Of a stretch of 64,000 bases of DNA, positions 1 through 64,000 are shown piece by piece (positions within the stretch are counted from its first letter, which is position 1; each line of letters starts with the position of its first letter). Below the pieces are notes generated by a model, which was not told the origin of the DNA, ran no database searches, and saw only the letters and a list, made by a program, of their open reading frames with translations. Made by a program: the position numbers and the translations under genes. Origin of the DNA: an uncultured Gammaproteobacteria bacterium (GTDB lineage Bacteria > Pseudomonadota > Gammaproteobacteria > Steroidobacterales > Woeseiaceae). The stretch is from positions 62,001 through 126,000 of the forward strand of contig CALBPI010000061.1 in the NCBI GenBank assembly GCA_937899415.1, read 5' to 3'.

Positions 1-474
1 TATGACCCGACACCGGACCCCGACTTTGTGCTCAACCAGCCGCCATTCGATGCGGCCACCCTGCTCGTGGCCGGCAGCAACTTCGGTTGTGGGTCGTCAC
101 GGGAGCACGCCGTCTGGTCGCTGGCCGACTTTGGTATCCGCGTCATCATCGCGCCCTCATTCGGCGCCATCTTCGAGTCCAACTGCTGGGGCAACGGCAT
201 CTTGCCGCTTCGGTTGCGCGCCGACGTCGTGGCGCAACTGCTAACGGCGACGGCTAAAGGTCTGTTCGCCGTCGACCTTGAGGCGTGCACGCTCGCGGCA
301 CCGGGCCTCGAGACACTGCACCTCGAGGTGCCGGCGCGTCGCCGCTCGGACCTCATGGCTGGCGCCGATGCCATTGACCAGACCCTGGCCGAACACGCGG
401 CCATTGCCACGGCGCGAGCGCGTCGCAATTCCCTCATTCCCTGGGCTGTTCCCAAGATTGGAGACACACCGTGA
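1..474 (+). CDS. leuD: 3-isopropylmalate dehydratase small subunit (LeuD), 3' part
   Basis: The gene enters from the left edge in frame 1, so only its last 157 codons are visible and its start is outside the window. The swivel-domain signature GSNFGCGSSREHA lies near visible residues 25-37 and is followed by the conserved stretch around FESNCWGNGILPL. LeuD pairs with LeuC to isomerise 2- to 3-isopropylmalate in leucine synthesis; related small subunits act on citraconate or other 2-hydroxyacids, so the substrate is less certain than the family. The stop overlaps the GTG of the next gene (GTGA), which implies translational coupling to a DUF1838 gene, an unusual partner for leuD. Confidence 0.85.
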   Translation, partial: YDPTPDPDFVLNQPPFDAATLLVAGSNFGCGSSREHAVWSLADFGIRVIIAPSFGAIFESNCWGNGILPLRLRADVVAQLLTATAKGLFAVDLEACTLAAPGLETLHLEVPARRRSDLMAGADAIDQTLAEHAAIATARARRNSLIPWAVPKIGDTP

Positions 475-1349
475 AATTACTAACAACGTTTGCCCTGTTG
501 CTTATTGCCGCCGTCCCCGCGATGGCCGAGCTCGACCCCAACGACCCCGCCGACGCGATGACGATCTCGCGCAAGGTCGCCTGCTCGACGATCGACGGCG
601 AGGCCATCACCTACGCTTGGTACGGGAACCTCTGGGTGCGCCGCGCGGGCGAACGCGACAAGCTCCTGTTCCGCATTGAGGGCATGAACGTGCGCACCTG
701 CAGCACGGTCTCAGACCCCGAGCGGGGCTCGGGCTACAAGCTCGTGTCGCGCGAGATCATGCTCTACAAAGACCCCAAGACGGACAAAGTGCTCACGACC
801 TGGGAAAACCCCTGGACGGGCAAGACCAACACGGTCATGCATGTCGCCAATGACCCCGTGAACTTCGCGCAGTACGAAGTCGGGCGCAGCGGACAGCCCG
901 CGCGCTGGGGCGGTGTCGTCGAAGGCGACCTGTTCCGCCAGACCAACACGGTGCCGCTGTTCTACACGAACCCGCTGGGTGGTGAGTTCCAGAAGGAAGT
1001 GGGCGGCACCTACCACGCCACCGAGATGTTCAACTTCTTCGGTGACGCGGGTGCGCTGCTCGACCCCGACACGACGACGGTCATGCCGCACGTCGGTTGG
1101 GTACGCATGTCAACCTGGCTGCCCTGGATGGAAATGAACGGGCGCGACGGGCTGCTCTACGTGCACGCCTCGGGTCGCAAGCTTGAGAGCTGGAACGACC
1201 TCTCCGACACGATGAAGGCCGAGATCCGAAAACACTACCCCGACTACGTGGCTCCCCCGCCGGTTGATGATGACCGTCGCAACGAGACGAGCTGGATCTA
1301 CTACAAGCGTATCCAGTCGGGCGAACGCGAGCTGCCTGACCGCGACTGA
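471..1349 (+). CDS. Exported DUF1838 family protein
   Basis: This 292-residue protein opens with a typical signal peptide (MKLLTTFALLLIAAVPAMA, cleaved near residue 19). The body matches my memory of DUF1838 proteins: a WYGNLWVRR-like segment, then a tryptophan/asparagine-rich section containing WENPWTGK and HVANDPVNF. No catalytic motif is recognised and the family has no established activity. It starts with GTG and overlaps leuD by four bases (GTGA), so the two are probably cotranscribed. A GC-rich hairpin follows at 1360-1386. Periplasmic location is inferred from the signal peptide. Confidence 0.7.
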   Translation: MKLLTTFALLLIAAVPAMAELDPNDPADAMTISRKVACSTIDGEAITYAWYGNLWVRRAGERDKLLFRIEGMNVRTCSTVSDPERGSGYKLVSREIMLYKDPKTDKVLTTWENPWTGKTNTVMHVANDPVNFAQYEVGRSGQPARWGGVVEGDLFRQTNTVPLFYTNPLGGEFQKEVGGTYHATEMFNFFGDAGALLDPDTTTVMPHVGWVRMSTWLPWMEMNGRDGLLYVHASGRKLESWNDLSDTMKAEIRKHYPDYVAPPPVDDDRRNETSWIYYKRIQSGERELPDRD

Positions 1350-1359
1350 ACCTGAAGGT

Positions 1360-1386
1360 GTCGGTCCGGCGCTGCGCCGGGCCGAC
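1360..1386 (+). terminator. GC-rich stem-loop after the DUF1838 gene
   Basis: Five plus six base pairs joined by a T-G wobble close a CTG loop (GTCGG-CCGGCG / CGCCGG-CCGAC). No T-run follows, so it may slow transcription or protect the 3' end rather than act as a classic intrinsic terminator. Confidence 0.35.
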
Positions 1387-1430
1387 CCGCTGCGGTATCC
1401 TTCGCCTCCCGTTTCCCTGGGTGACTGGTC

Positions 1431-2666
1431 GTGACTGATACCAACCGGCTGTTCGAGCTGCTGCCATTTCTCGAGCCGCTCGCCAAGTGGCACCCGACGC
1501 TGCCGTCATTCGTCGTGCTGGCAGCGTTACTTCTCATTGCGGTCGCGGCGCACTTCATCGCGAGAACCATCTTCGTGCGCATCGCTCGCGCCCTGTCACG
1601 CCGGACCCAAACGGTCTGGGATAACGCCCTTATCGATCGCGGTGTCATCGGTCGTGTGGTTCAGCTGCTGCCCGCGATGATCGTCTATATCGGGCTCGAT
1701 TTCGTACCAGGCCTGGGCGATGACATCGCGACGTTGCTGCGCAACCTGACCCAGGGCTACATGATCCTCGTGCTGACGAGTGCGATTACGCGCGCGCTCA
1801 GCGTCGGCAATGCCATGTATGCGCGACACGCCGCGGCCGAACACCGTTCCATCAAAGGCTTCGTGCAGCTCATCCAGCTGGGTCTCTGGCTGCTCGCGAC
1901 CATTCTTGTCGTGTCCGTGCTCATCAACCGCTCGCCGCTGCTGCTGCTGTCGGGCTTTGGTGCGATGACGGCGATCATCCTGCTCGTGTTCCGCGACACT
2001 TTGCTATCGCTGGTGGCGAGCATCCAGCTGACGGCGCAGGACATGGTGCGCATCGGTGACTGGATTGAAATGCCCCAGTTCGGTGCCGACGGTGACGTTA
2101 TCGATATCCAGTTGCACACCGTGCAGGTGCAAAACTGGGACAAGACCATCACCACCATTCCGACCTATGCGCTCATTGGGAATAGCTTCAAGAACTGGCG
2201 GGGCATGACGCGGGCCGGGGCGCGTCGCATCAAGCGGGCGATCTATCTGGATGTGTCTTCGATCGGCTTCCTGGCCCCGGACGACGTTGATCGACTGCAT
2301 CGCTTCAAGCTGTTAGGCGAGTACCTCGACGACAAACTTATGGAGATCGGCGAGGCGGGCGAGGATGCGCTCGTGAACCGTCGGCGACTCACGAACCTCG
2401 GCACGTTTCGCGCCTATGTGGTTCGCTACCTGCAGCAGCACCCGGGCATTGCCCAGCACCTGACGCTCATGGCGCGCCAATTGCAGCCAGGTCCCGAAGG
2501 TCTGCCGCTGGAAATCTACTGCTTCACGAACACGACGGCGTGGACGGATTACGAGGGCATCCAGTCAGACGTGTTCGACCACCTGCTCGCGATCGTTCCG
2601 GAGTTTGGGCTGAAGCTCTACCAGAAGCCGGCGGGAACAGATCTTACGCGTGCGCTGATGCCTTAA
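1431..2666 (+). CDS. MscS-type mechanosensitive channel
   Basis: The 411-residue protein has hydrophobic spans near residues 25-47, 78-95, 108-125, 150-168 and 172-190. The conserved MscS core follows: a pore-helix region running into SLVASIQLTAQDMVRIGDWIE (about 191-213), then the beta domain with a TTIPTYALI motif near 241-249. The layout of five spans plus an extended C-terminal cytosolic domain resembles E. coli YbdG more than small MscS, which is an inference from length and topology. The start is GTG. The last four bases overlap the convergent oxidase gene, so no terminator separates them. Confidence 0.8.
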   Translation: MTDTNRLFELLPFLEPLAKWHPTLPSFVVLAALLLIAVAAHFIARTIFVRIARALSRRTQTVWDNALIDRGVIGRVVQLLPAMIVYIGLDFVPGLGDDIATLLRNLTQGYMILVLTSAITRALSVGNAMYARHAAAEHRSIKGFVQLIQLGLWLLATILVVSVLINRSPLLLLSGFGAMTAIILLVFRDTLLSLVASIQLTAQDMVRIGDWIEMPQFGADGDVIDIQLHTVQVQNWDKTITTIPTYALIGNSFKNWRGMTRAGARRIKRAIYLDVSSIGFLAPDDVDRLHRFKLLGEYLDDKLMEIGEAGEDALVNRRRLTNLGTFRAYVVRYLQQHPGIAQHLTLMARQLQPGPEGLPLEIYCFTNTTAWTDYEGIQSDVFDHLLAIVPEFGLKLYQKPAGTDLTRALMP

Positions 2667-4258
2667 CGGCGACGCGATGCGAGGCCGAGCGCGCCCGGAT
2701 TCATTCGGCCATCGGGATCGACAGCGGCCTTGATGCCTTCGACAGCGGCGCGCGTCGGTGCGTTCATGCCGTCGAGGTAGGGGTAGTATTTGCCAAGCTG
2801 GAAGTGTGTCGCGCCACACTCGTGCAGCGCTGTCGTGAGGTCGTCACGAATCTGCGCCACGCGGGCGCGCGCGGTTTCGTTGGCCGGAAAGTCTGTGAGC
2901 TTGGCGCGGTACTGCGGGTCGAGAAACCGCTTGTGAATCGTCATCTGCTCGTCGGGCCAGTACAGGCAGGGCTCGACGAGAATGGCCGAGGTCGCGATCG
3001 CGCACATGAGCACACCCGTGTCGATGTCCAGGCTGTTGAGTGCGTCGCGGTGTCGGTCAAAAACGGCCTCCGCCGCCCCGAACGCATCTGCCGCGCGACT
3101 CATGGCAAAGATGCCGTGCACAGGCGCCCAGCGTTCGCCGCCCGGACCCAGCAATGAGTTCACGTTTGCGAACGGGTCGGCGCGCATGACGCGGGGCATC
3201 GTCGCTTCAACTTCGCTGCCACCGTCCTCGCAGATTCCCCGAACGGCCGCGAGCTTCTCTTCGGCGGCTTCGGCCGTGCGCGCATCGAGCGTCACGTGCA
3301 TCGAGAAGTCGAGGTCCTTCAGGAACGAGCGCCCTGCGGCCACGATCTTCGCGCCGGCCTTGAGACCTTTGGCCAGCGAGCCTGCGCCCTTGATCACGCG
3401 CCCCAGTGACTTCACGTCTTCGGTCATGCTCGAGCGCTTGAGCCGGATGCCCTGCAGGCCCGGGTCGAAGCCGAAGCACTCGCTCACGAGGTCTTCGCGT
3501 GCGATCTCGCACATGGCGCGCATCATGGCGTCGAAGGTCTTGAAGCCAAACGATGCGTGGCGCGTTTCAGGCAGCAGGCGCTTGATGGGCAATGTGGCGC
3601 GCACCTTGATGCCCAGTGCTCCGCAGTCGCCTGTAAACAAGCCGGTCAGGTCCGGTCCGAGGTGTCGGTAGAACGGGCTTGCGTGCTGGTTGGCGGCCGA
3701 GCCGGTGGTCACGAGGCTGCCGTCGGCGAGCAGCACGTCGAGTGACTGCACGTTGTCGGCCGCCGAGCCGTGCTGCCCCGAACCCAGGAACACGCTGCCC
3801 TGAGACAGGGCGCCGCCAACGGTAGCGCGCAAACCCGAGAGCGGACCCCAGTAAGGCGTGCGCACGCCGTGAGGCTCGAGTGCAGCCGCGAGCGCGCGCC
3901 AGGTGCAGCCGGCCTCGACCGTGACGTACATGTCTTGGGTGTTGATCTCGACGATTCGGTCGAGTGCGCCGGTATCGACGAGCAGCGCCGAATCGTCCTG
4001 GGCCAGGAAGCCGTCGGTGTAGCTCATGCCCCCGCCACGGGGAATCACGGGCACCGCAAACTGTGCGGCGACACGGAGCGCCGCCTGCAGCGTGTCGACG
4101 TTCGCAGGTCGGATAATGGCCGCGACGGTCGCGCCCTTGCGGAACACGTCCTGCGAGAAAAACTCACGTTCGGCGTCATCGGTGATGACGCTGTCTGCGC
4201 CGACCGCGTCCGACAACGCATCGACGAAGGCCTGGGGTGTTGCGGGTTCCGCCTGCAT
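2663..4258 (-). CDS. FAD-linked oxidase (VAO/4-cresol dehydrogenase-like, GlcD family)
   Basis: A 531-residue flavoprotein. The N-terminal PCMH-type FAD-binding half carries PRGGGMSYTDG at residues 73-83. The C-terminal FAD-oxidase domain ends in the family's DPxGxMNPGALG signature near residues 515-528. Enzymes of this type oxidise alcohols, phenols or 2-hydroxyacids; the substrate cannot be read here. I start it at ATG 4258 rather than further upstream because the upstream frame is low-complexity arginine-rich sequence overlapping the preceding membrane-protein gene. It is the last gene of a three-gene minus operon with a membrane protein and a quinone-oxidoreductase-like enzyme. No signal peptide is seen, so it is probably cytosolic or peripherally membrane-bound. 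Confidence 0.75.
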   Translation of the reverse strand: MQAEPATPQAFVDALSDAVGADSVITDDAEREFFSQDVFRKGATVAAIIRPANVDTLQAALRVAAQFAVPVIPRGGGMSYTDGFLAQDDSALLVDTGALDRIVEINTQDMYVTVEAGCTWRALAAALEPHGVRTPYWGPLSGLRATVGGALSQGSVFLGSGQHGSAADNVQSLDVLLADGSLVTTGSAANQHASPFYRHLGPDLTGLFTGDCGALGIKVRATLPIKRLLPETRHASFGFKTFDAMMRAMCEIAREDLVSECFGFDPGLQGIRLKRSSMTEDVKSLGRVIKGAGSLAKGLKAGAKIVAAGRSFLKDLDFSMHVTLDARTAEAAEEKLAAVRGICEDGGSEVEATMPRVMRADPFANVNSLLGPGGERWAPVHGIFAMSRAADAFGAAEAVFDRHRDALNSLDIDTGVLMCAIATSAILVEPCLYWPDEQMTIHKRFLDPQYRAKLTDFPANETARARVAQIRDDLTTALHECGATHFQLGKYYPYLDGMNAPTRAAVEGIKAAVDPDGRMNPGALGLASRRR

Positions 4259-4269
4259 AACCGTGCTCC

Positions 4270-4926
4270 CTAGAGTGCGGGCTTGATGACGCCAACGGCG
4301 GCGGCGCCGATGAGGCACGCCCAGATTACGATGACGAACGGCCGCGTGCGGCGCAAGCTCGTGTCGATGGCCTGTTCGATGTCGGGCGTCGAGCCTTCGG
4401 TCGCGAGACGCCCGAAGGCAGCGCCGAAGGGTGCGAACAGTTTGCGAATCATCAGGCCGCAACTGATGGCCAGCGCGAATAACAAGAGCTTGATGCCCAC
4501 CCATGCACCGGTGATGGGGCCCGTTTCACGAAGGGCCGAGATGCCTAGTACGACGAGCGTCGCGATCACGAGGATGCGGATCAGTGCGTCAATCGCCGCA
4601 AGCGCCGCCGCATGCGTGGCTTCGACGCGCCAGAGCAACACGAGCCAGAGTGCGGCGAAGGCCCACACGGTGTATACCAGCAGGGCTGGCCATTGCGCGA
4701 GGCTGAGTGAGGTGACCAGGGTCAGGCTCACGGGCAGCATGAGGATCAGGCAGACGCGCGGAATGCGGTCGAGCCAGACCAGAATGCCCGCCGCGGTTTG
4801 CCGTGCGGCCAGTGGCTGCTTCGGGTCGCCGACGACGTAGCTCGAATAGAAGACGCCCAGGTCGCCGCCCAGCCAGTAGGCGAACAACAAGAGGTGGGCG
4901 ATGAGTGCGATTGTGTAGCCGCTCAT
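4270..4926 (-). CDS. Integral membrane protein of unknown function
   Basis: This 218-residue protein is mostly hydrophobic, with about five to six predicted membrane helices (near residues 3-25, 48-70, 74-97, 108-130, 140-160 and 195-215). A conserved-looking N-terminus, AHLLLFAYWLGGDLGVFY, carries a histidine and an aspartate inside the membrane region. I do not recognise a named family with certainty; it resembles CopD/DUF2269-like membrane proteins. Its start overlaps the upstream oxidoreductase stop (ATGA) and it ends 11 bases before the FAD oxidase start. A role as membrane electron-transfer partner of that oxidase is a guess from context. Confidence 0.6.
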   Translation of the reverse strand: MSGYTIALIAHLLLFAYWLGGDLGVFYSSYVVGDPKQPLAARQTAAGILVWLDRIPRVCLILMLPVSLTLVTSLSLAQWPALLVYTVWAFAALWLVLLWRVEATHAAALAAIDALIRILVIATLVVLGISALRETGPITGAWVGIKLLLFALAISCGLMIRKLFAPFGAAFGRLATEGSTPDIEQAIDTSLRRTRPFVIVIWACLIGAAAVGVIKPAL

Positions 4927-5933
4927 GCGCCGTCCTCGATCACCACGAGTTCCTTGCCGAAATTTTCGCCGCGCATGAGCCTGCAAAACGCTTCGGGTGC
5001 TGCGGCCAGGCCATCGTTTCGGGTTTCGCGGTATTGAATGCGCCCGTCGCGAACCCAGGGTGCTGCGACCGTCGCGAAGTGGTCCCAGAGGTCGTAGTGG
5101 TCGTAGACCACCAGGCCGCGCATCGTGGCGCGCGCACCGATCACGGGGCCCAGGTTGGGACCGGGCGGCGGCGTGCTCGTGTTGTACTGCGTGATCAGTC
5201 CGCAGAGCACAATGCGTGCACCCAGCGCGAGGCGCGTGAGCACGGCCGCCAGCGTGTCCGCGCCCACGTTATCGAAATAGACGTCAATGCCATCGGGGCA
5301 CTGCGTGCCCAGGGCCTCGGCGAGGTTTTCGGTTTTGTAGTTGATGCAGGCATCGAAGCCCGCCTGCTCAACGACCCAGCGGCACTTCTCTTCGCTGCCC
5401 GCGATGCCGACGGCACGACAGCCGTGCAGGCGCGCGATCTGACCGACCATGCTGCCGACGGGCCCGCTGGCCGCGGACACCACAACGGTGTCGCCGGGCC
5501 GTGGCTCGCCCAGACGTGTTAGTCCGGCGTAGGCCGTGAGCCCCGGCATCCCCAAGATGCCGACACGAAGACCCAGGAGGTCAGCGTCGGACGGGACCTT
5601 GCGCGCCGTGGCGGCGGGCACCAATGCCACCTGCTGCCAGCCGCCGTCGCACACCACGTGGTCGCCGGGCTCGAAGCCGGGTGCGCCCGACTCGATAATC
5701 TCGGCCACGGTGTTGCCGGGCATCGTGTCGCCAGGCTCAACGCGGGTCGCGTAAATCTGGCGGCCGCTGATGACACCGCGCAGAAACGGGTCCAGCGAGA
5801 GGTAGCGATTGCGGACCAGCAAGTGGCCCGGTGCGAGCGCCGGCGTGGGTCCCGTGGTCAGCTCGAAATCGTCGACGGTCGGTACGCCGTCAGGGAAGCG
5901 CGCGAGTGCTACGCGAGTCTGCTGCGCACTCAT
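4923..5933 (-). CDS. NADP-dependent MDR oxidoreductase (CurA/prostaglandin-reductase-like)
   Basis: A 336-residue medium-chain dehydrogenase/reductase without zinc ligands. The Rossmann nucleotide-binding motif SAASGPVGSMVGQIA lies at residues 153-167, preceded by the family's GMPGLTAYAGL and followed by FDNVGADTL. These proteins reduce activated carbon-carbon double bonds using NADPH (curcumin reductase, 2-alkenal reductase). It is the first gene of the minus operon that continues with a membrane protein and the FAD oxidase. A related copy of the regional 20-bp palindrome sits about 85 bases upstream of its ATG (6018-6037), so regulation by the same factor as the HMG-CoA-lyase operon is inferred. 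Confidence 0.78.
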   Translation of the reverse strand: MSAQQTRVALARFPDGVPTVDDFELTTGPTPALAPGHLLVRNRYLSLDPFLRGVISGRQIYATRVEPGDTMPGNTVAEIIESGAPGFEPGDHVVCDGGWQQVALVPAATARKVPSDADLLGLRVGILGMPGLTAYAGLTRLGEPRPGDTVVVSAASGPVGSMVGQIARLHGCRAVGIAGSEEKCRWVVEQAGFDACINYKTENLAEALGTQCPDGIDVYFDNVGADTLAAVLTRLALGARIVLCGLITQYNTSTPPPGPNLGPVIGARATMRGLVVYDHYDLWDHFATVAAPWVRDGRIQYRETRNDGLAAAPEAFCRLMRGENFGKELVVIEDGA

Positions 5934-6017
5934 GCTGCGGTGTGTCCGGCGTCGAAGATCGGGTCGAATTCGGGTGCGGACAACACGCTGCTCCGTCGGC
6001 TCAGGGAGCGCCGGATA

Positions 6018-6037
6018 TTATCATAATGTTATAGATT
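6018..6037. promoter_or_regulatory. Operator-like palindrome, copy 1 (upstream of CurA-like operon)
   Basis: The sequence TTATCATAATGTTATAGATT matches the perfect palindrome at 16703-16722 at 14 of 20 positions, all concentrated in the core ATAATGTTATA. It lies between the end of the GGDEF-EAL gene and the start of the CurA-like operon, in an AT-rich island in otherwise GC-rich DNA. A TetR- or GntR-like dimer binding here is inferred. Confidence 0.45.
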
Positions 6038-6046
6038 TAGGACAAC

Positions 6047-8194
6047 TTAGCGGATGTAGTCCGAGAGCAGAATCAGGCGCCCGTCGTCGCCTTTGCGCTG
6101 GCGTCGGAGGTAGCCCAGCAGGTCGTCGTAAGGCATCGGCCGCGCGAACAGGTAACCCTGTGCGAAGTCGGCGCCGATCTCCTGCAGGTACTCGAGCTGT
6201 TCCTGGTGTTCGACGCCTTCGGCCGTCACGGGCAGGCCAATGTTGTGGCACATCTCCGTGATCGCCTGGGCTACCACGCGTTGGTTCTGGCCGGCTGAGA
6301 TGCCATCGATGAACTCGCTGTGGATTTTGATGCCGCTTACGGGCAACACGTCGATGTGCTTGAGCGTGGCGATGCGTGTGCCGAAGTCGTCGATCCAGAT
6401 GGGCACGCCCAGCTCACGCAGCCGGCGCGCACCGACCGATGCGTGCTCGAGATGGCGCATGACGTTCTTCTCACGCACCTCGATGCGCAGGTGCTCGCCA
6501 TCAAGCTGGTAGTAGTCGAGCCGCTCTGCGATGTGCTCAAGGATGGCCGGTTTGCGCAGGTGCAGCGACGCGATGTTGGCGCTGCCCGCAAGATGCGCGA
6601 ATCCTTCGTCGTGGAGCTGTGACAGGTCGTGCAGCAACTGGCTCACGACAAACTGGTCGAGGTGTTCGATCTGACCCGACTGCTCGGCGATCTGCACGAA
6701 GCGAGACGGTTGCACGTAACCGAGCACGGGATGGTGCCAGCGGCACAGCGCTTCAACGGCAACCACAGCGCCGTCGGTCACGCGAACAATCGGCTGATAG
6801 GCAAGCGTTAAATCGTTGGCGTTGAGCACGTCGCGCAGATCGGCCTCGAGCGAGAGCTGGCGCGTGGCCGTGCCGTCCATGCTGCGGTCGTACACGCAGA
6901 AGGTGTTGCGGCCCGCTTCCTTGGCGCGGTACATCGCGCGGTCGGCGTTGCGCAGCAAGACGTTGAGGTCATCGCCGTCGCGTGGGCAGAACGTGATCCC
7001 GATGCTCGCGCCGATCGAGAACGCCTGGGCCTGCACCTCGATCGGTTCGGCCAGTGTCTCAATAACGGCGGCCGCGAGCTGCTCGCCGCGCGCGGGCTCC
7101 GTGACACCGCGCGCCAGAACGGTGAACTCATCACCGCCCAGCCGGGCCAGCGTCAGCTCACCATCGTAATCCAGACCTGCCGTCTGCAGTCGCTCACTGA
7201 GGCGGTTTGCCACGATGGTCAGGAACTCATCGCCGGCCTCGTGGCCCAGCGTGTCGTTGACCTGCTTGAACTGGTCGAGGTCGATGAACAGCACGCCGAA
7301 GCCGCGGCCGCCCACGCGTATGCGCTCGACTTCCTCGCGCAGCAGGCGTTTGAACTGCGCGCGATTGGGCAGACGCGTCAGGCTGTCGTGGTAGGCGAGG
7401 TAGTCGACTTCGCCCGCGGAGAGGCGCAGGTCGCGGCTCATGGCATCCAGGCTTGCGGCGAGCATGCCGATCTCGTCCCCACGTTCCATGGCGGGCGGGG
7501 CATCGCGGCGGCCGCGGCCCACTTCACGCGCGTAGTCTGCGAGCTGGCGGATGGGGGTGGCAAAGCGGCGTGAGATCACGGCGGCCAGCAGCAGCCCCGC
7601 CAGCAGCAGGACCAGCACGTAGATCGCCATCGACGTCATCATGTCGCGCGTGCGCGCGGCCATGAGGTCACCGAGCTGGGTTTTCATACGCTCGCCCTGC
7701 ACGAGCGCCGGTGTCAGTGAGACGCCAATATGCACCGCGCCCAGTTGCTCACCGCCCAGCGATACGGGCGCCGAAACCCGTGCCAGGGGCGCTTCCGTGT
7801 CGCCAACATCAAGCCAGCGTGCCTGCTGCCCGAAGCTCTCGATGGTCAGGCTGCCGTCGTGTAGGATGCGGCCCTCGGTGTCGGTCACGACGGCGTACTC
7901 GATACCGTCGCTCGCGGAGGCTTCGACGAGCATGTCGCGCAGGCTGCGCATGTCGAGCGCGTAGAGCGGGTTGACGGCGCGTTCGGCGAGTCCGTCGGCA
8001 AGGCGTTGGCCGTTTTCGACGAGCTGCGACTCGATCCGACTTGCGAGTTCGCCACCGCTTTGTTCGCGGATTTCAGCGCTCGTGTCCTTGATCTTGTTCA
8101 GGAACAGCGCGCCCAGCAGCACAATGACCACCAGGATCGTGCCGTTGATCAACAGCGCGTAGCGTTGCGTCAGTGACAGGCGAAGACCACTCAC
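6047..8194 (-). CDS. Membrane GGDEF-EAL protein (cyclic-di-GMP turnover)
   Basis: The 715-residue protein has a membrane helix at 15-33, a periplasmic sensor at about 34-188, a second helix at 189-208, a HAMP linker, a GGDEF domain and an EAL domain. GGDEF is intact (353-357), so cyclase activity is plausible, but no RxxD inhibitory site precedes it. In the EAL domain, E481-A-L, the asparagine of SANIAS, DDFG (602-605), the E of AEGVE and the Q of QGYLF are kept. Loop 6 reads DDFGTR instead of DDFGTG, and the usual KID reads KIH (623-625), so phosphodiesterase activity may be weakened. It overlaps the upstream binding-protein gene (ATGA), which suggests that protein delivers the signal to the periplasmic sensor. 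Confidence 0.88.
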   Translation of the reverse strand: MSGLRLSLTQRYALLINGTILVVIVLLGALFLNKIKDTSAEIREQSGGELASRIESQLVENGQRLADGLAERAVNPLYALDMRSLRDMLVEASASDGIEYAVVTDTEGRILHDGSLTIESFGQQARWLDVGDTEAPLARVSAPVSLGGEQLGAVHIGVSLTPALVQGERMKTQLGDLMAARTRDMMTSMAIYVLVLLLAGLLLAAVISRRFATPIRQLADYAREVGRGRRDAPPAMERGDEIGMLAASLDAMSRDLRLSAGEVDYLAYHDSLTRLPNRAQFKRLLREEVERIRVGGRGFGVLFIDLDQFKQVNDTLGHEAGDEFLTIVANRLSERLQTAGLDYDGELTLARLGGDEFTVLARGVTEPARGEQLAAAVIETLAEPIEVQAQAFSIGASIGITFCPRDGDDLNVLLRNADRAMYRAKEAGRNTFCVYDRSMDGTATRQLSLEADLRDVLNANDLTLAYQPIVRVTDGAVVAVEALCRWHHPVLGYVQPSRFVQIAEQSGQIEHLDQFVVSQLLHDLSQLHDEGFAHLAGSANIASLHLRKPAILEHIAERLDYYQLDGEHLRIEVREKNVMRHLEHASVGARRLRELGVPIWIDDFGTRIATLKHIDVLPVSGIKIHSEFIDGISAGQNQRVVAQAITEMCHNIGLPVTAEGVEHQEQLEYLQEIGADFAQGYLFARPMPYDDLLGYLRRQRKGDDGRLILLSDYIR

Positions 8195-9111
8195 GGGAAC
8201 TGCTCCCGGAAACCCGGCAGCGCCTCGCGAATACGCGACAGGGTGTCGATATCTGTATCGGACAGGGCGTCAAAGCGCGCCGTGCCCTCGAAGGCGTTGA
8301 GAACCTGTAACGCTGCGGCGTCTTCATGCATGGCGAACAGCGCCTCGCGCAAAGCATCGGCCACGTCAGCGTCTAGCCCGCCGCGAACCACCTCCACGGC
8401 GCGCGGCATCGGTTCCGATACGGCGATGATGCGGAAGCGTTCAATGAAGGCGGGTGGCACGGTCTCGGCGTCGCGCCAGTTGCTCTCGCTAAGCACGCCG
8501 ACGTCGACAATACCCTTATCGACCCAGACGGCCGTGTTGTACTCGGCGCCCGAGAACACGTAGCCCGAGCTGCCCGGTGGCGGTGCTTCGCGCGGCGATG
8601 CCATGGCGTGCAGCGTGAGGCCCTGCTCGCCCAGCATCACGGCCGGGGCAAAAAACGCTGAGGTTGAGTTGCGGTGTTCGAAGGCGACCGTGCGTCCCGC
8701 CAAATCGTCCAGCGTCTCGATGTCGCTGTCATTGTGGGCGAAGAACAGGCTGCGGTATTCGGCTGTGCCGTCTTTCCAGCGCCGGGCAAGAAACTCTGCC
8801 CCTGCGCGCTCAACAAGGTGCACGGCTCCGAAGGCCGTTTCGCTGATCCAGTCGATGCGGCCGTCGCGCATGAGATTCAGCATCTGACTGCGGTCGGGCA
8901 CGATGACGATCTCGACGCTTTCGATGCCCGTGGGCGCCAGCGCAGCCGCGACGTAGTCGGCAATCGGTTTGAGCGCGGCGTAGTGCTCGTTCGGATCGTC
9001 GTGCACGGCGCCCAGCACGAGCACGCGGGGCGCGGCCGTGGCGCTGGTCGCACACAGCAGGAGCAGCACCGCGATGATCTGACGCAGTTGTTTCGCCAAC
9101 TCTGGGCCCAT
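8191..9111 (-). CDS. PhnD-like periplasmic phosphate/phosphonate-type binding protein
   Basis: This 306-residue protein starts with a signal peptide (hydrophobic core IIAVLLLLCATSATA, cleaved near residue 27). It then follows the PhnD/PBP2 pattern: LKPIADYVAAAL near the N-terminus, the central GRIDWISETAFGAVHL stretch, and LAGRTVAFEHRNSTSAF. ATG 9111 is chosen because a GGGAGGGAAGGA ribosome site lies just upstream and the signal peptide begins there. No ABC permease or ATPase is adjacent. Instead it is coupled by a four-base overlap to the GGDEF-EAL gene, so I infer a sensing rather than a transport role, as for other orphan PhnD-like proteins paired with signalling enzymes. Confidence 0.78.
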   Translation of the reverse strand: MGPELAKQLRQIIAVLLLLCATSATAAPRVLVLGAVHDDPNEHYAALKPIADYVAAALAPTGIESVEIVIVPDRSQMLNLMRDGRIDWISETAFGAVHLVERAGAEFLARRWKDGTAEYRSLFFAHNDSDIETLDDLAGRTVAFEHRNSTSAFFAPAVMLGEQGLTLHAMASPREAPPPGSSGYVFSGAEYNTAVWVDKGIVDVGVLSESNWRDAETVPPAFIERFRIIAVSEPMPRAVEVVRGGLDADVADALREALFAMHEDAAALQVLNAFEGTARFDALSDTDIDTLSRIREALPGFREQFP

Positions 9112-9178
9112 GGATCCTTCCCTCCCCGCGCGCATAATCTCACAGCACTGCGGCGAATTCGCCACGTGAGTCACAGTT

Positions 9179-9208
9179 TTGTCGTGGTTGCCGCGGACGC
9201 CGTATGAT
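9179..9208 (+). promoter_or_regulatory. Candidate promoter of the dienelactone hydrolase gene
   Basis: TTGTCG (9179-9184) and TATGAT (9203-9208) are separated by 18 bases and lie 29 bases before the ATG at 9238. Four of six and five of six positions match the housekeeping consensus. Confidence 0.4.
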
Positions 9209-9237
9209 TGTGGTCCAAAGAGCACACGGAGCCGGTT

Positions 9238-10098
9238 ATGAGCGAACCCCTCGATCCCCGCGTTGTCGCGCTGTACGACGACTACTGCCACGGCCAGATC
9301 AGTCGGCGCGAATTCTTCAAGCGCGCGACCGCGCTCGGGGTCGTAGTGGCGGCGACCGCCATGCTGCCGCGCTACGCCGAGGCCGCCCTCATCTCGTTCA
9401 CCGACGACCGCATTCGCCCGCGTTACGTCGACTACGATTCACCGGGCGGCAACTCGGGCAGAATGCGGGGTTACCTCGTCGCGCCCGCGGGCGAGGGGCC
9501 ATTCCCGCCCGTGCTCGTGATCCACGAGAACCGCGGGCTTAATCCGCACATCGAAGACGTTGCGCGCCGTTTTGCCGTCGAGGGATTTCTGGCCCTGGCG
9601 CCTGATGGACTGGCACCTGCAGGCGGTTACCCGGGCAACGATGATGACGGGCGCCAGATGCAGCGCGCGCTCGACCGCGCCAAGCTGCGCGAAGACATGT
9701 TTAACAGCGCCAACTGGCTTGCGCAGCACGAGCTTGCGGGCGACAAGCTGGGCGTGACGGGCTTTTGTTGGGGTGGTTCGACGACGAACTACCTGGCCGC
9801 GCGTATGGGCGACGGTGTCACGGCGGCGGTTCCGTTTTACGGTTCCGGACTCAAGCCCGAAGACGTGCCCGGCGTGAGCGCCGCGGTGATGGTGCAGTCC
9901 GCCGAAAACGACCCGCGCATCAACAAGCAATGGCCCGAGTTCGAGGCTGCGCTCAAAGCCAACGACGTCGACTACGTGCGCCACCTGTACCCGGGCACCA
10001 ACCACGGCTTCCACAACAACTCGACGACGCGCTACGACGAGCCCGCCGCCAAGCTCGCCTGGCAGCGGACCGTCGACTTTTTCCGCGAGAAGCTCTGA
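9238..10098 (+). CDS. Tat-exported dienelactone hydrolase family protein
   Basis: A 286-residue alpha/beta hydrolase. SRREFFKRA at residues 22-30 followed by a hydrophobic stretch is a twin-arginine signal, so the enzyme is exported folded. The nucleophile elbow is GFCWGG (Cys177), as in dienelactone hydrolases, with Asp225 in ENDPRIN and His256 in TNHGFH completing the triad. ATG 9238 is used because it begins immediately upstream of the Tat region. It is a single gene that converges with the nitrilase-like gene three bases away. Substrates in this family range from dienelactones to simple esters, so the reaction is not assigned. Confidence 0.85.
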   Translation: MSEPLDPRVVALYDDYCHGQISRREFFKRATALGVVVAATAMLPRYAEAALISFTDDRIRPRYVDYDSPGGNSGRMRGYLVAPAGEGPFPPVLVIHENRGLNPHIEDVARRFAVEGFLALAPDGLAPAGGYPGNDDDGRQMQRALDRAKLREDMFNSANWLAQHELAGDKLGVTGFCWGGSTTNYLAARMGDGVTAAVPFYGSGLKPEDVPGVSAAVMVQSAENDPRINKQWPEFEAALKANDVDYVRHLYPGTNHGFHNNSTTRYDEPAAKLAWQRTVDFFREKL

Positions 10099-10101
10099 GG
10101 G

Positions 10102-11142
10102 CTAGATGACGCCCGCGTCGGTCAGCGACTGAATCCGGGCACGCTGGGCCTCGACGAAGTGGCTGCGCTCGGGAACGATGACGCGGCCCGACGGATCGAG
10201 CAGCGCATTGCGGCCCGCATCGTCACCGTAGGTTTCGGTAAACAGCGCCGGGCGTTGCCGTGCCAGCATGTTCTGCATGCCCGGGCGTTGACGCCAGCGC
10301 CGTGAGGCGGCGAGATCAATCTCGGCGTGCGCCACCATCGTTTCTCCGTAGCCGGCTTCTGCAAGGACGGTGCCCTGGTGGTCGACGATCTTGGACATGC
10401 CATCCGTCGAGTTGGCGGGAATCGGTGTCCCCACAATCGCGGCCGAGTTGGCTGACACGAGCCAGCAGTTGTTTTCGAAGGCTCGCGCGCGCTTGGCGAT
10501 GTCCTTGGGCGTGAGCGCCGGACTGCCCACCTCGCTCGTTGAGTGCAAAAACACTTCAGCCCCGCGCATCGCGAAGGTGCGCGCGAGCTCGGGGTAGAGA
10601 ATCTCCTCTGACGCGATGGCGGCGAGCCGGCCGAGCTCGGTGTCCGCGACCGGGAACACACCGTCGAGGCTGTAGTGTTCCAGGTACTTGTCCCAGACGT
10701 CCCAGGGGCTCGGTGCAAACATCGACAAGAGGCGGCGGTAGCGCAGCACGACATTGCCGTTCGACGCAATGATAAAGCTCGCCTGGAAGTAGAGCCCGGG
10801 GAAGTGCGGGTCCGTCTCGTAGACGTTGCCCGCGATGTGCACGTTCGTGTCGCTGGCGATGCGTCCCAGCGCCTCGTACTCCTCGCCGTCGGGCGCGAGT
10901 GCCGCAAGCTGTGACCAGGCACCCAGCGGCTCACCCATGGGAAACCCCGACAGGAAATATTCCGGCAACACGACCAGCGCGAGGTCCGGACCGATGAACG
11001 CCTTGCTGGCCGCGATCTCGCCGCGAATGCGCGCGATGCTCGCGTGAATGCGTTCGCGCGCCGCGTCGATGGTCAGCCCATTGACGGCGTCGCAACGTGA
11101 CTGCAGCGCCAGCGCGCGGTAGTGGCTCAGGGGCTCGCTCAT
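10102..11142 (-). CDS. Nitrilase-superfamily protein with altered catalytic residues
   Basis: The 346-residue protein has the carbon-nitrogen hydrolase fold pattern. The catalytic glutamate is Glu61 in LPEYF. At the lysine position the chain reads YRR (Arg137). At the nucleophile position the usual cysteine is Ser178 in IASEEILYPE, placed exactly six residues before the conserved PE. The family triad Glu-Lys-Cys is thus Glu-Arg-Ser. Either this is a recognised subgroup with different chemistry or a non-catalytic binding protein. The surrounding sequence, including MRGAEVFLH, is well preserved, which argues against decay. It diverges from the VOC gene. Confidence 0.75.
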   Translation of the reverse strand: MSEPLSHYRALALQSRCDAVNGLTIDAARERIHASIARIRGEIAASKAFIGPDLALVVLPEYFLSGFPMGEPLGAWSQLAALAPDGEEYEALGRIASDTNVHIAGNVYETDPHFPGLYFQASFIIASNGNVVLRYRRLLSMFAPSPWDVWDKYLEHYSLDGVFPVADTELGRLAAIASEEILYPELARTFAMRGAEVFLHSTSEVGSPALTPKDIAKRARAFENNCWLVSANSAAIVGTPIPANSTDGMSKIVDHQGTVLAEAGYGETMVAHAEIDLAASRRWRQRPGMQNMLARQRPALFTETYGDDAGRNALLDPSGRVIVPERSHFVEAQRARIQSLTDAGVI

Positions 11143-11210
11143 AACGGTCTCGCGTTCGTGTTCTTGCTGCGCAATGATAGCGTCAGACCCGTTGCACGGG
11201 GGACGTGCCG

Positions 11211-12107
11211 ATGAAACTGATCCGCTGCGCGACGCTCAGCGTCGCCGATGTGGCCGCGGCCAGCGCGCGCTATTGTCGGTGGCTCGACTACCGCGAAGTG
11301 GAATCGGGTGCGGTGCCGGGACCGCTGGCGGCGTCCTGGGGCGCACCCGGTGCTGCGGGGCAGCGCTATGTCGTGCTGCAGCCCGCCAGCGGTCGCGACG
11401 TCTTTCTTCGTTTCGTCGAAAGCCCGCCGCATCCCGACTATGAGCCGCTCAGAAGCTACGGCTGGAATGCCATCGAGATCTGCGTCGACGACGTGCTGGC
11501 TGTCGATGCGCGCATGCAGGAATCTCCGTTCGAGATCATCGGGCCGCCCCGTGAACTCGACGGCATGCCCGCGATTTTTCCAATGCAGGTGCGCGGGCCT
11601 GATGGCGAGACCGTCTACCTGACACAAATCCGCGATAACCTGCCCGAATACGATTTGCCGCGTGCGCAGTCGCTCATCGACTGCCTGTTCATCTTGGTCG
11701 CGGGCTGCTCGGACCTCGATGCGTCACTGGCCTGGGTGGCCGAGCACCTGCACCTCGATGCGGGTCGCAGCATGGCCATCGTCTACACGATGATCGCCAA
11801 CGCTTACGGCTTGCCCGAGTCCGAGCCGCACGCGCTCGCGACGATGACGCACGAACGTGATGTCTTTCTTGAGCTCGACCAGTATCCCGATGCGGCGATC
11901 ACACGGCCACAGCACGAGGGTCACCTTGTGCCTGGTGTTGCGCTTGGGAGTTTCATTCATCCCGAGTTCGATCGGGTGAACAGAAGCTGTGCGGACCTCT
12001 GGATCACGGAACCAGTTGTCTACGACTCCTGCGTCTACGGCGGGCGGGCGGCGGCGACGGTGGCCGCGCCCGACGGGACGCGCTACGAGGTCATTGACTG
12101 GCGATAG
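11211..12107 (+). CDS. VOC (glyoxalase/bleomycin-resistance fold) protein
   Basis: A 298-residue protein whose N-terminal half shows the paired beta-alpha-beta-beta-beta pattern of VOC domains: RCATLSVADVAAASARYCRWLDY at the start and a GWNAIEICVDDV / VRGPDGETVYLTQI second half. A second, more divergent copy runs from about residue 145 (LFILVAGCSDLDASLAWVAEHL). VOC proteins include dioxygenases, lyases and isomerases, and the metal ligands are not clear here. I use ATG 11211, eight bases after GGGGGA, rather than the GTG two codons earlier. The final 17 bases overlap the convergent MFS gene. Confidence 0.65.
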   Translation: MKLIRCATLSVADVAAASARYCRWLDYREVESGAVPGPLAASWGAPGAAGQRYVVLQPASGRDVFLRFVESPPHPDYEPLRSYGWNAIEICVDDVLAVDARMQESPFEIIGPPRELDGMPAIFPMQVRGPDGETVYLTQIRDNLPEYDLPRAQSLIDCLFILVAGCSDLDASLAWVAEHLHLDAGRSMAIVYTMIANAYGLPESEPHALATMTHERDVFLELDQYPDAAITRPQHEGHLVPGVALGSFIHPEFDRVNRSCADLWITEPVVYDSCVYGGRAAATVAAPDGTRYEVIDWR

Positions 12108-13383
12108 CGGGCGGGTCGTCCTCAGGTGGGTACTCTCGGTACCTACCCAAGGCGAGCAAAGGCACGGTAAACAGGGGCGTTGCGAGCAGTGCAATTCCGA
12201 GGATGAAGTCGTAGTCGCCGAACCTGTCCGCAGAGAAGCCGTAGAGTCCGGGCGCAAATCCCGCACCTAGCGCAAAGACGACATAGATGACGCCATAGAT
12301 CGACGAGTACGCCTTTAAACCGAAGTAACGAGAAACGAGGAACGCCAGCAGGTCATACTCAACGCCTGCCGCAAAACCGAGGCTGATGTTTGCCAGTGCG
12401 ATGGTGTAGAAACCTGGATCATCGAGCCGAAGCAAATAACAAAACACCATCGGCAGCGACAGGATGACCATGGACACCAACGGCGCCCAGATCTTGTCGA
12501 TGAGATAGCCACCGATCAGTCGGCCGAAGAACACCGCAAAAGGCACGATGCTGCCGAGCGTAATCGCCTCAGCGCGCGTAAATTCCTTGCTCATCATGAT
12601 GTCGACGATGCCGGGAATCGGCCCCGCGATAACAAACGAAATCGGCAAGAACGCATAGATTAATAGCCAGAGACGCCAGTCACGAAAGGCCTCCGAGAGT
12701 GTCAGGCCGCCAGGCATCAGCGTGACCGGCGTACTTCTCTCTCGCTTAAGTGCTGCGACTTTGTCCTGTACGCGTTCGTCATCAACATCGAAGAACAAAA
12801 AGTAAACGATTGGGAATGCGATCAGCATGGGTACTGCGCCAAGGCAAACGTAAGCCCAGCGCCATCCCACGAGCGGAATAAGCCAACCCACAAGCTTGAT
12901 CGCAGCCCAGCCAGCCAAGCCTGTTCCGATCAGCGCGCATCCCAGCGCAAGTCCGCGGCAGTCATGAAACCACCGATTCACCGCACGCGTGAACGTAATC
13001 GGCAACGTGCCGATCCCGAGAATGGCCAGCAAACCCCACAGGGTGAGGTATAGCGGATAGGAACCGTTATTGAGCGCCATAGCCATGAGCCCAATCGAGA
13101 GCCCGGGGATCGCCAGCAAGACAACGCGGCGAACACCAAAACGGTCCGCCAAATTTCCGATTGTCGGTGCCAGGGGCACTGCACAAAGCGTGAACACCGT
13201 GAGTCCCAGCAGGACCATACCGCGTGACCAGCCAAACTCCGCTGTGTAGGAAATCTGGAAAACGCCGATGGTGTAGAACGGCAGCGGAGACATGCCAAGC
13301 GCGATACCGACAGCAGACGCCACGACCACCTTCCAGCCGTACTTGAACTCCAGGTAACGGCTACCGCTCGTCGCTTCCGTCAT
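12091..13383 (-). CDS. MFS transporter, probably monocarboxylate/organic anion type
   Basis: A 430-residue protein with about twelve membrane helices and the MFS loop motif GNLADRFGVRR between helices 2 and 3. The overall look (KYGWKVVVASAVGIALGMSPLPFY at the start, FGWSRG before helix 2) matches the oxalate/formate and monocarboxylate porter branch. It is the last gene of the HMG-CoA-lyase operon and starts inside the ligase stop region (four-base overlap). My rough counts give 52-60% GC in several rows against about 70% in its neighbours, which may reflect membrane-codon bias or later acquisition. It probably imports the acid that the ligase activates. Confidence 0.8.
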   Translation of the reverse strand: MTEATSGSRYLEFKYGWKVVVASAVGIALGMSPLPFYTIGVFQISYTAEFGWSRGMVLLGLTVFTLCAVPLAPTIGNLADRFGVRRVVLLAIPGLSIGLMAMALNNGSYPLYLTLWGLLAILGIGTLPITFTRAVNRWFHDCRGLALGCALIGTGLAGWAAIKLVGWLIPLVGWRWAYVCLGAVPMLIAFPIVYFLFFDVDDERVQDKVAALKRERSTPVTLMPGGLTLSEAFRDWRLWLLIYAFLPISFVIAGPIPGIVDIMMSKEFTRAEAITLGSIVPFAVFFGRLIGGYLIDKIWAPLVSMVILSLPMVFCYLLRLDDPGFYTIALANISLGFAAGVEYDLLAFLVSRYFGLKAYSSIYGVIYVVFALGAGFAPGLYGFSADRFGDYDFILGIALLATPLFTVPLLALGRYREYPPEDDPPAIASQ

Positions 13384-14825
13384 GCTCTATCCCCAGTGTC
13401 GGTGCCGTTCGTTTCGGCAAGTGCTCTTAGGCGCGCTCGGTCTGTTTTTTCCGCCTTCGTTCGCGGCAAGGCCTTAAGCCAATGCCACGCCTCAGGCTGC
13501 TTGTAGGGCGCCAGATGCGTCCGGCAGTGTGCCTGAAGATCGGCTTCGGTGACATCGCCGACCACGAACGCGTGCACGGCTTCGCCGCGCTCTTGTGTCG
13601 CTACACCCACCACGGCCACCTCATGCACGGCGGGCAGCTCGGCGATCTGGTATTCGATCTCTGCCGGATAAATGTTGATGCCGCCGCGCACGATCACGTC
13701 CTTGCTGCGTCCCGCCAGACGCAGGTAGCCGTCGGCGTCGCGACTGGCGAGATCGCCCGGGTAGAACCAGCCGTCGTTCTCGGTCACGTGGCCCGCGGCG
13801 TCAATGGTACGCATCGTGACGCCGGGCCCGCGGTAGCGGAGCCGACCCACCGTGCCGGGTGTCACCCTATGCTCGGCCTCATTGACGATTTCGACCTCGA
13901 CGCCATGCGCGGCCCGCCCCACGGAGTCCGCATGCGTCGCGACATCAACGGCGTCGAGAACCGAGATGCCGCCGCCTTCGCTTGAGGCGTAGTAGCCCGT
14001 GAGTCCGTTACTGATTGTGTTGCAAAACCGTCGTGCCTCATCAGCGGCCATGGGCTCCCCGGAAACGATAAGACGGCGCAGGCATGGCAGCAGCGGCGCC
14101 CCCGGGTTGCCCGCGGGCAGCCGGCGCAGCAGTGTGGGCACCAGGAAGGTCGCCGTCGCGGCATTGGCCTGCAGTGCCTCGGCCAGCGCTGCGGGCGCCA
14201 TGGGCGGCGGCAGCAACACGAGCGTGCCGCCCGCAGCCAGCGTCGACATGGCGAACGATCGCCCAGCGCCGAAACACAAGGGCGTGGCGAGCGCAAAACG
14301 GTCGGCGCCGCTGAGCCCGAGGCTGCGCCACTGCGTCACGAAGCGTTCGCGCATCTGGTTGTGGGTCACCAGCGCGCCCTTGGGCTCGCCCGTCGATCCC
14401 GAGGACAGCGAGACGAGCCAGTCGTTGTCGCCGCCGCGCGCAAGCTGCGTCAGGTCGGCTTCGGGAAGTGCGTCGGGAATGGCGATGCGGCCTTCGGCGT
14501 TGCAGGGCGATACGATGCGATGCGCCCCAAAGGCGGTAGCAAGCCGGTCCTGCTCAGACACCGTCGCGCGATGATCAACGGGTACGAGCACGGCACCCAC
14601 GGCCGCGATGGCGAAGTGCAGCAAGACATGGTCGATGGTCTCGGGTAACGCGACGCCGATACGGGTGCCGCGCGTGATGCCCTGCGTGTCGAGCCAGCCG
14701 GCAAGTGCTGCGATGCGCTGCCAGGCGCTCGCATAGTCTAGGGCGGTGTCGCCGAGCTCGAGCGCCCGGTGTGCGGGTTGGTGATGCGCCTGGACGCGGA
14801 CGAGGGCGGCGAGATTGTCGCTCAC
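13380..14825 (-). CDS. AMP-forming acyl-CoA ligase
   Basis: The 481-residue protein carries the adenylate-forming signature SSGSTGEPKG at 141-150, YYASSEGGG in the middle, GDLASRDADGYLRLAGR and the RGGINIYPAEIE hinge region, and a C-terminal PRTKAEKTDR that includes the catalytic lysine. It should activate a carboxylic acid to its CoA thioester. The start is GTG, overlapping the amidohydrolase stop (GTGA). Its 3' end overlaps the MFS transporter start, so transporter and ligase are coupled. It is somewhat short for the family (about 500-550). The substrate is unknown; the HMG-CoA lyase homologue in the same operon suggests a branched or hydroxylated acid. Confidence 0.85.
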   Translation of the reverse strand: MSDNLAALVRVQAHHQPAHRALELGDTALDYASAWQRIAALAGWLDTQGITRGTRIGVALPETIDHVLLHFAIAAVGAVLVPVDHRATVSEQDRLATAFGAHRIVSPCNAEGRIAIPDALPEADLTQLARGGDNDWLVSLSSGSTGEPKGALVTHNQMRERFVTQWRSLGLSGADRFALATPLCFGAGRSFAMSTLAAGGTLVLLPPPMAPAALAEALQANAATATFLVPTLLRRLPAGNPGAPLLPCLRRLIVSGEPMAADEARRFCNTISNGLTGYYASSEGGGISVLDAVDVATHADSVGRAAHGVEVEIVNEAEHRVTPGTVGRLRYRGPGVTMRTIDAAGHVTENDGWFYPGDLASRDADGYLRLAGRSKDVIVRGGINIYPAEIEYQIAELPAVHEVAVVGVATQERGEAVHAFVVGDVTEADLQAHCRTHLAPYKQPEAWHWLKALPRTKAEKTDRARLRALAETNGTDTGDRA

Positions 14826-15709
14826 AAGCCAGTGTCGTCGGGGAGGCCGTAGACGTCGATGGCGTTACCGCGCAGAAAGCGCTCCAGTGATTCCGGGCGC
14901 AGCCCGAGTGCATCAATCTCGCTGCGCGTGCGCTCGAAGTCGAGCACGGGGAAATCGGTGCCGAACAGGCATTTGTTGCGGCCAAACGTGTTGAGGTAGT
15001 GCACAACCGACTCGGGCCAGTACTTGGGGCTGTGCGCGTCGCAGCCGATGAACACGTTGTCGTGCTTCCAGGACATCGCGATCATCTCCTCGTGCCAGGG
15101 GATGCCGACGTGAATGCCGATGAGCTTGAGTTCCGGGAAGTCGCAGGCCACAGCGTCGAGCGTGTGCGGTTTACCGACGCTTACCGTGCGGTGCTCGGGC
15201 GAGTAAATCATCGACTGCCCGACCTGCATCTGGATCGGCACGCCGAGTTCGGCGCACTTCGCGTAGAAGGGGTAGTACTTTCGGTGGTCGGGCGCGAGCT
15301 CGTACCAGTGCGGGTAGAGGTGCGCGCCGATGAAGCCGAGTTCGCGCACCGCGTGCTCAAGCTCGCGGACCCCGTCCATTCCCGTGTAGGGATCGATGCC
15401 GATGAGCCCCGAGAATCGTGTCGGGTGTGCAGCCACGGCGCGCGCCACGATCTCGGGTGGCATGTGGTAGCAGCCCGGCAAACCGACGCGCCCGCTCTTG
15501 GCGGCGATGAGAAAGCCATGGCCGATGCCGCCCGCGTCCATGCGCGCGACCATGTCGTCGAGCGTCAGGCCAGGCATCAGCGCGTTCTGCGCTTTCATCT
15601 TGCCGACGAAAAAGTCGTCACCCCAGTCGGGGCGCACCGAGAGCGCTTCTTCGGTCCAGATGTTGACGACGGCGTCGATGGCCCGGATGGGCGCCGTAGT
15701 GTCGCTCAT
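14822..15709 (-). CDS. Amidohydrolase-2 family protein (TIM barrel)
   Basis: A 295-residue protein of the ACMSD-related amidohydrolase family: GFIGAHLYPHW in the middle, LKLIGIHVGIPWHEEMIAM, and FGTDFPVLDFERTR near the end, which supplies the late metal-site aspartate. The N-terminal HxH metal motif is not present; that position reads IDAVVNIW. Such proteins hydrolyse or decarboxylate ring-derived acids, but the missing HxH makes the mechanism uncertain. It lies between the HMG-CoA lyase gene (25 bases upstream) and the ligase (four-base overlap). Likely cytosolic. Confidence 0.72.
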   Translation of the reverse strand: MSDTTAPIRAIDAVVNIWTEEALSVRPDWGDDFFVGKMKAQNALMPGLTLDDMVARMDAGGIGHGFLIAAKSGRVGLPGCYHMPPEIVARAVAAHPTRFSGLIGIDPYTGMDGVRELEHAVRELGFIGAHLYPHWYELAPDHRKYYPFYAKCAELGVPIQMQVGQSMIYSPEHRTVSVGKPHTLDAVACDFPELKLIGIHVGIPWHEEMIAMSWKHDNVFIGCDAHSPKYWPESVVHYLNTFGRNKCLFGTDFPVLDFERTRSEIDALGLRPESLERFLRGNAIDVYGLPDDTGL

Positions 15710-15734
15710 GCCCGTGTCCCCCCGCAGTGCACGA

Positions 15735-16685
15735 TCAGGCTGTTTGTTTGAGTTGGTGGAAGCCCAGTGGCAGTCCCGCGTCGGGTGTGAAGCCGTAGAT
15801 GGGTTCGTCGGGCAGCGCCTCGCGCAGGATTTCGCGCACGCCCAGCAGCGCGTCGAGGTCGATGCCCGTCGAAACGCCCATCGCCTCGAACATAAAGACG
15901 AGGTCCTCGGTCACGATGTTGCCGCTGGCGCCCGGCGCGAACGGGCAACCGCCCAGGCCGCCCATGGACGCATCAAACGTGGTCAGCCCGCTCTCGAATG
16001 CGGCAAGGGCATTGGCGAGCCCGAGCCCGCGCGTGTTGTGCAGGTGAATCCCCGTGAGGTGTTCGTTGCCGACGACGCCACGCACAACCTTGATGAGGTG
16101 GCGCACCGCGGCCGGGTCGGCGTAACCCGTCGTGTCCGAGAGGCCGACTTCGTCGCAGCCGCAGGCCATGAGCGTCTCAGCGATCGACAGGATCTTCGAC
16201 TCGGGGATCGCGCCCTCGAGCGTGCAGCCAAACGCAGTCGACAAGCTGCCCTCGAGCTGCGGGCGTTCGCGCTCCGGCGCGGCGTCGATGGCGGCGCGAA
16301 TGCTGCGCACCTCCTCGAACATCTGCGCGTGCGTGCGACGCACGTTCTTCAAGCTGTGCGTTTCTGAGACCGACAACGGCACGGTCATCTTGTCGACGCC
16401 TGCGGCCAGTGCATTCTGCGCGCCGCGCAGGTTGGGGACGAGCACGGCCACGTCGACACCCGCGATGGTATTGGTGTGGGCCACGACCTCGGCCGTGTCG
16501 GCAAGCTGCGGCAGGATCTTGGCGGGCACAAATGATCCCACTTCGATTTCGGGGATGCCGCAGTTGGCCAGCGCCGAAATCCAGCGCCGCTTGGCCTCGG
16601 TGGGCATGATGCTCGATGCATTTTGCAGACCGTCTCGGGGTCCGACTTCGCTGATCAGCACGTCTGCGGTGTGCGACTGGGTCAC
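15735..16685 (-). CDS. HMG-CoA lyase family enzyme
   Basis: The protein belongs to the DRE-TIM metallolyases: GPRDGLQN near the N-terminus (catalytic Arg and Asp), the metal pair in HLHNTRG, and the C-terminal signature GLGGCPFAPGASGN with its active-site cysteine. The family cleaves 3-hydroxy-3-methylglutaryl-CoA or longer homologues to acetoacetate or a ketoacid plus acetyl-CoA. I prefer GTG 16685 as start (316 residues) because GGAGG lies eight bases before it. The longer ATG at 16700 has no ribosome site and sits two bases from a palindromic operator. First gene of a four-gene minus operon with amidohydrolase, CoA ligase and MFS transporter. Confidence 0.85.
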   Translation of the reverse strand: MTQSHTADVLISEVGPRDGLQNASSIMPTEAKRRWISALANCGIPEIEVGSFVPAKILPQLADTAEVVAHTNTIAGVDVAVLVPNLRGAQNALAAGVDKMTVPLSVSETHSLKNVRRTHAQMFEEVRSIRAAIDAAPERERPQLEGSLSTAFGCTLEGAIPESKILSIAETLMACGCDEVGLSDTTGYADPAAVRHLIKVVRGVVGNEHLTGIHLHNTRGLGLANALAAFESGLTTFDASMGGLGGCPFAPGASGNIVTEDLVFMFEAMGVSTGIDLDALLGVREILREALPDEPIYGFTPDAGLPLGFHQLKQTA

Positions 16686-16702
16686 GGGGTTCGCCTCCAT
16701 AG

Positions 16703-16722
16703 TTGTTATAATGTTATAACAA
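16703..16722. promoter_or_regulatory. Perfect palindromic operator, copy 2 (between HMG-CoA lyase and CoA transferase operons)
   Basis: TTGTTATAA-TG-TTATAACAA is a perfect inverted repeat of nine bases with a two-base centre. It lies in the divergent promoter region and includes TATAAT (16707-16712, plus strand), so a bound repressor would cover a -10 element. Related copies occur at 6018-6037 and 20186-20205. Confidence 0.7.
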
Positions 16723-16801
16723 ATGCGCTGTGCGGTCAGGCAGCGGGTTCGCGGGTCGCGAGCCTGGAATCGATGAGGAGTGACAACGTGGTGCGAGCCC
16801 G

Positions 16802-17983
16802 ATGAGTGACGACAACCTGCCCCTCGCGGGCATCCAGGTGGTCGAGCTCTCGCACATGGTCATGGGGCCCTCGATCGGCCTGATCCTCGCCGATCTGGGT
16901 GCCGACGTCATCAAGGTCGAGCCGCCTGGTGGTGACAAGACGCGCCGACTGCGCGGTTCGGGTGCTGGCTATTTCACCATGTACAACCGCAACAAGCGCA
17001 GCATCTGCGTCGACGTGAAGTCGGCAGAAGGGCTCGAGATCGTGCGCACCATGGCCGGCAAGGCGGACGTGCTCGTGGAGAATTTCCGCTGCGGCACCAT
17101 GGACCGGCTCGGTTTGTCTTATGACGCGATGTCGGCAGACAACGCGCGACTCGTTTACTGCTCGGCACGAGGTTTCCTGTCGGGTCCTTACGCTCACCGC
17201 ACGGCACTCGACGAAGTGGCGCAGATGATGGGTGGGCTGGCCTACATGACGGGGCCACCGGGCCGACCGCTGCGTGCGGGCGCCTCGGTCATCGATGTCA
17301 CGGGCGGCATGTTCGGTGTGATCGCCGTGCTCGCGGCCCTGCAGCAACGCGAACGCACGGGTCGGGGTCAGCACGTGACCAGTGCGCTCTTTGAGACGAC
17401 GGCATTCCTGGTCGGCCAGCATATGGCGCAGCTGGCCGTGACGGGTGAGCCCGCGCGACCCATGCCCGTGCGCATTTCGGCCTGGGCCATTTACGACATT
17501 TTCGATGCCGCTGATGGCGAACAGGTTTTTGTAGCCGTCGTCAGTGACGGTCAGTGGCCGAAATTCTGTAACGCGTTCGGTCTCGAAGACCTGGCGGCCG
17601 ATGACGGTCTGGCAGAAAACGCCGCGCGCGTGGCTGCCCGCGAGCGCATCCTGCCGCGCGTGCGTGAGGTGTTCGCGGGTCTGACGCAGGCCGAACTCAT
17701 GTCGCGGCTTGAGGCGGTAGGCTTACCCTATGCGCCCGTCGCGCGGCCCGAGGACCTATTTGAAGACCCCCATCTCAGCGAGAGTGGTGGGCTCGTCGAC
17801 GTAACAGTGCCCGAAGGCGATGCGACGCGGTTGCCTGCCTTGCCGCTTGAGATGGGACAGGGTCGTCCCGGAGTCCGGCGCGATGTGCCTACCGTGGGCG
17901 CCCACACCGATGCCGTGCTCGCGGAACTCGGTTACGACGCCGCGCGCATCGCGGCGTTGCGCGAGGCCGGCGTTACGGGCTGA
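16802..17983 (+). CDS. CaiB/BaiF family (class III) CoA transferase
   Basis: A 393-residue protein with the family layout: ELSHMVMGPSIGLILADLGADVIKVEPPGGD at the start, KRSICVDVKSAEG, then LVENFRCGTMDRLGL, and the catalytic aspartate in RTALDEVAQMMGG near residue 139-151. These enzymes move CoA between acyl-CoA and a free acid without a covalent thioester on the enzyme. It faces the HMG-CoA-lyase operon across a shared palindromic operator, so both transcripts are probably controlled together. It may provide an alternative activation route to the ligase, using succinyl-CoA or another donor. It converges with the YciI gene four bases downstream. Confidence 0.87.
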   Translation: MSDDNLPLAGIQVVELSHMVMGPSIGLILADLGADVIKVEPPGGDKTRRLRGSGAGYFTMYNRNKRSICVDVKSAEGLEIVRTMAGKADVLVENFRCGTMDRLGLSYDAMSADNARLVYCSARGFLSGPYAHRTALDEVAQMMGGLAYMTGPPGRPLRAGASVIDVTGGMFGVIAVLAALQQRERTGRGQHVTSALFETTAFLVGQHMAQLAVTGEPARPMPVRISAWAIYDIFDAADGEQVFVAVVSDGQWPKFCNAFGLEDLAADDGLAENAARVAARERILPRVREVFAGLTQAELMSRLEAVGLPYAPVARPEDLFEDPHLSESGGLVDVTVPEGDATRLPALPLEMGQGRPGVRRDVPTVGAHTDAVLAELGYDAARIAALREAGVTG

Positions 17984-17986
17984 GAC

Positions 17987-18382
17987 TCAGTCGTCCCGGG
18001 GCCGTGCCTGGTTGGCGTAGGCGCGAATCTCATCGGCGTCCTGCCAGATCACGCCGCCCATCCAATGCCCGGCCGAGGCCGTGAGTTCGCGCTTCTCGAT
18101 GACGCCGTAAAGGCCGCACGTGAAGTAGGGGTCGCCGCCGACGATCGCCTCGGCCGCCTCGGCCGAGTCTGCCGCGACCAGAAAGAAACTGCCGGCCAGT
18201 TTGTCCTCACCAATGTCGCGCAAGGGCCCGGCGATGAGGTAGTCGTCGACGTGCTTCTCGACATACTCGAGGTGCCCATCGAGATGCTCGGCGCGAGCCG
18301 CTTCCATGCCCGGCGCATCCGTGGCGATGATCATGAACACGCGCTTCTCGAGCCGCGGTACGGTTTTGCAGTAAGTGGCCAT
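17987..18382 (-). CDS. YciI-related protein
   Basis: This 131-residue protein has the YCII ferredoxin-like fold pattern: KRVFMIIATDAPG, a HLDGHLEYVEKH helix, GPLRDIGEDKLAGSFFLVAADSAEAAEAI and GDPYFTCGLYG. Conserved histidine and aspartate residues in that set are thought to form the active site in the family, but functions vary (dehalogenation, muconolactone-like steps). It is the second minus-strand gene after the TPR-oxygenase gene, with a 169-base gap that shows no convincing ORF, hairpin or promoter. Role unknown. Confidence 0.75.
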   Translation of the reverse strand: MATYCKTVPRLEKRVFMIIATDAPGMEAARAEHLDGHLEYVEKHVDDYLIAGPLRDIGEDKLAGSFFLVAADSAEAAEAIVGGDPYFTCGLYGVIEKRELTASAGHWMGGVIWQDADEIRAYANQARPRDD

Positions 18383-18551
18383 CGAAATACCTCAGCCAAA
18401 TGGGGCGACGCCGATCCAGGCCGCATGAACCCAGACTGCGAAGCCGACGTCTGCGGTGCGCCCGCCGACGCCGGCGACGCCGTCATTGAACCCGGAAACT
18501 GGTGCCTGGGGCCGCTCGCGTTCGACATGATGCTTCATGCGATAAGCGTAC

Positions 18552-20060
18552 TCACGAAGGCGCCCCGGCATCGGCCTGGTAGCGCTTGCCGTACAGCAGT
18601 GTCACGTTATAGCGCCGCGACTCAAAGGCGTCGTGAAAGGTAATGTCGTCAGTCCGGTGGAACAGGTTCGAGTTGAAGATCGCGATGCGGTTGCAACGAT
18701 GCGGGATGCGTACGGGGTCGTTCACGGCATCACCCAGATGCTGCAGCATGGCATCCGTGTCGTTGTTGAACGTCGCGAAGTCCCATTCGAGCGGTGCCGC
18801 CTTGCGGTAGATGAGCAGGCCGCCGGTTTCGGGATTGGCGATGGACTCGTTGGGTGCAATCCAGAAGTTGCAATTCACGAGTGCAGCGTCTGCGTGCATG
18901 CCGATGCCCGTGAGTCTGGGGCCGTACTTGTAGGCCCAGGCCTGTGTCAGCGGCAGCTTGCCGAAGATGCCGGGCAGTGCGTCGGCCAGCGCGTGTGCGA
19001 TGCCGATGGTCAGCGGGTTGGCGAAGCCGTCTGTGAGATAGGCGCCCAGGTAGTTCTTGCGCAGGTCATACCAGATCGTTGCGTCGCGGCAGAAGTCCTG
19101 CAGTGCGGCGAGCACGTCGGGCGCGAGGAAATCGTCGACCACCACGTGCTGCGGTGTCGAGCCGTTCCAGGCCAGCTCGATGGCGGCTGCATCGAGGTCC
19201 GGATTGATGACGGGGCCCGCTGGCAGCGTGGCGTCAGGCAGGTACAGCGTGCGGTTGTGGTAACGCTCGATGAGCTGCCAGTGCGGCTTCCAGTGGTGGC
19301 GCGGATGGCGGCGGTGAAACACCTCGTCGTTGTCGCCGTCACCGAGATCGTCGAGCGCGCGGTCGAGAGCCGGAATAAGGTCATTGAGTCCTTCGGCGAG
19401 CAGGCCACGCGCATCGAGCGCCGCAAGTTGCTCGCGCTGCATGCGCAGCATAAACCGGGACAGGACGTCTTCGGTTTCCGGCAGTTCGGGCAGCCCCTGT
19501 GCGTCCGCAGCGCCGACCGGACCACGGCGCATCTCGCGCAGCGCATCGAATCCGGCCAGCGCCAACCCGGACTCGCGGTCGGCGAGCTGGCACATGGCCA
19601 GGTTCGCGCGCGCCTCCTGGTTGTCACCGTTTAGGGCCACAGCCTTTTCGTAGGCCTTGCGCGCGGCGGACCAGTCGCCGGACTGCTCGTGCAACACGCC
19701 GAGGTTGAACTGCACGCGGTCGTTGTTGGGCTGCACGCCTGCGGCCTGGCGCATGATACGAATCGCATCGCGGAAGCGTCGGCTTGCCTGGTAGCACTGC
19801 GCGAGAATGGCGAGGCACTCGAAGCCGCGCGGGTCCGCGCCGTGGCCGCGTTCGGCGAAGTGCTCGGCGATATCGCCGCGCCCGGCAGCCATGGCGAACT
19901 GGGCCAGGCCCGTCAGCGCCGGGTAGTTGCCGGGGTCGCGGTCGACGACCTGCTGCAGCACGAGCATGGCCTGCTGTTGCTGGCCTGCGCGTGACAGCTG
20001 GGCCGCCCGGGACAAGAGCGCTGCCGTCTCGGCAGCCTGTGCATCGGTGGTTTCGGACAT
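18552..20060 (-). CDS. TPR protein with C-terminal 2-oxoglutarate/Fe(II) oxygenase-like domain
   Basis: The 502-residue protein starts with tetratricopeptide repeats (about residues 10-160, with typical A/G/Y/P spacing in blocks such as NYPALTGLAQFAMAAG and VQFNLGVLHEQSGDW). It ends with a dioxygenase-like domain: the iron motif HAD near residue 398, the distal histidine in NSNLFHRTD, and an arginine in ESRRYNVTLLY that would bind 2-oxoglutarate. ATG 20060 is chosen because the TPR begins there. The gene diverges from the TonB receptor gene across a palindrome-bearing region, suggesting coordinated control. Homologues often modify proteins or small molecules; the target is unknown. Confidence 0.72.
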   Translation of the reverse strand: MSETTDAQAAETAALLSRAAQLSRAGQQQQAMLVLQQVVDRDPGNYPALTGLAQFAMAAGRGDIAEHFAERGHGADPRGFECLAILAQCYQASRRFRDAIRIMRQAAGVQPNNDRVQFNLGVLHEQSGDWSAARKAYEKAVALNGDNQEARANLAMCQLADRESGLALAGFDALREMRRGPVGAADAQGLPELPETEDVLSRFMLRMQREQLAALDARGLLAEGLNDLIPALDRALDDLGDGDNDEVFHRRHPRHHWKPHWQLIERYHNRTLYLPDATLPAGPVINPDLDAAAIELAWNGSTPQHVVVDDFLAPDVLAALQDFCRDATIWYDLRKNYLGAYLTDGFANPLTIGIAHALADALPGIFGKLPLTQAWAYKYGPRLTGIGMHADAALVNCNFWIAPNESIANPETGGLLIYRKAAPLEWDFATFNNDTDAMLQHLGDAVNDPVRIPHRCNRIAIFNSNLFHRTDDITFHDAFESRRYNVTLLYGKRYQADAGAPS

Positions 20061-20085
20061 GCGCGCGATTATGCCAGTGCCCCCT

Positions 20086-20160
20086 GGTGTTGCCCACGCG
20101 CGACGGCCTGCTCGCCCAGATAATGCTGCGTCGCAGCACGTGTGGCGTGGTGGCAACACC
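20086..20160. repeat. Nested inverted repeats upstream of the TPR-oxygenase gene
   Basis: GGTGTTGCC (20086-20094) and GGCAACACC (20152-20160) form a perfect nine-base inverted repeat. Between them TGCTGCG-T-CGCAGCA (20124-20138) is a second palindrome. Both lie in the 218-base gap between divergent genes, apart from the 20-bp operator at 20186. A second regulator site or an RNA structure is possible. Confidence 0.4.
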
Positions 20161-20185
20161 GTCATCGCGCTTGTTCGTGCACCTA

Positions 20186-20205
20186 TTGTTATAGCATTAT
20201 GGCAT
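20186..20205. promoter_or_regulatory. Operator-like palindrome, copy 3 (upstream of TonB receptor)
   Basis: TTGTTATAGCATTATGGCAT matches the reverse complement of the 16703-16722 palindrome at 16 of 20 positions. It lies 73 bases before the TonB receptor ATG, in an AT-rich patch. Confidence 0.5.
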
Positions 20206-20278
20206 TCGGTTGCCGTCGTCCGTGTCCGGCACCGACCCACTCGCTATGCCGCCACACGCAAGACCCGAGGGTGACTTC

Positions 20279-22486
20279 ATGACCGAACCGAGACTCCATC
20301 GCCAACTGCCCATTGCGCTCGCCATCGTGCTTACCGTTACGCTGGGTGCCCAGGATGCCGCCGCCCAGCTTGACGAAATCACCGTCACCGCCGAGCGCCG
20401 CGAAGCATCGATTCAGGACGTGCCCGTAGCCGTCAGTGCCTACAACGAAGAGTTGCTCGAGAATTTCCAGATCCAGGAAACCCTCGACCTCATTAACGTG
20501 GTCCCGAACCTGTTCGGCGGCAACAATACGGGGCTGGGCACGGCCAACATGTACTACATCCGAGGCCAGGGTAACGACGAGTCCATTGCGACGTTCGACC
20601 CGCCCGTGGGCACCTACATCGACGGTATCTACGTGTCTCGCCAAAACGCGAACAACTTCGCGCTGTTTGATGTCGATCGCATCGAGGTGCTGCGTGGTCC
20701 GCAGGGCACGCTGTTCGGTCGCAACACCACCGGGGGTGCGTTCAACATGATCCTGCGCAAGCCCTCGGAGACACAAAGCGGCTTCGCCGAAGTGCAGGTG
20801 GGCCGTTTCAATGAACGCATGTTCCGAGGGACCATCGATTTGCCGGCCTCGGACAATGTGCTCACAAAGTTCTCGGCGTTCTACATCGAAAACGACGGCT
20901 GGCTGGAAAACAGAAATCCGGCGGTCGGTGGTGACTTCAACGAGAAGGATGCGCTCGGACTGCGCGCCGATGTTCGCGTGCTGGCCGGCGATGACATCGT
21001 CTGGGATCTCGCGATCGACTACATCGATGACACCGAGGGCAACGTGCTCGGCCAAATCGACGGCGATGAGCGTGTCAGCACCTCCATTCTTCCAAACGGC
21101 TTACCTGCGGGCGGTCTGTTTGGTTTTGTGGCACCGCAGCCCGTTGCCTTCACATCCAAAGGCGCTGATTACGGCAACCAGGTCGAGTCCATCAATGTCG
21201 CGTCCAATCTGGGCTTTCCGGTAGCGGGCGGCGATGCCGAATTCATCGTCGGCTACCGCAGCATGGAGCAGAAATTCCTGATTAACTTCCCGCAGCCGCC
21301 AAATGACGATTTTTTCTGGATCGACAACGACGGCCAGCATGATCAATTGACCGCGGAGTTGAAGTGGAACGCGCAATTCGCCGACGGCAACGTGGATTTC
21401 GTCGGTGGGGTGTTCATTCTCGACGAGGATAACGAGACCGATTTTGCCGACTACCTGTTCGGTGCCTTCGTGCTCGCGGATCGGGTTCTGGATAACACGA
21501 CCCAGAGTTGGGCGATCTACGGCCAGGCCGATATCGGCATCGGTGAACGCGGCACGCTGACCATCGGCGCCCGGTACACCGACGAAGAGAAGGAAATCGG
21601 TTTGAGCGACAACCTGCCAGCGTTGGGTCGTGCGCCTGAAGATCAGCTTACGACGGCCGCGCTTATTAGCGCTGGCGTACCCACGAGCCAAGATGAGCAG
21701 ATCGTGACGCCGCGTATCGCCTACGCGCATGACTTCCGCGACGGACTCATGGGGTATGTGTCAGCCACACGCGGCTTTAAGTCGGGCGGGTGGAATGCGC
21801 GCGGTTCAGCACCGACTGCGTTCCAGCCCTTCGGACCGGAAACCCTTTGGGCCTATGAAGCCGGCATCCGCGGTGACTTTCTCAACGACACCTTGCGCAT
21901 CAACGCAACTGCGTTTCTGACGGACCTCGAAGACCTGCAAACCACGTCGGCCACGCCGTCGGGTGCCTTCCTGACCACAAACGCGGGCGGTCTTGACGCG
22001 ACAGGGCTCGAAATTGAGGCGACCTGGGTGCCTTCGGCGAACTGGGATGTCTTCTTTGCTGCCGGCTTCCAGAATGTGGAATACACGGACCTGCCCAGCG
22101 GTTGCGTTACGCCCAACACGGACTTCGCAGCCTTCGATATCAACTGCAATGTCGCCGACCCCAAACGCTCGCCTGACTTGACCTACACGCTCGGTACGAC
22201 CGTTTCGATTCCGCTGGCGTCGATGGGTGCCACGCTTCAGCCGACGGCGCTGATGCGCTACATCGGAGATAACGTTGTGGGTACGCGTCAGCTGGGTGAG
22301 AACGACGCCGAAGTGATCGTGAACGCAGGTGTTGCGCTTATCGATGATGATGGACAGTGGCGCCTGACTGCGGAGTGCAACAACTGCTCTGACGAGGAAT
22401 ACACTACGTCCTTCCTGTTCACGCCGTACTGGACGCCGCCCATGACCTGGTCGCTGCGCTTCCGTTGGAACTACGGCGGACGTTAA
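20279..22486 (+). CDS. TonB-dependent outer-membrane receptor
   Basis: A 735-residue receptor with a signal peptide (core LPIALAIVLTVTLG, ending AAAQ near residue 29) followed directly by the TonB-box-like DEITVTAERRE. The plug domain contains YIRGQG and RIEVLRGPQGTLFGRNTTGGAFN, and the barrel ends in an aromatic-terminated strand (WSLRFRWNYGGR). ATG 20279 is used because the signal peptide starts there. The family imports iron complexes, vitamins, sugars or hydrophobic compounds. The absence of iron-uptake genes and the shared operator with CoA-activation operons suggest import of the compound degraded by this region. An intrinsic terminator follows. Confidence 0.88.
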   Translation: MTEPRLHRQLPIALAIVLTVTLGAQDAAAQLDEITVTAERREASIQDVPVAVSAYNEELLENFQIQETLDLINVVPNLFGGNNTGLGTANMYYIRGQGNDESIATFDPPVGTYIDGIYVSRQNANNFALFDVDRIEVLRGPQGTLFGRNTTGGAFNMILRKPSETQSGFAEVQVGRFNERMFRGTIDLPASDNVLTKFSAFYIENDGWLENRNPAVGGDFNEKDALGLRADVRVLAGDDIVWDLAIDYIDDTEGNVLGQIDGDERVSTSILPNGLPAGGLFGFVAPQPVAFTSKGADYGNQVESINVASNLGFPVAGGDAEFIVGYRSMEQKFLINFPQPPNDDFFWIDNDGQHDQLTAELKWNAQFADGNVDFVGGVFILDEDNETDFADYLFGAFVLADRVLDNTTQSWAIYGQADIGIGERGTLTIGARYTDEEKEIGLSDNLPALGRAPEDQLTTAALISAGVPTSQDEQIVTPRIAYAHDFRDGLMGYVSATRGFKSGGWNARGSAPTAFQPFGPETLWAYEAGIRGDFLNDTLRINATAFLTDLEDLQTTSATPSGAFLTTNAGGLDATGLEIEATWVPSANWDVFFAAGFQNVEYTDLPSGCVTPNTDFAAFDINCNVADPKRSPDLTYTLGTTVSIPLASMGATLQPTALMRYIGDNVVGTRQLGENDAEVIVNAGVALIDDDGQWRLTAECNNCSDEEYTTSFLFTPYWTPPMTWSLRFRWNYGGR

Positions 22487-22504
22487 TCGACGCTGATCAG
22501 AATG

Positions 22505-22538
22505 ACGGCCCGCAGCCTCGCGCTGTGGGCCGTTTTTC
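22505..22538 (+). terminator. Intrinsic terminator after the TonB receptor
   Basis: ACGGCCC and GGGCCGT form an inverted repeat with an extra AG/CT pairing inside, followed by TTTTTCTT. The next gene starts 14 bases later, so this could limit readthrough into the SnoaL-like gene. Confidence 0.75.
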
Positions 22539-22551
22539 TTTGGAGACCCCA

Positions 22552-23037
22552 ATGAAACGACTACTCACCATTGCGCTCATCGTCGGCTTCGCGGGGGCCG
22601 GCTGCGCCGCCGTGATCAACACGGATGCCGACGAGGCTGCCGTGCGCGCGCACGGGCAGACCTGGCTTCAGCACTACAAGGCCGGCGACATCGATGCGCT
22701 CATGGCCCTGTATGAAGCCGATGCAATTCTCGCGCTGCACGACCAGCCTATGCGCCGCGGGGTTGACGAGATCCGCGCTTACTTTGAGCCTGGCATGGGT
22801 CAGTCTGAGATCGAGTTCGAGCTCGACATCGAGCACATCGAGGTCTACGGCGACCAGGCCTGGATCGTTAGCAAGTACTGGCTGCGCGCGACGGCAAAGT
22901 CATCGGGCTATGTCTACGAAGACGCGGGCCGCTCGATGCTCATCTACCGACGCGGCAGCGACGGCGAGTGGCGTATCGCGGCCGATCTCGACAACAATAC
23001 GCCCGACGTGTCCATGGAGTCGATGCCGGGCGGTTAG
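22552..23037 (+). CDS. Exported SnoaL/NTF2-like protein
   Basis: This 161-residue protein has an N-terminal signal sequence (MKRLLTIALIVGFAGAGC). The cysteine could be lipidated, but the preceding residues (GAG) are a poor lipobox. The remainder matches the SnoaL/DUF4440 pattern: WLQHYKAGDIDALMALYEAD, LHDQPMRRGVDEIRAYF, then beta strands ending WRIAADLDNN. Such domains form cone-shaped pockets and act as hydrolases, isomerases or binding proteins. GGAGA lies eight bases before the ATG. It is downstream of the receptor terminator and overlaps the convergent oxidoreductase gene by four bases. Confidence 0.72.
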   Translation: MKRLLTIALIVGFAGAGCAAVINTDADEAAVRAHGQTWLQHYKAGDIDALMALYEADAILALHDQPMRRGVDEIRAYFEPGMGQSEIEFELDIEHIEVYGDQAWIVSKYWLRATAKSSGYVYEDAGRSMLIYRRGSDGEWRIAADLDNNTPDVSMESMPGG

Positions 23038-24632
23038 CCGGTGCGCCAGTGCCGGTCCTTGAGGATTTCGCGAGCGGCGTTGTAGCCGGGGATCCCGGTC
23101 ACGCCGCCACCTGGGTGCGCGCCCGACCCGCAAAGGTAAAGCCCGGCCACGGGTAGTCGGTAGTCGGCTGCGCCGATGACGGGGCGCGCGCTGTAGAGCT
23201 GGTTGAGTGCCAGTGCGCCGTGGAAGATGTCGCCGCCGGTCAGCCCCAGCATGCGTTCGAGGTCAGCCGGCGACAGCGCCTTGTAGCCGAGCACGCTGTC
23301 GGCGAAGCCCGGCGCAAACGTGTCGACGGTGGAAATCATGTGCTGCGCGACGGTGTCACGCGCGTCGTCCCAGTCCTGGCCGTTTGGGAGCTCGGGTGCG
23401 ACATGCTGACAGAACAGGCTTGCAACATGCTTGCCCTTGGGCGCCAGCGAATCATCGAGCGTGCTGGGTACGAGCATCTCGACGATCGGCTCTCGCGACC
23501 AGCCTTCGGTGCGCGCATCGGAGTAGGCGCGTTCCATGTACTCGAGCGTGGGCGCCATGATGATGCCGGCCGACAAATGCGATCCGGCGCCGGGTCGGCT
23601 GGGGAATTCGGGCGCGCGGTCGAGCGCGACGTTCATGCGAAACGTGCCGGAGCCATAGCGCGTGCGCGACACGCGCTTCAGGAAAGTCTCAGGCAGATCG
23701 CCGGGCGCCATGAGTTCCAGGCAGAGCCGCTTTGGCGTGACGTTTGCCGCAATCACGGGCGCACGCAATGTGGTGCCATCGGAGAGCGTGACGCCGACGA
23801 CACGACCGTCTTCGACCACCACGCGGGACACCGCACTCGCGCAACGGATGTCGGCGCCCGCGGTTGTCGCGGCCATGGCCATGGCGTCGGAGATCGCGCC
23901 CATGCCACCCATGGCGTGGCCCCAGGCACCTGCGACGCCGTTTACATCGCCAAAGACGTGGTGCAGCAAGACGTAGGCGCTGCCACCGGCGAACGGTGAC
24001 GCGAAGTTGCCGACGACGGCGTCGAAGCCAAACAGCGCTTTGATGTGCGGGTTTTCGAACCAGCCGTCCAGGACGTCGGCGGCACTGGCAGTGAACAACG
24101 ACAACACGGCATCGCGGTCTTCGCCGTCGAGTTTTCGCAGGTCATTCGCAAGACGCCCCGCGCGCCAAAGATCCGCCAGACCGCCGCCGGCGTTGGGCGG
24201 CGTCTCCAGGAGTCGCGCGCGCAGCACAGCTGCTGCGCGCTCGAGCCAGGCGTAGTAGTCGGGCAGCACGCGGGCGTCGTGGCGCGAGTGCTGCGCAAAC
24301 TCCGCCTGCGTCTCCTCGAGGGTCGCCCCCGTCGCCAGCGCCCGCGACTGATCGATTGGCATGAAGTTGCCAATAGGGCGGTTGACGATTTCGAGGCCGT
24401 GGTCGTGCAGGCAGAGCTCATCGATGATCTGCGGGTGCAGCAGACTGACTGTGTAGCTCGCGAGCGAATTCCGAAACCCCGGATGGAAGGTCTCGGTGAC
24501 CGCCGCACCGCCGACGCGCTCACGGGCTTCGAGCACGAGAACGCGACGGCCGGCCTGCGCCAGGTAGGCCGCGCAGGTCAGCCCATTGTGGCCGCCACCC
24601 ACGATGATGATGTCGTAACGGTCGCCACTCAT
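23034..24632 (-). CDS. Phytoene-desaturase-like FAD/NAD(P) oxidoreductase
   Basis: A 532-residue flavoprotein with the dinucleotide motif IIIVGGGHNGLTCAAYLAQAG at residues 8-28 followed by VLEARERVGGAAVTE. The C-terminal FAD motif is LYLCGSGAHPGGGVTGIPGYNAA. This matches the 'phytoene dehydrogenase-related' (COG1233) family, which covers carotenoid desaturases and isomerases as well as enzymes acting on other lipids (retinol-saturase-like). No carotenoid gene (crtB, crtE) is adjacent. It is monocistronic and divergent from the HD-GYP gene. Confidence 0.8.
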   Translation of the reverse strand: MSGDRYDIIIVGGGHNGLTCAAYLAQAGRRVLVLEARERVGGAAVTETFHPGFRNSLASYTVSLLHPQIIDELCLHDHGLEIVNRPIGNFMPIDQSRALATGATLEETQAEFAQHSRHDARVLPDYYAWLERAAAVLRARLLETPPNAGGGLADLWRAGRLANDLRKLDGEDRDAVLSLFTASAADVLDGWFENPHIKALFGFDAVVGNFASPFAGGSAYVLLHHVFGDVNGVAGAWGHAMGGMGAISDAMAMAATTAGADIRCASAVSRVVVEDGRVVGVTLSDGTTLRAPVIAANVTPKRLCLELMAPGDLPETFLKRVSRTRYGSGTFRMNVALDRAPEFPSRPGAGSHLSAGIIMAPTLEYMERAYSDARTEGWSREPIVEMLVPSTLDDSLAPKGKHVASLFCQHVAPELPNGQDWDDARDTVAQHMISTVDTFAPGFADSVLGYKALSPADLERMLGLTGGDIFHGALALNQLYSARPVIGAADYRLPVAGLYLCGSGAHPGGGVTGIPGYNAAREILKDRHWRTG

Positions 24633-24699
24633 GTCGTGAGACCCCTATTAAGCGCAGAAATCCTCGATTCGGTCTCGGTTCGGGGGCTCGCTTTTGCGT

Positions 24700-24713
24700 A
24701 AACTTGCAAGTTT
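24700..24713. promoter_or_regulatory. 14-bp perfect palindrome before the HD-GYP gene
   Basis: AAACTTG-CAAGTTT is a perfect palindrome. It lies just upstream of a TATCCT (24719-24724) that could serve as a -10 element for the HD-GYP gene, so it has the geometry of an operator. No second copy was noticed in the window. Confidence 0.4.
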
Positions 24714-24769
24714 TTCAGTATCCTGTGGGCGCACACGGAATGGTGCCATGGGCGTCCCACCGGCGATAT

Positions 24770-26065
24770 ATGGATTCAGGCGATAAACCAAAACTGGTTC
24801 CCGTGTCTCCGCAGCGATTGCAGGTGGGCATGTACGTGGTCGAGCTCGATCGGCCATGGCACGAGACGCCGTTTCCGTTTCAGGGTTTCGAGGTCAAGAG
24901 CGCGGGCCAGATCGATGCGCTCGCGCGGCATTGCAGCACGGTCTTTATCGATCCGCACCATGTGAGCGCGGCCGTCACAGGCCGGGCCAGGATTGATGCG
25001 AACGGTGACGCCTCCCTGCTCGAGGCGCCTTCGGCTACGGCCGCGCTTGAGGCGGGGCGTGTGCGCCTGTTCACGATGCTCGCCAAGGGCCCCGTTCACG
25101 AGTACGGCAAGCCGACGAATCTGAAGCGCGAGTCCGCCAAGGCCGTCGAGGCGTTCGACGAATCGCGCCGGCGCTATCGCAAGCTCGTCAGTGCACTCAA
25201 GGCCGTGAAGCCCGTGCGTGCGGCGCACTGCCGTAACGTCGTGGAGCCGATTGCAGTCAGCGTCATGCGAAATCCCGATGCGTTGTCCTGGTTGAGCTTC
25301 GTCTACAAGAACGACCCGCAGCCCAACGACCGGTCGCTGACGACGGCGGTCTGGGCGTCCGTGTTTGCGCGCTACCTGAAGCTCGGTCCCAATGTCCTGC
25401 TCGATATCGCCTCGGGCGCCATGCTGCTCGACATCGGGCTCATGAAAGTGCCGGCCACCGTGCGCAACCATGCGGGGCGATACGACGCGCGTCAGCGCAT
25501 GGCCATGCAGACTCATGTGCGCCTCGGTGAGCAGTACCTGCGCGAGATCGCCGAAATCACGCCGCGCGTGAAACAGATGCAGAGCCAGCACCATGAGCGC
25601 CAGGACGGCAGCGGCTATCCGCGCAGTCTCGAAGCGGGCGCCATCGGAGCGTTTGGCGCAGTAGCGGCCGTTATCGACAGCTATGACGCCATGGTGACTG
25701 ACGCGCCGCACCGCCCGTCCCTGTCTTCGGCCGATGCCATTGGCCGACTCAAGCGGCTGGCCCCACGACGTCTGCCCGAGCTCGTCGTTGACCAGTTCGT
25801 GCAGGCGCTGGGTATGTTCCCGAGCGGCAGCCTCGTCGAGCTCAATACAGGCGAGGTGGCGATCGTGAATGCGCAGGACGAAAAGCACCGACTGCGGCCG
25901 CGATTGCTCGTCGTGACGGACGCCGAGAAAAATGCACTGCGCTCGGCCAAGCGACTGGCACTGGCCGACGTCAAAGCGGCAGGCCCGGACCCCAGTGCGC
26001 GCTGGATCAAGCGCGGGCTGCCCACGGGCAGCTACGGCATCGATCCCTACCAGTACTTCTTCTGA
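24770..26065 (+). CDS. DUF3391 plus degenerate HD-GYP domain protein
   Basis: A 431-residue protein. The N-terminal part (PQRLQVGMYVVELDRPWHETPF) matches the DUF3391 domain that often precedes HD-GYP. The C-terminal part keeps HHERQDGSGYP and the later DSYDAM aspartates, but the metal-binding HD pair is LLDIG instead of HHDIG-like, and the usual downstream lysine is leucine. Cyclic-di-GMP hydrolysis is therefore doubtful, and a binding or regulatory role is more likely. ATG 24770 is preferred; the TTG at 24704 lies inside a palindrome and adds no domain. The stop overlaps the next start by one base (TGATG). Confidence 0.75.
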   Translation: MDSGDKPKLVPVSPQRLQVGMYVVELDRPWHETPFPFQGFEVKSAGQIDALARHCSTVFIDPHHVSAAVTGRARIDANGDASLLEAPSATAALEAGRVRLFTMLAKGPVHEYGKPTNLKRESAKAVEAFDESRRRYRKLVSALKAVKPVRAAHCRNVVEPIAVSVMRNPDALSWLSFVYKNDPQPNDRSLTTAVWASVFARYLKLGPNVLLDIASGAMLLDIGLMKVPATVRNHAGRYDARQRMAMQTHVRLGEQYLREIAEITPRVKQMQSQHHERQDGSGYPRSLEAGAIGAFGAVAAVIDSYDAMVTDAPHRPSLSSADAIGRLKRLAPRRLPELVVDQFVQALGMFPSGSLVELNTGEVAIVNAQDEKHRLRPRLLVVTDAEKNALRSAKRLALADVKAAGPDPSARWIKRGLPTGSYGIDPYQYFF

Positions 26066-27216
26066 TGGCTGACCGAAGCCGTCTGCGCCTGCTGGCCGGG
26101 CTCGCGGCGCTGCCTGCGCTCGCCCGAGCTGACGATACCGATACCACACTCGCCATCATGCGCCGCGTGCTCGAAGACGACCTGCCCGGCGCGCTGACGG
26201 AAGCCCGTCGCCAGGCGGCGCGAACGGGGCAACCTGTGGCGCGCCAGCTCGTGACGGAGCTCGACGACATGGCGCGCGGCGGTTACGCGACGCAAGGCAA
26301 TCGGGCGTTCCCGCGCTTTGCCCCGCTTTGGCGGCAGGCGCGCCAGGATTGGGTGGCGTCGCGTTCCCGGCCCGCCGGCAGCATGCCCGACGCGGTCTTG
26401 TCACTGGCGGACGATGTCCGGTTTGTGCTCGCCGTTGATCTCAACGAGAGCGTGGCCTGGCTCGTGCCCGGCCCCCCTACGAGCCAGATGTTCCCGTCGG
26501 CGTTCTACATTTCATCGGGTGCCAACGGTCCCGGTAAGCGCCGACGTGGCGACGAGCGCACGCCACTGGGCGTGTACTGGGCCGTCGACGAATTCGATAC
26601 GGCACGACTGCCGGCGCGTTATGGCAGCCGCGTGTTGCCGCTCGATTACCCCAACGCACTGGACCGGCGCCAGCGTCGCTCGGGTGACGGCATCTGGATC
26701 CACGGCATCGACCCCGCCAACAACATCCGTCCGCCGCGCGATACCGATGGCTGCATCGCGGTGTCCGAAGACCGCATCGACGCACTGGTCGATCCCGTAG
26801 CACGACGCGCCACGCCCGTGGTCATCGGTGCCCCACTCACCTGGCAGGCGTCGGTGGACGCTCGGGCTGCATGGGTGGCCGATCTGGATGCTGCGCTCAC
26901 AGGCTGGGTCGACAGCGTCCGTTCGCGCGATGCGGCCGGACTGCTGGCGCACTATGAAGCGGGTTTTCGAGATATGGGCCTGACGTCGTCGCAATGGCGC
27001 GCGTGGCGCGCGCGTGCACTCGAGACGGCGCCTGAAACCGAGACTCGCCTGAGCTCCGTATCGCACTTCGTGGCGGATCCGTCGAACGGGGTCTTCCTGT
27101 CGCGCTGCCGGCAAACGCTGAACGTTGCGGGCGCGGCGCCCGTGACGACCTGGCTCAGACTCTACTGGCAGAAACAAAACGGCCGACTGCGCATCGTGGC
27201 GCAGTCGGCCGGTTAA
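26065..27216 (+). CDS. L,D-transpeptidase (YkuD/ErfK family) with C-terminal NTF2-like domain
   Basis: The 383-residue protein begins with a short signal-like segment (LRLLAGLAALPALARAD). The central YkuD domain has the histidine motif IWIHGID and the catalytic cysteine in RDTDGCIAV (about residues 228-237). It cross-links or anchors peptidoglycan through 3-3 linkages. Residues about 290-383 look like an NTF2/SnoaL-like domain (DAAGLLAHYEAGF ... WLRLYWQKQNGRLRIVAQ), a combination known in YafK-like transpeptidases. It is coupled to the HD-GYP gene by a one-base overlap, which hints at cell-wall remodelling under signalling control. It converges with the dsbA gene. Confidence 0.82.
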   Translation: MADRSRLRLLAGLAALPALARADDTDTTLAIMRRVLEDDLPGALTEARRQAARTGQPVARQLVTELDDMARGGYATQGNRAFPRFAPLWRQARQDWVASRSRPAGSMPDAVLSLADDVRFVLAVDLNESVAWLVPGPPTSQMFPSAFYISSGANGPGKRRRGDERTPLGVYWAVDEFDTARLPARYGSRVLPLDYPNALDRRQRRSGDGIWIHGIDPANNIRPPRDTDGCIAVSEDRIDALVDPVARRATPVVIGAPLTWQASVDARAAWVADLDAALTGWVDSVRSRDAAGLLAHYEAGFRDMGLTSSQWRAWRARALETAPETETRLSSVSHFVADPSNGVFLSRCRQTLNVAGAAPVTTWLRLYWQKQNGRLRIVAQSAG

Positions 27217-27234
27217 GTCGGCTTGCGGCTCGGC

Positions 27235-28059
27235 TCAGCGTTCGCTGGCGACGAGTTCGTCGATCACCGCGACCAGTTCGGGCTTGCTGCCCGCCATGCC
27301 TTCATCGGTGATGAACTTGCCGTTGACCACGATGGTCGGGACGCTGGCAATGCCGTAGGAACGGTTAATCCGTTCGGCCTGGTTGATTCGCGTTTTGACC
27401 CAGGGCGAGGTCCAGGTGTTCTCAAAGTCCTGCTCAGAGACGCCAAAGTTCTCGAGGAACTCGCGAATCGACCGCTCTGAGGTCATGCGCTGGTTTTCGA
27501 CGTGCATCTTGTCGAAGAACGCCATGTGCACCGCGTCCTTGTTTTCGATGAGGCCGGAACCCGCGAGCGCTTCGATCGTGTAGAACGCTTGTGCGTGGAC
27601 TTTCAGCACGTCGTTCCACATGGCCGGGACCTTCACGAACGAGGCGTTCTCCGGCTTGTTGTCATCCCAGCGGCGCAGCACCGGCTCAAGGTTGTAGCAG
27701 TGGTTGCAGCCGTACCAGAAGACCTCGGCCACCTCGACCGTGGGGCCGCCTTCGACGGTCAGCTTCGCGGGACGGAAGCGCTTGTAGTGCACGCCTTCCT
27801 TGAAGCGTTGCGGTACGGCCGGCGTATCGTCGCGCGCCATGCGCAGGGCGCCTTCCTCGGCAACAGCCTCGGGGTCATAGCTGCCGTCGGACTCTTCGAC
27901 AGCCGCCAGTACGGGGGCTGCTTCTGTTTCTGCGGGCGCCTGCTCGGCGACCGGCGCGTCTGCTGCCGTGTCCGTGACGGGCGCCGCCGTCGTTTCAGGT
28001 TCACTGCTGCCGCAGGCAGCGAGTGCGACGGTCAGCGTCGCGGCCAGGAAAACTCGCAT
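27235..28059 (-). CDS. dsbA: Thiol:disulfide interchange protein DsbA, lipoprotein form
   Basis: The 274-residue protein has a lipobox LAAC at residues 13-16, an alanine/proline/glutamate-rich linker to about residue 70, and a thioredoxin-fold domain. The active site is CNHC in FWYGCNHCYNLEP and the cis-proline is in ASVPTIVVNG. It introduces disulfides into periplasmic proteins, here from a membrane anchor. I choose ATG 28059 because AGAGGA lies nine bases before it; the ATG three codons upstream abuts that ribosome site. It follows the cytochrome c4 gene on the same strand, a common gammaproteobacterial order. Confidence 0.87.
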   Translation of the reverse strand: MRVFLAATLTVALAACGSSEPETTAAPVTDTAADAPVAEQAPAETEAAPVLAAVEESDGSYDPEAVAEEGALRMARDDTPAVPQRFKEGVHYKRFRPAKLTVEGGPTVEVAEVFWYGCNHCYNLEPVLRRWDDNKPENASFVKVPAMWNDVLKVHAQAFYTIEALAGSGLIENKDAVHMAFFDKMHVENQRMTSERSIREFLENFGVSEQDFENTWTSPWVKTRINQAERINRSYGIASVPTIVVNGKFITDEGMAGSKPELVAVIDELVASER

Positions 28060-28087
28060 TCGTCCCATTCCTCTGTCAGTTCGAGGC

Positions 28088-28735
28088 TCAGTTGAGCCCC
28101 TGCATGTAAGACGACAGTGCTTCGATATCCTCAGGTGTGAGCTTCTGGGCGATCGTCGTCATCTGATTCTGCTCTTCGGTGTTGCTGCGGTTCTCGCCGC
28201 CCGTGGCGTATTCGCGCAGGCTCGAAGCCAGGTAAGCCGCATGCTGGCCGCCGACTTTGGGGTAAGGCACACCGGGATTCCCGGCACCTGTCGGCCCATG
28301 ACAGGCGATACAGGCGGGTAGCCCGCGTTCTTCGTCACCGCCGCGGTACAAACGCTCGCCGCGAGCCAGTGTGTCGGGATTCGACACTTCGCGTGCTGTG
28401 GGTGCCTGCGATTCGAAATAGGCGGCGATATCTCGCATGTCCTGTTCGGACAGCATCACTGCCTGCGAGTTCATGAGGATGTTGACGCGCTCGTTGTTCT
28501 TGAACCACATGAGCTGCTGCATGATGTAGCGTGAATGCTGCCCGGCGAGGCTCGGCCATACCGGATTCACGCTGATGCCGTTTGCGCCGTGGCAGGCGGC
28601 GCAGGTGGTGATTTTCTCAGCGCCGGCTTCGGCGTCGCCATCGGCGAGATTACTGGCGGAAGCCGGTACGCTAACCATCGCCAAGGCTGCCGAAATGGTG
28701 GCGAGGCGGGTTAGCCGATTACGTGTCGTGTTCAC
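28088..28735 (-). CDS. Cytochrome c4 (dihaem)
   Basis: A 215-residue protein with a signal peptide ending SASA near residue 28 and two CxxCH haem sites, CAACH (about 45-49) and CIACH (about 140-144), with axial methionine candidates in each half. Cytochrome c4 carries electrons to terminal oxidases from the periplasmic face. The start is GTG, with GAGGA six bases upstream. It precedes dsbA on the minus strand, a pairing that fits joint control of periplasmic redox and thiol chemistry. The 235-base gap to engB holds divergent promoters only. Confidence 0.9.
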   Translation of the reverse strand: MNTTRNRLTRLATISAALAMVSVPASASNLADGDAEAGAEKITTCAACHGANGISVNPVWPSLAGQHSRYIMQQLMWFKNNERVNILMNSQAVMLSEQDMRDIAAYFESQAPTAREVSNPDTLARGERLYRGGDEERGLPACIACHGPTGAGNPGVPYPKVGGQHAAYLASSLREYATGGENRSNTEEQNQMTTIAQKLTPEDIEALSSYMQGLN

Positions 28736-28877
28736 TTCTGATCCTCGTTGCGGGTGTCCAACATCAGATATCCAAAACCATGTCTCAGGCGTAACGTGGC
28801 GCGCACTTCGTCGGCGCGGGCCCCAGGCCCTGCGCTGTCGAAGTTGTGTGGAGTGCGCTAGACCGTAATGTCCGGTA

Positions 28878-28903
28878 TTGAACCGAATCGCCCGTGCTAG
28901 ACT
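28878..28903 (+). promoter_or_regulatory. Candidate engB promoter
   Basis: An extended -10 element TGCTAGACT ends at 28903, with TTGAAC at 28878-28883 as a weak -35 (14-base spacing, compensated by the TGn extension). It is the best match in the 28736-28970 gap. Confidence 0.3.
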
Positions 28904-28970
28904 GGCTAAGCCGAAAAAGTATACACGAAGAGACCTCGATTTCGTGGCACGGACACTACGTTTCTAGTCG

Positions 28971-29582
28971 ATGTCTAACTACCCTGACGCTGCATTTCTG
29001 ACAAGTGCGGATTCGCTCACACAGTTCGTGGCGGATGCAGGCACTGAGGTCGCATTTGCCGGCCGCTCTAACGCGGGCAAGTCCTCGGCGATCAATGTCA
29101 TCGTGAACCGCAAGCAGTTCGCGCGGGTTTCCAAGACCCCGGGGCGCACGCAGCTCGTCAATTTTTTCCGCCTGAGCGGCGACAAACGACTCGTCGATCT
29201 GCCTGGCTACGGCTACGCCAGGGTGTCGGAGTCCATGCGCAGGCACTGGAAGTCGTTGATGGAAGACTATTTTTCTCAGCGACGCTCGCTTGCAGGCCTG
29301 TTTCTCATCGTCGACGTGCGACGCGGTCTCGTGGACTTCGACCTCGTCATGCTCGAATACGCCGAGCAGCTCGGCATTCCCGTGCACCTGTTGCTGACCA
29401 AGGCTGACAAGCTCAAACGCGGACAGGCTGCCCGCCAGTTCGAGGAGACCCGGCGTGCGCTCGAGGGCCGCGCCGGGGTACAGCTGTTCTCGTCGCTCAA
29501 CCGTCAGGGTGTCGACCAGGCCCGGGGCCGGCTCAACGAGATGCTGGGCGGCCACGTCAACACAGGCGATACGCTGGCGTGA
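28971..29582 (+). CDS. engB: Ribosome-biogenesis GTPase EngB (YihA/YsxC)
   Basis: The 203-residue GTPase shows all G motifs: GRSNAGKSS (G1, about 31-39), the switch threonine in KTPGRTQ (G2), DLPGYG (G3), TKAD (G4) and the SSL region (G5). It assists late assembly of the large ribosomal subunit. The length fits the family. It lies beside cytochrome c4 and near polA, which is the conserved gammaproteobacterial arrangement. The stop is followed at once by the small-RNA terminator on the opposite strand. Confidence 0.93.
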   Translation: MSNYPDAAFLTSADSLTQFVADAGTEVAFAGRSNAGKSSAINVIVNRKQFARVSKTPGRTQLVNFFRLSGDKRLVDLPGYGYARVSESMRRHWKSLMEDYFSQRRSLAGLFLIVDVRRGLVDFDLVMLEYAEQLGIPVHLLLTKADKLKRGQAARQFEETRRALEGRAGVQLFSSLNRQGVDQARGRLNEMLGGHVNTGDTLA

Positions 29583-29584
29583 AT

Positions 29585-29617
29585 AAAAAAAGGCCCGGTG
29601 CGTGGGCGCACCGGGCC
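29585..29617 (-). terminator. Intrinsic terminator of the minus-strand small RNA
   Basis: GGCCCGGTGCG (29592-29602) and CGCACCGGGCC (29607-29617) form a perfect 11-bp stem with a four-base loop. The seven-A run at 29585-29591 reads as seven T on the minus strand, so the terminator points leftward, although it could also stop engB transcripts. Confidence 0.8.
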
Positions 29618-29695
29618 AATGTCGCAACCGGTCTTGGGGTAACCGTGTTGCCTGCCCGTTCAGGGAGGGGAAACGGGCGAGCACTGTGGGTACTC
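29585..29695 (-). ncRNA. Candidate ErsA/Spot 42-position small RNA
   Basis: On the minus strand this roughly 110-base segment has a sigma-E-like promoter just upstream (29702-29729). Near its 5' end a hairpin (stem GCCCGTT/AACGGGC, 29654-29678) exposes TCCCCTCCCTG in its loop. A single-stranded spacer follows, then a strong intrinsic terminator. The C-rich loop is complementary to Shine-Dalgarno sequences. Spot 42 in E. coli and ErsA in Pseudomonas are both encoded between polA and engB, transcribed like polA, and ErsA depends on the envelope-stress sigma factor; strand and position agree here. The exact 5' end (about 29695) is estimated from the promoter. Confidence 0.6.
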
Positions 29696-29701
29696 AGAGA
29701 G

Positions 29702-29729
29702 TTAGAGTTCGATCCCGCGGCTGAGTTCC
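29702..29729 (-). promoter_or_regulatory. Sigma-E/AlgU-like promoter of the small RNA
   Basis: On the minus strand GGAACTC (29729-29723), 16 bases, then TCTAA (29706-29702) matches the extracytoplasmic stress sigma-factor pattern (GAACTT, about 16 bases, TCTAA/TCTGA). Confidence 0.55.
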
Positions 29730-29766
29730 CGGTAAGGTGTCGGCAGGCACAGTTGGGGGACGGTGC

Positions 29767-31608
29767 ATGGCCGGGCGAATCACACGCCGAGACTTCTTGA
29801 ACGGCACGCGCGTGGCCATCGGGGCGTCACTGCTGACGCCCTGGATAGAGGCCTTTGGCCGCGATGCGCCTGATTTCCGCTTGCCTGAAGGCTACTACCC
29901 GCCTGCCACGACAGGTCTACAGGGCAGCCACGACGAGGCCTGGCAGGCCATGCATGCGCGCGTGGCCGGCGCAAAAGTTCCCGAGGCAACTATCGAAGCC
30001 GACTACGACCTTGTGGTGGTTGGCGGCGGCATCAGTGGTCTTGCCGCGGCCTGGTTCTATCGCCGCGAACACCCTGACGCCCGCGTGCTGGTGCTCGATA
30101 ATCACGACGACTTCGGCGGCCACGCGAAGCGCAACGAATTTACGGTCGACGGGCAGCGACAGATCGCCTACGGCGGCACCGAGTCCATCGACACGCCGTC
30201 GGGTTACAGCCAGGTCTCGAGCGCACTGCTCGAGGACATCGGCGTCGATGTCTCGCGTTTCTACGATTACTTTGACCAGAACCTCTACGACGATCTGGGC
30301 CTGAGCTACGGCATCGCGTTCGATGCAGAGACCTACGGCGAACGCCGGCTGGTCACGGGCTACGGCAGTCGGCCCTGGCAGGACTTCGCCGACGAGGCGC
30401 CGCTCCACGATGCGGCCAAGGCGGACCTGGTCCGCGCCTTTACCGACGAACGCGATTACCTGCCGGACCTCTCGCGCGAGGAGAAAGTCGCGCTGCTCAG
30501 CCGGATCAGTTACCGCGAGTACCTGGCCGACTACGTCGGCGTCGACGAACAGGTGCTGGCGCTCTACCAGCGCTGGGGCATGAGCTTCTGGTGCGTCGGC
30601 ATGGATGAAATCCCGGCCATCGATATTTTCGACTACGGCGACGGCGGCAGCCTGCCCGGACTCACGTACACCTTGAAGCCCGAAGGCAATCGCGGTGCAG
30701 AGCCCTACATCTTTCACTTCCCCGACGGCAACGCGACGATTGCGCGCTTGCTCGTCCGACAGTTGATTCCCGCCGCGCTGCCCGGGTCGACGATGGAAGA
30801 CAGCGTCCTCGCACAGCTCGACTACACGCAGCTCGACCGGCGCGATGCCGACGTTCAGATTCGTCTCAACAGTACGGTCGTGAATGCTGTGCACGCTGCC
30901 GATGAGCGGTCGGTCAAGGTTACCTACGTTCGTCAAGGCGCGAGTCACGCGGTACGCGCCAGACACTGCGTCATGGCCTGCTACAACCGCGCGATTCCCT
31001 ACCTCTGCCCAGAGCTCCCCGACACGCAAAAGGTTGGTCTGGCCTATAACGTCAAGGTGCCGTTGACCTACACGAAGGTGGCCCTGTTCAACTGGCGCGC
31101 CTTTGCCGAGCAGAGCCTCCGCTATGTGTATTTCACGAATGACTTCTACAAGCAGGTCGAGCTCGACTACCCCGTGAGCCTGGGCGGCTACAACTTCGGC
31201 TCCGACCCGGACGCGCCCATGACGCTGCACCTCTGTCACGTGCCGTACTTCGCGGATATACAGGGGCCCGAGCAGTGGCGTGCCGGCCGGCGCCAGATGC
31301 TGGCGACGCCGTTTGAGACCTACGAGCACCACGTGAGAGATCAGTTGGCGCAGGCGTTGTCGGGCGCGGATTTTGACGCCGATCGCGATATCGAGGCCAT
31401 CACCGTCAACCGGTGGGCGCATGGCTACGCCTACAGCCCCGATCTGCTTTGGGAACCCGACTACGCCTCAGACGCCGAGAAGCCCTGGGTGATTGGGCGA
31501 CAGCCTTTTGGACGCATTGCTATCGCTAATTCCGATGCGGGCGCGTCAGCCGACACCAACACGGCGATCGCCGAGGCGCACCGTGCGGTTCAGGAGCTCA
31601 CGGGCTGA
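29767..31608 (+). CDS. Tat-exported FAD oxidoreductase, spermidine-dehydrogenase-like
   Basis: This 613-residue protein begins with a twin-arginine signal (TRRDFLNG, residues 6-13). Its FAD motif VVVGGGISGLAAAWFYRREHP lies near residues 83-103 and is followed by VLDNHDDFGGHAKRNEF. The pattern recalls spermidine dehydrogenase (SpdH), which shares the RRDFLNG signal and the overall length, but polyamine specificity is not proven by sequence alone. ATG 29767 follows GGGGGA and starts right before the Tat motif. It sits between the small-RNA promoter and polA, a place normally occupied by no gene in E. coli, and ends eight bases from polA's stop. Confidence 0.72.
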   Translation: MAGRITRRDFLNGTRVAIGASLLTPWIEAFGRDAPDFRLPEGYYPPATTGLQGSHDEAWQAMHARVAGAKVPEATIEADYDLVVVGGGISGLAAAWFYRREHPDARVLVLDNHDDFGGHAKRNEFTVDGQRQIAYGGTESIDTPSGYSQVSSALLEDIGVDVSRFYDYFDQNLYDDLGLSYGIAFDAETYGERRLVTGYGSRPWQDFADEAPLHDAAKADLVRAFTDERDYLPDLSREEKVALLSRISYREYLADYVGVDEQVLALYQRWGMSFWCVGMDEIPAIDIFDYGDGGSLPGLTYTLKPEGNRGAEPYIFHFPDGNATIARLLVRQLIPAALPGSTMEDSVLAQLDYTQLDRRDADVQIRLNSTVVNAVHAADERSVKVTYVRQGASHAVRARHCVMACYNRAIPYLCPELPDTQKVGLAYNVKVPLTYTKVALFNWRAFAEQSLRYVYFTNDFYKQVELDYPVSLGGYNFGSDPDAPMTLHLCHVPYFADIQGPEQWRAGRRQMLATPFETYEHHVRDQLAQALSGADFDADRDIEAITVNRWAHGYAYSPDLLWEPDYASDAEKPWVIGRQPFGRIAIANSDAGASADTNTAIAEAHRAVQELTG

Positions 31609-31616
31609 ACGACGCG

Positions 31617-34316
31617 CTAGTGCGCTTCGTCCCAATTCGCGCCCGCAGCCGCGTCGACCTTAAGCGGCACGTCGAGCATTGCCGCACGTGCCATGCGCTC
31701 GATGACCTCGGCCATGACAGCGTCCGCCGCTGACTCGGCCACTTCGAGCACGAGCTCATCGTGCACCTGCATGATCAGGCGCGCATCGGTCTTGCCACTC
31801 TTGAGCCAGCCGTGCACGTCGATCATGGCGCGCTTAATGATGTCGGCCGCTGAACCCTGCATGGGCGCGTTGATAGCACTGCGTTCCGCGTACTGGCGGC
31901 GCTGCGGATTGCGCGCATTGATCTCTGGCAGGTAGAGCCGGCGGCCTTCGATCGTCTCGACGTAACCGTTATCGCGCGCCTGCGTGCGTGTGCGTTCCAT
32001 GTAGTCGTGCACGCCCGGGTAGCGCTCGAAGTAGCGGTCGACGTAGGCCTGTGCCTCGCCGCGCCCGATCGAAAGCTGCTTGGCGAGCCCAAAAGCAGAC
32101 ATGCCGTAGATGAGTCCGAAGTTGATGGCCTTCGCCGAACGCCGCTGATCCGAGGTGACGTCATCCAGTGCAACCTCAAAGACCTCGGCGGCCGTCGCGC
32201 GGTGCACGTCTTCGTCATTGGCGAACGCGCTCAGCAAACCTTCGTCCTGCGACAGGTGCGCCATGATGCGCAGCTCAATCTGCGAGTAGTCGGCGGCGAT
32301 GAGCCGGTAACCCGCCTCGGGCACAAACGCCTGGCGAATGCGTCGACCTTCAGGCCTGCGGATCGGAATGTTCTGCAGGTTCGGGTCCGACGAAGACAGG
32401 CGACCCGTTGCGGCCACGGCCTGGTGGTAGGACGTGTGAATGCGACCGTCCGCTGCGATCAGCGTGGGCAGCTTCTCCGTGTAGGTGCTGCGCAACTTCG
32501 ACACGCTGCGGAAGTCGAGGATGACCTGTGGCAAGTCGTAGTCGGCGGCCAATTCGACGAGCACGTCTTCCGCCGTTGAGGGCGCACCCTTGGCCGTCTT
32601 GCGCAGTACGGGCAGTTCGAGTTCCTCAAACAGAATCTCGCCAAGCTGCTTGGGCGAACCCAGATTGAAGGGGCGACCCGCAAGCTCATGTGCGGCGTCC
32701 TGCAGCTCGGCCATCTTTTCACCAAGCTCGTGGCTTTGCATCACGAGCAGGTCGGCGTCAACACGCACCCCGGCTTCCTCCATCTCGAACAACACGGGAA
32801 CCAGCGGTTGTTCGATGTCGGCGTAGACGGCTTTGAGCGTGGGTTCCTTGTCGAGCGCCTCGATCAGGTGCTCGTGCAGGCGCAACGTGATGTCGGCATC
32901 TTCAGCGGCGTAAGGGCCTGCGATCTCGAGGTCGATCTCGTCAAAAGTCTTTTGCTTGGCACCTTTGCCTGCGACGTCTTCGTATTTGATCGTCGATCGG
33001 CCCAGATAGAACTGCGCCAGCGAGTCCATATCGTGTCGTGACGCCGTCGAGTTGAGCACGTAGGACGCCAGCATGGAGTCGTGCTGCATGCCCGCAAGCG
33101 CGATGTCGTAGCGCGCGAAAATATGCGCGTCGTACTTGAGGTGATGGCCGACCTTGGCCTGCTTCGGGTCCTCGAGAAACGGCTTGAGCCTCGCGAGTAC
33201 GTGTTCGCGCGTGAGCTGCTCCGGGGCGCCCGAGTAGGCGTGCGCCACCGGGATGTAGCAGGCACTGCCCGTTTCAACGCAAAGGCTGATGCCGACGAGC
33301 TCGGCGCTCATGTAGTCGAGGCTGTTGGTCTCCGTGTCGACGGCCACGAGGTCAGCCGTGTCGATGCGCTTGAGCCAAGCGTCGAGTGCCTTGTCGTCGA
33401 GCACGATCTCGTAGTCGCCGGCCTCCTCGTCGGTCGCGGCTTCGGGTGCAGCGCCGCCGACGTCTTCGGCTTCCTCGAGCTGGCGGCGTAGCGTATTGAG
33501 CTCCCAGCGTGTGTACAGCGCGTGAAGGGCGTCGACGTCGCGCTCTGTCGGTGCGAGCCCGTCGGGCCCTGCGTCGAGCTCGACATCGAGCTTGATGGTG
33601 GCGAGTACACGCGACATCTCCAGCTGCTCGATGTGCTCGCGCAGGCTCTCGCCGACCTTGCCTGTGATCTCGTCGGCCTTCTCGATGATCGTGTCGCAGT
33701 CGCCATAGGCGTTGAGCCATTTGGCCGCGGTTTTCGCGCCCACCTTGGGTACACCCGGGATGTTGTCAGCCGTGTCGCCGACGAGCCCGAGGTAGTCGAT
33801 GATCTGTTCGGGCCAGACATCGAACTTGGTCTTCACACCGTCGCGGTCGAGCACTGTGTTGCTCATCGTATTCACGAGCGTGACGTGCTCGTTGACGAGT
33901 TGTGCCATGTCCTTGTCGCTCGTGGACACGAGTGTGGCTATGCCCGCCTCGCTTGCTTGCGTCGCGAGCGTGCCGATCACGTCATCGGCTTCAACACCCG
34001 GGATACGCAACAGCGGGACGCCCATGGCCTCGACGATGTCGATGATGGGCTGGATCTGGCTGCGCATGTCGTCGGGCATGGGCGGCCGGCTTGCCTTGTA
34101 ATCGTCGAACAGGTCGTCGCGGAAGGTCTTGCCAGGCGCGTCGAGCACCATGCCGATGTAGTCGGGCTGCTCTTCGCGGATCATCTTGTTGAGCATGTTC
34201 AACACGCCGTGCACGGCGCCCGTGGGCTCGCCTTTGGCGGTGGTCAGCGGGGGCAGGGCGTGGAAGGCGCGGAACAGGTAGGCCGAGCCGTCAACGAGCA
34301 GGAGTTTCTTCGTCAT
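31617..34316 (-). CDS. polA: DNA polymerase I
   Basis: The 899-residue enzyme has all three domains: the 5'-3' nuclease (about 1-290, with DxxGKTFRDDLF and SDKDMAQLV), the 3'-5' exonuclease with intact DxE in VAVDTETNSLD near residue 320, and the polymerase with motif A ADYSQIELR, motif B KAINFGLIYG and motif C MQVHDELV. It fills gaps and removes RNA primers. Its first 26 bases overlap the end of the small lipoprotein gene, so the two are cotranscribed with the upstream thioesterase gene. Confidence 0.96.
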   Translation of the reverse strand: MTKKLLLVDGSAYLFRAFHALPPLTTAKGEPTGAVHGVLNMLNKMIREEQPDYIGMVLDAPGKTFRDDLFDDYKASRPPMPDDMRSQIQPIIDIVEAMGVPLLRIPGVEADDVIGTLATQASEAGIATLVSTSDKDMAQLVNEHVTLVNTMSNTVLDRDGVKTKFDVWPEQIIDYLGLVGDTADNIPGVPKVGAKTAAKWLNAYGDCDTIIEKADEITGKVGESLREHIEQLEMSRVLATIKLDVELDAGPDGLAPTERDVDALHALYTRWELNTLRRQLEEAEDVGGAAPEAATDEEAGDYEIVLDDKALDAWLKRIDTADLVAVDTETNSLDYMSAELVGISLCVETGSACYIPVAHAYSGAPEQLTREHVLARLKPFLEDPKQAKVGHHLKYDAHIFARYDIALAGMQHDSMLASYVLNSTASRHDMDSLAQFYLGRSTIKYEDVAGKGAKQKTFDEIDLEIAGPYAAEDADITLRLHEHLIEALDKEPTLKAVYADIEQPLVPVLFEMEEAGVRVDADLLVMQSHELGEKMAELQDAAHELAGRPFNLGSPKQLGEILFEELELPVLRKTAKGAPSTAEDVLVELAADYDLPQVILDFRSVSKLRSTYTEKLPTLIAADGRIHTSYHQAVAATGRLSSSDPNLQNIPIRRPEGRRIRQAFVPEAGYRLIAADYSQIELRIMAHLSQDEGLLSAFANDEDVHRATAAEVFEVALDDVTSDQRRSAKAINFGLIYGMSAFGLAKQLSIGRGEAQAYVDRYFERYPGVHDYMERTRTQARDNGYVETIEGRRLYLPEINARNPQRRQYAERSAINAPMQGSAADIIKRAMIDVHGWLKSGKTDARLIMQVHDELVLEVAESAADAVMAEVIERMARAAMLDVPLKVDAAAGANWDEAH

Positions 34317-34479
34317 TGTCTTCGGTCGATGCTTCTTCGGTGGCCGAGGGGCCGGTCTCAGGCGTCGCGCCTCTTGAGCTCGGGACCGACGTCGGTCGCT
34401 CGCTGGGCAGGAACAGCTCGCCCGTCTGCCCGCAGCCCGCGATCAGCGCAGCGGCAAGGAGCAGCGCCGCACGCCTCAT
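34291..34479 (-). CDS. lptM: Small LptM/YifL-like lipoprotein
   Basis: A 62-residue protein with signal MRRAALLLAAALIAGC (lipobox IAGC) followed immediately by GQTGELFLP, which matches the conserved GQKGPLYLP-type start of LptM (YifL). LptM assists maturation of the LptDE lipopolysaccharide translocon in E. coli. The rest is a low-complexity acidic and serine/threonine tail. The ATG overlaps the thioesterase stop (ATGA) and the 3' end overlaps polA by 26 bases. LptM is usually linked to lysA, so this location is unusual, and the short length makes the call moderate. Confidence 0.6.
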   Translation of the reverse strand: MRRAALLLAAALIAGCGQTGELFLPSERPTSVPSSRGATPETGPSATEEASTEDNDEETPAR

Positions 34480-34913
34480 GCGTCGGGCCGACTGTCGATG
34501 ATGGCCATGGTGATTCGCGAGATGCAGGTTAGTTTGCCCGCCTCATTGCGCTGCTCGATGCCCCAGACCTGTGTCGTCCGGCCCAGGTGGTGCGGCGTGG
34601 CGACTGCCGTCACGCGGCCTTCGCGTGTCGGGCGTACATGATTGGCATTGATGTCCAGACCGACCACGCGGTAGCGCGACGCGTCCACGGTGAGCGCGGC
34701 ACCGACACTGCCCAGTGTTTCCGCAAGCGCCACGGATGCACCGCCGTGCAGAATGCCGTAGGGCTGATGGGTGCGATTGTCGACGGGCATGCTGCCCGTG
34801 AGGCTGTTCTCGTCGATGGCCTCGATGCGAATGTCGAGCGTCTCGACGAGTGTGTTGGCGCTCCAGGCGTTGGCTGCAGCGACATCGGGAAGCGTGTTGT
34901 TGTACCAGATCAT
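34476..34913 (-). CDS. PaaI/EntH-type hotdog thioesterase
   Basis: The 145-residue hotdog-fold protein has the family core MPVDNRTHQPYGILHGGASVALAETLGS with the catalytic HGG and the glutamate of AETLGS. A C-terminal GRTTQVWGIEQRNEAGKL segment follows. Such enzymes hydrolyse acyl- or aroyl-CoA (EntH, MenI, YbdB). I use ATG 34913 because relatives begin with MIWxx; a GTG three codons upstream is possible. It is 58 bases after argH and coupled to the lptM-like gene by a four-base overlap. Confidence 0.85.
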   Translation of the reverse strand: MIWYNNTLPDVAAANAWSANTLVETLDIRIEAIDENSLTGSMPVDNRTHQPYGILHGGASVALAETLGSVGAALTVDASRYRVVGLDINANHVRPTREGRVTAVATPHHLGRTTQVWGIEQRNEAGKLTCISRITMAIIDSRPDA

Positions 34914-34971
34914 CTTCGGCACCGCGGATGGGGCCGAAGACTATACCGCGATCACCTCTGGCCCGGTAACG

Positions 34972-36159
34972 TCACGCGCCGCTGAAGCGCTTGCCCACCT
35001 CGCGGTAGGCGTCGCGAAAACTCAGGCCCTGCTCGACGACGAGCCGATTGGCTTCCTCGGCAGCGTGAATGCCCGCCGATAGCGTGATGTTCTCGGGTCG
35101 AAACGCCACACCGTCGAGCATGGGTTTCATGATGGCCAGCGTGTCGTCGGCGAGATCAATCGCGCGAAACAGCGGCGCCTTGAGGCGTTGCAGGTCGCGG
35201 TGATAACCCGAGGTCAGTTTCTGCGTGATCATGAGGCACTCATCGAGGCAGGCCTGCGCCGTCGCGGGCGCGGCCCGCACGAGTTCAAGCACGTCGGGAT
35301 TGCGCTTCTGCGGCATGATCGAGCTGCCTGTCGTCAGCGACTCAGGCAGCGCGACATAGGCGAATTCCTGCGTGTAGAACAACAGCAGGTCGGCCGCCAG
35401 TCGCGCCGTGTCGCCCAGCATCATCGTGATCTCGAAACACAAGTGGGCCTCAGCCTTGCCACGCGCAAGCTGCACGGCCGTGACCGGCTGCTCTACGCGG
35501 TCGAAGCCCAGCGACGTCGCCGTTGCATTGCGATCAATGGGCACGCCGGGCGTGCCGTAGCCCGCGGCGCTGCCCAGCGGTGAGGCGCCCAGACGGTGCT
35601 TCACGGCGGATAGCGCCGCAACGTTGTCCTGGAGTCCCGCAGAAAATCCGCCGGCCCAAAGCGCGACACTCGACGGCATCGCCTGCTGCAGGTGCGTGTA
35701 GCCGGGCAGCACCGTATCCGATTCGCGGCCCGCGAGATCGGACAGAGCCGTCGTGAGCTCGGTCAGCCGGTGGCCGAGGTCGTCGCAGGCATCGCGCAAG
35801 TAGAGCCGTAACGCGGCCAGCACCTGGTCATTGCGAGAGCGACCCAGATGCAGCCGTCCGCCCGCGGCGCCGATGCGCGCCGTCAGACGGGACTCGAGCG
35901 CCGTGTGCACGTCCTCTTCCTCAAGCGAGATCGTCCACGCGCCGTCTGCGTGCTCGGCGCCCAGTGCGGCGAGTCCCTGGGTAATGGCGGCGTGGTCTGC
36001 GCTTTCGATCAGCCCCTGCGCCTGCAGCATGTCAGCGTGCGCTGTCGAGGCGCGCACGTCGTAGGCCACGAGCCGCTCATCGAGCTTGTGGTCTTCGCCG
36101 GCCGTGTAGCGCAGCACGCGGTCGTCGAGGCTCGCGCCCTTGTCCCAGAGCCGGCTCAT
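34972..36159 (-). CDS. argH: Argininosuccinate lyase
   Basis: The 395-residue protein carries the fumarase-superfamily signature GSSIMPQKRNPD near residues 270-281. It also has HLGRSRNDQV at about 104-113 and GYTHLQQAMP at about 150-159. It splits argininosuccinate into arginine and fumarate, the last step of the pathway. It lacks roughly 60 C-terminal residues found in the E. coli enzyme but ends naturally. It is the last arginine gene of the operon and overlaps argB by four bases (ATGA). Confidence 0.95.
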   Translation of the reverse strand: MSRLWDKGASLDDRVLRYTAGEDHKLDERLVAYDVRASTAHADMLQAQGLIESADHAAITQGLAALGAEHADGAWTISLEEEDVHTALESRLTARIGAAGGRLHLGRSRNDQVLAALRLYLRDACDDLGHRLTELTTALSDLAGRESDTVLPGYTHLQQAMPSSVALWAGGFSAGLQDNVAALSAVKHRLGASPLGSAAGYGTPGVPIDRNATATSLGFDRVEQPVTAVQLARGKAEAHLCFEITMMLGDTARLAADLLLFYTQEFAYVALPESLTTGSSIMPQKRNPDVLELVRAAPATAQACLDECLMITQKLTSGYHRDLQRLKAPLFRAIDLADDTLAIMKPMLDGVAFRPENITLSAGIHAAEEANRLVVEQGLSFRDAYREVGKRFSGA

Positions 36160-37085
36160 GGCGTGTCACCGGGTGCCTGCTCGGCGGCCGTCAAGGCGTC
36201 AATCGAGTGCACCACGAGCGTGCCCGTGCCCTCGTTGGTGAACACCTCAAGCAGCAGGCTGTCTTCGAGTTTCGACGAGATGATGTGGACGCGCTCGACG
36301 CCACCGGCGAGCGCCGCATCGATCGCCGCGGCCTTGGGCAACATGCCGTCCGTGAGCTTGCCGCTGTCCACGAGCTTCTCGAGTCCGGCGCGGTCGATGT
36401 AGCTGATCAGCGAGCGCGGGTCGCTGGCGTCCTCGAGGATGCCGGGCGCGCCTGTCGCGAGAATGAGTTTTTCTGCGCCAAGCTCTGCAGCGATGGCCGC
36501 AGCGACCGTGTCGGCGTTGATGTTGAGCAGCTCGCCGTCGGGGTCCGCGGACAGCGGACTGACGACGGGCATCAGGCCGTTATCGAGCTGCTTGGCGAGC
36601 ACCTCGGTGTCGACGCCGTCGATGTCGCCGACGTGGCCGTAGTCCACGAGCCCTTCCTCAGTCTCGACGGGCGGTCGGCGGTGGGCGCGAATGAGGCCCG
36701 CATCGACGCCGCTGATCCCAACAGCCGGGATATCGAGGTCGCGGCAGGCAGCCAGGATGCGCGTGTTGATCTGGCCGTTGAGCACCATGGCCGAGACGTT
36801 GAGCGATTCGGCGTCGGTGACGCGGCGCCCGGCTACAAACGTCGGGTCGACACCCAGTGCTTTGGCCAGCGCCGTCGACTGCGGGCCGCCGCCGTGTACG
36901 AGCACAACGCGGATGCCGACCTGGTGCAGGATACCGACCTGTTCCATGAGTGCGCGGGTACCCGCCGCGTCGGCAAAAATCTCACCGCCCGCTTTCAGGA
37001 CGAAGGTCTTGCGCTTGTAGAGCCGGATGTAGGGCGCCGCGTGCTTGAGCGCCGACACGACGATGGCGCGTTCGTTGCTCTTCAT
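36156..37085 (-). CDS. argB: Acetylglutamate kinase
   Basis: A 309-residue amino-acid kinase with FVLKAGGEIF near residues 28-37 (lysine and glycines for ATP), VLVHGGGPQ at about 61-69, and ILATGAPGILED plus SGKLTDGMLPKAAAI in the C-terminal half. It phosphorylates N-acetylglutamate (or an N-acylglutamate). It has an N-terminal extension relative to E. coli ArgB, as in feedback-sensitive forms, but lacks the acetyltransferase domain seen fused to it in Xanthomonas. It overlaps argF' and argH by four bases each. Confidence 0.93.
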   Translation of the reverse strand: MKSNERAIVVSALKHAAPYIRLYKRKTFVLKAGGEIFADAAGTRALMEQVGILHQVGIRVVLVHGGGPQSTALAKALGVDPTFVAGRRVTDAESLNVSAMVLNGQINTRILAACRDLDIPAVGISGVDAGLIRAHRRPPVETEEGLVDYGHVGDIDGVDTEVLAKQLDNGLMPVVSPLSADPDGELLNINADTVAAAIAAELGAEKLILATGAPGILEDASDPRSLISYIDRAGLEKLVDSGKLTDGMLPKAAAIDAALAGGVERVHIISSKLEDSLLLEVFTNEGTGTLVVHSIDALTAAEQAPGDTP

Positions 37086-38095
37086 GTCGCGGATCCCGAG
37101 AGCATGCGATGCAGCACAGCCATTTGCGCCAGCATGCGGTTACGGGCTTCGGGGATAACGATGCTGCGCGGGCCGTCGAGGATTTCATCCGCCACGACCA
37201 CACCGCGTCTTACCGGCAGGCAGTGCATGAAGCGGCAGTCGTCGCGCGCGGGTTCGAACCAGCCTTCGTCAACACACCAGTCCCTGAGCTCAAGGCGTGC
37301 CTGGTCCTCGGCGTTGCGTTGGCCGTAGTGCTGGGTCGAAGACCAGCTCTTCGCGTAAATGACGTGGGCGCCTTCCATCGCCTCGGCGCGGTTGTCGCTC
37401 TCGCGTACCGAGCCGCCGTTGGCGCTGGCGACGGCCTCAGCCTCGCGCATGATCGGGTCGGGCAGCTCGAAGCCCTCGGGCCGCAGCACCGTGACGTCCA
37501 TGCCGCGCATGGCGGCCATGTGCAGCGTGCTTGAGGGTACGGCGAGCGGCAGTGCCATGGGGTGGTAGGCCCAGCTCAGCACGAACTTGCCACCTTGTTT
37601 GGGCATGTTGAAGTCGTCGAGTGTCTTCCAGTCGGCCAGGCTCTGGCAGGGGTGGCTCATGGCTGATTCCATGTTGATCCAGGGCGTGTCGCCAACGAAG
37701 TCGGTCAGTGCAGAGAACGCCGTTTCCTTGATGTCGGTGTCCAGGTCGCGACGTTCTGCAAACGCGCGAATACCGATGGCGTCGCCGTAGGACGCGATGA
37801 CGGGCACGGCTTCGCGGATGTGTTCGGCGGCGTTGCCGTCCATGACGATGCCGTGGCGCGATTCGAGACCGTGGATCGACATGTCAGGGGAGATCACAAA
37901 CGCACCACCACCGAGTCGTGTCATTGCGGCCTGGAACGAGGCCAGCGTTCGCAATGACGGACTCAGGAACAGCAGCGACAGCACTTTGCCCTCGAGCGCG
38001 CGGGGTTCCGGTTGCTCGTCGAGTCGCCCCGCAAGTTCGAGCAGTTCCGAGATTTCTGCGACCTCAAAGTCGCGCAGGTGATTGAAGGATTGCAT
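37082..38095 (-). CDS. argF': N-acyl-L-ornithine carbamoyltransferase (ArgF')
   Basis: This 337-residue transcarbamylase replaces the ordinary ornithine transcarbamylase. The carbamoyl-phosphate loop reads SPSLRTLASFQ rather than STRTR. The middle has VMDGNAAEHIREAVPVI and HPCQSLADW, and the C-terminal loop is FMHCLPVRRG. These follow the N-acetylornithine (Xanthomonas) and N-succinylornithine (Bacteroides) enzymes. The acyl group cannot be decided here. The route would then be acylornithine, acylcitrulline, citrulline, which requires a deacylase not seen in this window. It overlaps argD (TGATG) and argB (ATGA). Confidence 0.88.
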   Translation of the reverse strand: MQSFNHLRDFEVAEISELLELAGRLDEQPEPRALEGKVLSLLFLSPSLRTLASFQAAMTRLGGGAFVISPDMSIHGLESRHGIVMDGNAAEHIREAVPVIASYGDAIGIRAFAERRDLDTDIKETAFSALTDFVGDTPWINMESAMSHPCQSLADWKTLDDFNMPKQGGKFVLSWAYHPMALPLAVPSSTLHMAAMRGMDVTVLRPEGFELPDPIMREAEAVASANGGSVRESDNRAEAMEGAHVIYAKSWSSTQHYGQRNAEDQARLELRDWCVDEGWFEPARDDCRFMHCLPVRRGVVVADEILDGPRSIVIPEARNRMLAQMAVLHRMLSGSAT

Positions 38096-39258
38096 CAGTC
38101 GATCTCCGCCGGCAATTCTGCGAGCCGGCTTGCCAGGAAGTGAATATCGCGCTCGACAATCGTCAGCGGTGGCAGCAAACGCAGGACATGTGGGTCGCCG
38201 CTGGTGCCCGTGAGTATGCCGCGTTCAAGCAGCGCGTCCCGAACTTGTGCCGCCGGCGGCTTGCAGCGCAAACCGAGCAGGAGGCCGCGGCCCTGCACGG
38301 CGGTCACGGGGCCCGTAACGCACTGGACACGAACCTGGGCCTCGCGTTCGCGCGCGTTGTCCATGAGTGCGGCGTCCTCGATCGTCTGCAGCACGGCGCT
38401 TATTGCTGCGGCTGCGAGCGGCCCGCCACCAAACGTCGTGCCGAGATCGCCCTTGCGGCATTCGGCGGCGACAGCGGCCGTGGTCAGCACGGCGCCGCAG
38501 GGGATGCCGCCACCCAGTGACTTGGCGGCTGTGACGAGATCGGGGGTTACGCCCGCGTGCTGGATGGCAAAGGGCAGGCCGCTGCGACCGATGCCACTTT
38601 GCACCTCGTCGGCGACAAACAGCGCACCGGATTCCGAGGCGCCCTGCGCCAGTGCCCGCAGGAACTCGGTCGACAGGTCGTAGGCACCCGCGACGCCCTG
38701 CACGGGCTCGACGATCACGGCGGCCGTGTTGTCATCGAAGGCGGCGCGCGCGGCGTCAACATCGTCGCGCTTTACGAAGTGCACATCGAACGGCGTATCG
38801 GGGAAGGCGTACCAGCGCTTGTGGCTGCCCCAGGTCACCGCGCCGGCCGCCGCCGTGCGGCCGTGGAAGGCGTGCGAGACGGCCACGATGCGTTTGCGAC
38901 CTGTCACGAGGCAGGCCAGCCGCAGCGCATTCTCGTTGGCTTCGGCGCCCGAGTTGACGAAGAAGGCGTGGGTGAGTGCGTCGGGGGCGAAGTCGACGAG
39001 CCGCCTGGCCGCCTCGGCGCGCACGTCCATGGCGATCGCGTTCGATTGAAACGGCAGCCGACCAAGCTGCGCCGTCACAGCCTGAATGAGTGCCGGATGG
39101 TCGTAACCCAGCACGGCCACGGCGTGGCCGCCGTATAGGTCGAGCACCTTGCGGCCCTCGGCGTCGAAGAGCCAGGCGCCCCGTCCCTCAACGGGCTCAA
39201 ACGGCAGCTGTGCGTAGACGGGGAGCGTGTAGCGCAGCTCTTCGTCGTGAGCGCTCAT
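38095..39258 (-). CDS. argD: Acetylornithine aminotransferase
   Basis: A 387-residue class III PLP aminotransferase: LDLYGGHAVAVLGYDHPA near residues 40-57, NSGAEANENALRLA, VEPVQGVAGA, FVADEVQSGIGRSG and the PLP lysine in TAAKSLGGGIPCG. It makes N-acylornithine from the semialdehyde. ATG 39258 is used because it overlaps the argC stop by one base (TGATG) and leaves the normal length; the longer frame only reads into argC. Argc-D-F' are adjacent, matching consecutive enzymatic steps. Confidence 0.93.
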   Translation of the reverse strand: MSAHDEELRYTLPVYAQLPFEPVEGRGAWLFDAEGRKVLDLYGGHAVAVLGYDHPALIQAVTAQLGRLPFQSNAIAMDVRAEAARRLVDFAPDALTHAFFVNSGAEANENALRLACLVTGRKRIVAVSHAFHGRTAAAGAVTWGSHKRWYAFPDTPFDVHFVKRDDVDAARAAFDDNTAAVIVEPVQGVAGAYDLSTEFLRALAQGASESGALFVADEVQSGIGRSGLPFAIQHAGVTPDLVTAAKSLGGGIPCGAVLTTAAVAAECRKGDLGTTFGGGPLAAAAISAVLQTIEDAALMDNAREREAQVRVQCVTGPVTAVQGRGLLLGLRCKPPAAQVRDALLERGILTGTSGDPHVLRLLPPLTIVERDIHFLASRLAELPAEID

Positions 39259-40316
39259 CAGGTCCACCCCGCTGCGCTTTGCATGAGGCCTGTCGCTTCG
39301 TCGAGCCCCAGCAGTCGGTTCATCCACTGCACCGCGCCACCCGCGGCGCCCTTGACGAGGTTGTCGATCACCACGGTGACGCAGACGGTGTCGTTCGCTG
39401 TTGCGAGCCCCAGCTGCGCAAAGTTGCTGCCGACAACAGACTTGAGCCGTGGCATACCGTCAACGACACGGATGAACGGCGCGCCAGCGTAATAGCCTGC
39501 GAATGCATCGTGCAGGGATGCCTCGTTGCACGCGGCGGTCGCGGGCGCGACCACCGTCATGTGAATGCCGCGCGCGAACGGTCCCGAGTGCGGCACGAAA
39601 TGCAGCGCGGGTGTTGTACCCGTCGCGGCCGCGACGTGCGCTACGACTTCGGGCGCGTGGCGGTGCGACAGCGGCTTGTAGGCAAACAGGTTGGCGTGGC
39701 GCTCGGGCAGGTGCGTGGTTGCGGTGGGCACCTTGCCTGAACCCGTAGCGCCCGTGATGCCTGTGGCCACGAGATTGGGTTCTGCGAGCCCGTGCTTGAG
39801 CAGCGGCACGATGGCGAGCTGCATTGCTGTGGCGAAGCACCCGGGGTGGCCGACATGCTGCGCGGGCGTCTCGGCCAGGTGTTCGGGCACGGCGCTCACA
39901 AACTGTGGCAGCCGCTCGGGCGCACCGTGCGCGTGACCGTAGACGGCCGCGTAGGCGTCGGCATCGGCGTAGCGAAAGTCGGCCGAGGCGTCGACGACGT
40001 GCACGGCCGTGCCCGCAGCCTCGGCGGCGTCGAGTGTTGCTGCGATGGTCGCCGCCGCGGCGCCGTGCGGTGCGGCCGAGAACACCGCTGCCGATTCGAG
40101 TCCGGCCAGGGTCGCCATCGCGTCGTCGGTCGATACGAAGTTCGAATCGATGTGGCTCGCGAGGTGCGGGAATTGGTCAGCGATCGCGCCCCCGGCCTGG
40201 CGGTCCGAGGTGGCGGCTTGCAGCTCTAGTGCGGCGTGCCCGGCGATGAGCCGCAACAGTTCACCGCCCACGTAGCCCGTGGCGCCAAGCACGATGCAGG
40301 GCGTGCGCTTAGTCAT
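39258..40316 (-). CDS. argC: N-acetyl-gamma-glutamyl-phosphate reductase
   Basis: The 352-residue dehydrogenase starts with the NADP motif VLGATGYVGGELLRLI (residues 9-24) and has its catalytic cysteine in GHPGCFATAMQL (about 150-161) and a histidine in HSGPFARGIHM. It reduces N-acylglutamyl phosphate to the semialdehyde. The start is ATG 40316, which overlaps the upstream P-loop gene by eight bases. It is embedded in the coupled arginine operon. Confidence 0.93.
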   Translation of the reverse strand: MTKRTPCIVLGATGYVGGELLRLIAGHAALELQAATSDRQAGGAIADQFPHLASHIDSNFVSTDDAMATLAGLESAAVFSAAPHGAAAATIAATLDAAEAAGTAVHVVDASADFRYADADAYAAVYGHAHGAPERLPQFVSAVPEHLAETPAQHVGHPGCFATAMQLAIVPLLKHGLAEPNLVATGITGATGSGKVPTATTHLPERHANLFAYKPLSHRHAPEVVAHVAAATGTTPALHFVPHSGPFARGIHMTVVAPATAACNEASLHDAFAGYYAGAPFIRVVDGMPRLKSVVGSNFAQLGLATANDTVCVTVVIDNLVKGAAGGAVQWMNRLLGLDEATGLMQSAAGWT

Positions 40317-41385
40317 CGCTGACACCTCCGTCACCTGCGAGCGACGCGTACACGGCATCGCCCAGTGCGAGGCCGCTCGTGAGCGCGTTGCGTGCCGTGA
40401 CGCCCATCTGCTGTTCGATGAGGTCGACGCCCACGGCGTTGTCCGTGGCCGGGCCCGTGACCACGGCAGGTTCAATGTCGTAGGTCTCGCGCAGGATGCG
40501 TACACCGCCCCAGGCGGCAACAGGATCGTTGGCGCAAAGCACCACGCTGGTCAGGTTCGGTCGGATCTCATCGTCGGCGAGGATCGCGTCAACGCCGTAA
40601 GTGCCCAGCAGGCCGTCACCAAGCTCCATGACGATGACGTCGGGTTTGTCGGCGGCCAGGGCTGCGAGCAGCGCGCGCGTGAGCGCCGGGCCGTTGTCAC
40701 TGGTCGTCGTCATAATGCCGAAGTCCGAAAACAGCATGGAGGTGCGTGCGCCGGCGTCTTCCATCGCGAGAATATCGCGCCGCAGTGAGACGCCCGTGGC
40801 CTTGCAGGCCGCGACCGATAAACCGTGCGCGCGCAGCCGGCTCACGATGGCACAGGCTGCGGCGGTCTTGCCCGCATCCATGCAGGTGCCGGCAAGCGCC
40901 ACAACGGGTACACCGTTCAGGTCGAGCGTGTCGATCTCGGGCAGCGCATCGCTACCCGCGCGCGCCGGGACGCCGATACGTTCACCGAGGTAAGGGAAAT
41001 CGAGCACCATGCCCAGCACCTTGCAGTCGAACGGGTCGCCGAGCTCGGCATTGACTGACTCGCAGCAGCCGAGCACGCCGCCGATGTTGAGCAGTTGCAG
41101 CGTGTCGCCGGGCGCGAGCGATTCGGGCATGTGGCCCGAGTAGCCAAACAGGGCTTTGCGGTGCCCCAGCGCGCCCACGACGATGTCGCCGCGTTTCACC
41201 ACGGCCATGCGACCGCTCGTGAGTTCGAGCGTGTTGTAACGGCTTTTGTTGTTGAGCACCTCGACGGCGACGAGCACGCCTTCTTCGCAGACGATGTCGT
41301 CGGAGAGCCGCAGCTCGCGGCCCAGGTTCTGTGCTGCCGCCAGCGAGGCCACCTTGTCGACCTGTGTCGAGCGGATCGTGTTCAT
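40309..41385 (-). CDS. Uncharacterised P-loop NTPase in the arginine operon
   Basis: This 358-residue protein has a Walker A-like motif AGTCMDAGKTAAA near residues 175-187, similar in style to BioD, MobB and DUF1611 proteins. The N-terminal half (about 1-165) is a beta-rich domain of unknown type. Later motifs include VIVMELGDGLLG (Walker B-like) and VVLCANDPVAAWGG. I do not recognise a function. It is coupled on both sides: its ATG overlaps the argG stop (ATGA) and its end overlaps argC by eight bases. A role in arginine metabolism or its control is therefore likely but unproven; amidation/ligation or metallochaperone chemistry are alternatives. Confidence 0.7.
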   Translation of the reverse strand: MNTIRSTQVDKVASLAAAQNLGRELRLSDDIVCEEGVLVAVEVLNNKSRYNTLELTSGRMAVVKRGDIVVGALGHRKALFGYSGHMPESLAPGDTLQLLNIGGVLGCCESVNAELGDPFDCKVLGMVLDFPYLGERIGVPARAGSDALPEIDTLDLNGVPVVALAGTCMDAGKTAAACAIVSRLRAHGLSVAACKATGVSLRRDILAMEDAGARTSMLFSDFGIMTTTSDNGPALTRALLAALAADKPDVIVMELGDGLLGTYGVDAILADDEIRPNLTSVVLCANDPVAAWGGVRILRETYDIEPAVVTGPATDNAVGVDLIEQQMGVTARNALTSGLALGDAVYASLAGDGGVSDD

Positions 41386-42599
41386 GACGCCGCCCCGCTC
41401 TTGCCGGCTCGTTGCTGCAGGATGCCGGGCAGTGACAGTACACGCGCGTAGCCGCGCGCATCTGCGGGCGTCCATTCGCCGGCCGCTTCGCCGTAAACGC
41501 CGCGCGTGGCGGCCAGCAGCGAATAGGGCGAGTCGAGACCTTCAATGAAGACGCTGCCCGGCTGCAGGCGCACCTGCACCGTACCCGAGACGCGCTGCTG
41601 CGCGCTGTCGAAGAGCGCCTCGATATCGCGGCAGGCCGGGTCGAGGTGGCGTCCCTCGTGCACGAAGTCGCCGTAGTTCGCCGCGACCGCGTCCTTGATC
41701 CGTTGCTGCGCCGCGCTCAACACGAGTTTCTCAAGCTCGCGGTGCGCGACGATGAGGACTTCGGCGGCGGGTGCTTCAAAGGCCACGCGGCCCTTAGTGC
41801 CCAGGATGGTGTCGCCCAGGTGAATCCCGCGACCGATGCCGAAGCGCGCGGCGCGTTGTTCGAGCGCCTCGATGAGGGCAATGGGTTCGATTGTTGCGCC
41901 ATCGATGCTGACAGGCACGCCCGCCTCGAAACCCAGCGTGAGCGTTTCGGCGGGCAGCGGTGCCTCAAGCGCGCCCGGCGAGAGCACCCAGGCCGACTCG
42001 GGTATGCAGCCCTGGCTCGTGAGCGTTTCCTGGCCGCCGATCGTCACGCCCCAAAGGCCGCGGTTGATCGAGTAGTCACCCCCCGCAGGTGGCAACGGCA
42101 AGTTGTCCTTCTCCAGGTAGGCGATCTGGTCGGCGCGCGCCCAGCTGTTGTCACGTACGGGCGCCAGGACTTCGGCGTTGGGTGCCAAAGCAGCGAGTGC
42201 CACTTCGAAACGCACCTGGTCGTTGCCTGCAGCCGTGCAGCCGTGGGCGATGCGGGTCGCGCCACGGGCGTTGGCCACTTCAGCCATGGCGGCGGCCTGC
42301 ACGCCGCGTTCGGCGCCGACGCACAACGGGTAGAGCTGGCCGCGCCGCACGTTGCCCGCGACGAGGTGGCGCAGCACGCTGTCGAAGAAGCGGCTGCGCG
42401 CGTCGACGAGGTGGTGCTCGGCGGCACCCAGCTCCAGCGCGCGGCGCTCGAGGTCTTCGGCGGTCGCCGCATCGATGCCGCCTGTGTCGATCGTGATCGT
42501 GATGACGGGTGCTTCATGAGTCTCGCGCAGCCAGGGAATGCAGAACGAGGTGTCGAGACCGCCCGAGTAGGCGAGCAGGATGGGTGCGTTGTCAGTCAT
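41382..42599 (-). CDS. argG: Argininosuccinate synthase
   Basis: The 405-residue enzyme carries the PP-loop AYSGGLDTSF at residues 9-18, then GRAHGCTAAGNDQVRFE-like GNDQVRFE near 125 and SINRGLWG near 177. It joins citrulline and aspartate using ATP. It overlaps argR (ATGA) and the P-loop gene (ATGA). The C-terminal TPADARGYARVLSLPG segment is as expected for this family. Confidence 0.95.
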   Translation of the reverse strand: MTDNAPILLAYSGGLDTSFCIPWLRETHEAPVITITIDTGGIDAATAEDLERRALELGAAEHHLVDARSRFFDSVLRHLVAGNVRRGQLYPLCVGAERGVQAAAMAEVANARGATRIAHGCTAAGNDQVRFEVALAALAPNAEVLAPVRDNSWARADQIAYLEKDNLPLPPAGGDYSINRGLWGVTIGGQETLTSQGCIPESAWVLSPGALEAPLPAETLTLGFEAGVPVSIDGATIEPIALIEALEQRAARFGIGRGIHLGDTILGTKGRVAFEAPAAEVLIVAHRELEKLVLSAAQQRIKDAVAANYGDFVHEGRHLDPACRDIEALFDSAQQRVSGTVQVRLQPGSVFIEGLDSPYSLLAATRGVYGEAAGEWTPADARGYARVLSLPGILQQRAGKSGAAS

Positions 42600-43051
42600 T
42601 GGGGGTTACTCCCGCCCCAGTCGGCGAGGCGCCGCTGCAAGCGCCGATTGGCGGCCGCACCGGAGGTGGCAATAAAAATGGTGTCGTCGCCGGACAGTGT
42701 GCCGACGATCTCGGGCCAGCCGCTGCGGTCGAGCTCAACGGCGACGCGCTGGGCGGCGCCGATGGCGGTCTTGACCACGAGCAGGTGGTTGCCCGCGGTT
42801 GCTGTGCCGCGCACAAAGCCCCCGCTTTCGCCTGTCGGCGACGCAGCTGCGGCATCGTCGAGGCGGTAGCCCTCGGGGTCCTTGATGACGTTCATTTCGC
42901 GCAGGTCACGGCTCACGCTCGACTGCGTGACCAGGTGCCCCAGCGACTCGAGCTGCTGCGCGAGCTCGGCCTGGGTGCGAATGGTGCGCTTTCGAAGCAG
43001 GCGCCGGATCACGGCGCGGCGTGCTTCCTGCTGATTGGTTTCGGGCGGCAT
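42596..43051 (-). CDS. argR: Arginine repressor
   Basis: A 151-residue regulator with an N-terminal winged helix (QAELAQQLESLGHLVTQSSVSRDLREMNVIK) and a C-terminal arginine-binding hexamer domain (VVKTAIGAAQRVAVELDR ... GTLSGDDTIFIAT). ATG 43051 is preferred because AGAGGA lies just upstream and the extra 14 codons of the longer frame read through the ARG boxes. As first gene of the operon it should repress itself and all arginine genes when arginine is plentiful. Confidence 0.92.
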   Translation of the reverse strand: MPPETNQQEARRAVIRRLLRKRTIRTQAELAQQLESLGHLVTQSSVSRDLREMNVIKDPEGYRLDDAAAASPTGESGGFVRGTATAGNHLLVVKTAIGAAQRVAVELDRSGWPEIVGTLSGDDTIFIATSGAAANRRLQRRLADWGGSNPQ

Positions 43052-43065
43052 GGCGAATCCTCTAT

Positions 43066-43103
43066 TTGCGCATAAAGTAATATTGATGCGCATAATAATG
43101 CAA
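43066..43103. promoter_or_regulatory. Tandem ARG-box-like ArgR sites
   Basis: Two 18-base AT-rich sites sharing TGCGCATAA occur at 43066-43083 and 43086-43103, two bases apart. The second reads TTGCATTATTATGCGCAT on the minus strand, close to the E. coli ARG-box style of TGCAT-N4-ATGCA. Tandem boxes with two to three bases between them are typical for ArgR. They lie 15 bases upstream of argR and also face the esterase promoter. Confidence 0.65.
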
Positions 43104-43150
43104 GCCCAAATGCGCTATGCTGCGCGCGCCGCTAACCTTGGAGCCCCCCA

Positions 43151-43813
43151 ATGTCGGAACCCGTCGTCATCGAAACGGACGCATCGCCAGATGCCGCCAT
43201 CATCTTGCTGCATGGTCTGGGTGCTGACGGGCACGACTTTGAACCCATCGTGTCGGAGATGCGATTGCCGGCAGAGGCCCGCTGGCGCTTCGTGTTCCCG
43301 CACGCGCCGCACCAACCCGTGACGATCAACGGCGGCATGTCGATGCCGTCCTGGTACGACATTCTCGGACTCGACAGGAACTCTCAGGTCGACGAGGCGG
43401 GCATTCGCGCGAGTGTCGCGTTCCTGCGTGGCCTGATCGCCGAGCAGCAAGCCGCCGGCGTCGCGCGCGAGCGCATCGTCGTGGCGGGCTTTTCGCAGGG
43501 GGGCGCCGTGGCGTTGTTCTCCACGCTGACGGATGCGTCGCCCGTGGCGGGTGTGTTGGCACTGTCGACCTATCTGCCGCTCTCGGACACCGTGGCTCGC
43601 GAGCACGCCAGTCATGGTGATGTCTTGCCGATCCTCATGGTGCACGGGGAGTACGACCCTGTGCTGCCGCTGGCGCTCGCGAGTCAGTCGCGGGATGCGA
43701 TCGAGGCCATGGGCTACACGGTGCAGTGGCAGACCTATCCCATGCCGCACAGCGTGTGCGCTGAAGAAATCGTGCTCATGCGGCAGTGGTTGCTTGAGCG
43801 CCTGCCGATCTAG
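43151..43813 (+). CDS. Carboxylesterase/phospholipase family alpha/beta hydrolase
   Basis: The 220-residue protein has an oxyanion stretch LLHGLGADGHDF (20-31), the nucleophile GFSQGG (about 115-120), an aspartate in HGEYDPVLP and a histidine in PMPHSVC, giving a complete Ser-Asp-His triad. It resembles bacterial carboxylesterase EstB and eukaryotic acyl-protein thioesterases. It diverges from argR across the ARG boxes, so arginine could affect it incidentally. It overlaps the NRDE gene by four bases at the 3' end. Confidence 0.9.
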   Translation: MSEPVVIETDASPDAAIILLHGLGADGHDFEPIVSEMRLPAEARWRFVFPHAPHQPVTINGGMSMPSWYDILGLDRNSQVDEAGIRASVAFLRGLIAEQQAAGVARERIVVAGFSQGGAVALFSTLTDASPVAGVLALSTYLPLSDTVAREHASHGDVLPILMVHGEYDPVLPLALASQSRDAIEAMGYTVQWQTYPMPHSVCAEEIVLMRQWLLERLPI

Positions 43814-44574
43814 CGCGTCAGCGAGAAGGTCTCTTCGAAGGCGTCGCCGGGTGCGCCGCCCGGGGCAAAGTGCTGTTCGTGGACGCGCACGTCGCCGGCA
43901 TGGCTCAAGGTCAGCACGGTCGAGCAGCGCGTGCCGTAGTGCTCGCCCACGATAAAGGGCGCTGAAAGCTGTCGGCGCAGCTCGATGGGCAGGTGTGTGT
44001 CGGGCAGCCGCGCATCGGGTGCCGGTCGTGTGTCCTGCAGCAATGATGCGAACGCATCGGGCGTCGGGTCACCCGCTTCGAGCTGGCGCCGCATGTGATC
44101 CCGGGCCAGCTCGGCCTTGGGCCAGGGCGTGTCGAGCACCGCATTGCTGAGCGCGTAGGTGCCCGCCTCGAGCGCGCCGCCGCGCGTGCTGCGATTCGAA
44201 AAGTAGTGCAGCTCGTCGCTATCGCCAAACAGAAGGTTAAAGCCAGCATAGGCCGACTCGGTGTCTTCAAGGCGTTTAATAAAGTGCGCCGCCGACAGGC
44301 CGTCCGTGAGCCACATCGAGACGAGTTCGCCGCGGCTGCGCGGCGCAGGGTCGCCAGGCGGCTCGCGGTAGTTCGTCACCACGGAAAAGCGACCGTCCTC
44401 ATTGACGCCAAGCCAGGTGCCTCCGGCAACAAGGTCACGCCCCGCAAGTACTCGGGGCGTGCCGGGCCACCAGCCCAGCGGCGCGGCCGGGCGGTCGAAT
44501 CGCTCGTCGCGGTTTGCGGCGACGACGAGCGCGTAGTCGGGATGCTGTTGCCAGCCCACCGTTACGAGGCACAT
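43810..44574 (-). CDS. NRDE/TANGO2 family protein
   Basis: A 254-residue protein that starts MCLVTV with Cys2 and contains the family-naming ANRDERFDRP at about residues 19-28 and GGTWLGVNEDGRFSVVTNYRE. Homologues include eukaryotic TANGO2, implicated in haem handling and lipid homeostasis; the bacterial role is unclear. The N-terminal cysteine suggests an Ntn-type fold. It follows mscL on the minus strand after a GC-rich stem-loop. Confidence 0.85.
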   Translation of the reverse strand: MCLVTVGWQQHPDYALVVAANRDERFDRPAAPLGWWPGTPRVLAGRDLVAGGTWLGVNEDGRFSVVTNYREPPGDPAPRSRGELVSMWLTDGLSAAHFIKRLEDTESAYAGFNLLFGDSDELHYFSNRSTRGGALEAGTYALSNAVLDTPWPKAELARDHMRRQLEAGDPTPDAFASLLQDTRPAPDARLPDTHLPIELRRQLSAPFIVGEHYGTRCSTVLTLSHAGDVRVHEQHFAPGGAPGDAFEETFSLTR

Positions 44575-44600
44575 GCGGTTTTCTGTCTCCTTAACGACAA

Positions 44601-44628
44601 CGCGGCGCCGGCTCGCGCCGACGCCGCG
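44601..44628 (-). other. GC-rich stem-loop between mscL and NRDE genes
   Basis: CGCGGCG and CGCCGCG flank an inner CGGC-tcgc-GCCG hairpin. No T-run follows on either strand, so termination is doubtful. Confidence 0.3.
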
Positions 44629-44642
44629 CCCGCTGCCGAGGC

Positions 44643-45032
44643 TTAGCCCTGCTTGCTGAGCAGGTCGCGAATCTCGGTCAGCAGTTTTTCTTCGGCAGAA
44701 GGCTCGGGCGGCTTGGCGGGCGCCTCTTCTTCCTGCTTCTGCATTTTGTTCATGCCCTTGACGACCAGGAAGATCGCGAACGCCACGATGATGAAGTTGA
44801 TGACGGCGTTGATGAACACGCCGAGCTTGATCGCCGCAGCCTCGGGATCGTCACTCAGCGGGATGATGATATCGCTGAAGTCGATGCCACTCATCACGAC
44901 GCCGATGGGCGGCATGATCACATCAGCAACGAGTGATTTCACGATGGCGCCAAAGGCGGCACCGATGACAATCCCCACGGCCATGTCGACGACATTGCCG
45001 CGCATGGCGAACTTCTTGAACTCTTGTAACAC
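44643..45032 (-). CDS. mscL: Large-conductance mechanosensitive channel MscL
   Basis: The 129-residue channel begins [30 protein letters not shown], the conserved first helix, and has the second helix at about 72-97 and a charged C-terminal helix [12 protein letters not shown]. It opens under severe hypo-osmotic stress. The start is GTG with GGGAGGGG four bases upstream. MscL and the MscS channel at 1431 both occur in this window. Confidence 0.96.
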
Positions 45033-45091
45033 GGATCCCCTCCCACAATCGTGGCACTTGCCACGCGCGAGAGTGTAGTCGAAAACCGGGC

Positions 45092-45673
45092 CTAGGCGCC
45101 CGCGTAGTGACGGGCGCCCGGTCGACGCCGACGCTCTGTCCGGATCTCGCAGGCGGGACAGATGTGCAGGTCAAGGTCGTAACGATCACGCACGTACTGG
45201 CTGCCGCAGCGGTCGCAATCGCCCGGCGTGAGGTCCTCGTCGCGGGCCAGTGCCACCAGCAGCGCCCAGGCCCATTCAAAGCTGTAGAGCGGTCGCGCGT
45301 AGACAGTCTGGTAGGAGTCGAATGCCGCACAAAATCGCTCGCCGACGGCGACATCGGGATTCGACCACGTGGCGCGGAAGCTCGCGCCTTCGAAGCGGAT
45401 CAGGCTGTGCAGCACAAACAGATTCATCAGTGTGGTGGCCTGCAGCTGGTGGTTCGCATTGCGGACAAAGCGCGCCGTTTGCTGCGGCGACTTGCCGCGT
45501 CGTCGTCGCACACGGTTTCCGCCACGCTCCGTGAAATATCGGCTGCACAGTTTCCGGATTCGGTCGTCCGAAAGCCCCGTGCAGCGCTTGATGGTATTGG
45601 TACGCGCCTCACGCTGGATCATGGCCAGCGCGAGGTCCGTCCGCGCCCGTTCGCGGCTGTACATTTCGCTCAT
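45092..45673 (-). CDS. FlhC-like transcriptional activator (orphan)
   Basis: A 193-residue protein resembling FlhC: an N-terminal helical segment with [16 protein letters not shown], a middle [19 protein letters not shown], and a C-terminal zinc site made of CDRC and CPAC (about residues 152-155 and 173-176). FlhC pairs with FlhD to activate flagellar and other genes. No flhD is adjacent and no flagellar gene lies in the window. It has an excellent ribosome site (TAGGAGGTGAT). A divergent unknown gene shares its promoter region. Confidence 0.78.
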
Positions 45674-45799
45674 ATCACCTCCTAACTACCATTTATGAGT
45701 AGGAACGCGCATATATCGCATTCGGGTGCTAAGGTAGCGTGCTCCGCGACTCGCGTAAATATGTAGATTCGATCCCATATAAAGAAAAAGGAGGCCCCG

Positions 45800-46414
45800 A
45801 TGCCTATAAAGCCCAGCCTGCACCCCGCGTTGCTTCACGACGTTTCCGCGCTCAACCGGCGCTTCATTGCCGTACTCGTTGCTGCGGCACGTGGCGGCCG
45901 ATTCGCGGCCGAGCCCGGGCTCACGCAACGGCTGTCGGCGCGTTTGTCCGGCGCAGATCCGGGCTGGCCCGATTGTCCGTTCCTGCTCTTTCGCATGGTC
46001 CGCGGCGAGGACGCGCCGGGCAGCACGCGCCTCGATGTCTACGATGCCGACGTGGCCTCGCTCGTGACTGTGACGCTGGGATTCGTCTGGAACCTCGCGC
46101 GCGAACATCGGCCCGCGGCCCGTGCCGTAACGGGAGCGGACGATGCCTGGTGCGACGCGCTCGCCGCGATGAGCATCGCCGCGCTGCCTGCCTTGTCGAA
46201 CCACCTGTCGCTGCGGCCACGGCTCGTCGACGTTCCCGGGTTCTGGCAGGACCTGGCGCGTCAGTCGGGCATTTCGGCGTTGCAGCGTGCGAGTCTGGGC
46301 GCGACGGGCATGCAGCTCATTCATGCCCGGATGCGCCGCGACCGCGTGGCGCAGGAATGGTCGCCCGGCCATCACGAGGGCCTCGCCAACACCGCGACAA
46401 GACCGACGCAGTGA
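45800..46414 (+). CDS. Hypothetical protein divergent from flhC
   Basis: I do not recognise this 204-residue protein. It is mainly helical by composition, with an N-terminal HDVSALNRRFIAVLVAAA that recalls the first FlhD helix (INxxYLxLxxxLI). A FLLFRM segment and several alanine-rich helices follow. AAAGGAGG precedes the ATG by six bases, so it is surely translated. The divergent arrangement with an orphan FlhC suggests a partner or regulator for it, but that rests on position and a weak resemblance. There is no signal peptide or membrane span. The next gene starts 34 bases downstream. Confidence 0.6.
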   Translation: MPIKPSLHPALLHDVSALNRRFIAVLVAAARGGRFAAEPGLTQRLSARLSGADPGWPDCPFLLFRMVRGEDAPGSTRLDVYDADVASLVTVTLGFVWNLAREHRPAARAVTGADDAWCDALAAMSIAALPALSNHLSLRPRLVDVPGFWQDLARQSGISALQRASLGATGMQLIHARMRRDRVAQEWSPGHHEGLANTATRPTQ

Positions 46415-46448
46415 CAGCGTCAGGCCGCATTCGCGATACACTAACGGG

Positions 46449-47379
<931 letters not shown>

Positions 47380-47387
<8 letters not shown>

Positions 47388-48165
47388 GTCGACCACGATG
47401 CAGCGCCACTGGATTGCGTTTTCGACCATCGTGCGTAAGGAATACGTCCGCGTCGTGCGGATCTGGGTGCAGACGATCGTGCCGCCCGCCATCACGATGA
47501 CGCTCTACTTCCTGATCTTCGGCACGCTGATCGGCAGCCGCATCGGGCAGATGGACGGTTACGGCTACATGCAGTTCATCGCGCCGGGCCTGATCATGAT
47601 GAGCGTGATCACGAACTCCTACGGCAACGTCGTGTCCTCGTTTTTCGGCGCTAAGTTCCAACGCCATATCGAGGAGATGCTCGTCTCACCCGTGCCCAAC
47701 GGGATCATTATCCTGGGCCACGTGGCCGGCGGCGTCGTGCGCGGGCTTATGGTGGGCACGCTGGTCGCGGCCGTCGCCCTGGCCTTCACCAAACTCGATA
47801 TCAAGCACCCACTGATCATGCTGTCGATGGTGGTGCTGACCTCGGTCGTGTTTTCACTCGCGGGTTTCATCAACGCGATCTTCGCCAAGAAGTTCGATGA
47901 CATCTCGATCGTGCCGACGTTCGTGCTGACGCCGCTGACCTACCTGGGCGGCGTGTTCTACTCCATTTCGCTGCTGCCTGAATTCTGGCAGAAGGTGTCG
48001 CTCGCCAATCCGATTCTCTACATGGTCAACGCCTTCCGATTCGGGATGCTCGGCCAGTCGGACATCGGCATCGGTACGGCCTATACGATCGTCATCGCCT
48101 TTGCGGTCGGTTTGTTCAGCGTCTGCCTCATGCTCATGAACCGCGGCACGGGTATTCGCGAGTAA
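47380..48165 (+). CDS. ABC-2 type permease (YadH-like)
   Basis: A 261-residue protein with six membrane spans, beginning IAFSTIVRKEYVRVVRIWVQT and including the ABC-2 hallmark SLLPEFWQKVSLANPILYMVNAFR near residues 196-219. It is the membrane partner of the preceding ATPase. The exported substrate is unknown; YadGH has been linked to polysaccharide or drug export only loosely. An ATG six codons later (47398) would also fit. It is followed four bases later by the SRAP gene. Confidence 0.9.
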
Positions 48166-48169
48166 CGCC

Positions 48170-48853
48170 ATGTGCGGCCGCTTCGCGTTCTACTCGGCGG
48201 CTGAGGCAGTGAGCGATCTGTTCGGCGTCGATGATTCGGGGCTGTCGGTGCGCCCGCAGTACAACATTGCGCCCACCGATCGCGCGGCAGTCATTCGCCC
48301 CGAAGCCGACGGGCACGCGCTCGCCATGCTGCGCTGGGGGCTCGTGCCGTTCTGGGCCAAAGACCTTGCCATCGGCAACCGAATGATCAATGCGCGCTCC
48401 GAAACTGTGGCCGAGAAGCCGGCGTTTCGGGCCGCCTTCAAGCAGCGCCGCTGCATCGTGCCTGCCGACGGCTACTACGAGTGGACGGGCAGCAAGGGCA
48501 ACAAACAGCCGCACTACATCACGCGCGGCGACGGCAAGCCGATTGGTTTCGCGGGTCTTTGGGAGCGCTGGCACGACAAGGCCAATGACGACCACGTCGA
48601 GACCTTCACGATCCTGACCCAGCCCTCATCGGGTCCGATTGGTCACCTGCACCACCGCATGCCCGTGATGCTCGACGATGTCACCGCGGAGTACTGGCTG
48701 GCAGGTGACGGCGAGAATCCACCCGCGCTGCGCGAGCTCAAAGTTGACGATTACGCGGAAGTCCTGACGAGCTGGCGTGTGTCGAAGACCGTCAACAACG
48801 CACGCAACGAATCGCCCGATCTTGTCGAGCGCCTGCCCGACGACGAGCACTGA
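48170..48853 (+). CDS. SOS-response-associated peptidase (YedK/HMCES)
   Basis: The 227-residue protein starts MCGRF, exposing Cys2 after methionine removal, and keeps the asparagine of NARSET, the glutamate of GYYEW and the histidine of HHRMPVML. This is the SRAP active site that forms a thiazolidine crosslink with abasic sites in single-stranded DNA. Length and motif order are standard. It may be cotranscribed with the ABC exporter genes, and it ends adjacent to the convergent DhaL-DegV gene stop. Confidence 0.92.
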   Translation: MCGRFAFYSAAEAVSDLFGVDDSGLSVRPQYNIAPTDRAAVIRPEADGHALAMLRWGLVPFWAKDLAIGNRMINARSETVAEKPAFRAAFKQRRCIVPADGYYEWTGSKGNKQPHYITRGDGKPIGFAGLWERWHDKANDDHVETFTILTQPSSGPIGHLHHRMPVMLDDVTAEYWLAGDGENPPALRELKVDDYAEVLTSWRVSKTVNNARNESPDLVERLPDDEH

Positions 48854-50668
48854 TCAGAGGTACATCGTCGCGACGACGACCAGACCCGGTCCGCCGTGTA
48901 CACCGAACGCGGTGCCCACCTCCGTCAGGTAGCTTTCCCGCACGCCCGGCAGGGCCGTGAGCAGGCGCTCGCGGAGCTCGTTGGCGTCGGGTTCGCAGTT
49001 CGCGTGGCCCACGGCCAGCTTCATGGGCCGGTCTGCATCGATGCGACGACTGATGTAGCGCGCGAACTTGGGCAGGCGCCGGCCGCGTCCGAGAATCACA
49101 CCGCCCGAAGACACGGAGCCATCGGGGCTCGTGCGCAGCACGGGGTTCAGATTGAGCAGATCAGCCACGACTTTGCGGGAGTTGGGCACGCGACCGCCAC
49201 GCACGGCGTAACGCAGGTCCGAAACCAGCGCGAAGGTGTGGGTTCCCGCGATTGCCCGATCCACGGCCTCGCGCACCGTGTCGATGTCTTCCCCCGCTTC
49301 CGCGAGCTCGGCCGCGTGGCGCACGATGAGCCCCTGGCCCAACGATGCATTGAGTGAGTCGACGACATGCACCTTGCCATGTCCATGCCCGGCGCCTTGG
49401 CCGAAGCTGCCGCCATGCACGCGATTGGCTGCCGTGGCGGCTGCAGCATGCGTGCCGCTGACCTTCGATGACAGGGTAATGGCCAGGACGTCCTCGAAGT
49501 GACTCGCGAGGAATTCGTACTGGCGACGGTAATCGCCGGGTGCGGGTTGGGACGTCGTCGGGTGGTTGGGGTTGCGCTGGAGTTCCTCGAAGAACTCCTT
49601 CGGTGAGATGCTGAGCTTGTCGAGAAATCCCTGCTCGCCGAACTGAACGCGTAGCGGCACAAAGTGGATGTCGAGCGCGTCCATGTCGGCGTCGGCGATA
49701 TCGGCCGCCGAGTCCGTGATGATCGCGACCTTGCGCGCGCCCGCGTGCGTCGTGTGCTGCTGGCGCTGCATGTCGTCGGCCTTCTCACCCGACACCGTAC
49801 CGTACCCACGCGCGAGCTCGAACACCTGTTCGGGCTCATTGACGTGGATGTGGATCTTGGCCTTGTGGCGGCTGCCCGCGAGCACGAGGCTGCCACCGAG
49901 CTCCGACAGCTGCTCGCGCAGCTTGCGACGGTCGATTTCATCGCCGTTGATGATGCACTCGGTGCAGTAGCGGTACTCGAGGTCGACTTCTTCGCCAGCC
50001 ATCGCGGCCTCGGCCACATCGTCGGGCAGGTCGATGTTGGTCACGGTCTCGCCATCACGAACGTAGGCCAGCATGCCCTGCAGCAATTCCACAAAGCCCT
50101 TGCCGCCCGCGTCAACCACGTCCGCCTTGCGCAATTCGGCGAGCTGGAATCGCGTCGCCGCAAGCGCCTTTTCGGCGGCTTCGAGTCCGCGCGTGAGCAC
50201 GGCACCGAAGTCAACTTTGGCCGGCGCCTTGGCCGCCTCGGCCAACCCGTCCGCGTAGGCGTCAATCACGGAGAGGATGGTGCCCTCGCGGGGTTCCGAC
50301 AGCGCATCTCGCGCGTAGCTCGAACCCGCCACGATGGCCTTGGTAAACGAATCGACCGTGAACCGCTTGAGCTCGGCCGCGGTGTCGCTGACCCCCTGGA
50401 AGAACTGGGCCAGGATCGCGCCCGAGTTGCCGCGTGCGCCGTCGAGCAGCGCGTCGGCGGCCGTGGCCAGCAGCCGGTCCAGCGGCCAGTTATCGGCGAC
50501 CTCAAGCACACCACCCATGGCGCCCACTGTGAGGGCCATGTTGGTGCCCGTGTCGCCGTCGGCGACGGGAAAGACATTGATGCGGTTGAGTCCGTCCTGG
50601 CTCGCAATGACGCGCTGAACGCCGTTGCGCAGTGCCTGGCGCACTGCCTCCGCGTCGAGATACTGCAT
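48854..50668 (-). CDS. DhaL-DegV fusion protein (FakA-like plus FakB-like)
   Basis: This 604-residue protein joins two families normally encoded separately. Residues about 1-200 are a DhaL/Dak2 phosphatase-kinase domain with the metal/ATP loop ADGDTGTNM, the GARGNSGAILAQFFQG loop and DAGGKGF. A middle region (about 210-300) recalls the FakA linker. Residues about 305-604 are a DegV domain with ITDSAADI, TTSQPAPGDY, ISSKVSGT-like ITLSSKVSGT and VLRTSPDGSV. In Gram-positive bacteria FakA phosphorylates fatty acids carried by FakB, so a self-contained fatty-acid kinase is plausible. ATG 50668 begins MQYLDAEAVR, the normal start of the DhaL domain. Confidence 0.82.
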   Translation of the reverse strand: MQYLDAEAVRQALRNGVQRVIASQDGLNRINVFPVADGDTGTNMALTVGAMGGVLEVADNWPLDRLLATAADALLDGARGNSGAILAQFFQGVSDTAAELKRFTVDSFTKAIVAGSSYARDALSEPREGTILSVIDAYADGLAEAAKAPAKVDFGAVLTRGLEAAEKALAATRFQLAELRKADVVDAGGKGFVELLQGMLAYVRDGETVTNIDLPDDVAEAAMAGEEVDLEYRYCTECIINGDEIDRRKLREQLSELGGSLVLAGSRHKAKIHIHVNEPEQVFELARGYGTVSGEKADDMQRQQHTTHAGARKVAIITDSAADIADADMDALDIHFVPLRVQFGEQGFLDKLSISPKEFFEELQRNPNHPTTSQPAPGDYRRQYEFLASHFEDVLAITLSSKVSGTHAAAATAANRVHGGSFGQGAGHGHGKVHVVDSLNASLGQGLIVRHAAELAEAGEDIDTVREAVDRAIAGTHTFALVSDLRYAVRGGRVPNSRKVVADLLNLNPVLRTSPDGSVSSGGVILGRGRRLPKFARYISRRIDADRPMKLAVGHANCEPDANELRERLLTALPGVRESYLTEVGTAFGVHGGPGLVVVATMYL

Positions 50669-50696
50669 GGTGACCCCCGTGTCTGCGCTCGAGCTG

Positions 50697-51434
50697 CTAG
50701 TTGCGGCGCAACAGGTAGCGCCTGCCACGGTGTTCGAGCACGACACCATTTCGGACGATTTCGACGACGCCGATGCCGCCTGAAAGCACATCGCCGCCGC
50801 TGACGCGCTGGCCGCCTATGAAGGCGAGCCGCCGGTCTGCGGCGTCGGCATAGTAGTGCAACTCGAGCGTCAATGCCTCGCGGGTCATGACGCCGCCGTC
50901 GACGAGCTCGCTCGCGTCGGGCAGATCCAGCGCGGCGGCTTCGGCGGCCTCAGTTCGGGCTGGCGGCGTGTTGGTTGCCGCCGTCGACGGTGCGGGCGTC
51001 GTTGCGGGCGACGTCTGCAACGCGTCGGCGGCGCGGGCTTCGGGTTGCCGCGTGGCCGACTGGAACCGGTTCAGTGCCGAAGTTTCCTCGACGAGCGATC
51101 GCACTTCGGCCTTCTGCGGCGGCGCTGCCGCCGCCTCGGTCTCCCGGGCAGGCGGTGGGTTCACTGTGCCAGCCTGCGACTGCGCTGCAGGCTCCGCAGG
51201 TGCGCTCGCGGCCACGGACTCGACGGTCTCAATCGGGGCCGGTGACTGGGGTCGCAACAACACCCAGGCCAGCAGCACCGCATTGACGCCGAGCAGTGCG
51301 AGTACCGGCAGCAACCAGCGTCGGCCCGGTTCCTCGGGCTCGTCAGACGCTGACGCGGCACCCGCAACCTGAGGGGCCTGCTGGCGCGAACGTTCGACGT
51401 CAGACTTTCGCAGGGCGTCCAGAATCAGGGACAT
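50697..51434 (-). CDS. exeB: GspB/ExeB-like protein
   Basis: A 245-residue protein with a cytosolic start MSLILDALRKSDVER, one membrane helix (about 39-60), a long alanine/proline/threonine-rich periplasmic linker (about 62-170), and a C-terminal GspB domain: LELHYYADAADRRLAFIGG and VLEHRGRRYLL. ExeB and ExeA form an inner-membrane complex that helps insert the type II secretin through peptidoglycan. It overlaps exeA by one base (TGATG). No other general-secretion gene is in the window. Confidence 0.8.
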   Translation of the reverse strand: MSLILDALRKSDVERSRQQAPQVAGAASASDEPEEPGRRWLLPVLALLGVNAVLLAWVLLRPQSPAPIETVESVAASAPAEPAAQSQAGTVNPPPARETEAAAAPPQKAEVRSLVEETSALNRFQSATRQPEARAADALQTSPATTPAPSTAATNTPPARTEAAEAAALDLPDASELVDGGVMTREALTLELHYYADAADRRLAFIGGQRVSGGDVLSGGIGVVEIVRNGVVLEHRGRRYLLRRN

Positions 51435-53182
51435 CAGTCGCTCCCGCCCGTGGCCGCCGACTGCGCGACGGGCCAGTCCTCACTGAGCCGCGGGATACCG
51501 GCCACGCCGAGGTCCGTGTTGATCATCATTTGTGTCTTCTGGCCCACGAGCCCGTCCACGGTCAGCCGGCGCGAGCGCTGGTAGTCGCGGACCTGGTTCG
51601 CAAGCTCGGGGTCGTAGCGATCTGCGCCATCCACGCCCGGGCTCGCCTCGCCCGACAGTGCAGCCAGGCTCTGGCGCAACCAGAGAATGCCAGCGCCGCG
51701 CATCCCCGGCGCGAAGCTGCTGGCATCCGGTGCCGCGGGTTTCCAAAGCAGCAGGTATTCACCAAACCAGAACCGGTCGAGTGCGGCGCGCGGCACGATC
51801 ACCGTGGCATCGCTCGCGCGCAGCATGACGTCGCCGCCGCGCTGCGCAGCCAGCAGGACCTGGTGCGCTTCGCCCTGCAGATCGCGGAGCGTGATGATGG
51901 CGGGTCGATCGAGCAGCAAGAGCTCGGCCAACGCCCCCTGGTCAGCGGCGCAACGCAGCCCCACGCGGGCCGCGGCCTCGCAGCGTCCCGCGTCGCCCGG
52001 GGCGGGCAACTGCCAGGCGGCAAACAGGGCGGCGAAGGCATCGGCCGTACCCGTGCGGTCGCGGTGCGCCTGCAGCCAGTCGTGCAGCGATGGCTCGGGC
52101 GCGGCTTCCTGCGGCGTGGCGGGTGCTGCCTCAGCCGTGCCGCTGTCACGAAGCTCCGCCTGTGCGACGGATTCGCGCGCGGGCTCGGACACGGTCGTGG
52201 TGGTCTGAACCGCTGCGGGCGTGGCCGCAGCTTCTGTGACTTCGGGCCTGGATTCGGGCCAGAGCATGGCAGCCGCAATGATCGTGATGCCGATGGCAAT
52301 GACCCCCACCGCGGCCGCAATGAGGCGGTCACCGGATCGCGCCACGGGCACGCGAAGCTCGGGCTCGGCGCCAAATACTTCTTCGGCCGCAGCATCAACG
52401 AGCCTGGCGTCCACCTGTTTCAGCTCGCGACTCCAGGCGCCCAGCAAGGCGCGGTCCGTGATGAGATTCATGAGCCGCGGAATGCCCTGCGAGAGGCCGT
52501 GAATGCGTTTCTTGGCGCCAGCGTTGAGGATCGGCTGCAACGCGCCCGCGACGGCCAGGCGGTGTTCGAGATAACGGTCGGCTTCGTCGGCGTTGAGCGG
52601 GAGCAGGTGGTAGCGCGCAGTGATGCGCTGCGCGAGCTGGCGCAGGTCGGCTCGTGCCAGAAGTTCGCGCAATTCGGGCTGACCGATGAGTACGATCTGC
52701 AGCAATTTGTGGCGCGTGGTCTCGAGGTTGGTGAGCAGGCGAATCTGCTCCAGCACTTCGGCAGAGAGGTTCTGGGCCTCGTCGACGACCGCGATGGTGC
52801 GACGCCCGCGGGCATGCGCCTCGAGCAGGTACTCGTTGAGCTTCTCGGTGAGTGCGCGGCAGCTCGTGCGCTCCTCGGGCGCCTCGGGCAAAGCGACATC
52901 GAGTTCCTTGAGGATCACCGTCAGAAATTCGAGCGCTGTGAGCTGCGGGTTGAGCACAAGCGCCACGTCCGCCGCCTCGGGCATGCGCTGAAGCAGGCTG
53001 CGCACGAGTGTGGTCTTTCCGGTGCCGACCTCGCCCGTGAGTACGATAAAGCCGTCGCTCTCGGTCACGCCGTAGATCAGGTGCGCGAGCGCTTCGGCGT
53101 GCCGCTCGCTCATAAAGAGGTAACGCGGGTCCGGCGTTATGGTGAACGGACGTTCGTGCAGACCAAAGAAATCGAGGTACAT
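51434..53182 (-). CDS. exeA: ExeA/GspA-like AAA+ ATPase with peptidoglycan-binding domain
   Basis: The 582-residue protein starts MYLDFFGLHERPFTITPDP, typical for ExeA, with Walker A GEVGTGKTT (about 49-57) and Walker B IAVVDEAQNLS (about 131). A membrane helix lies near 285-305. A periplasmic part follows whose C-terminus (YDPELANQVRDYQRSRRLTVDG) is a peptidoglycan-binding type 1 repeat. It acts with ExeB in secretin assembly, and the PG-binding end contacts the cell wall. Overlaps exeB by one base. The gap to dinB is 54 bases. Confidence 0.88.
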   Translation of the reverse strand: MYLDFFGLHERPFTITPDPRYLFMSERHAEALAHLIYGVTESDGFIVLTGEVGTGKTTLVRSLLQRMPEAADVALVLNPQLTALEFLTVILKELDVALPEAPEERTSCRALTEKLNEYLLEAHARGRRTIAVVDEAQNLSAEVLEQIRLLTNLETTRHKLLQIVLIGQPELRELLARADLRQLAQRITARYHLLPLNADEADRYLEHRLAVAGALQPILNAGAKKRIHGLSQGIPRLMNLITDRALLGAWSRELKQVDARLVDAAAEEVFGAEPELRVPVARSGDRLIAAAVGVIAIGITIIAAAMLWPESRPEVTEAAATPAAVQTTTTVSEPARESVAQAELRDSGTAEAAPATPQEAAPEPSLHDWLQAHRDRTGTADAFAALFAAWQLPAPGDAGRCEAAARVGLRCAADQGALAELLLLDRPAIITLRDLQGEAHQVLLAAQRGGDVMLRASDATVIVPRAALDRFWFGEYLLLWKPAAPDASSFAPGMRGAGILWLRQSLAALSGEASPGVDGADRYDPELANQVRDYQRSRRLTVDGLVGQKTQMMINTDLGVAGIPRLSEDWPVAQSAATGGSD

Positions 53183-53236
53183 AGCCGGTTGAGTGTAACG
53201 TGGCCGCCCGGCCCTTCAAATGCCCGCCACGGCCAG

Positions 53237-54418
53237 TCAGTCGTCGCGTTTCAGCGTGCGGGCGGATTGCAGCGCTGCGGTACCCAGTTCGGCAAAGCGT
53301 TCCCGCACGGCATCGACGGTTCGATCAACCTGCTTGTCCCCGGCGGGTTCAGCCGCCGCAAACAAGTCCGGCTGCTGGTCGGAAACGAGCCGCGAGCCAC
53401 CGACACCCAGCAGCCGCAGCGGCTGGTCGGGGTGCTCGGCGCGCCATTCGTCGAGCAGTCGGAGCGCGCTCTGGTAGAGCTGCTCGGTACTGTCGGTGGC
53501 GGGCATCACCCGACACTGGCGTGTGAAGGTTCGAAAGTCGCTTTGGCGAATCTTCACCTGTATGACACCGGCCAGCAGGCGTTTGTTTCGCAGGCGCGTG
53601 GCCGTGCGGTCCGCCAGGGCTGCGAGCGCTTCGCACATCTCGCTGCGCTGTTTCAGGTCTTCGGAAAACGTGCGCTCGGCACTGATCGACTTGTCATCGC
53701 GCACGGCGATCACGGGACGATCGTCGATCCCGTGGGCACGGTTGCGCACGCGGTCCGCGTAGCGACCGAATAACCGGCGCAGGGTGTCGGCGTCCGCGGA
53801 CTGCAGATCGCCGATGGTGTGAATGGCGGCACTGGCGAGCTCCGCGCGCTTGCGAGGGCCGATACCGGGCAGCGCCCGCACCGACAAGGGCGCCAGAGTC
53901 TCCGCCTCATCGCCGTGCGCGACGTGCACGAGGCCGTCGGGCTTGTCGAGGTCCGAGGCGATCTTGGCGACGAGCTTGTTGCTGGCGACACCCACGGAGG
54001 CCGTCAGTTGGGTCGCTTCACGGATGTCGGCACGGATTCGGCGCGCGATACTGACGGGATCACCGAACAGGCCGATGCTGGCTGTGACGTCAAGGAAGGC
54101 CTCGTCGAGCGACAGGCCCTCGACCTCGGGCGTGATGCTCCGAAACACCTCGAAGACCTGCTGCGAGACGTCGCGGTAGTGGTCGAGACGGGGGTTCACG
54201 CACACCGCCTTGGGGCAGCGTTTGAGCGCTTCGCGCATGGGCATCGCCGAGCGCACGCCAAATTCGCGGGCCTCGTAGCTCGCGGCCGCAACGACACCGC
54301 GCTGCCCCTTGCCGCCGACGAGAACAGGCTGTCCCGCTAGCTCGGGGTCGTCCCGCTGCTCGACCGAGGCGTAGAACGCGTCCATGTCGACATGCAGGAT
54401 GGCGCGCTCGTCGGTCAT
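53237..54418 (-). CDS. dinB: DNA polymerase IV
   Basis: A 393-residue Y-family polymerase with HVDMDAFYASVEQRD at residues 8-22 (first catalytic aspartates), EGLSLDEAFLDVT near 98-110 (DE pair), SVGVASNKLVAKIASD and the helix-hairpin-helix LPGIGPRKR. It performs error-prone translesion synthesis. ATG 54418 is used since the family starts just before the HVDMDAF motif; upstream codons lie in ispA. It begins four bases after the ispA stop, so it may be expressed from the ispA promoter. No LexA box is evident at the start. Confidence 0.93.
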   Translation of the reverse strand: MTDERAILHVDMDAFYASVEQRDDPELAGQPVLVGGKGQRGVVAAASYEAREFGVRSAMPMREALKRCPKAVCVNPRLDHYRDVSQQVFEVFRSITPEVEGLSLDEAFLDVTASIGLFGDPVSIARRIRADIREATQLTASVGVASNKLVAKIASDLDKPDGLVHVAHGDEAETLAPLSVRALPGIGPRKRAELASAAIHTIGDLQSADADTLRRLFGRYADRVRNRAHGIDDRPVIAVRDDKSISAERTFSEDLKQRSEMCEALAALADRTATRLRNKRLLAGVIQVKIRQSDFRTFTRQCRVMPATDSTEQLYQSALRLLDEWRAEHPDQPLRLLGVGGSRLVSDQQPDLFAAAEPAGDKQVDRTVDAVRERFAELGTAALQSARTLKRDD

Positions 54419-54422
54419 GGGC

Positions 54423-55307
54423 TTACATCTTGCGCCGGACGATGAGTTCGGCGAGGACTTGCAGGGGTACCGCGTTGGCGCCGAAGCCACTCAGCGCGTC
54501 GAGCCCCTCGGCGTAGAGCTTGTCGCACTCCGCCTTTGCGGCATCCATGCCGAAAATGGCCGGCCAGGTGGCCTTGTCATGGGCGACGTCCGAACCGGCG
54601 GGCTTGCCAATGGTCTCCGTGTCGCCCTCGACGTCGAGGATGTCGTCGCGGATCTGGAAGGCTAGCCCGATACGGTGTGCGTAACGCTCGAGCGCGGCGT
54701 GCTGATCCGCCGCCAGGTCGGGCACGCGCGCCGCCGCCATGAGCACGGCGGCCGAGATGAGTGCACCCGTTTTGAGCTCGAACATGCGGCGCAAGGTGTC
54801 GCCACTGATGCGCTGTCCCTCGGACTCGATGTCGATGGCCTGGCCGCCCGTCATGCCCAGCGAACCGCAGGCCCGAGACAGCACGTGCACCATGGTCAGC
54901 TGGCCCGCTGCATCGCCGCCCTCGGGGCCGGCCAGCACTTCGAACGCCAGCGGCTGCAGTGCGTCGGCCGCGAGTATCGCCGTGGCCTCGTCGAATTGCC
55001 GGTGCACGGTGGGCTTGCCGCGTCGTAAATCGTCGTCGTCCATGGCCGGCAAGTCGTCGTGCACGAGCGAGAATGCGTGAATGAGCTCCACGGCCACGGC
55101 CGGCGCGTCGAGGTGCGCGGCGTCGATGCCTAAGACCTCGCCCGTGGCGTAGACGAGCAACGGTCGAATACGCTTGCCGCCGTTGAGCGTGGCGTAGCGC
55201 ATGGCCTCGTGCAGGCGCGTGGGCTCCACGTCGGCAGCAGGCAGGGTTCGCGCCAACACCGTGTCGACCCGGGCGATATAATCAGGAATGGCATCTTCGA
55301 ACGACAT
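54423..55307 (-). CDS. ispA: Geranyl/farnesyl diphosphate synthase
   Basis: The 294-residue prenyltransferase has the first aspartate-rich motif in HDDLPAMDDDDLRRG (about 80-94), the second in FQIRDDILDVEG (about 215-226), and GGKRIRPLL near 42-50. It condenses isopentenyl and dimethylallyl diphosphates to geranyl and farnesyl diphosphate. ATG 55307 starts MSFEDAIPDYIARVD, the normal N-terminus. It diverges from the mevalonate genes, whose products are its substrates. exo-type xseB and dxs, its usual neighbours in E. coli, are absent. Confidence 0.93.
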   Translation of the reverse strand: MSFEDAIPDYIARVDTVLARTLPAADVEPTRLHEAMRYATLNGGKRIRPLLVYATGEVLGIDAAHLDAPAVAVELIHAFSLVHDDLPAMDDDDLRRGKPTVHRQFDEATAILAADALQPLAFEVLAGPEGGDAAGQLTMVHVLSRACGSLGMTGGQAIDIESEGQRISGDTLRRMFELKTGALISAAVLMAAARVPDLAADQHAALERYAHRIGLAFQIRDDILDVEGDTETIGKPAGSDVAHDKATWPAIFGMDAAKAECDKLYAEGLDALSGFGANAVPLQVLAELIVRRKM

Positions 55308-55382
55308 GCGGCTCGTCTGTTGGCTGGTGGCGTGGGTGGTACCCGCCCATTTTGCCGCTAACGTCTGCGCCCGGAAACCGAT

Positions 55383-56384
55383 TTGATACAGAGTTCCAGC
55401 AACAGCCCGCGGCAAAGCGAGAACGCGGCCACCGTCACGGCGACGGCGCACCCGAATATTGCGCTCGTCAAGTACTGGGGTAAGGCTAGCGAGGCGCGCA
55501 ACATCCCCGCTGTCGGGTCCTTGTCGCTGACGCTCGATGGCCTGGCGACGACGACGCGCGTGGCCGCGGCGGATGAAGACCGATTCGAACTGAACGGCGA
55601 CACCGACGCCAGCATGGGCCAGCGCGCCTTCGCGTTCCTCGACCAGTACTGGCCCGGGCGCCCGGCGCTTGATATCGCGAGCGACAACAATTTTCCGACT
55701 GCCGCCGGTCTGGCGTCCTCGGCATCGGGGTTTGCGGCGCTGACGCTGGCCGTCGACAGCTTGCTCGACGGCGGCCGCGACCGGGAGTCGCTGGCGCAGT
55801 GTGCCGGTTCGGGTTCGGGCAGCGCGGCGCGGTCGCTGTTCGGCGGTGTGGTGCGGCTCGATCCGCCGGCGCAGCGCGACGGCGACATACGCGTGCGCCA
55901 GGTGGCCGAGGCCAGCGATTTTCCGCTCGAGCTCGTCATCGCCGTGACCTCGGCCGCGCGTAAACCCATCGGGTCGACCGAGGCCATGCGGGCCACGGCG
56001 GCCACCTCGCCCTACTTCGACGCCTGGGTGCGCGACCAGGCGCAGGACCTTGATGCTGCCGAGCAGGCCGTGGCCGCGCGCGACTTCGATGCGCTGGCGG
56101 CCGTCACCGAAAAGAGCTGCATGAAGATGCACGCTGTGATGCTCGGCAACGATCCCTGGCTTCTGTACTGGAACGCCGCCACCGTGGCCTGCATCCACGA
56201 AGTTCGCGTGCTGCGCGCGTCGGGACTCGGCGTCTGCTTCACGATCGACGCCGGGCCGCAGCTCAAGGCCGTCTGCCTGCCCGAAGATGCCGACCGCGTC
56301 GCCGAAACCCTGGCGGGCGTAGACGGCGTGACCGACGTGTTGCGCGCGTCACTGGGCCGCGGCGCATTCCTGCACAGCGCGTGA
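55383..56384 (+). CDS. mvaD: Diphosphomevalonate decarboxylase
   Basis: A 333-residue GHMP-family enzyme: ATAHPNIALVKYWGK (about 20-34), the phosphate loop in FPTAAGLASSASG (about 102-114), the arginine-serine loop SGSGSAARSLFGG, and the catalytic aspartate in FTIDAGPQ near 285. It converts diphosphomevalonate to isopentenyl diphosphate using ATP. The start appears to be TTG 55383, since no ATG or GTG precedes the conserved HPN motif; the ribosome site is weak. It begins 75 bases from the divergent ispA start and is followed ten bases later by mvaK2. Confidence 0.92.
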   Translation: MIQSSSNSPRQSENAATVTATAHPNIALVKYWGKASEARNIPAVGSLSLTLDGLATTTRVAAADEDRFELNGDTDASMGQRAFAFLDQYWPGRPALDIASDNNFPTAAGLASSASGFAALTLAVDSLLDGGRDRESLAQCAGSGSGSAARSLFGGVVRLDPPAQRDGDIRVRQVAEASDFPLELVIAVTSAARKPIGSTEAMRATAATSPYFDAWVRDQAQDLDAAEQAVAARDFDALAAVTEKSCMKMHAVMLGNDPWLLYWNAATVACIHEVRVLRASGLGVCFTIDAGPQLKAVCLPEDADRVAETLAGVDGVTDVLRASLGRGAFLHSA

Positions 56385-56394
56385 GACGCGATTC

Positions 56395-57405
56395 GTGAAT
56401 GCTGCGCCTACGCGCCGCGTCCGGGTACCCGGCAAGCTCATGCTCTGCGGCGAATACGCCGTTCTCGCCGGCGCACCCGCTGTCGTCACCTGCGTCGACC
56501 GCTACGTCGTTGTCGATGCGCGGCCGACCTATGATGGCCTGGCGCCGGTCAGGCTGCGCGGCTTTGACGGTGACACCTACCACTACCGAATGACCGGTGG
56601 CGTTCCGACGTGGGAGACACCGGGTGCTGCGACGGCGCTCACCGATGCCGTGCTGCGCACGGTGCAACCGCTCAATACTGCGCTCGTTGTCGATTCGACC
56701 GCGTTTTACGATCAGGGGCGCAAGCTCGGCCTCGGGTCGAGTGCGGCTGTGGCCGTCGCGATCTGCGCGGCGTTGGGGGATGGCGACCGGGTTGTCGACG
56801 CGCTGCCACAGGCACTGGCCGCACACGCGCAATTCCAGGGCGGGCGCGGTTCGGGCGCAGACCTTCGGGCAGTCGCTCACGGCGGCACGATTGTTCAGCG
56901 GGCCGATGAGCAGGGCGCTTTGGCATCGTCACTCGGGTGGCCTGCCGGGCTCGAGGCGCGCGCCATCATGACCACGCAGTCCGCAGCCACGCTCGACCAT
57001 GTCCGTCGCTTTGAGGCCTGGCGCGCCAGCGATGCCAACGCATCTGTTCGGCTCTACGGGCTCGCGGCGGCAGCATCGCACGTTGTGACCGAGTGGCAGC
57101 GTGCCGACGCAGCGGGGATAATTGAGGCGATGAACGCCTTCACGCACGAGATGCGCCACATCGACGCGGCCGCTGGCCTCGGTTACTTCGCCGGTGGCCA
57201 CGACACCTTGGCTGAGCTTGCGTTGGCGCACGGCTGCTTCTTCAAGCCCTGTGGCGCAGGCGGTGGCGATTTTGGTATCGCGTTGTCCACGTCCCGCGAC
57301 GTGCTCGACGGCTTCGCCGCGGCGGCCGTTGCGGCGGGTGCCGCAGCACCGGAGATGACGTTGGGGCTTGCGACGCCCGAGATTGCGACCGAGGTCCCCG
57401 CATGA
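56395..57405 (+). CDS. mvaK2: Phosphomevalonate kinase (GHMP kinase)
   Basis: The 336-residue kinase has PGKLMLCGEYAVLAGAPAVV (12-31), KLGLGSSAAVAVA (about 108-120) and PCGAGGGDFG (about 289-298), matching the three GHMP motifs in phosphomevalonate-kinase style. It makes diphosphomevalonate from phosphomevalonate. The start is GTG. Its stop overlaps the next start by four bases (ATGA), coupling it to the trifunctional gene. Given that a separate mevalonate kinase domain is present downstream, assignment as the phosphomevalonate step is well supported by context. Confidence 0.87.
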   Translation: MNAAPTRRVRVPGKLMLCGEYAVLAGAPAVVTCVDRYVVVDARPTYDGLAPVRLRGFDGDTYHYRMTGGVPTWETPGAATALTDAVLRTVQPLNTALVVDSTAFYDQGRKLGLGSSAAVAVAICAALGDGDRVVDALPQALAAHAQFQGGRGSGADLRAVAHGGTIVQRADEQGALASSLGWPAGLEARAIMTTQSAATLDHVRRFEAWRASDANASVRLYGLAAAASHVVTEWQRADAAGIIEAMNAFTHEMRHIDAAAGLGYFAGGHDTLAELALAHGCFFKPCGAGGGDFGIALSTSRDVLDGFAAAAVAAGAAAPEMTLGLATPEIATEVPA

Positions 57406-60212
57406 CCTCGGTGTTCTCAGGCTTTTACCGTCTCGCACTGACCGACCGGCTGTCGACGCTGCATGAGGCTGGCGTCATTACAGCCCATGATTACGCGGCG
57501 CTCTCGAGTGGCGACATCACGCTTGACCGGCACGTGGCGGAACACCTGATTGAGAATGTCATCGGCGTGGCCGGATTGCCGTTCGCCGTGGCGCTCAACT
57601 TCAAGATCAACGGAATCGATCGGCTCGTGCCCATGGTCGTTGAAGAGCCCTCGATTGTGGCGGCGCTGTCTTCGGCCGCAAAACTCGCAAGGGCGGCGGG
57701 TGGTTTCCGCGTCACGGCCGACCCGGCGCTCATGATCGGCCAGATCCAGCTGCTCGATGTCGCCGACCCTGAGGCGGCCAAAGCGGCCGTTGAAGCGGCG
57801 CGTGAGCAGATCCTCGACGCGGCCAACGCCGTACATCCGAATCTCGTCAAACGCGGCGGTGGCGTCCGCGATCTGACGTTGCGCGCCTATGCGCGGCCGT
57901 CGGGTGGGCACATGCTTATCGTGCACTTGCTCATCGACACCTGCGATGCGATGGGTGCGAACCTTATCAACACGATTTGCGAACAGGTGGCGCCGCTCGT
58001 GGGCGGCATTGCCAAAGCGCGGCCGCACCTTCGCATCCTGTCCAATCTTGCGGACGCCGCACTCGTCCACGCCGAGATGCGCATACCGTTGGCCGAGCTT
58101 GGCGCCGATGAGGCCGAGGCGGTGCACGTGCGCGACGGTATCGTCGCGGCCAACGAATTCGCCGTGCTTGATCCGCACCGTGCTACGACGCACAACAAGG
58201 GCGTCATGAACGGCATCGACGCCGTCGTGGTCGCGACCGGCAACGACTGGCGCGCTGCCGAAGCCAGCGCGCACGCCTGGGCGGCACGCGACGGTCAGTA
58301 TCGCGCGCTCACCGACTGGCGTGTTGATGAGAATGGCGATCTGCTGGGCAGCATGAGTCTGCCGATCAAGCTCGGCATCGTTGGCGGTTCCGTCCGGCTC
58401 AATCCCGTTGCCAAACTGGCGTTACGACTCGCCGGCATCGAACACGCGCGCGAACTCGACGCCCTGGCTTGCGCCGTGGGCATCGCGCAAAATTTTTCGG
58501 CGCTCAAGGCGCTCGCGACCGATGGCATTCAGCGTGGCCACATGGCCCTGCATGCACGCAGCGTCGCTGTGCAGGCCGGTGCCCGCGATACCGAAGTCGA
58601 CGAGGTGGTCTCGGCCATGGTGGCCGAGGGTGTCGTCAAGACCTGGCGGGCACGCGAGCTCATCGAGGCCGCACGCCTGCGCTCGCCCGGTCGCCCGCCG
58701 CGTACCTCAATCGGCGAAGTGTCGAGCGCAGCCAAGCTCATCCTGGCTGGCGAACACGCGGTCGTATACGGCCACCGCGCATTGGGGCTGGCGCTGCCAC
58801 GCGCGTTGCGTGCCGAAGTGTTCAGTGGTCGTGAACTGCTCACGATCGGGATCGACGACTGGCAGCTTGAGTACGATGCCGGCGACGATGCTGATCACCG
58901 CAGTCCGCTGGGCATGCTCGTCGACACGATTATCTCGCTGGCCGAGATCGAGATGCCGCATGGCCACATCGAGGTGTCGTGCCAGATTCCGTTCGCCGCG
59001 GGTCTTGGCGGGTCGGCGGCACTGGCCGTCGTGCTCATTCGCGCCATCGCCATGCTGACGGAGCAACGCTTCGACGACGCAACAGTCAACGAGATGGCCT
59101 TTGCCTGCGAGAAACTCGCGCACGGCACACCGTCGGGTGTGGACAACACGCTCTCGACCTACGCACGGCCCATGCTGTACACCCCCGGCAGCGACACGCG
59201 TTTCAGCGACGTTCGCATCGGTGGGCCGTTGCAGCTTGTTGTCGGCTTCAGCGGCTTGAAAGGCGTGACCTCGGAACTCGTCGCGGGCGTGCGTGATCGG
59301 CGCGCGCGACAGCCCGAGGTGTTCGACGCAATGTTCAATCAGATCGACGGCGTCGTCGAACAGTGCCTGCATGCCTTAGCCGATGGCGACACGCAGCGAC
59401 TCGGCGACAGCATGAACGTGTGCCAGGGCCTGCTGAACGGGATTGGCGTGAGCCACCCCGTGCTCGAGCAGATGCTGGCCATCGCGCGCGGCGCCGGTGC
59501 GATTGGTGCCAAGCTTACGGGCGCCGGCGGTGGCGGTTCGATCATCGCGCTGTGCGATGGCGACGCCGAGGCCGTGGCGGCCGCGTTGCGCCAGGCCAGC
59601 TTCGAGGCGCGCGTGATTCCCATCGAACCGACGGCCGACGTGGACCCTGTGGTCTCGTCAGAATCCGAGGAACTCATCCTCGTCGATACCGATGACCAGC
59701 CGATTGGTTACTTGTCCAAAGCGGACGCGCATAATGGCGAGGGCATCCTGCACCGCGCGTTCTCGTTGTTCGTATTTAATGAGCAGGGCGAGGTGTTGTT
59801 GCAGCAGCGTGCTGTCGGCAAGCGTCTTTGGGGCGGCTTCTGGTCGAACAGTTGCTGCTCACACCCGCGTCGCGGCGAGCATCTCGATGAGGCCGTTCAC
59901 CGGCGTCTTGAGCAGGAGCTCGGTTGTGCGGCCGAGCTCGAGTTCGTCTACAAGTTTTGCTACCAGGCGTCGTTTGGCGCGGCGGGCAGCGAGCACGAGT
60001 TGTGTTCCGTGTTCGTCGGTCGCATGACGCGCCCCGTACAGGCGAACCGCAACGAAGTGGCGGACTGGAAATTCATGGCGCCCGAAGCTGTCGACGCACT
60101 GGTCGCCGATGATACGGCCAACGTGACGCCCTGGTTTCGCATGGAATGGCGGCGCCTGCGCAGCGAGTACGCGGAACGGATCGCGGCCCTGACGGAGCCG
60201 ATGCAGGCCTGA
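57402..60212 (+). CDS. Trifunctional HMG-CoA reductase / mevalonate kinase / IPP isomerase fusion
   Basis: One 936-residue frame encodes three complete enzymes. Residues about 1-430 are class II HMG-CoA reductase with catalytic residues in VVEEPSIVAA, HNKGVMNG, ATGNDWRA and RGHMALHAR, and the dinucleotide motif DAMGANLIN. Residues about 440-745 are mevalonate kinase: AKLILAGEHAVVYG, FAAGLGGSAALAV, HGTPSGVDN and KLTGAGGGGS. Residues about 760-936 are type 1 IPP isomerase (Nudix) with SNSCCSHP and the EHE metal site. Short serine/glutamate-rich linkers join them. Steps 2, 3 and the final isomerisation are thus covalently linked. It overlaps mvaK2 by four bases and converges on mvaS. Confidence 0.93.
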   Translation: MTSVFSGFYRLALTDRLSTLHEAGVITAHDYAALSSGDITLDRHVAEHLIENVIGVAGLPFAVALNFKINGIDRLVPMVVEEPSIVAALSSAAKLARAAGGFRVTADPALMIGQIQLLDVADPEAAKAAVEAAREQILDAANAVHPNLVKRGGGVRDLTLRAYARPSGGHMLIVHLLIDTCDAMGANLINTICEQVAPLVGGIAKARPHLRILSNLADAALVHAEMRIPLAELGADEAEAVHVRDGIVAANEFAVLDPHRATTHNKGVMNGIDAVVVATGNDWRAAEASAHAWAARDGQYRALTDWRVDENGDLLGSMSLPIKLGIVGGSVRLNPVAKLALRLAGIEHARELDALACAVGIAQNFSALKALATDGIQRGHMALHARSVAVQAGARDTEVDEVVSAMVAEGVVKTWRARELIEAARLRSPGRPPRTSIGEVSSAAKLILAGEHAVVYGHRALGLALPRALRAEVFSGRELLTIGIDDWQLEYDAGDDADHRSPLGMLVDTIISLAEIEMPHGHIEVSCQIPFAAGLGGSAALAVVLIRAIAMLTEQRFDDATVNEMAFACEKLAHGTPSGVDNTLSTYARPMLYTPGSDTRFSDVRIGGPLQLVVGFSGLKGVTSELVAGVRDRRARQPEVFDAMFNQIDGVVEQCLHALADGDTQRLGDSMNVCQGLLNGIGVSHPVLEQMLAIARGAGAIGAKLTGAGGGGSIIALCDGDAEAVAAALRQASFEARVIPIEPTADVDPVVSSESEELILVDTDDQPIGYLSKADAHNGEGILHRAFSLFVFNEQGEVLLQQRAVGKRLWGGFWSNSCCSHPRRGEHLDEAVHRRLEQELGCAAELEFVYKFCYQASFGAAGSEHELCSVFVGRMTRPVQANRNEVADWKFMAPEAVDALVADDTANVTPWFRMEWRRLRSEYAERIAALTEPMQA

Positions 60213-60228
60213 GTGCGGTGCCAGGCCG

Positions 60229-61692
60229 TCAGGCTTGGTAGTGGTAGTACTCGATCCCGATGTCCTGGAACTTTTGCGCCTCGGCGCGACCGACACGTGC
60301 GACGAAGAACTCGCTGCCTTTGGGCTGCGGCAGGTCGGCCACGGCGCGACCGTCGTGCAGGGCTTCGTACTGCGCCTGCGTGAGGTCGATGGGATCGTCG
60401 AGTGCGGCCGAGAATTGAATCCGTGCTGTCGCTTCGCGCCAGCCAGCTACCACGGTCATCGGAATGACCTCGGCGGCATCTCCGCTGCCGTAACCCAGCG
60501 TCAGGATTTCCTGGCCTTCGAGTTCGAGGTCACGCTCGAGTGCTTCTTCAAAGCCGGCTGCCATCCAGGCCGGCAACGCGGCCGTGTACAGGTTGCCGAG
60601 ATCGCGCATGCGCTCGCTGCCCAGTGACAGCTTGTCGAGCACGATGGACTGGAACGCATCGGAGGCACGGAAGGCCCGGATCAGGCCCATCGTGAGCGGC
60701 ATGGCATCTTCGTTGAGATGGTCGGCATCGGCGAGCGCCGAGACGTCGTGCTGGCTCGTCAGCTCTTCGATCACGGCCTCGACGGGCATACCCGCGGGCT
60801 CCGCGTAGCGTGCAAGCTCGGCGTGTTCTTCGGCGCCGCCTTGTGCCAGTGCCCACATCCAGGCGACGGCCAGGCCGTTTTCGGGCATGCGGCGGTAGGG
60901 ACGGTGCATGAAGATGTGCGGGAGCGACCGAATGTGCTCGGCGGCGTCGATACCGCGGCGCTCGTACATGTCGGCGAGCGCGTGCAGCGTTTCGTCGATG
61001 TAGCAGGTGGTCGAGTACTTGCCGTTGAACACGGGGTAGTCCTGCACCTGGTGGGTTTCGCTGCGATCCTGGCCGCAAAAACGCATCATTGGCTTTCTGA
61101 AGTCCATGATGCGGTAGTCGGAAGCGCTGCCACTGGCGGCGAGGTCGACCGCGGCGAGCTTGGGGTCTTCCTCCACCAGCATCGCCACAGCACCGGCACC
61201 CTGTGTGGGTTCGCCGCTGCTGCCGCGCTGGTACTCGGCGATGTCGGCGCAGACCACAATGGCCTTGCTGCCACGCCCGTCGCAGGCCAGCGCACGAATG
61301 GCGGCCTTCATGGCGTACACGCCGCCGAGGCAGGCGTGCTTGAATTCCGGGACTTCACAGGCGCGGGACAGCGGTGCCCGGCCTTCTGCGCGCAGTGCGC
61401 TGTCGATCATGCCCTTGATGATCACAGCACCCGCAGAATTATCGAGGCTCGACTCGGTGCCCAGGCCCAGGAAGCGGACTTCGGAGGCGTCGATATCGTA
61501 GTTACGAATCAGGCGCAGGACGGCGGTCGCCGCCATGGTGTAGACGCTATGCTGCTGGCCCCGCATGCGGTAACTGGCACCCACCACTTCGCGCATTTTG
61601 GGCCACTGCTGACCGGTCCAGTCGCACCATTGTTCGAGCTGGACCCGGTAGGGCGGTACATACGCCGCGAGGCCGCTGATTCCAATATTCAT
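60229..61692 (-). CDS. mvaS: Hydroxymethylglutaryl-CoA synthase
   Basis: The 487-residue thiolase-fold enzyme has the active-site cysteine in EFKHACLGGVYAMKAAI (about 115-130), GTESSLDNSAG before it, HRPYRRMPENG supplying the histidine, and GYGSGDAAEVI near the C-terminus. It condenses acetoacetyl-CoA with acetyl-CoA. It is longer than the roughly 390-residue Gram-positive enzymes and closer in size to eukaryotic and some proteobacterial forms. ATG 61692 (MNIGISGLAAYVPPYR) is preferred over TTG 61701. It faces the fusion gene with 16 bases between stops. Confidence 0.88.
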   Translation of the reverse strand: MNIGISGLAAYVPPYRVQLEQWCDWTGQQWPKMREVVGASYRMRGQQHSVYTMAATAVLRLIRNYDIDASEVRFLGLGTESSLDNSAGAVIIKGMIDSALRAEGRAPLSRACEVPEFKHACLGGVYAMKAAIRALACDGRGSKAIVVCADIAEYQRGSSGEPTQGAGAVAMLVEEDPKLAAVDLAASGSASDYRIMDFRKPMMRFCGQDRSETHQVQDYPVFNGKYSTTCYIDETLHALADMYERRGIDAAEHIRSLPHIFMHRPYRRMPENGLAVAWMWALAQGGAEEHAELARYAEPAGMPVEAVIEELTSQHDVSALADADHLNEDAMPLTMGLIRAFRASDAFQSIVLDKLSLGSERMRDLGNLYTAALPAWMAAGFEEALERDLELEGQEILTLGYGSGDAAEVIPMTVVAGWREATARIQFSAALDDPIDLTQAQYEALHDGRAVADLPQPKGSEFFVARVGRAEAQKFQDIGIEYYHYQA

Positions 61693-61770
61693 AGCAATCA
61701 ACTAGTTAGGCGCGCACATGAAGGCAGCGCGGCTCTGCCGCAGGCGCGATTGTTGTCAGTTTTCGTTGAC

Positions 61771-61799
61771 ATTACAGGAGTCAAGCCAGGTTGTCACAA
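61771..61799 (-). promoter_or_regulatory. Candidate mvaS promoter
   Basis: On the minus strand TTGTGA (61799-61794), 17 bases, TGTAAT (61776-61771) gives good housekeeping-type elements at optimal spacing. It predicts a leader of about 70 bases before the mvaS ATG. Confidence 0.5.
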
Positions 61800-61802
61800 T
61801 CT

Positions 61803-61846
61803 GAGGAACCCCACAGGTGCCTCATGGGAACCTCACGGGGACCTCA
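61803..61846. repeat. Short imperfect direct repeats before mvaS
   Basis: Units of about 11 bases with the core (G)AACCTCA/GCCTCA (GAACCCCACAGG, TGCCTCATGG, GAACCTCACGG, GGACCTCAG) run from 61803 to the stop of the DUF3667 gene, upstream of the mvaS promoter. Confidence 0.3.
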
Positions 61847-63223
61847 GTAGGTCGCGATGATAAACAGGAACGTGGTCAAGATCACCAGAATGGTGGCCAC
61901 AAGGTAGCCGGACAACATCACGACAAACTTGGCCAGCGAGGCCGCGCGACCCTGCGCGTACACCGCCCTTATGGATCGATATAGGTACACCGGGACGAAT
62001 AACCAGCCCAGTACATTGACGATGATGACGATCGTCTCGGGGAGTCCCAAAGCCAGTGTCACGGCATTGAAGGTCAGGCCCAGCGACCACAGCAGGAACA
62101 GGAACGAGTGGAAGTGCACGAGCATGAGCAGGTGCTCCACGTAGTAGCGTCGTGACAGCGGGTACATGGCCTTGAGCAGTAGCGCCATGAGCGGTAGCAC
62201 GGCCAGTGCGGCCACGGGCGCGTTATCGATCCAGCGTTCGACGAGCCGCTTACCTTTGTCGCGGAAGACGTCTTCGCAAAGCCGCTGTTGGCGGTCGAGC
62301 GGGAACTGACGATCGATCCAGGGGACGCCTGTTTCCTGTGGCGCTTCAAAGTCACAGGGGGTGTCATCTGCTTGCGCAGATTCGGCGTCTGCCGCCGCGT
62401 CCGCTTCGGCCTCTGCGGGTGCTTCGGTGGTTGTCTCATTGGTCAGTGCCAGTGTGGCTTCGGCGGCTTCTGCAGTCCTGGCGGCAACGTCAGCCGCTAC
62501 CTCGGGGGGTATGCCGCTGGCCTCGAGGTCTTCGACCAACTCCGCCTCGCGCGCCTCATTGAAACCCTCCTCAATGCCCTCGGCCACGTCATCGTTGATC
62601 GTGATACCCGGACCATCACCCAACATTGTGGAGAGCAGGAAGAACAGGAAACTGAGCACGAGGTACATGCGAAACGGCGGCATGAAGCGCGCGCGCCGCC
62701 CGCGCAGGTACTCGGCCGTGAGATGGCCGGGTTTCGCAACGAGCGGGATCAGCGTGCGCCAGAGCCGCGAGTCGAGCTCGAACATGTCGCCGAACGCGTC
62801 GCGGATCAGCTCGCCGAGGCTGATAAGGCGGGTGTTACCGCGCTGGCCGCAGTTCCAGCAGTACTGGCCGCGCAGCGTGGCGCCGCAGTTCAGGCATTGC
62901 GCGTCCGGTGTGCCGGTATTGACCACCTCGCGGATGCTGCGACTCGACGACATCGCATCGCCAAAGCGGTCGATGCCGTCCTGGCGCATGCGCGGGGCAT
63001 CGTTCTCGAGGTAGGTATCAAGCGCGTCGCGATTCGAGAGGATGTACTGGACTGTGTGCGTCCAGTGGCCATCGTCCTCACGGTGCGGGTCGAAGTACTG
63101 AGCCTCGATGAAGCCCGGCAGGGCCAACATCTCATCGATGTGCTCTGGTAGCCAGGCACCGAGCGCGACCGACTGGTCGTCGTTGATGCGCAGGCTTACT
63201 TCATAGACGACCCGGTTGCTCAG
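61844..63223 (-). CDS. DUF4286-DUF3667 fusion membrane protein, probable CTG start
   Basis: The frame reads SNRVVYEVSLRINDD and PGFIEAQYFDPH, typical of the small DUF4286 domain (about residues 1-110). A zinc-ribbon of CLNC and CWNC, then DUF3667: YLRGRRARFMPPFRMYLVLSFLFF and four to five further helices, with a long acidic alanine-rich loop in between. Relatives start MxxxVVYEV; the only codon at that place is CTG 63223. It overlaps the upstream stop as CTGA and has AAGGA six bases before it, so I use it. The first in-frame ATG (63130) would delete a third of DUF4286. Function unknown; inner membrane. Confidence 0.7.
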   Translation of the reverse strand: MSNRVVYEVSLRINDDQSVALGAWLPEHIDEMLALPGFIEAQYFDPHREDDGHWTHTVQYILSNRDALDTYLENDAPRMRQDGIDRFGDAMSSSRSIREVVNTGTPDAQCLNCGATLRGQYCWNCGQRGNTRLISLGELIRDAFGDMFELDSRLWRTLIPLVAKPGHLTAEYLRGRRARFMPPFRMYLVLSFLFFLLSTMLGDGPGITINDDVAEGIEEGFNEAREAELVEDLEASGIPPEVAADVAARTAEAAEATLALTNETTTEAPAEAEADAAADAESAQADDTPCDFEAPQETGVPWIDRQFPLDRQQRLCEDVFRDKGKRLVERWIDNAPVAALAVLPLMALLLKAMYPLSRRYYVEHLLMLVHFHSFLFLLWSLGLTFNAVTLALGLPETIVIIVNVLGWLFVPVYLYRSIRAVYAQGRAASLAKFVVMLSGYLVATILVILTTFLFIIATY

Positions 63224-64000
63224 CCTTCGTCCTTCCCGTTATCCGCAGCGGATGTCTTTTTGGTCGCCTTCTTGCGCGTCGTCTTCTTGCCTGTGGCTTT
63301 CTTCTTGGCCGCGGTCCTGGTGGGCTTCTTCTTCGCGGCCGGCGCCTTCTTGCGCGTGGCTTTCTTGCGCGTCGCGGTGGGTCGTGCGGCCGGTGCCGGT
63401 GCCGCCTGTGTGCGGCCGATCTCGCTCGTGTCGAAATCGTCCACGGCGATGAGCTCCGCGATGCGCGCGTGATAGTCGCTCAGCTCGCCGGCTTCTTCGG
63501 ACGTCAACACACCGGCTTCGACGGCAGCCTCGATTTGCTCTGCCGCAATCGCCTCGGGCACCGTGCCGGCTTTGACGGCATCGCGCAGCTTGCGCTCCAG
63601 TGGCTCGACGACGACGGCGCGCTCGAGCGCGGCCTGCAGCATGCCCGCGGGATTGTTGGCTATCTGCTCCTTGTAGACCTGCGCACAAAGGCGCTCGCGC
63701 GCATCGGTCGGGTTGATCATGAGATCGACGATACTGCGACCGATCTTGTCGGACGGTGCCGAGTAGGTGCGGCCACGCGGGAACACGAGCATCCGCAGCA
63801 GCCAGGCCACGGGTCGGTTCGGGAAGTTCTGCAGGAACTTGTGCAGCTGCTCCTGGGCGTCGTACATGAGCGTGCGCACCGACCACTCGACAAGCGGCAG
63901 GTCCTGCGGCTGGCGACCCTGGTTCTCGTAGTGTTTAAGCACGGCGCTCGCCAGGTACATCGAGCTGAACACGTCACCCAGGCGCGCCGAAAGCTGTTCC
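63220..64000 (-). CDS. FadE-type acyl-CoA dehydrogenase, C-terminal part, with lysine-rich tail
   Basis: The gene enters from the right edge; about 260 C-terminal codons are visible. LGDVFSSMYLASAVLKHYE, DLPLVEWSVRTLMYDAQ and FPNRPVAWLLRMLVFPRGR match the C-terminal DUF1974-type region of long FadE acyl-CoA dehydrogenases, which start fatty-acid beta-oxidation. After the normal end (about 80 residues from the stop) a histone-H1-like tail of lysine, threonine, alanine and arginine repeats (KKATRKKA, AAKKKPTRT) follows. The tail is not part of E. coli FadE. Membrane or nucleic-acid association is a guess. Confidence 0.8.
   Translation of the reverse strand, partial: EQLSARLGDVFSSMYLASAVLKHYENQGRQPQDLPLVEWSVRTLMYDAQEQLHKFLQNFPNRPVAWLLRMLVFPRGRTYSAPSDKIGRSIVDLMINPTDARERLCAQVYKEQIANNPAGMLQAALERAVVVEPLERKLRDAVKAGTVPEAIAAEQIEAAVEAGVLTSEEAGELSDYHARIAELIAVDDFDTSEIGRTQAAPAPAARPTATRKKATRKKAPAAKKKPTRTAAKKKATGKKTTRKKATKKTSAADNGKDEG

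Follow-up and report, generated by a model that had tools for sequence, protein, structure and literature searches.

The window, by which we mean the whole 64,000-nucleotide stretch of DNA from an uncultured gammaproteobacterium that was analysed, carries at the polA-engB locus a small RNA gene which, on comparative sequence evidence, is real. Its structure, the paired changes that conserve it, its promoter, its place at the polA-engB locus and the presence of rpoE, an rseA-like gene and hfq in the genome are computed results. We regard it as very probable that the gene encodes a trans-acting small RNA which is controlled by RpoE and pairs through C-rich loops at G-rich ribosome-binding sites. 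The first-pass annotation of this DNA had proposed a stress-controlled small RNA at the ErsA/Spot 42 locus, and at the level of sequence this reading is supported. The kind of gene is already known, its relatives having been described separately as ErsA, sX13 and anti-hemB. The reading offers a function that can be put to the test for a gene which lacks annotation and occurs in about half of the class as sampled, and it links three separately named small RNAs of Pseudomonas, Xanthomonas and Burkholderia. The features of the locus are listed in Table 1.

Table 1 Features at the small RNA locus of the window, with the basis of each assignment.
Feature	Position	Strand	Basis or remark
engB/ysxC (YihA/YsxC GTPase)	28971..29582	+	TIGR03598, 225 bits
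Small RNA (predicted)	29585..29695	-	about 111 nt; start placed 6-7 nt past the -10 element
Intrinsic terminator, 11-bp stem, loop CCCA, seven T	29585..29617	-	sequence and MFE
Stem-loop 2, loop ACCCCAA (29640-29634)	29624..29651	-	MFE and alignment
Stem-loop 1, C-rich 9-nt loop CCCCUCCCU	29654..29678	-	MFE and alignment
5' hairpin GAGUAC-CCACA-GUGCUC	29679..29695	-	MFE; begins at predicted first base
-10 element TCTAA, exactly 16 nt past the -35 element	29702..29706	-	sequence and conservation
-35 element GGAACTC, sigma-E/AlgU type	29723..29729	-	sequence and conservation
Oxidoreductase-like gene, 623 codons	29737..31608	+	ORF; family match weak
polA, DNA polymerase I	31617..34316	- (same strand as small RNA)	NF004397, 1210 bits

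The small RNA gene and engB are convergent, and the engB stop codon (29580-29582) lies 2 bases off the terminator. Placement between polA and engB on the polA strand, as annotated at first, held for the strand, but a plus-strand gene of 1.9 kb (29737-31608), divergent from the small RNA, is inserted on the polA side and separates polA from the RNA. Most relatives have polA immediately next to the small RNA, which this genome does not. ErsA occupies this same polA-engB locus, its model (RF01719) having matched beside polA in a Pseudomonas-like family, and so does Spot 42 in E. coli. The neighbours read at the window locus were engB, a cytochrome c-like gene and a DsbA-like gene. The 623-codon gene is missing at this place in most relatives, and its start lies near the small RNA promoter.

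The promoter had been given as GGAACTC-N16-TCTAA on the minus strand and is present exactly so (29729-29702). For the relatives, GAACT was sought in the upstream stretch where it was expected, with windows from the same loci as controls; it occurred in 80 of 84 loci of the order and in 24 of 27 of the wider class, compared to 4.5% of the control windows. At the fixed spacing of 16 nt, TC-N-A-A was found across 108 loci with frequencies of 72% (T), 81% (C), 57% (A) and 75% (A). Since the loci had been picked by models that do not contain the promoter, the upstream motif offers a test that is independent of them. This motif is the sigma-E/AlgU consensus known from E. coli and Pseudomonas, and the promoter type of the small RNA is conserved. 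The annotation had staked its reading on the loop and the promoter being conserved in relatives, and both proved strongly conserved. The genome encodes one RpoE above the NCBIfam cut-off (292 bits), followed by an RseA-like open reading frame (judged by eye from its N-terminus), and it contains hfq.

A small RNA of the same family could also be expressed by a housekeeping promoter or be controlled by some other regulator, with the GGAACTC-TCTAA match as a relic. This would fit the sX13 loci, which keep only GAACC, some Burkholderiales-like copies without GGAACTT, and the -35 element of the window itself, which reads GGAACTC and not GGAACTT. In the window, however, the -35 and -10 elements are intact and so is the 16-nt spacer, and the retention of GAACT at nearly all loci of the order likewise speaks against a relic, which we consider unlikely. 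Under the preferred reading of an RpoE-controlled RNA, sigma-E control may not be universal, since the sX13 loci show a degraded -35 element (GAACC) and the available part of the sX13 publication (PMC3771888) does not assign a sigma factor to this RNA.

The RNA predicted from 29695 to 29585 has a minimum free energy of -58.3 kcal/mol compared to -33.7 +/- 3.3 kcal/mol for dinucleotide shuffles (z -7.5), and none of 200 shuffles folded as well. Its 111 nt agree with the earlier estimate of about 110 bases, and it forms four stem-loops, terminator included. The hairpin that had been announced just after the promoter is found at 29678-29654 and does display a C-rich loop, CCCCUCCCU; the loop given at first, TCCCCTCCC, also counts the U of the closing U-G pair. 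The 11-bp terminator ending in seven T is also present in the sequence, with 29617-29607 pairing with 29602-29592 and the seven T at 29591-29585. The 5' hairpin (29695-29679) and the second C-rich loop, ACCCCAA, go beyond the annotation. The C-rich loops contain the anti-Shine-Dalgarno core CCUCC.

Within the order, the anti-hemB model RF02837 matched 94 of 147 genomes at E <= 0.001, only 6 of them above the curated cut-off. The match was adjoined by polA and/or engB in 85 of the 90 loci taken, the usual arrangement being polA on the RNA strand and engB convergent. The remaining five comprise four lower-scoring matches elsewhere (L055, L086, L092 and L093) and one locus that stops at a contig end (L027). 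L086 belongs to a single-contig genome of the same family (G006) and is the sole RF02837 match listed there, away from polA-engB; the small RNA may have been lost or have diverged in this genome. BLASTN in 60 relatives found only 5, as the sequence is too diverged for a plain search. A protein-based scan of genome contigs for EngB gave no match.

For the structure, 74 loci were aligned, and a four-helix structure was written by hand and then tested. Across the alignment, 87.6% of the cells were paired, a percentage that leans toward the structure because it was written from the same sequences; the stronger point is that two-sided changes occurred in 27 of 29 base pairs. The covariation score was reached by none of 500 shuffles, and pairing fell to 34-51% when the partners were slid by 1-3 columns. 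Two-sided changes were seen in 5 of the 6 pairs of helix 1, the 5' hairpin (75% of cells paired), and in 9 of the 10 pairs of helix 4, the terminator (93%), while CUCCC in the loop of stem-loop 1 was invariant across the 74 sequences. RNAalifold alone recovered only two helices, owing to alignment gaps.

A covariance model of our own, R1, was built from the 74 loci of the order. It scores the window, which is within the training set, at 78.8 bits and matches 189 of 369 genomes of the class; 27 of the best 30 class-level loci lie beside polA and/or engB. The window has the traits of this group, namely the four-helix fold, C-rich loops, a promoter of the GAACTT-N16-TCNAA type and a polA/engB neighbour. 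An independent DNA pattern consisting of GGAACTT plus the loop was also run over about 85,000 genomes and matched at least 120 stretches, largely in beta- and gammaproteobacteria beside engB. Most of the 80 matches examined came from Betaproteobacteria (Rhodocyclaceae, Nitrosospira, Thiobacillus, Chromobacteriaceae) and from Gammaproteobacteria (for instance Thioalkalivibrio and Steroidobacteraceae), mostly beside engB, and a few were chance matches (Mycobacterium, an archaeon, a Bacillota bin and an Ignavibacteriales bin). The phylum-wide sample contained no convincing alphaproteobacterial member.

Tandem arrays of 2-4 copies beside polA and/or engB were observed at L275 (genome G336, 1649-2404, minus strand) and L276 (G443, 2058-2994, minus strand), and likewise at L277, L278, L279 and L281. 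The copies at L275 and L276 have their own promoters of the GGAAC...TCTGACC type or similar, and those at L275 match the anti-hemB, sX13 and ErsA models. In a genome with four tandem copies, the copies match anti-hemB below the cut-off, and two of them also match sX13 (48 bits) or ErsA (37 bits), again just below or below the cut-off. Genome G777 (family f122) has five dispersed R1 matches on C10, C14 and C1 (L297); the L297 copy shows neither polA nor engB within the 3.1 kb examined and no visible GGAACTT promoter.

That the element merely is a bidirectional terminator or an array of 3' hairpins past engB, devoid of a separate RNA function, is suggested by its position directly after the engB stop codon and by its strong terminator. 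We hold this to be very improbable in view of its own conserved promoter, the three further conserved stem-loops with the invariant CUCCC loop and covarying stems, the tandem copies with promoters of their own in some families, the fact that polA is not even adjacent in this genome, and relatives that are characterised small RNAs.

Among these relatives, anti-hemB is the formal, though marginal, label of the window RNA, since RF02837 gave the single match above the curated cut-offs in the Rfam scan of the whole window and passed by only 0.8 bit (50.3 bits versus 49.5, on 29585-29680, model positions 1-81 of 81). The window RNA has in common with anti-hemB (Burkholderia RNA 7, ncS04) C-rich loop 1 and the terminator layout and is described here additionally with the 5' hairpin and the sigma-E-type promoter. 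Expression of anti-hemB/ncS04 in Burkholderia has been reported (PMC5688073), and no function of the family was found in the literature searched. A comparison with the covariance models of ErsA and Spot 42 had been proposed as a check and came out negative, as Rfam models up to E = 10 gave no ErsA, sX13 or Spot 42 match in 29400-29900 of the window. The scan with the sX13 model (RF02232) gave no match in genome G000.

Like the window RNA, sX13 of Xanthomonas lies downstream of polA on the polA strand, has about 115 nt and carries C-rich apical loops on its stem-loops. It differs in the loops (CCCC/CCCCC) and in having no clear sigma-E promoter, and it was published as limited to Xanthomonadaceae. 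R1 scored 34-36 bits at three loci where the sX13 model reached 103-125 bits. sX13 acts through its C-rich loops, independently of Hfq, to repress mRNAs that carry G-rich motifs close to the start codon (PMC3771888). Two sX13 carriers (L301 in G331 and L303 in G179) contain a second, unlinked candidate RNA with a C-rich hairpin and a strong terminator, which R1 scores at 35-37 bits away from polA.

ErsA (Pseudomon-1, RF01719) shares with the window RNA the polA-engB locus, a GAACTT-type promoter and a C-rich loop, UCCCUCCCC, but its C-rich loop lies in the terminator hairpin and its 5' half is different. At six polA loci of a family which we call Pseudomonas-like because of its ErsA and PrrF matches, R1 scored 27-32 bits; Rfam scans of two of them, L251 and L259, yielded ErsA at 81 and 130 bits. 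An R1 score of 27-35 bits does not decide the matter by itself, as such values are also reached elsewhere; in this family, 6 of 12 R1 matches lie at polA, a share not to be expected by chance. The window RNA is linked to ErsA by its locus, its promoter and weak scores of the model. ErsA is sigma22-dependent and sigma22-induced, and Hfq is involved for several of its targets (PMC5819304, PMC8575079). The following assignments were rejected: RF02231 as sX13 (it is sX12), family f41 as Xanthomonadaceae (it is a two-genome family) and Bordetella S17 as a relative (the S17 paper puts it in RF02278, a different family).

Spot 42 (E. coli spf, RF00021) is under CRP control and shares with the window locus the polA-spf-engB order, yet descent of a Spot 42-like function at this locus, i.e. 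an Hfq-dependent, CRP-controlled carbon regulator, is hardly credible, as R1 on spf matches the terminator only (11.3 bits), the Spot 42 model does not match the window up to E = 10, and promoter and loops differ. Spot 42 is therefore related by place only, and common descent beyond the locus is unsupported. In E. coli NZ_AP018784.2 (L261, 4019-4066), the annotation places within the Spot 42 RNA gene a protein-coding gene that bears the name 'spot 42 RNA'.

The scores of R1 and the Rfam models at the sX13, ErsA, tandem and spf loci lead to graded views on common descent, which is likely for the window RNA with sX13 and anti-hemB and probable with ErsA. As a general reading, it is probable that beta- and gammaproteobacteria share a single sigma-E-linked small RNA at the polA-engB locus. 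We put slightly more belief than doubt in the wider proposal that ErsA, sX13 and anti-hemB are one ancient polA-engB small RNA gene, ancestrally driven by sigma-E, spread through the beta- and gammaproteobacteria and amplified in tandem in places; outside the enterobacteria it would be the general counterpart to the sigma-E small RNAs that E. coli has. MicA and RybB are sigma-E-driven small RNAs, and the window RNA would share with them and with VrrA the type of circuit while lying at a different locus. VrrA is described as sigma-E-driven (PMC2628432). The open-access papers searched were not found to state that ErsA, sX13 and anti-hemB are one sigma-E-linked gene, and no open-access paper naming sX13 and ErsA together was found. 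The proposal suggests that envelope-stress control of ErsA is the old state and not a peculiarity of Pseudomonas, and what is known about the targets of sX13 and ErsA could in that case be transferred to many bacteria.

In the mechanism that we propose, the gene, about 111 nt long and with a terminator of its own, would be transcribed into a trans-acting RNA by RNA polymerase carrying RpoE, an envelope-stress sigma factor of the AlgU type. Rigid stem-loops would present the C-rich loops CCCCUCCCU and ACCCCAA for pairing with G-rich ribosome-binding sites of target mRNAs, which would mainly block translation, as shown for sX13. We infer transcription at this place, RpoE as its driver and mRNA repression at ribosome-binding sites from the sequence features. 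The target search, which covered 366 predicted genes on roughly 460 kb of the genome, showed no specificity. Loop 1 had perfect 6-mer matches in 26 start regions, the reversed loop in 21, and exported proteins were not enriched among the best predicted targets (Fisher p = 1). Start regions gave more strong pairings (-14 kcal/mol) than gene interiors did (23 versus 1), but shuffled and reversed loops did as well as the real loops on the measures tried. The two best single candidates, both weak and chosen post hoc, are a TonB-dependent receptor (Pfam), whose start region reads CAGGGGGGG and gives -20 kcal/mol, and an RseP-type protease (M50 family, PDZ domains) with GGAGGGG. If the latter holds true, the RNA would exert feedback on sigma-E.

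Follow-up and report, generated by a model that had tools for sequence, protein, structure and literature searches.

The 64,000-nucleotide stretch of DNA analysed here (hereafter the window) contains a cluster of mevalonate (MVA) pathway genes, one of which combines class II HMG-CoA reductase (HMGR), mevalonate kinase (MK) and type 1 IPP isomerase (IDI) in a single reading frame (Table 1). The fusion frame starts with ATG, comprises 936 codons without an internal stop, and overlaps the stop of the upstream phosphomevalonate kinase (PMK)-like gene by 4 nt (ATGA).

Table 1. Features of the mevalonate cluster and of the fusion gene, in positions of the window
Feature	Position	Strand	Remarks
Farnesyl diphosphate synthase (FPPS; IspA-like)	54423..55310	-	NF045485, 334 bits; conserved neighbour by synteny
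Diphosphomevalonate decarboxylase (MVD)	55407..56384	+	TIGR01240, 250 bits, above cut-off; ORF opens at 55383, start codon provisional
Phosphomevalonate kinase-like GHMP gene	56395..57405	+	Best family TIGR01220, below cut-off
HMGR-MK-IDI fusion ORF	57402..60212	+	One frame, 936 aa, 99.7 kDa
Class II HMG-CoA reductase part	57402..58676	+	Residues about 1-425; TIGR00532, 363 bits; phmmer to 1qax/6dio about 1e-113
HMGR-MK linker	58677..58709	+	About residues 426-436; pLDDT under 50 at 429-433
Mevalonate kinase part	58710..59624	+	Ends with last predicted strand, residues 735-741; TIGR00549, 226 bits; phmmer to 2hfs/4hac
GTGA, frame +1 TGA overlapping in-frame GTG	59613..59616	+	GAGG 5 nt upstream; possible IDI start or chance match
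MK-IDI linker	59625..59669	+	Residues 742-756
Type 1 (Nudix) IPP isomerase part	59652..60212	+	Catalytic C819, E864, E866; TIGR02150, 152 bits
HMG-CoA synthase (HMGS)-like gene	60229..61692	-	Pfam HMG_CoA_synt_N/C; TIGR01835, 169 bits, below cut-off; convergent with fusion; conserved neighbour

Domain searches agreed with the initial annotation, which had described one uninterrupted 936-residue frame carrying the three enzymes in this order. Pfam analysis of the translated protein revealed the families HMG-CoA_red (2.8e-99, residues 15-385; PF00368 at 333 bits versus a cut-off of 27), GHMP_kinases_N (2.7e-12), GHMP_kinases_C (2.3e-15) and NUDIX (2.6e-17). The NCBIfam profiles for class II HMGR (residues 2-385), MK (residues 443-717) and type 1 IDI (residues 758-914) also scored above their curated cut-offs of 260, 163 and 106 bits, respectively. 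The match of three families in one frame is far beyond chance. The thiolase domain that is the hallmark of MvaE is absent from the fusion protein by Pfam.

Alignment to solved structures recovered the catalytic set E82, K266, D282 and H380 of HMGR, corresponding to E83, K267, D283 and H381 of the P. mevalonii enzyme. The MK part contains K445, E451-H452, the motif GLGGS (534-538), E570, D581 and the motif GAKLTGAGGGG (702-712), and the IDI part has H777, H784, C819, H821, E864, E866 and W911. The known catalytic residues of all three enzymes are thus intact, as had been claimed, and those of HMGR and MK are invariant across 42 aligned relatives. The residue of the fusion HMGR opposite P. mevalonii D146, a determinant of NADH preference, is H145; a histidine at this position makes it possible that the fusion HMGR uses NADPH in the biosynthetic direction. 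A degradative role, as the name of TIGR00532 would suggest, is unlikely because this HMGR is joined to MK within a biosynthetic cluster.

The AlphaFold2 model predicts all three domains with confidence (mean pLDDT 85.9), together with a low pTM of 0.53. The last strand of MK, EARVIPI (residues 735-741), is encoded in frame 0; a loop of about 15 residues (742-756) then leads to IDI. The linker between HMGR and MK varies among relatives in both length and sequence. Given the low pTM, no fixed arrangement between the parts is predicted, which speaks for joint production and local concentration rather than channelling.

The order FPPS(-), MVD, PMK, HMGR-MK, IDI, HMGS(-), with identical strands, is found in Woeseiaceae records and in the window's GTDB family. 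The loci with this order (L017, L022, L024, L025, L027, L030, L031, L032, L037, L041, L052 and L076) are named Woeseiaceae and unclassified gammaproteobacterial MAGs that group with Woeseiaceae. This shared order makes it most likely that the host branches deeply within Woeseiaceae or stands close to that family. Within the family set, no gene copies diverge more than those of the window, and this holds equally for all seven cluster genes; the pattern suggests a deep lineage and nothing peculiar to the fusion. An accelerated evolution of the fusion was rejected, as its long branch (1.12) is common to all cluster genes. Two genes of the cluster scored low against their profiles. The PMK-like gene reaches 67 bits versus a curated PMK cut-off of 166, has no Pfam match and, with a mean identity of 35%, shows the lowest conservation in the cluster. 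The HMGS-like gene is long (487 aa) and falls short of the prokaryotic HMGS cut-off of 360 bits; despite the low profile score, it is well conserved within the family (mean identity 63-79%).

The gene order also bears on the integrity of the contig. A chimeric contig, in which the IDI part belongs elsewhere, has nothing in its favour beyond the uniqueness of the frame, and synteny already contradicts it: throughout Woeseiaceae, idi lies right after HMGR-MK and is followed by HMGS on the opposite strand. Moreover, the IDI part matches its nearest relatives within the family at 61-62% identity, and shares the even divergence of the seven genes. With such a conserved order a misjoin need not be invoked, and we regard this explanation as hardly conceivable.

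To place the first two parts, one genome per species was scanned for 84,980 species, and the best 80 loci were kept and their frames read. Frames that join HMGR and MK occur among these loci in Nevskia, Rhodanobacter, Dyella, Salinisphaera, Woeseiaceae, other Gammaproteobacteria and a few Planctomycetota MAGs; the following ORF, which often overlaps, is idi. In myxobacteria, HMGR and MK are separate genes. Overall, the two domains share one frame at 84 of the 92 distinct loci carrying both. The HMGR tree unites 82 fused rows in one clade (SH-aLRT 99); a single Zixibacterial fused row sits outside on a long branch. The window row was lost from this tree in de-duplication and was placed instead in a three-domain tree, where it has a long branch and, with weak support, falls between the rows of Woeseiaceae and the rest. 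The tree topology suggests that the HMGR-MK fusion probably had a single origin in MVA-using Gammaproteobacteria. The window gene shares with these genes the joint frame of HMGR and MK and the clustering with MVD, PMK and idi; it departs from them in that its frame does not end after MK ahead of a separate idi.

Several loci of the scan stand apart. Five Planctomycetota MAGs with HMGR-MK (L002, L003, L035, L043 and L044) group with Salinisphaera, by inter-phylum transfer or as misbinned contigs. The frame of the Zixibacterial MAG outside the gammaproteobacterial clade (L054:9914-12247) is possibly an independent fusion. One Myxococcales MAG (L036:9893-12331) has a fused HMGR-MK, unlike other myxobacteria, and two gammaproteobacterial MAGs (L014 and L026) possess HMGR-MK without an adjoining idi.

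The third part is found joined in the window genome alone. Across 82 distinct MK/idi junctions, the MK stop is present in all 81 others and missing only in the window. No second uninterrupted MK-IDI match appeared in 107 family genomes, in 396 order genomes, or in 369 class and 399 phylum genomes, all searched under strict E-value limits that could miss very divergent cases; under the default limit, none was present among the matches listed for 296 order genomes. Likewise, the best 80 loci of the 84,980 species genomes contain no other case of the order HMGR-MK-IDI. The joined idi thus amounts to 1/107 family genomes and 1/396 sampled order genomes, each time the window genome itself. The three-part join is a single copy, from a genus represented among the genomes searched by this one alone. 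Ten hits that were considered as further three-part fusions because of a listed open frame of over 900 aa or another suspicious frame (G006, G026, G023, G040, G179, G032, G035, G220, G043 and G141) were rejected on reading: in each, a stop separates MK from IDI, or IDI lies in another frame. One small family genome (G025) carries the MK-IDI region in two copies on contigs C13 and C15, through duplication or contamination.

The survey of family, order, class and phylum and the species-level scan thus bear out the statement that no standard bacterial gene has this three-part order. The initial interpretation is supported in part: the complete order is unique among the genomes searched, whereas its HMGR-MK two thirds are ordinary in these Gammaproteobacteria, where idi is nearly always the next gene. 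In several family members, idi already lies in the frame of MK, with one or a few stop codons between them, so that stop loss would be enough for the join. Judged from these frames, the step from two to three parts is a small one, with one gene boundary lost.

The junction itself was inspected for signs of an artefact. For residues 736-752, the codon model gives +7.0 bits for frame 0, versus -11.5 and -8.4 for the other frames. Where relatives end MK, the window has GAA at codon 742 (59625-59627), one substitution from a stop; a single change here would suffice to mimic the join. Counted back from the site of residue 751, the idi genes of relatives mostly start at a distance of 7 or 8 codons, most commonly 7; the window codons at these positions are ACG (744; 59631-59633) and CCG. 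No ATG precedes idi, the in-frame GTGs at codons 747 and 750 have weak Shine-Dalgarno (SD) energies, and the position at which idi usually starts lacks a strong SD signal. Nearby, the other frames hold a single stop, the TGA at 59614, which lies inside the stretch that codes for the MK strand 735-741 in frame 0. A frameshift upstream of the GTGA was rejected as the cause of the join, since the last MK strand is still coded in frame 0 beyond it.

These features allow us to weigh the alternative that the organism really has HMGR-MK and a separate idi, and that the joint frame stems from an error of sequencing or assembly at the base level or from a variant of a minority strain. Such an origin would accord with the MK stop of all other distinct junctions, with a join that is unique among the genomes searched, and with the single substitution that separates codon 742 from a stop at the very site where relatives end MK. 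However, that substitution alone would restore the stop and still leave idi without an ATG, with ACG at codon 744 and only the weak-SD GTGs behind it. An upstream indel would remove the last MK strand; after a downstream indel, the first stop is met at codon 764 in frame +2, and frame +1 stays open through codon 800. With neither the MK stop nor the usual idi start present, the join is unlikely to be the product of one base error. Many relatives start idi with GTG or TTG rather than ATG, and the missing ATG should be taken as supportive of a real join, not as decisive. Altogether, we consider an error or variant quite improbable and the three-part join likely real; the fusion is probably a real and recent novelty, though a modest one.

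A different question is whether idi is mainly, or also, made as a free protein from the GTG at 59613, giving free IDI beside tethered IDI; this possibility overlaps with the fusion reading. The GTG, codon 738, is preceded by GAGG with a duplex energy of -5.9, compared to -6.6 at the start of the whole ORF, and relatives carry idi as a coupled gene of its own. On the other hand, equal SD-like energies precede the in-frame codons 725 and 729 in this GC-rich sequence, and the start would fall within the last MK strand. Some free IDI could perhaps arise from this codon, but we think it unlikely that idi is expressed in this way.

The fusion protein appears to be the host's sole route to isoprenoids. 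The host genome (98.4% complete) has one HMGR and one type 1 IDI above cut-off; a type 2 IDI above cut-off was absent from it, and a family search of the same genome detected neither of the MEP markers Dxr and GcpE. As the MVA pathway yields only IPP, and Idi is required for DMAPP (PMC13001223), the fused IDI should be essential. With no alternative HMGR or IDI and neither Dxr nor GcpE, the fusion protein should carry three essential steps of the host, and a broken fusion should be lethal. Of 36 relatives, six have Dxr, and all six belong to those without an HMGR-MK match, which indicates that the MVA and MEP pathways replace each other. In these order-level genomes, HMGR-MK and Dxr look mutually exclusive, as in a clean MEP-to-MVA swap inside one order.

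The present analysis leads us to favour, with a probability of about 0.8, one polypeptide with three working mevalonate enzymes that arose in two steps. We propose that a first fusion, probably a single event, joined HMGR and MK in an ancestor shared by many Gammaproteobacteria that use the MVA pathway, and that the boundary between HMGR-MK and the downstream idi was then lost in the window lineage only, joining IDI via the loop of about 15 residues. From the sequence we infer that the cell makes the protein at full length and that each of its three parts works as an enzyme. HMGR would produce mevalonate, which the tethered MK would then phosphorylate; the separate PMK and MVD, encoded by the two upstream genes of the same operon, would convert the product to IPP, and the tethered IDI would supply DMAPP for the neighbouring FPP synthase. 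The fusion may thereby link the entry and exit of the lower pathway, as the initial annotation had envisaged, and its likely effect is a fixed stoichiometry and co-production of the entry step, the trapping step and the final isomerisation. That the stepwise loss of boundaries produced a natural trifunctional enzyme whose tethered IDI is kinetically or regulatorily advantageous, rather than neutral, is a tentative and somewhat doubtful extension of this proposal.

If confirmed, this gene would be the first case, within the reach of our searches, of three mevalonate-pathway enzymes fused into one. It would complete a stepwise fusion series from separate genes in Myxococcota, through HMGR-MK in Gammaproteobacteria, to HMGR-MK-IDI in the window. 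For the three-part form there is a single gene from a single genome, and fused genes are already familiar from isoprenoid pathways. The two-part HMGR-MK enzyme is common to many MVA-only Gammaproteobacteria and is absent from the papers searched; no description of an HMGR-MK or HMGR-MK-IDI fusion was found in open-licence papers. Both fusions offer ready-made parts for isoprenoid engineering, as well as a test of mevalonate trapping or channelling between HMGR and MK.

Compared with known systems, the window gene is a new combination of known enzymes by a known type of event. Its closest counterpart is the HMGR-MK gene of Woeseiaceae, Nevskia, Rhodanobacter, Dyella and Salinisphaera, which has the same domains, the same linker position and the same MVD/PMK/idi cluster; there, the frame stops after MK and idi is separate, whereas IDI is joined in the window. 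MvaE (PMC5764709) is likewise a natural bacterial fusion of HMGR with another mevalonate-pathway enzyme, but the partner is the upstream thiolase (AACT) instead of MK and IDI. The diatom IDI-SQS (PMC12168105) is also a natural fusion of IPP isomerase with a non-adjacent isoprenoid enzyme; unlike the window gene, it is eukaryotic and joins IDI to squalene synthase. Similar to the window gene, IspDF (PMC13001223) fuses enzymes of non-consecutive steps in isoprenoid precursor synthesis, but it belongs to the MEP pathway, has two domains and is common in bacteria.
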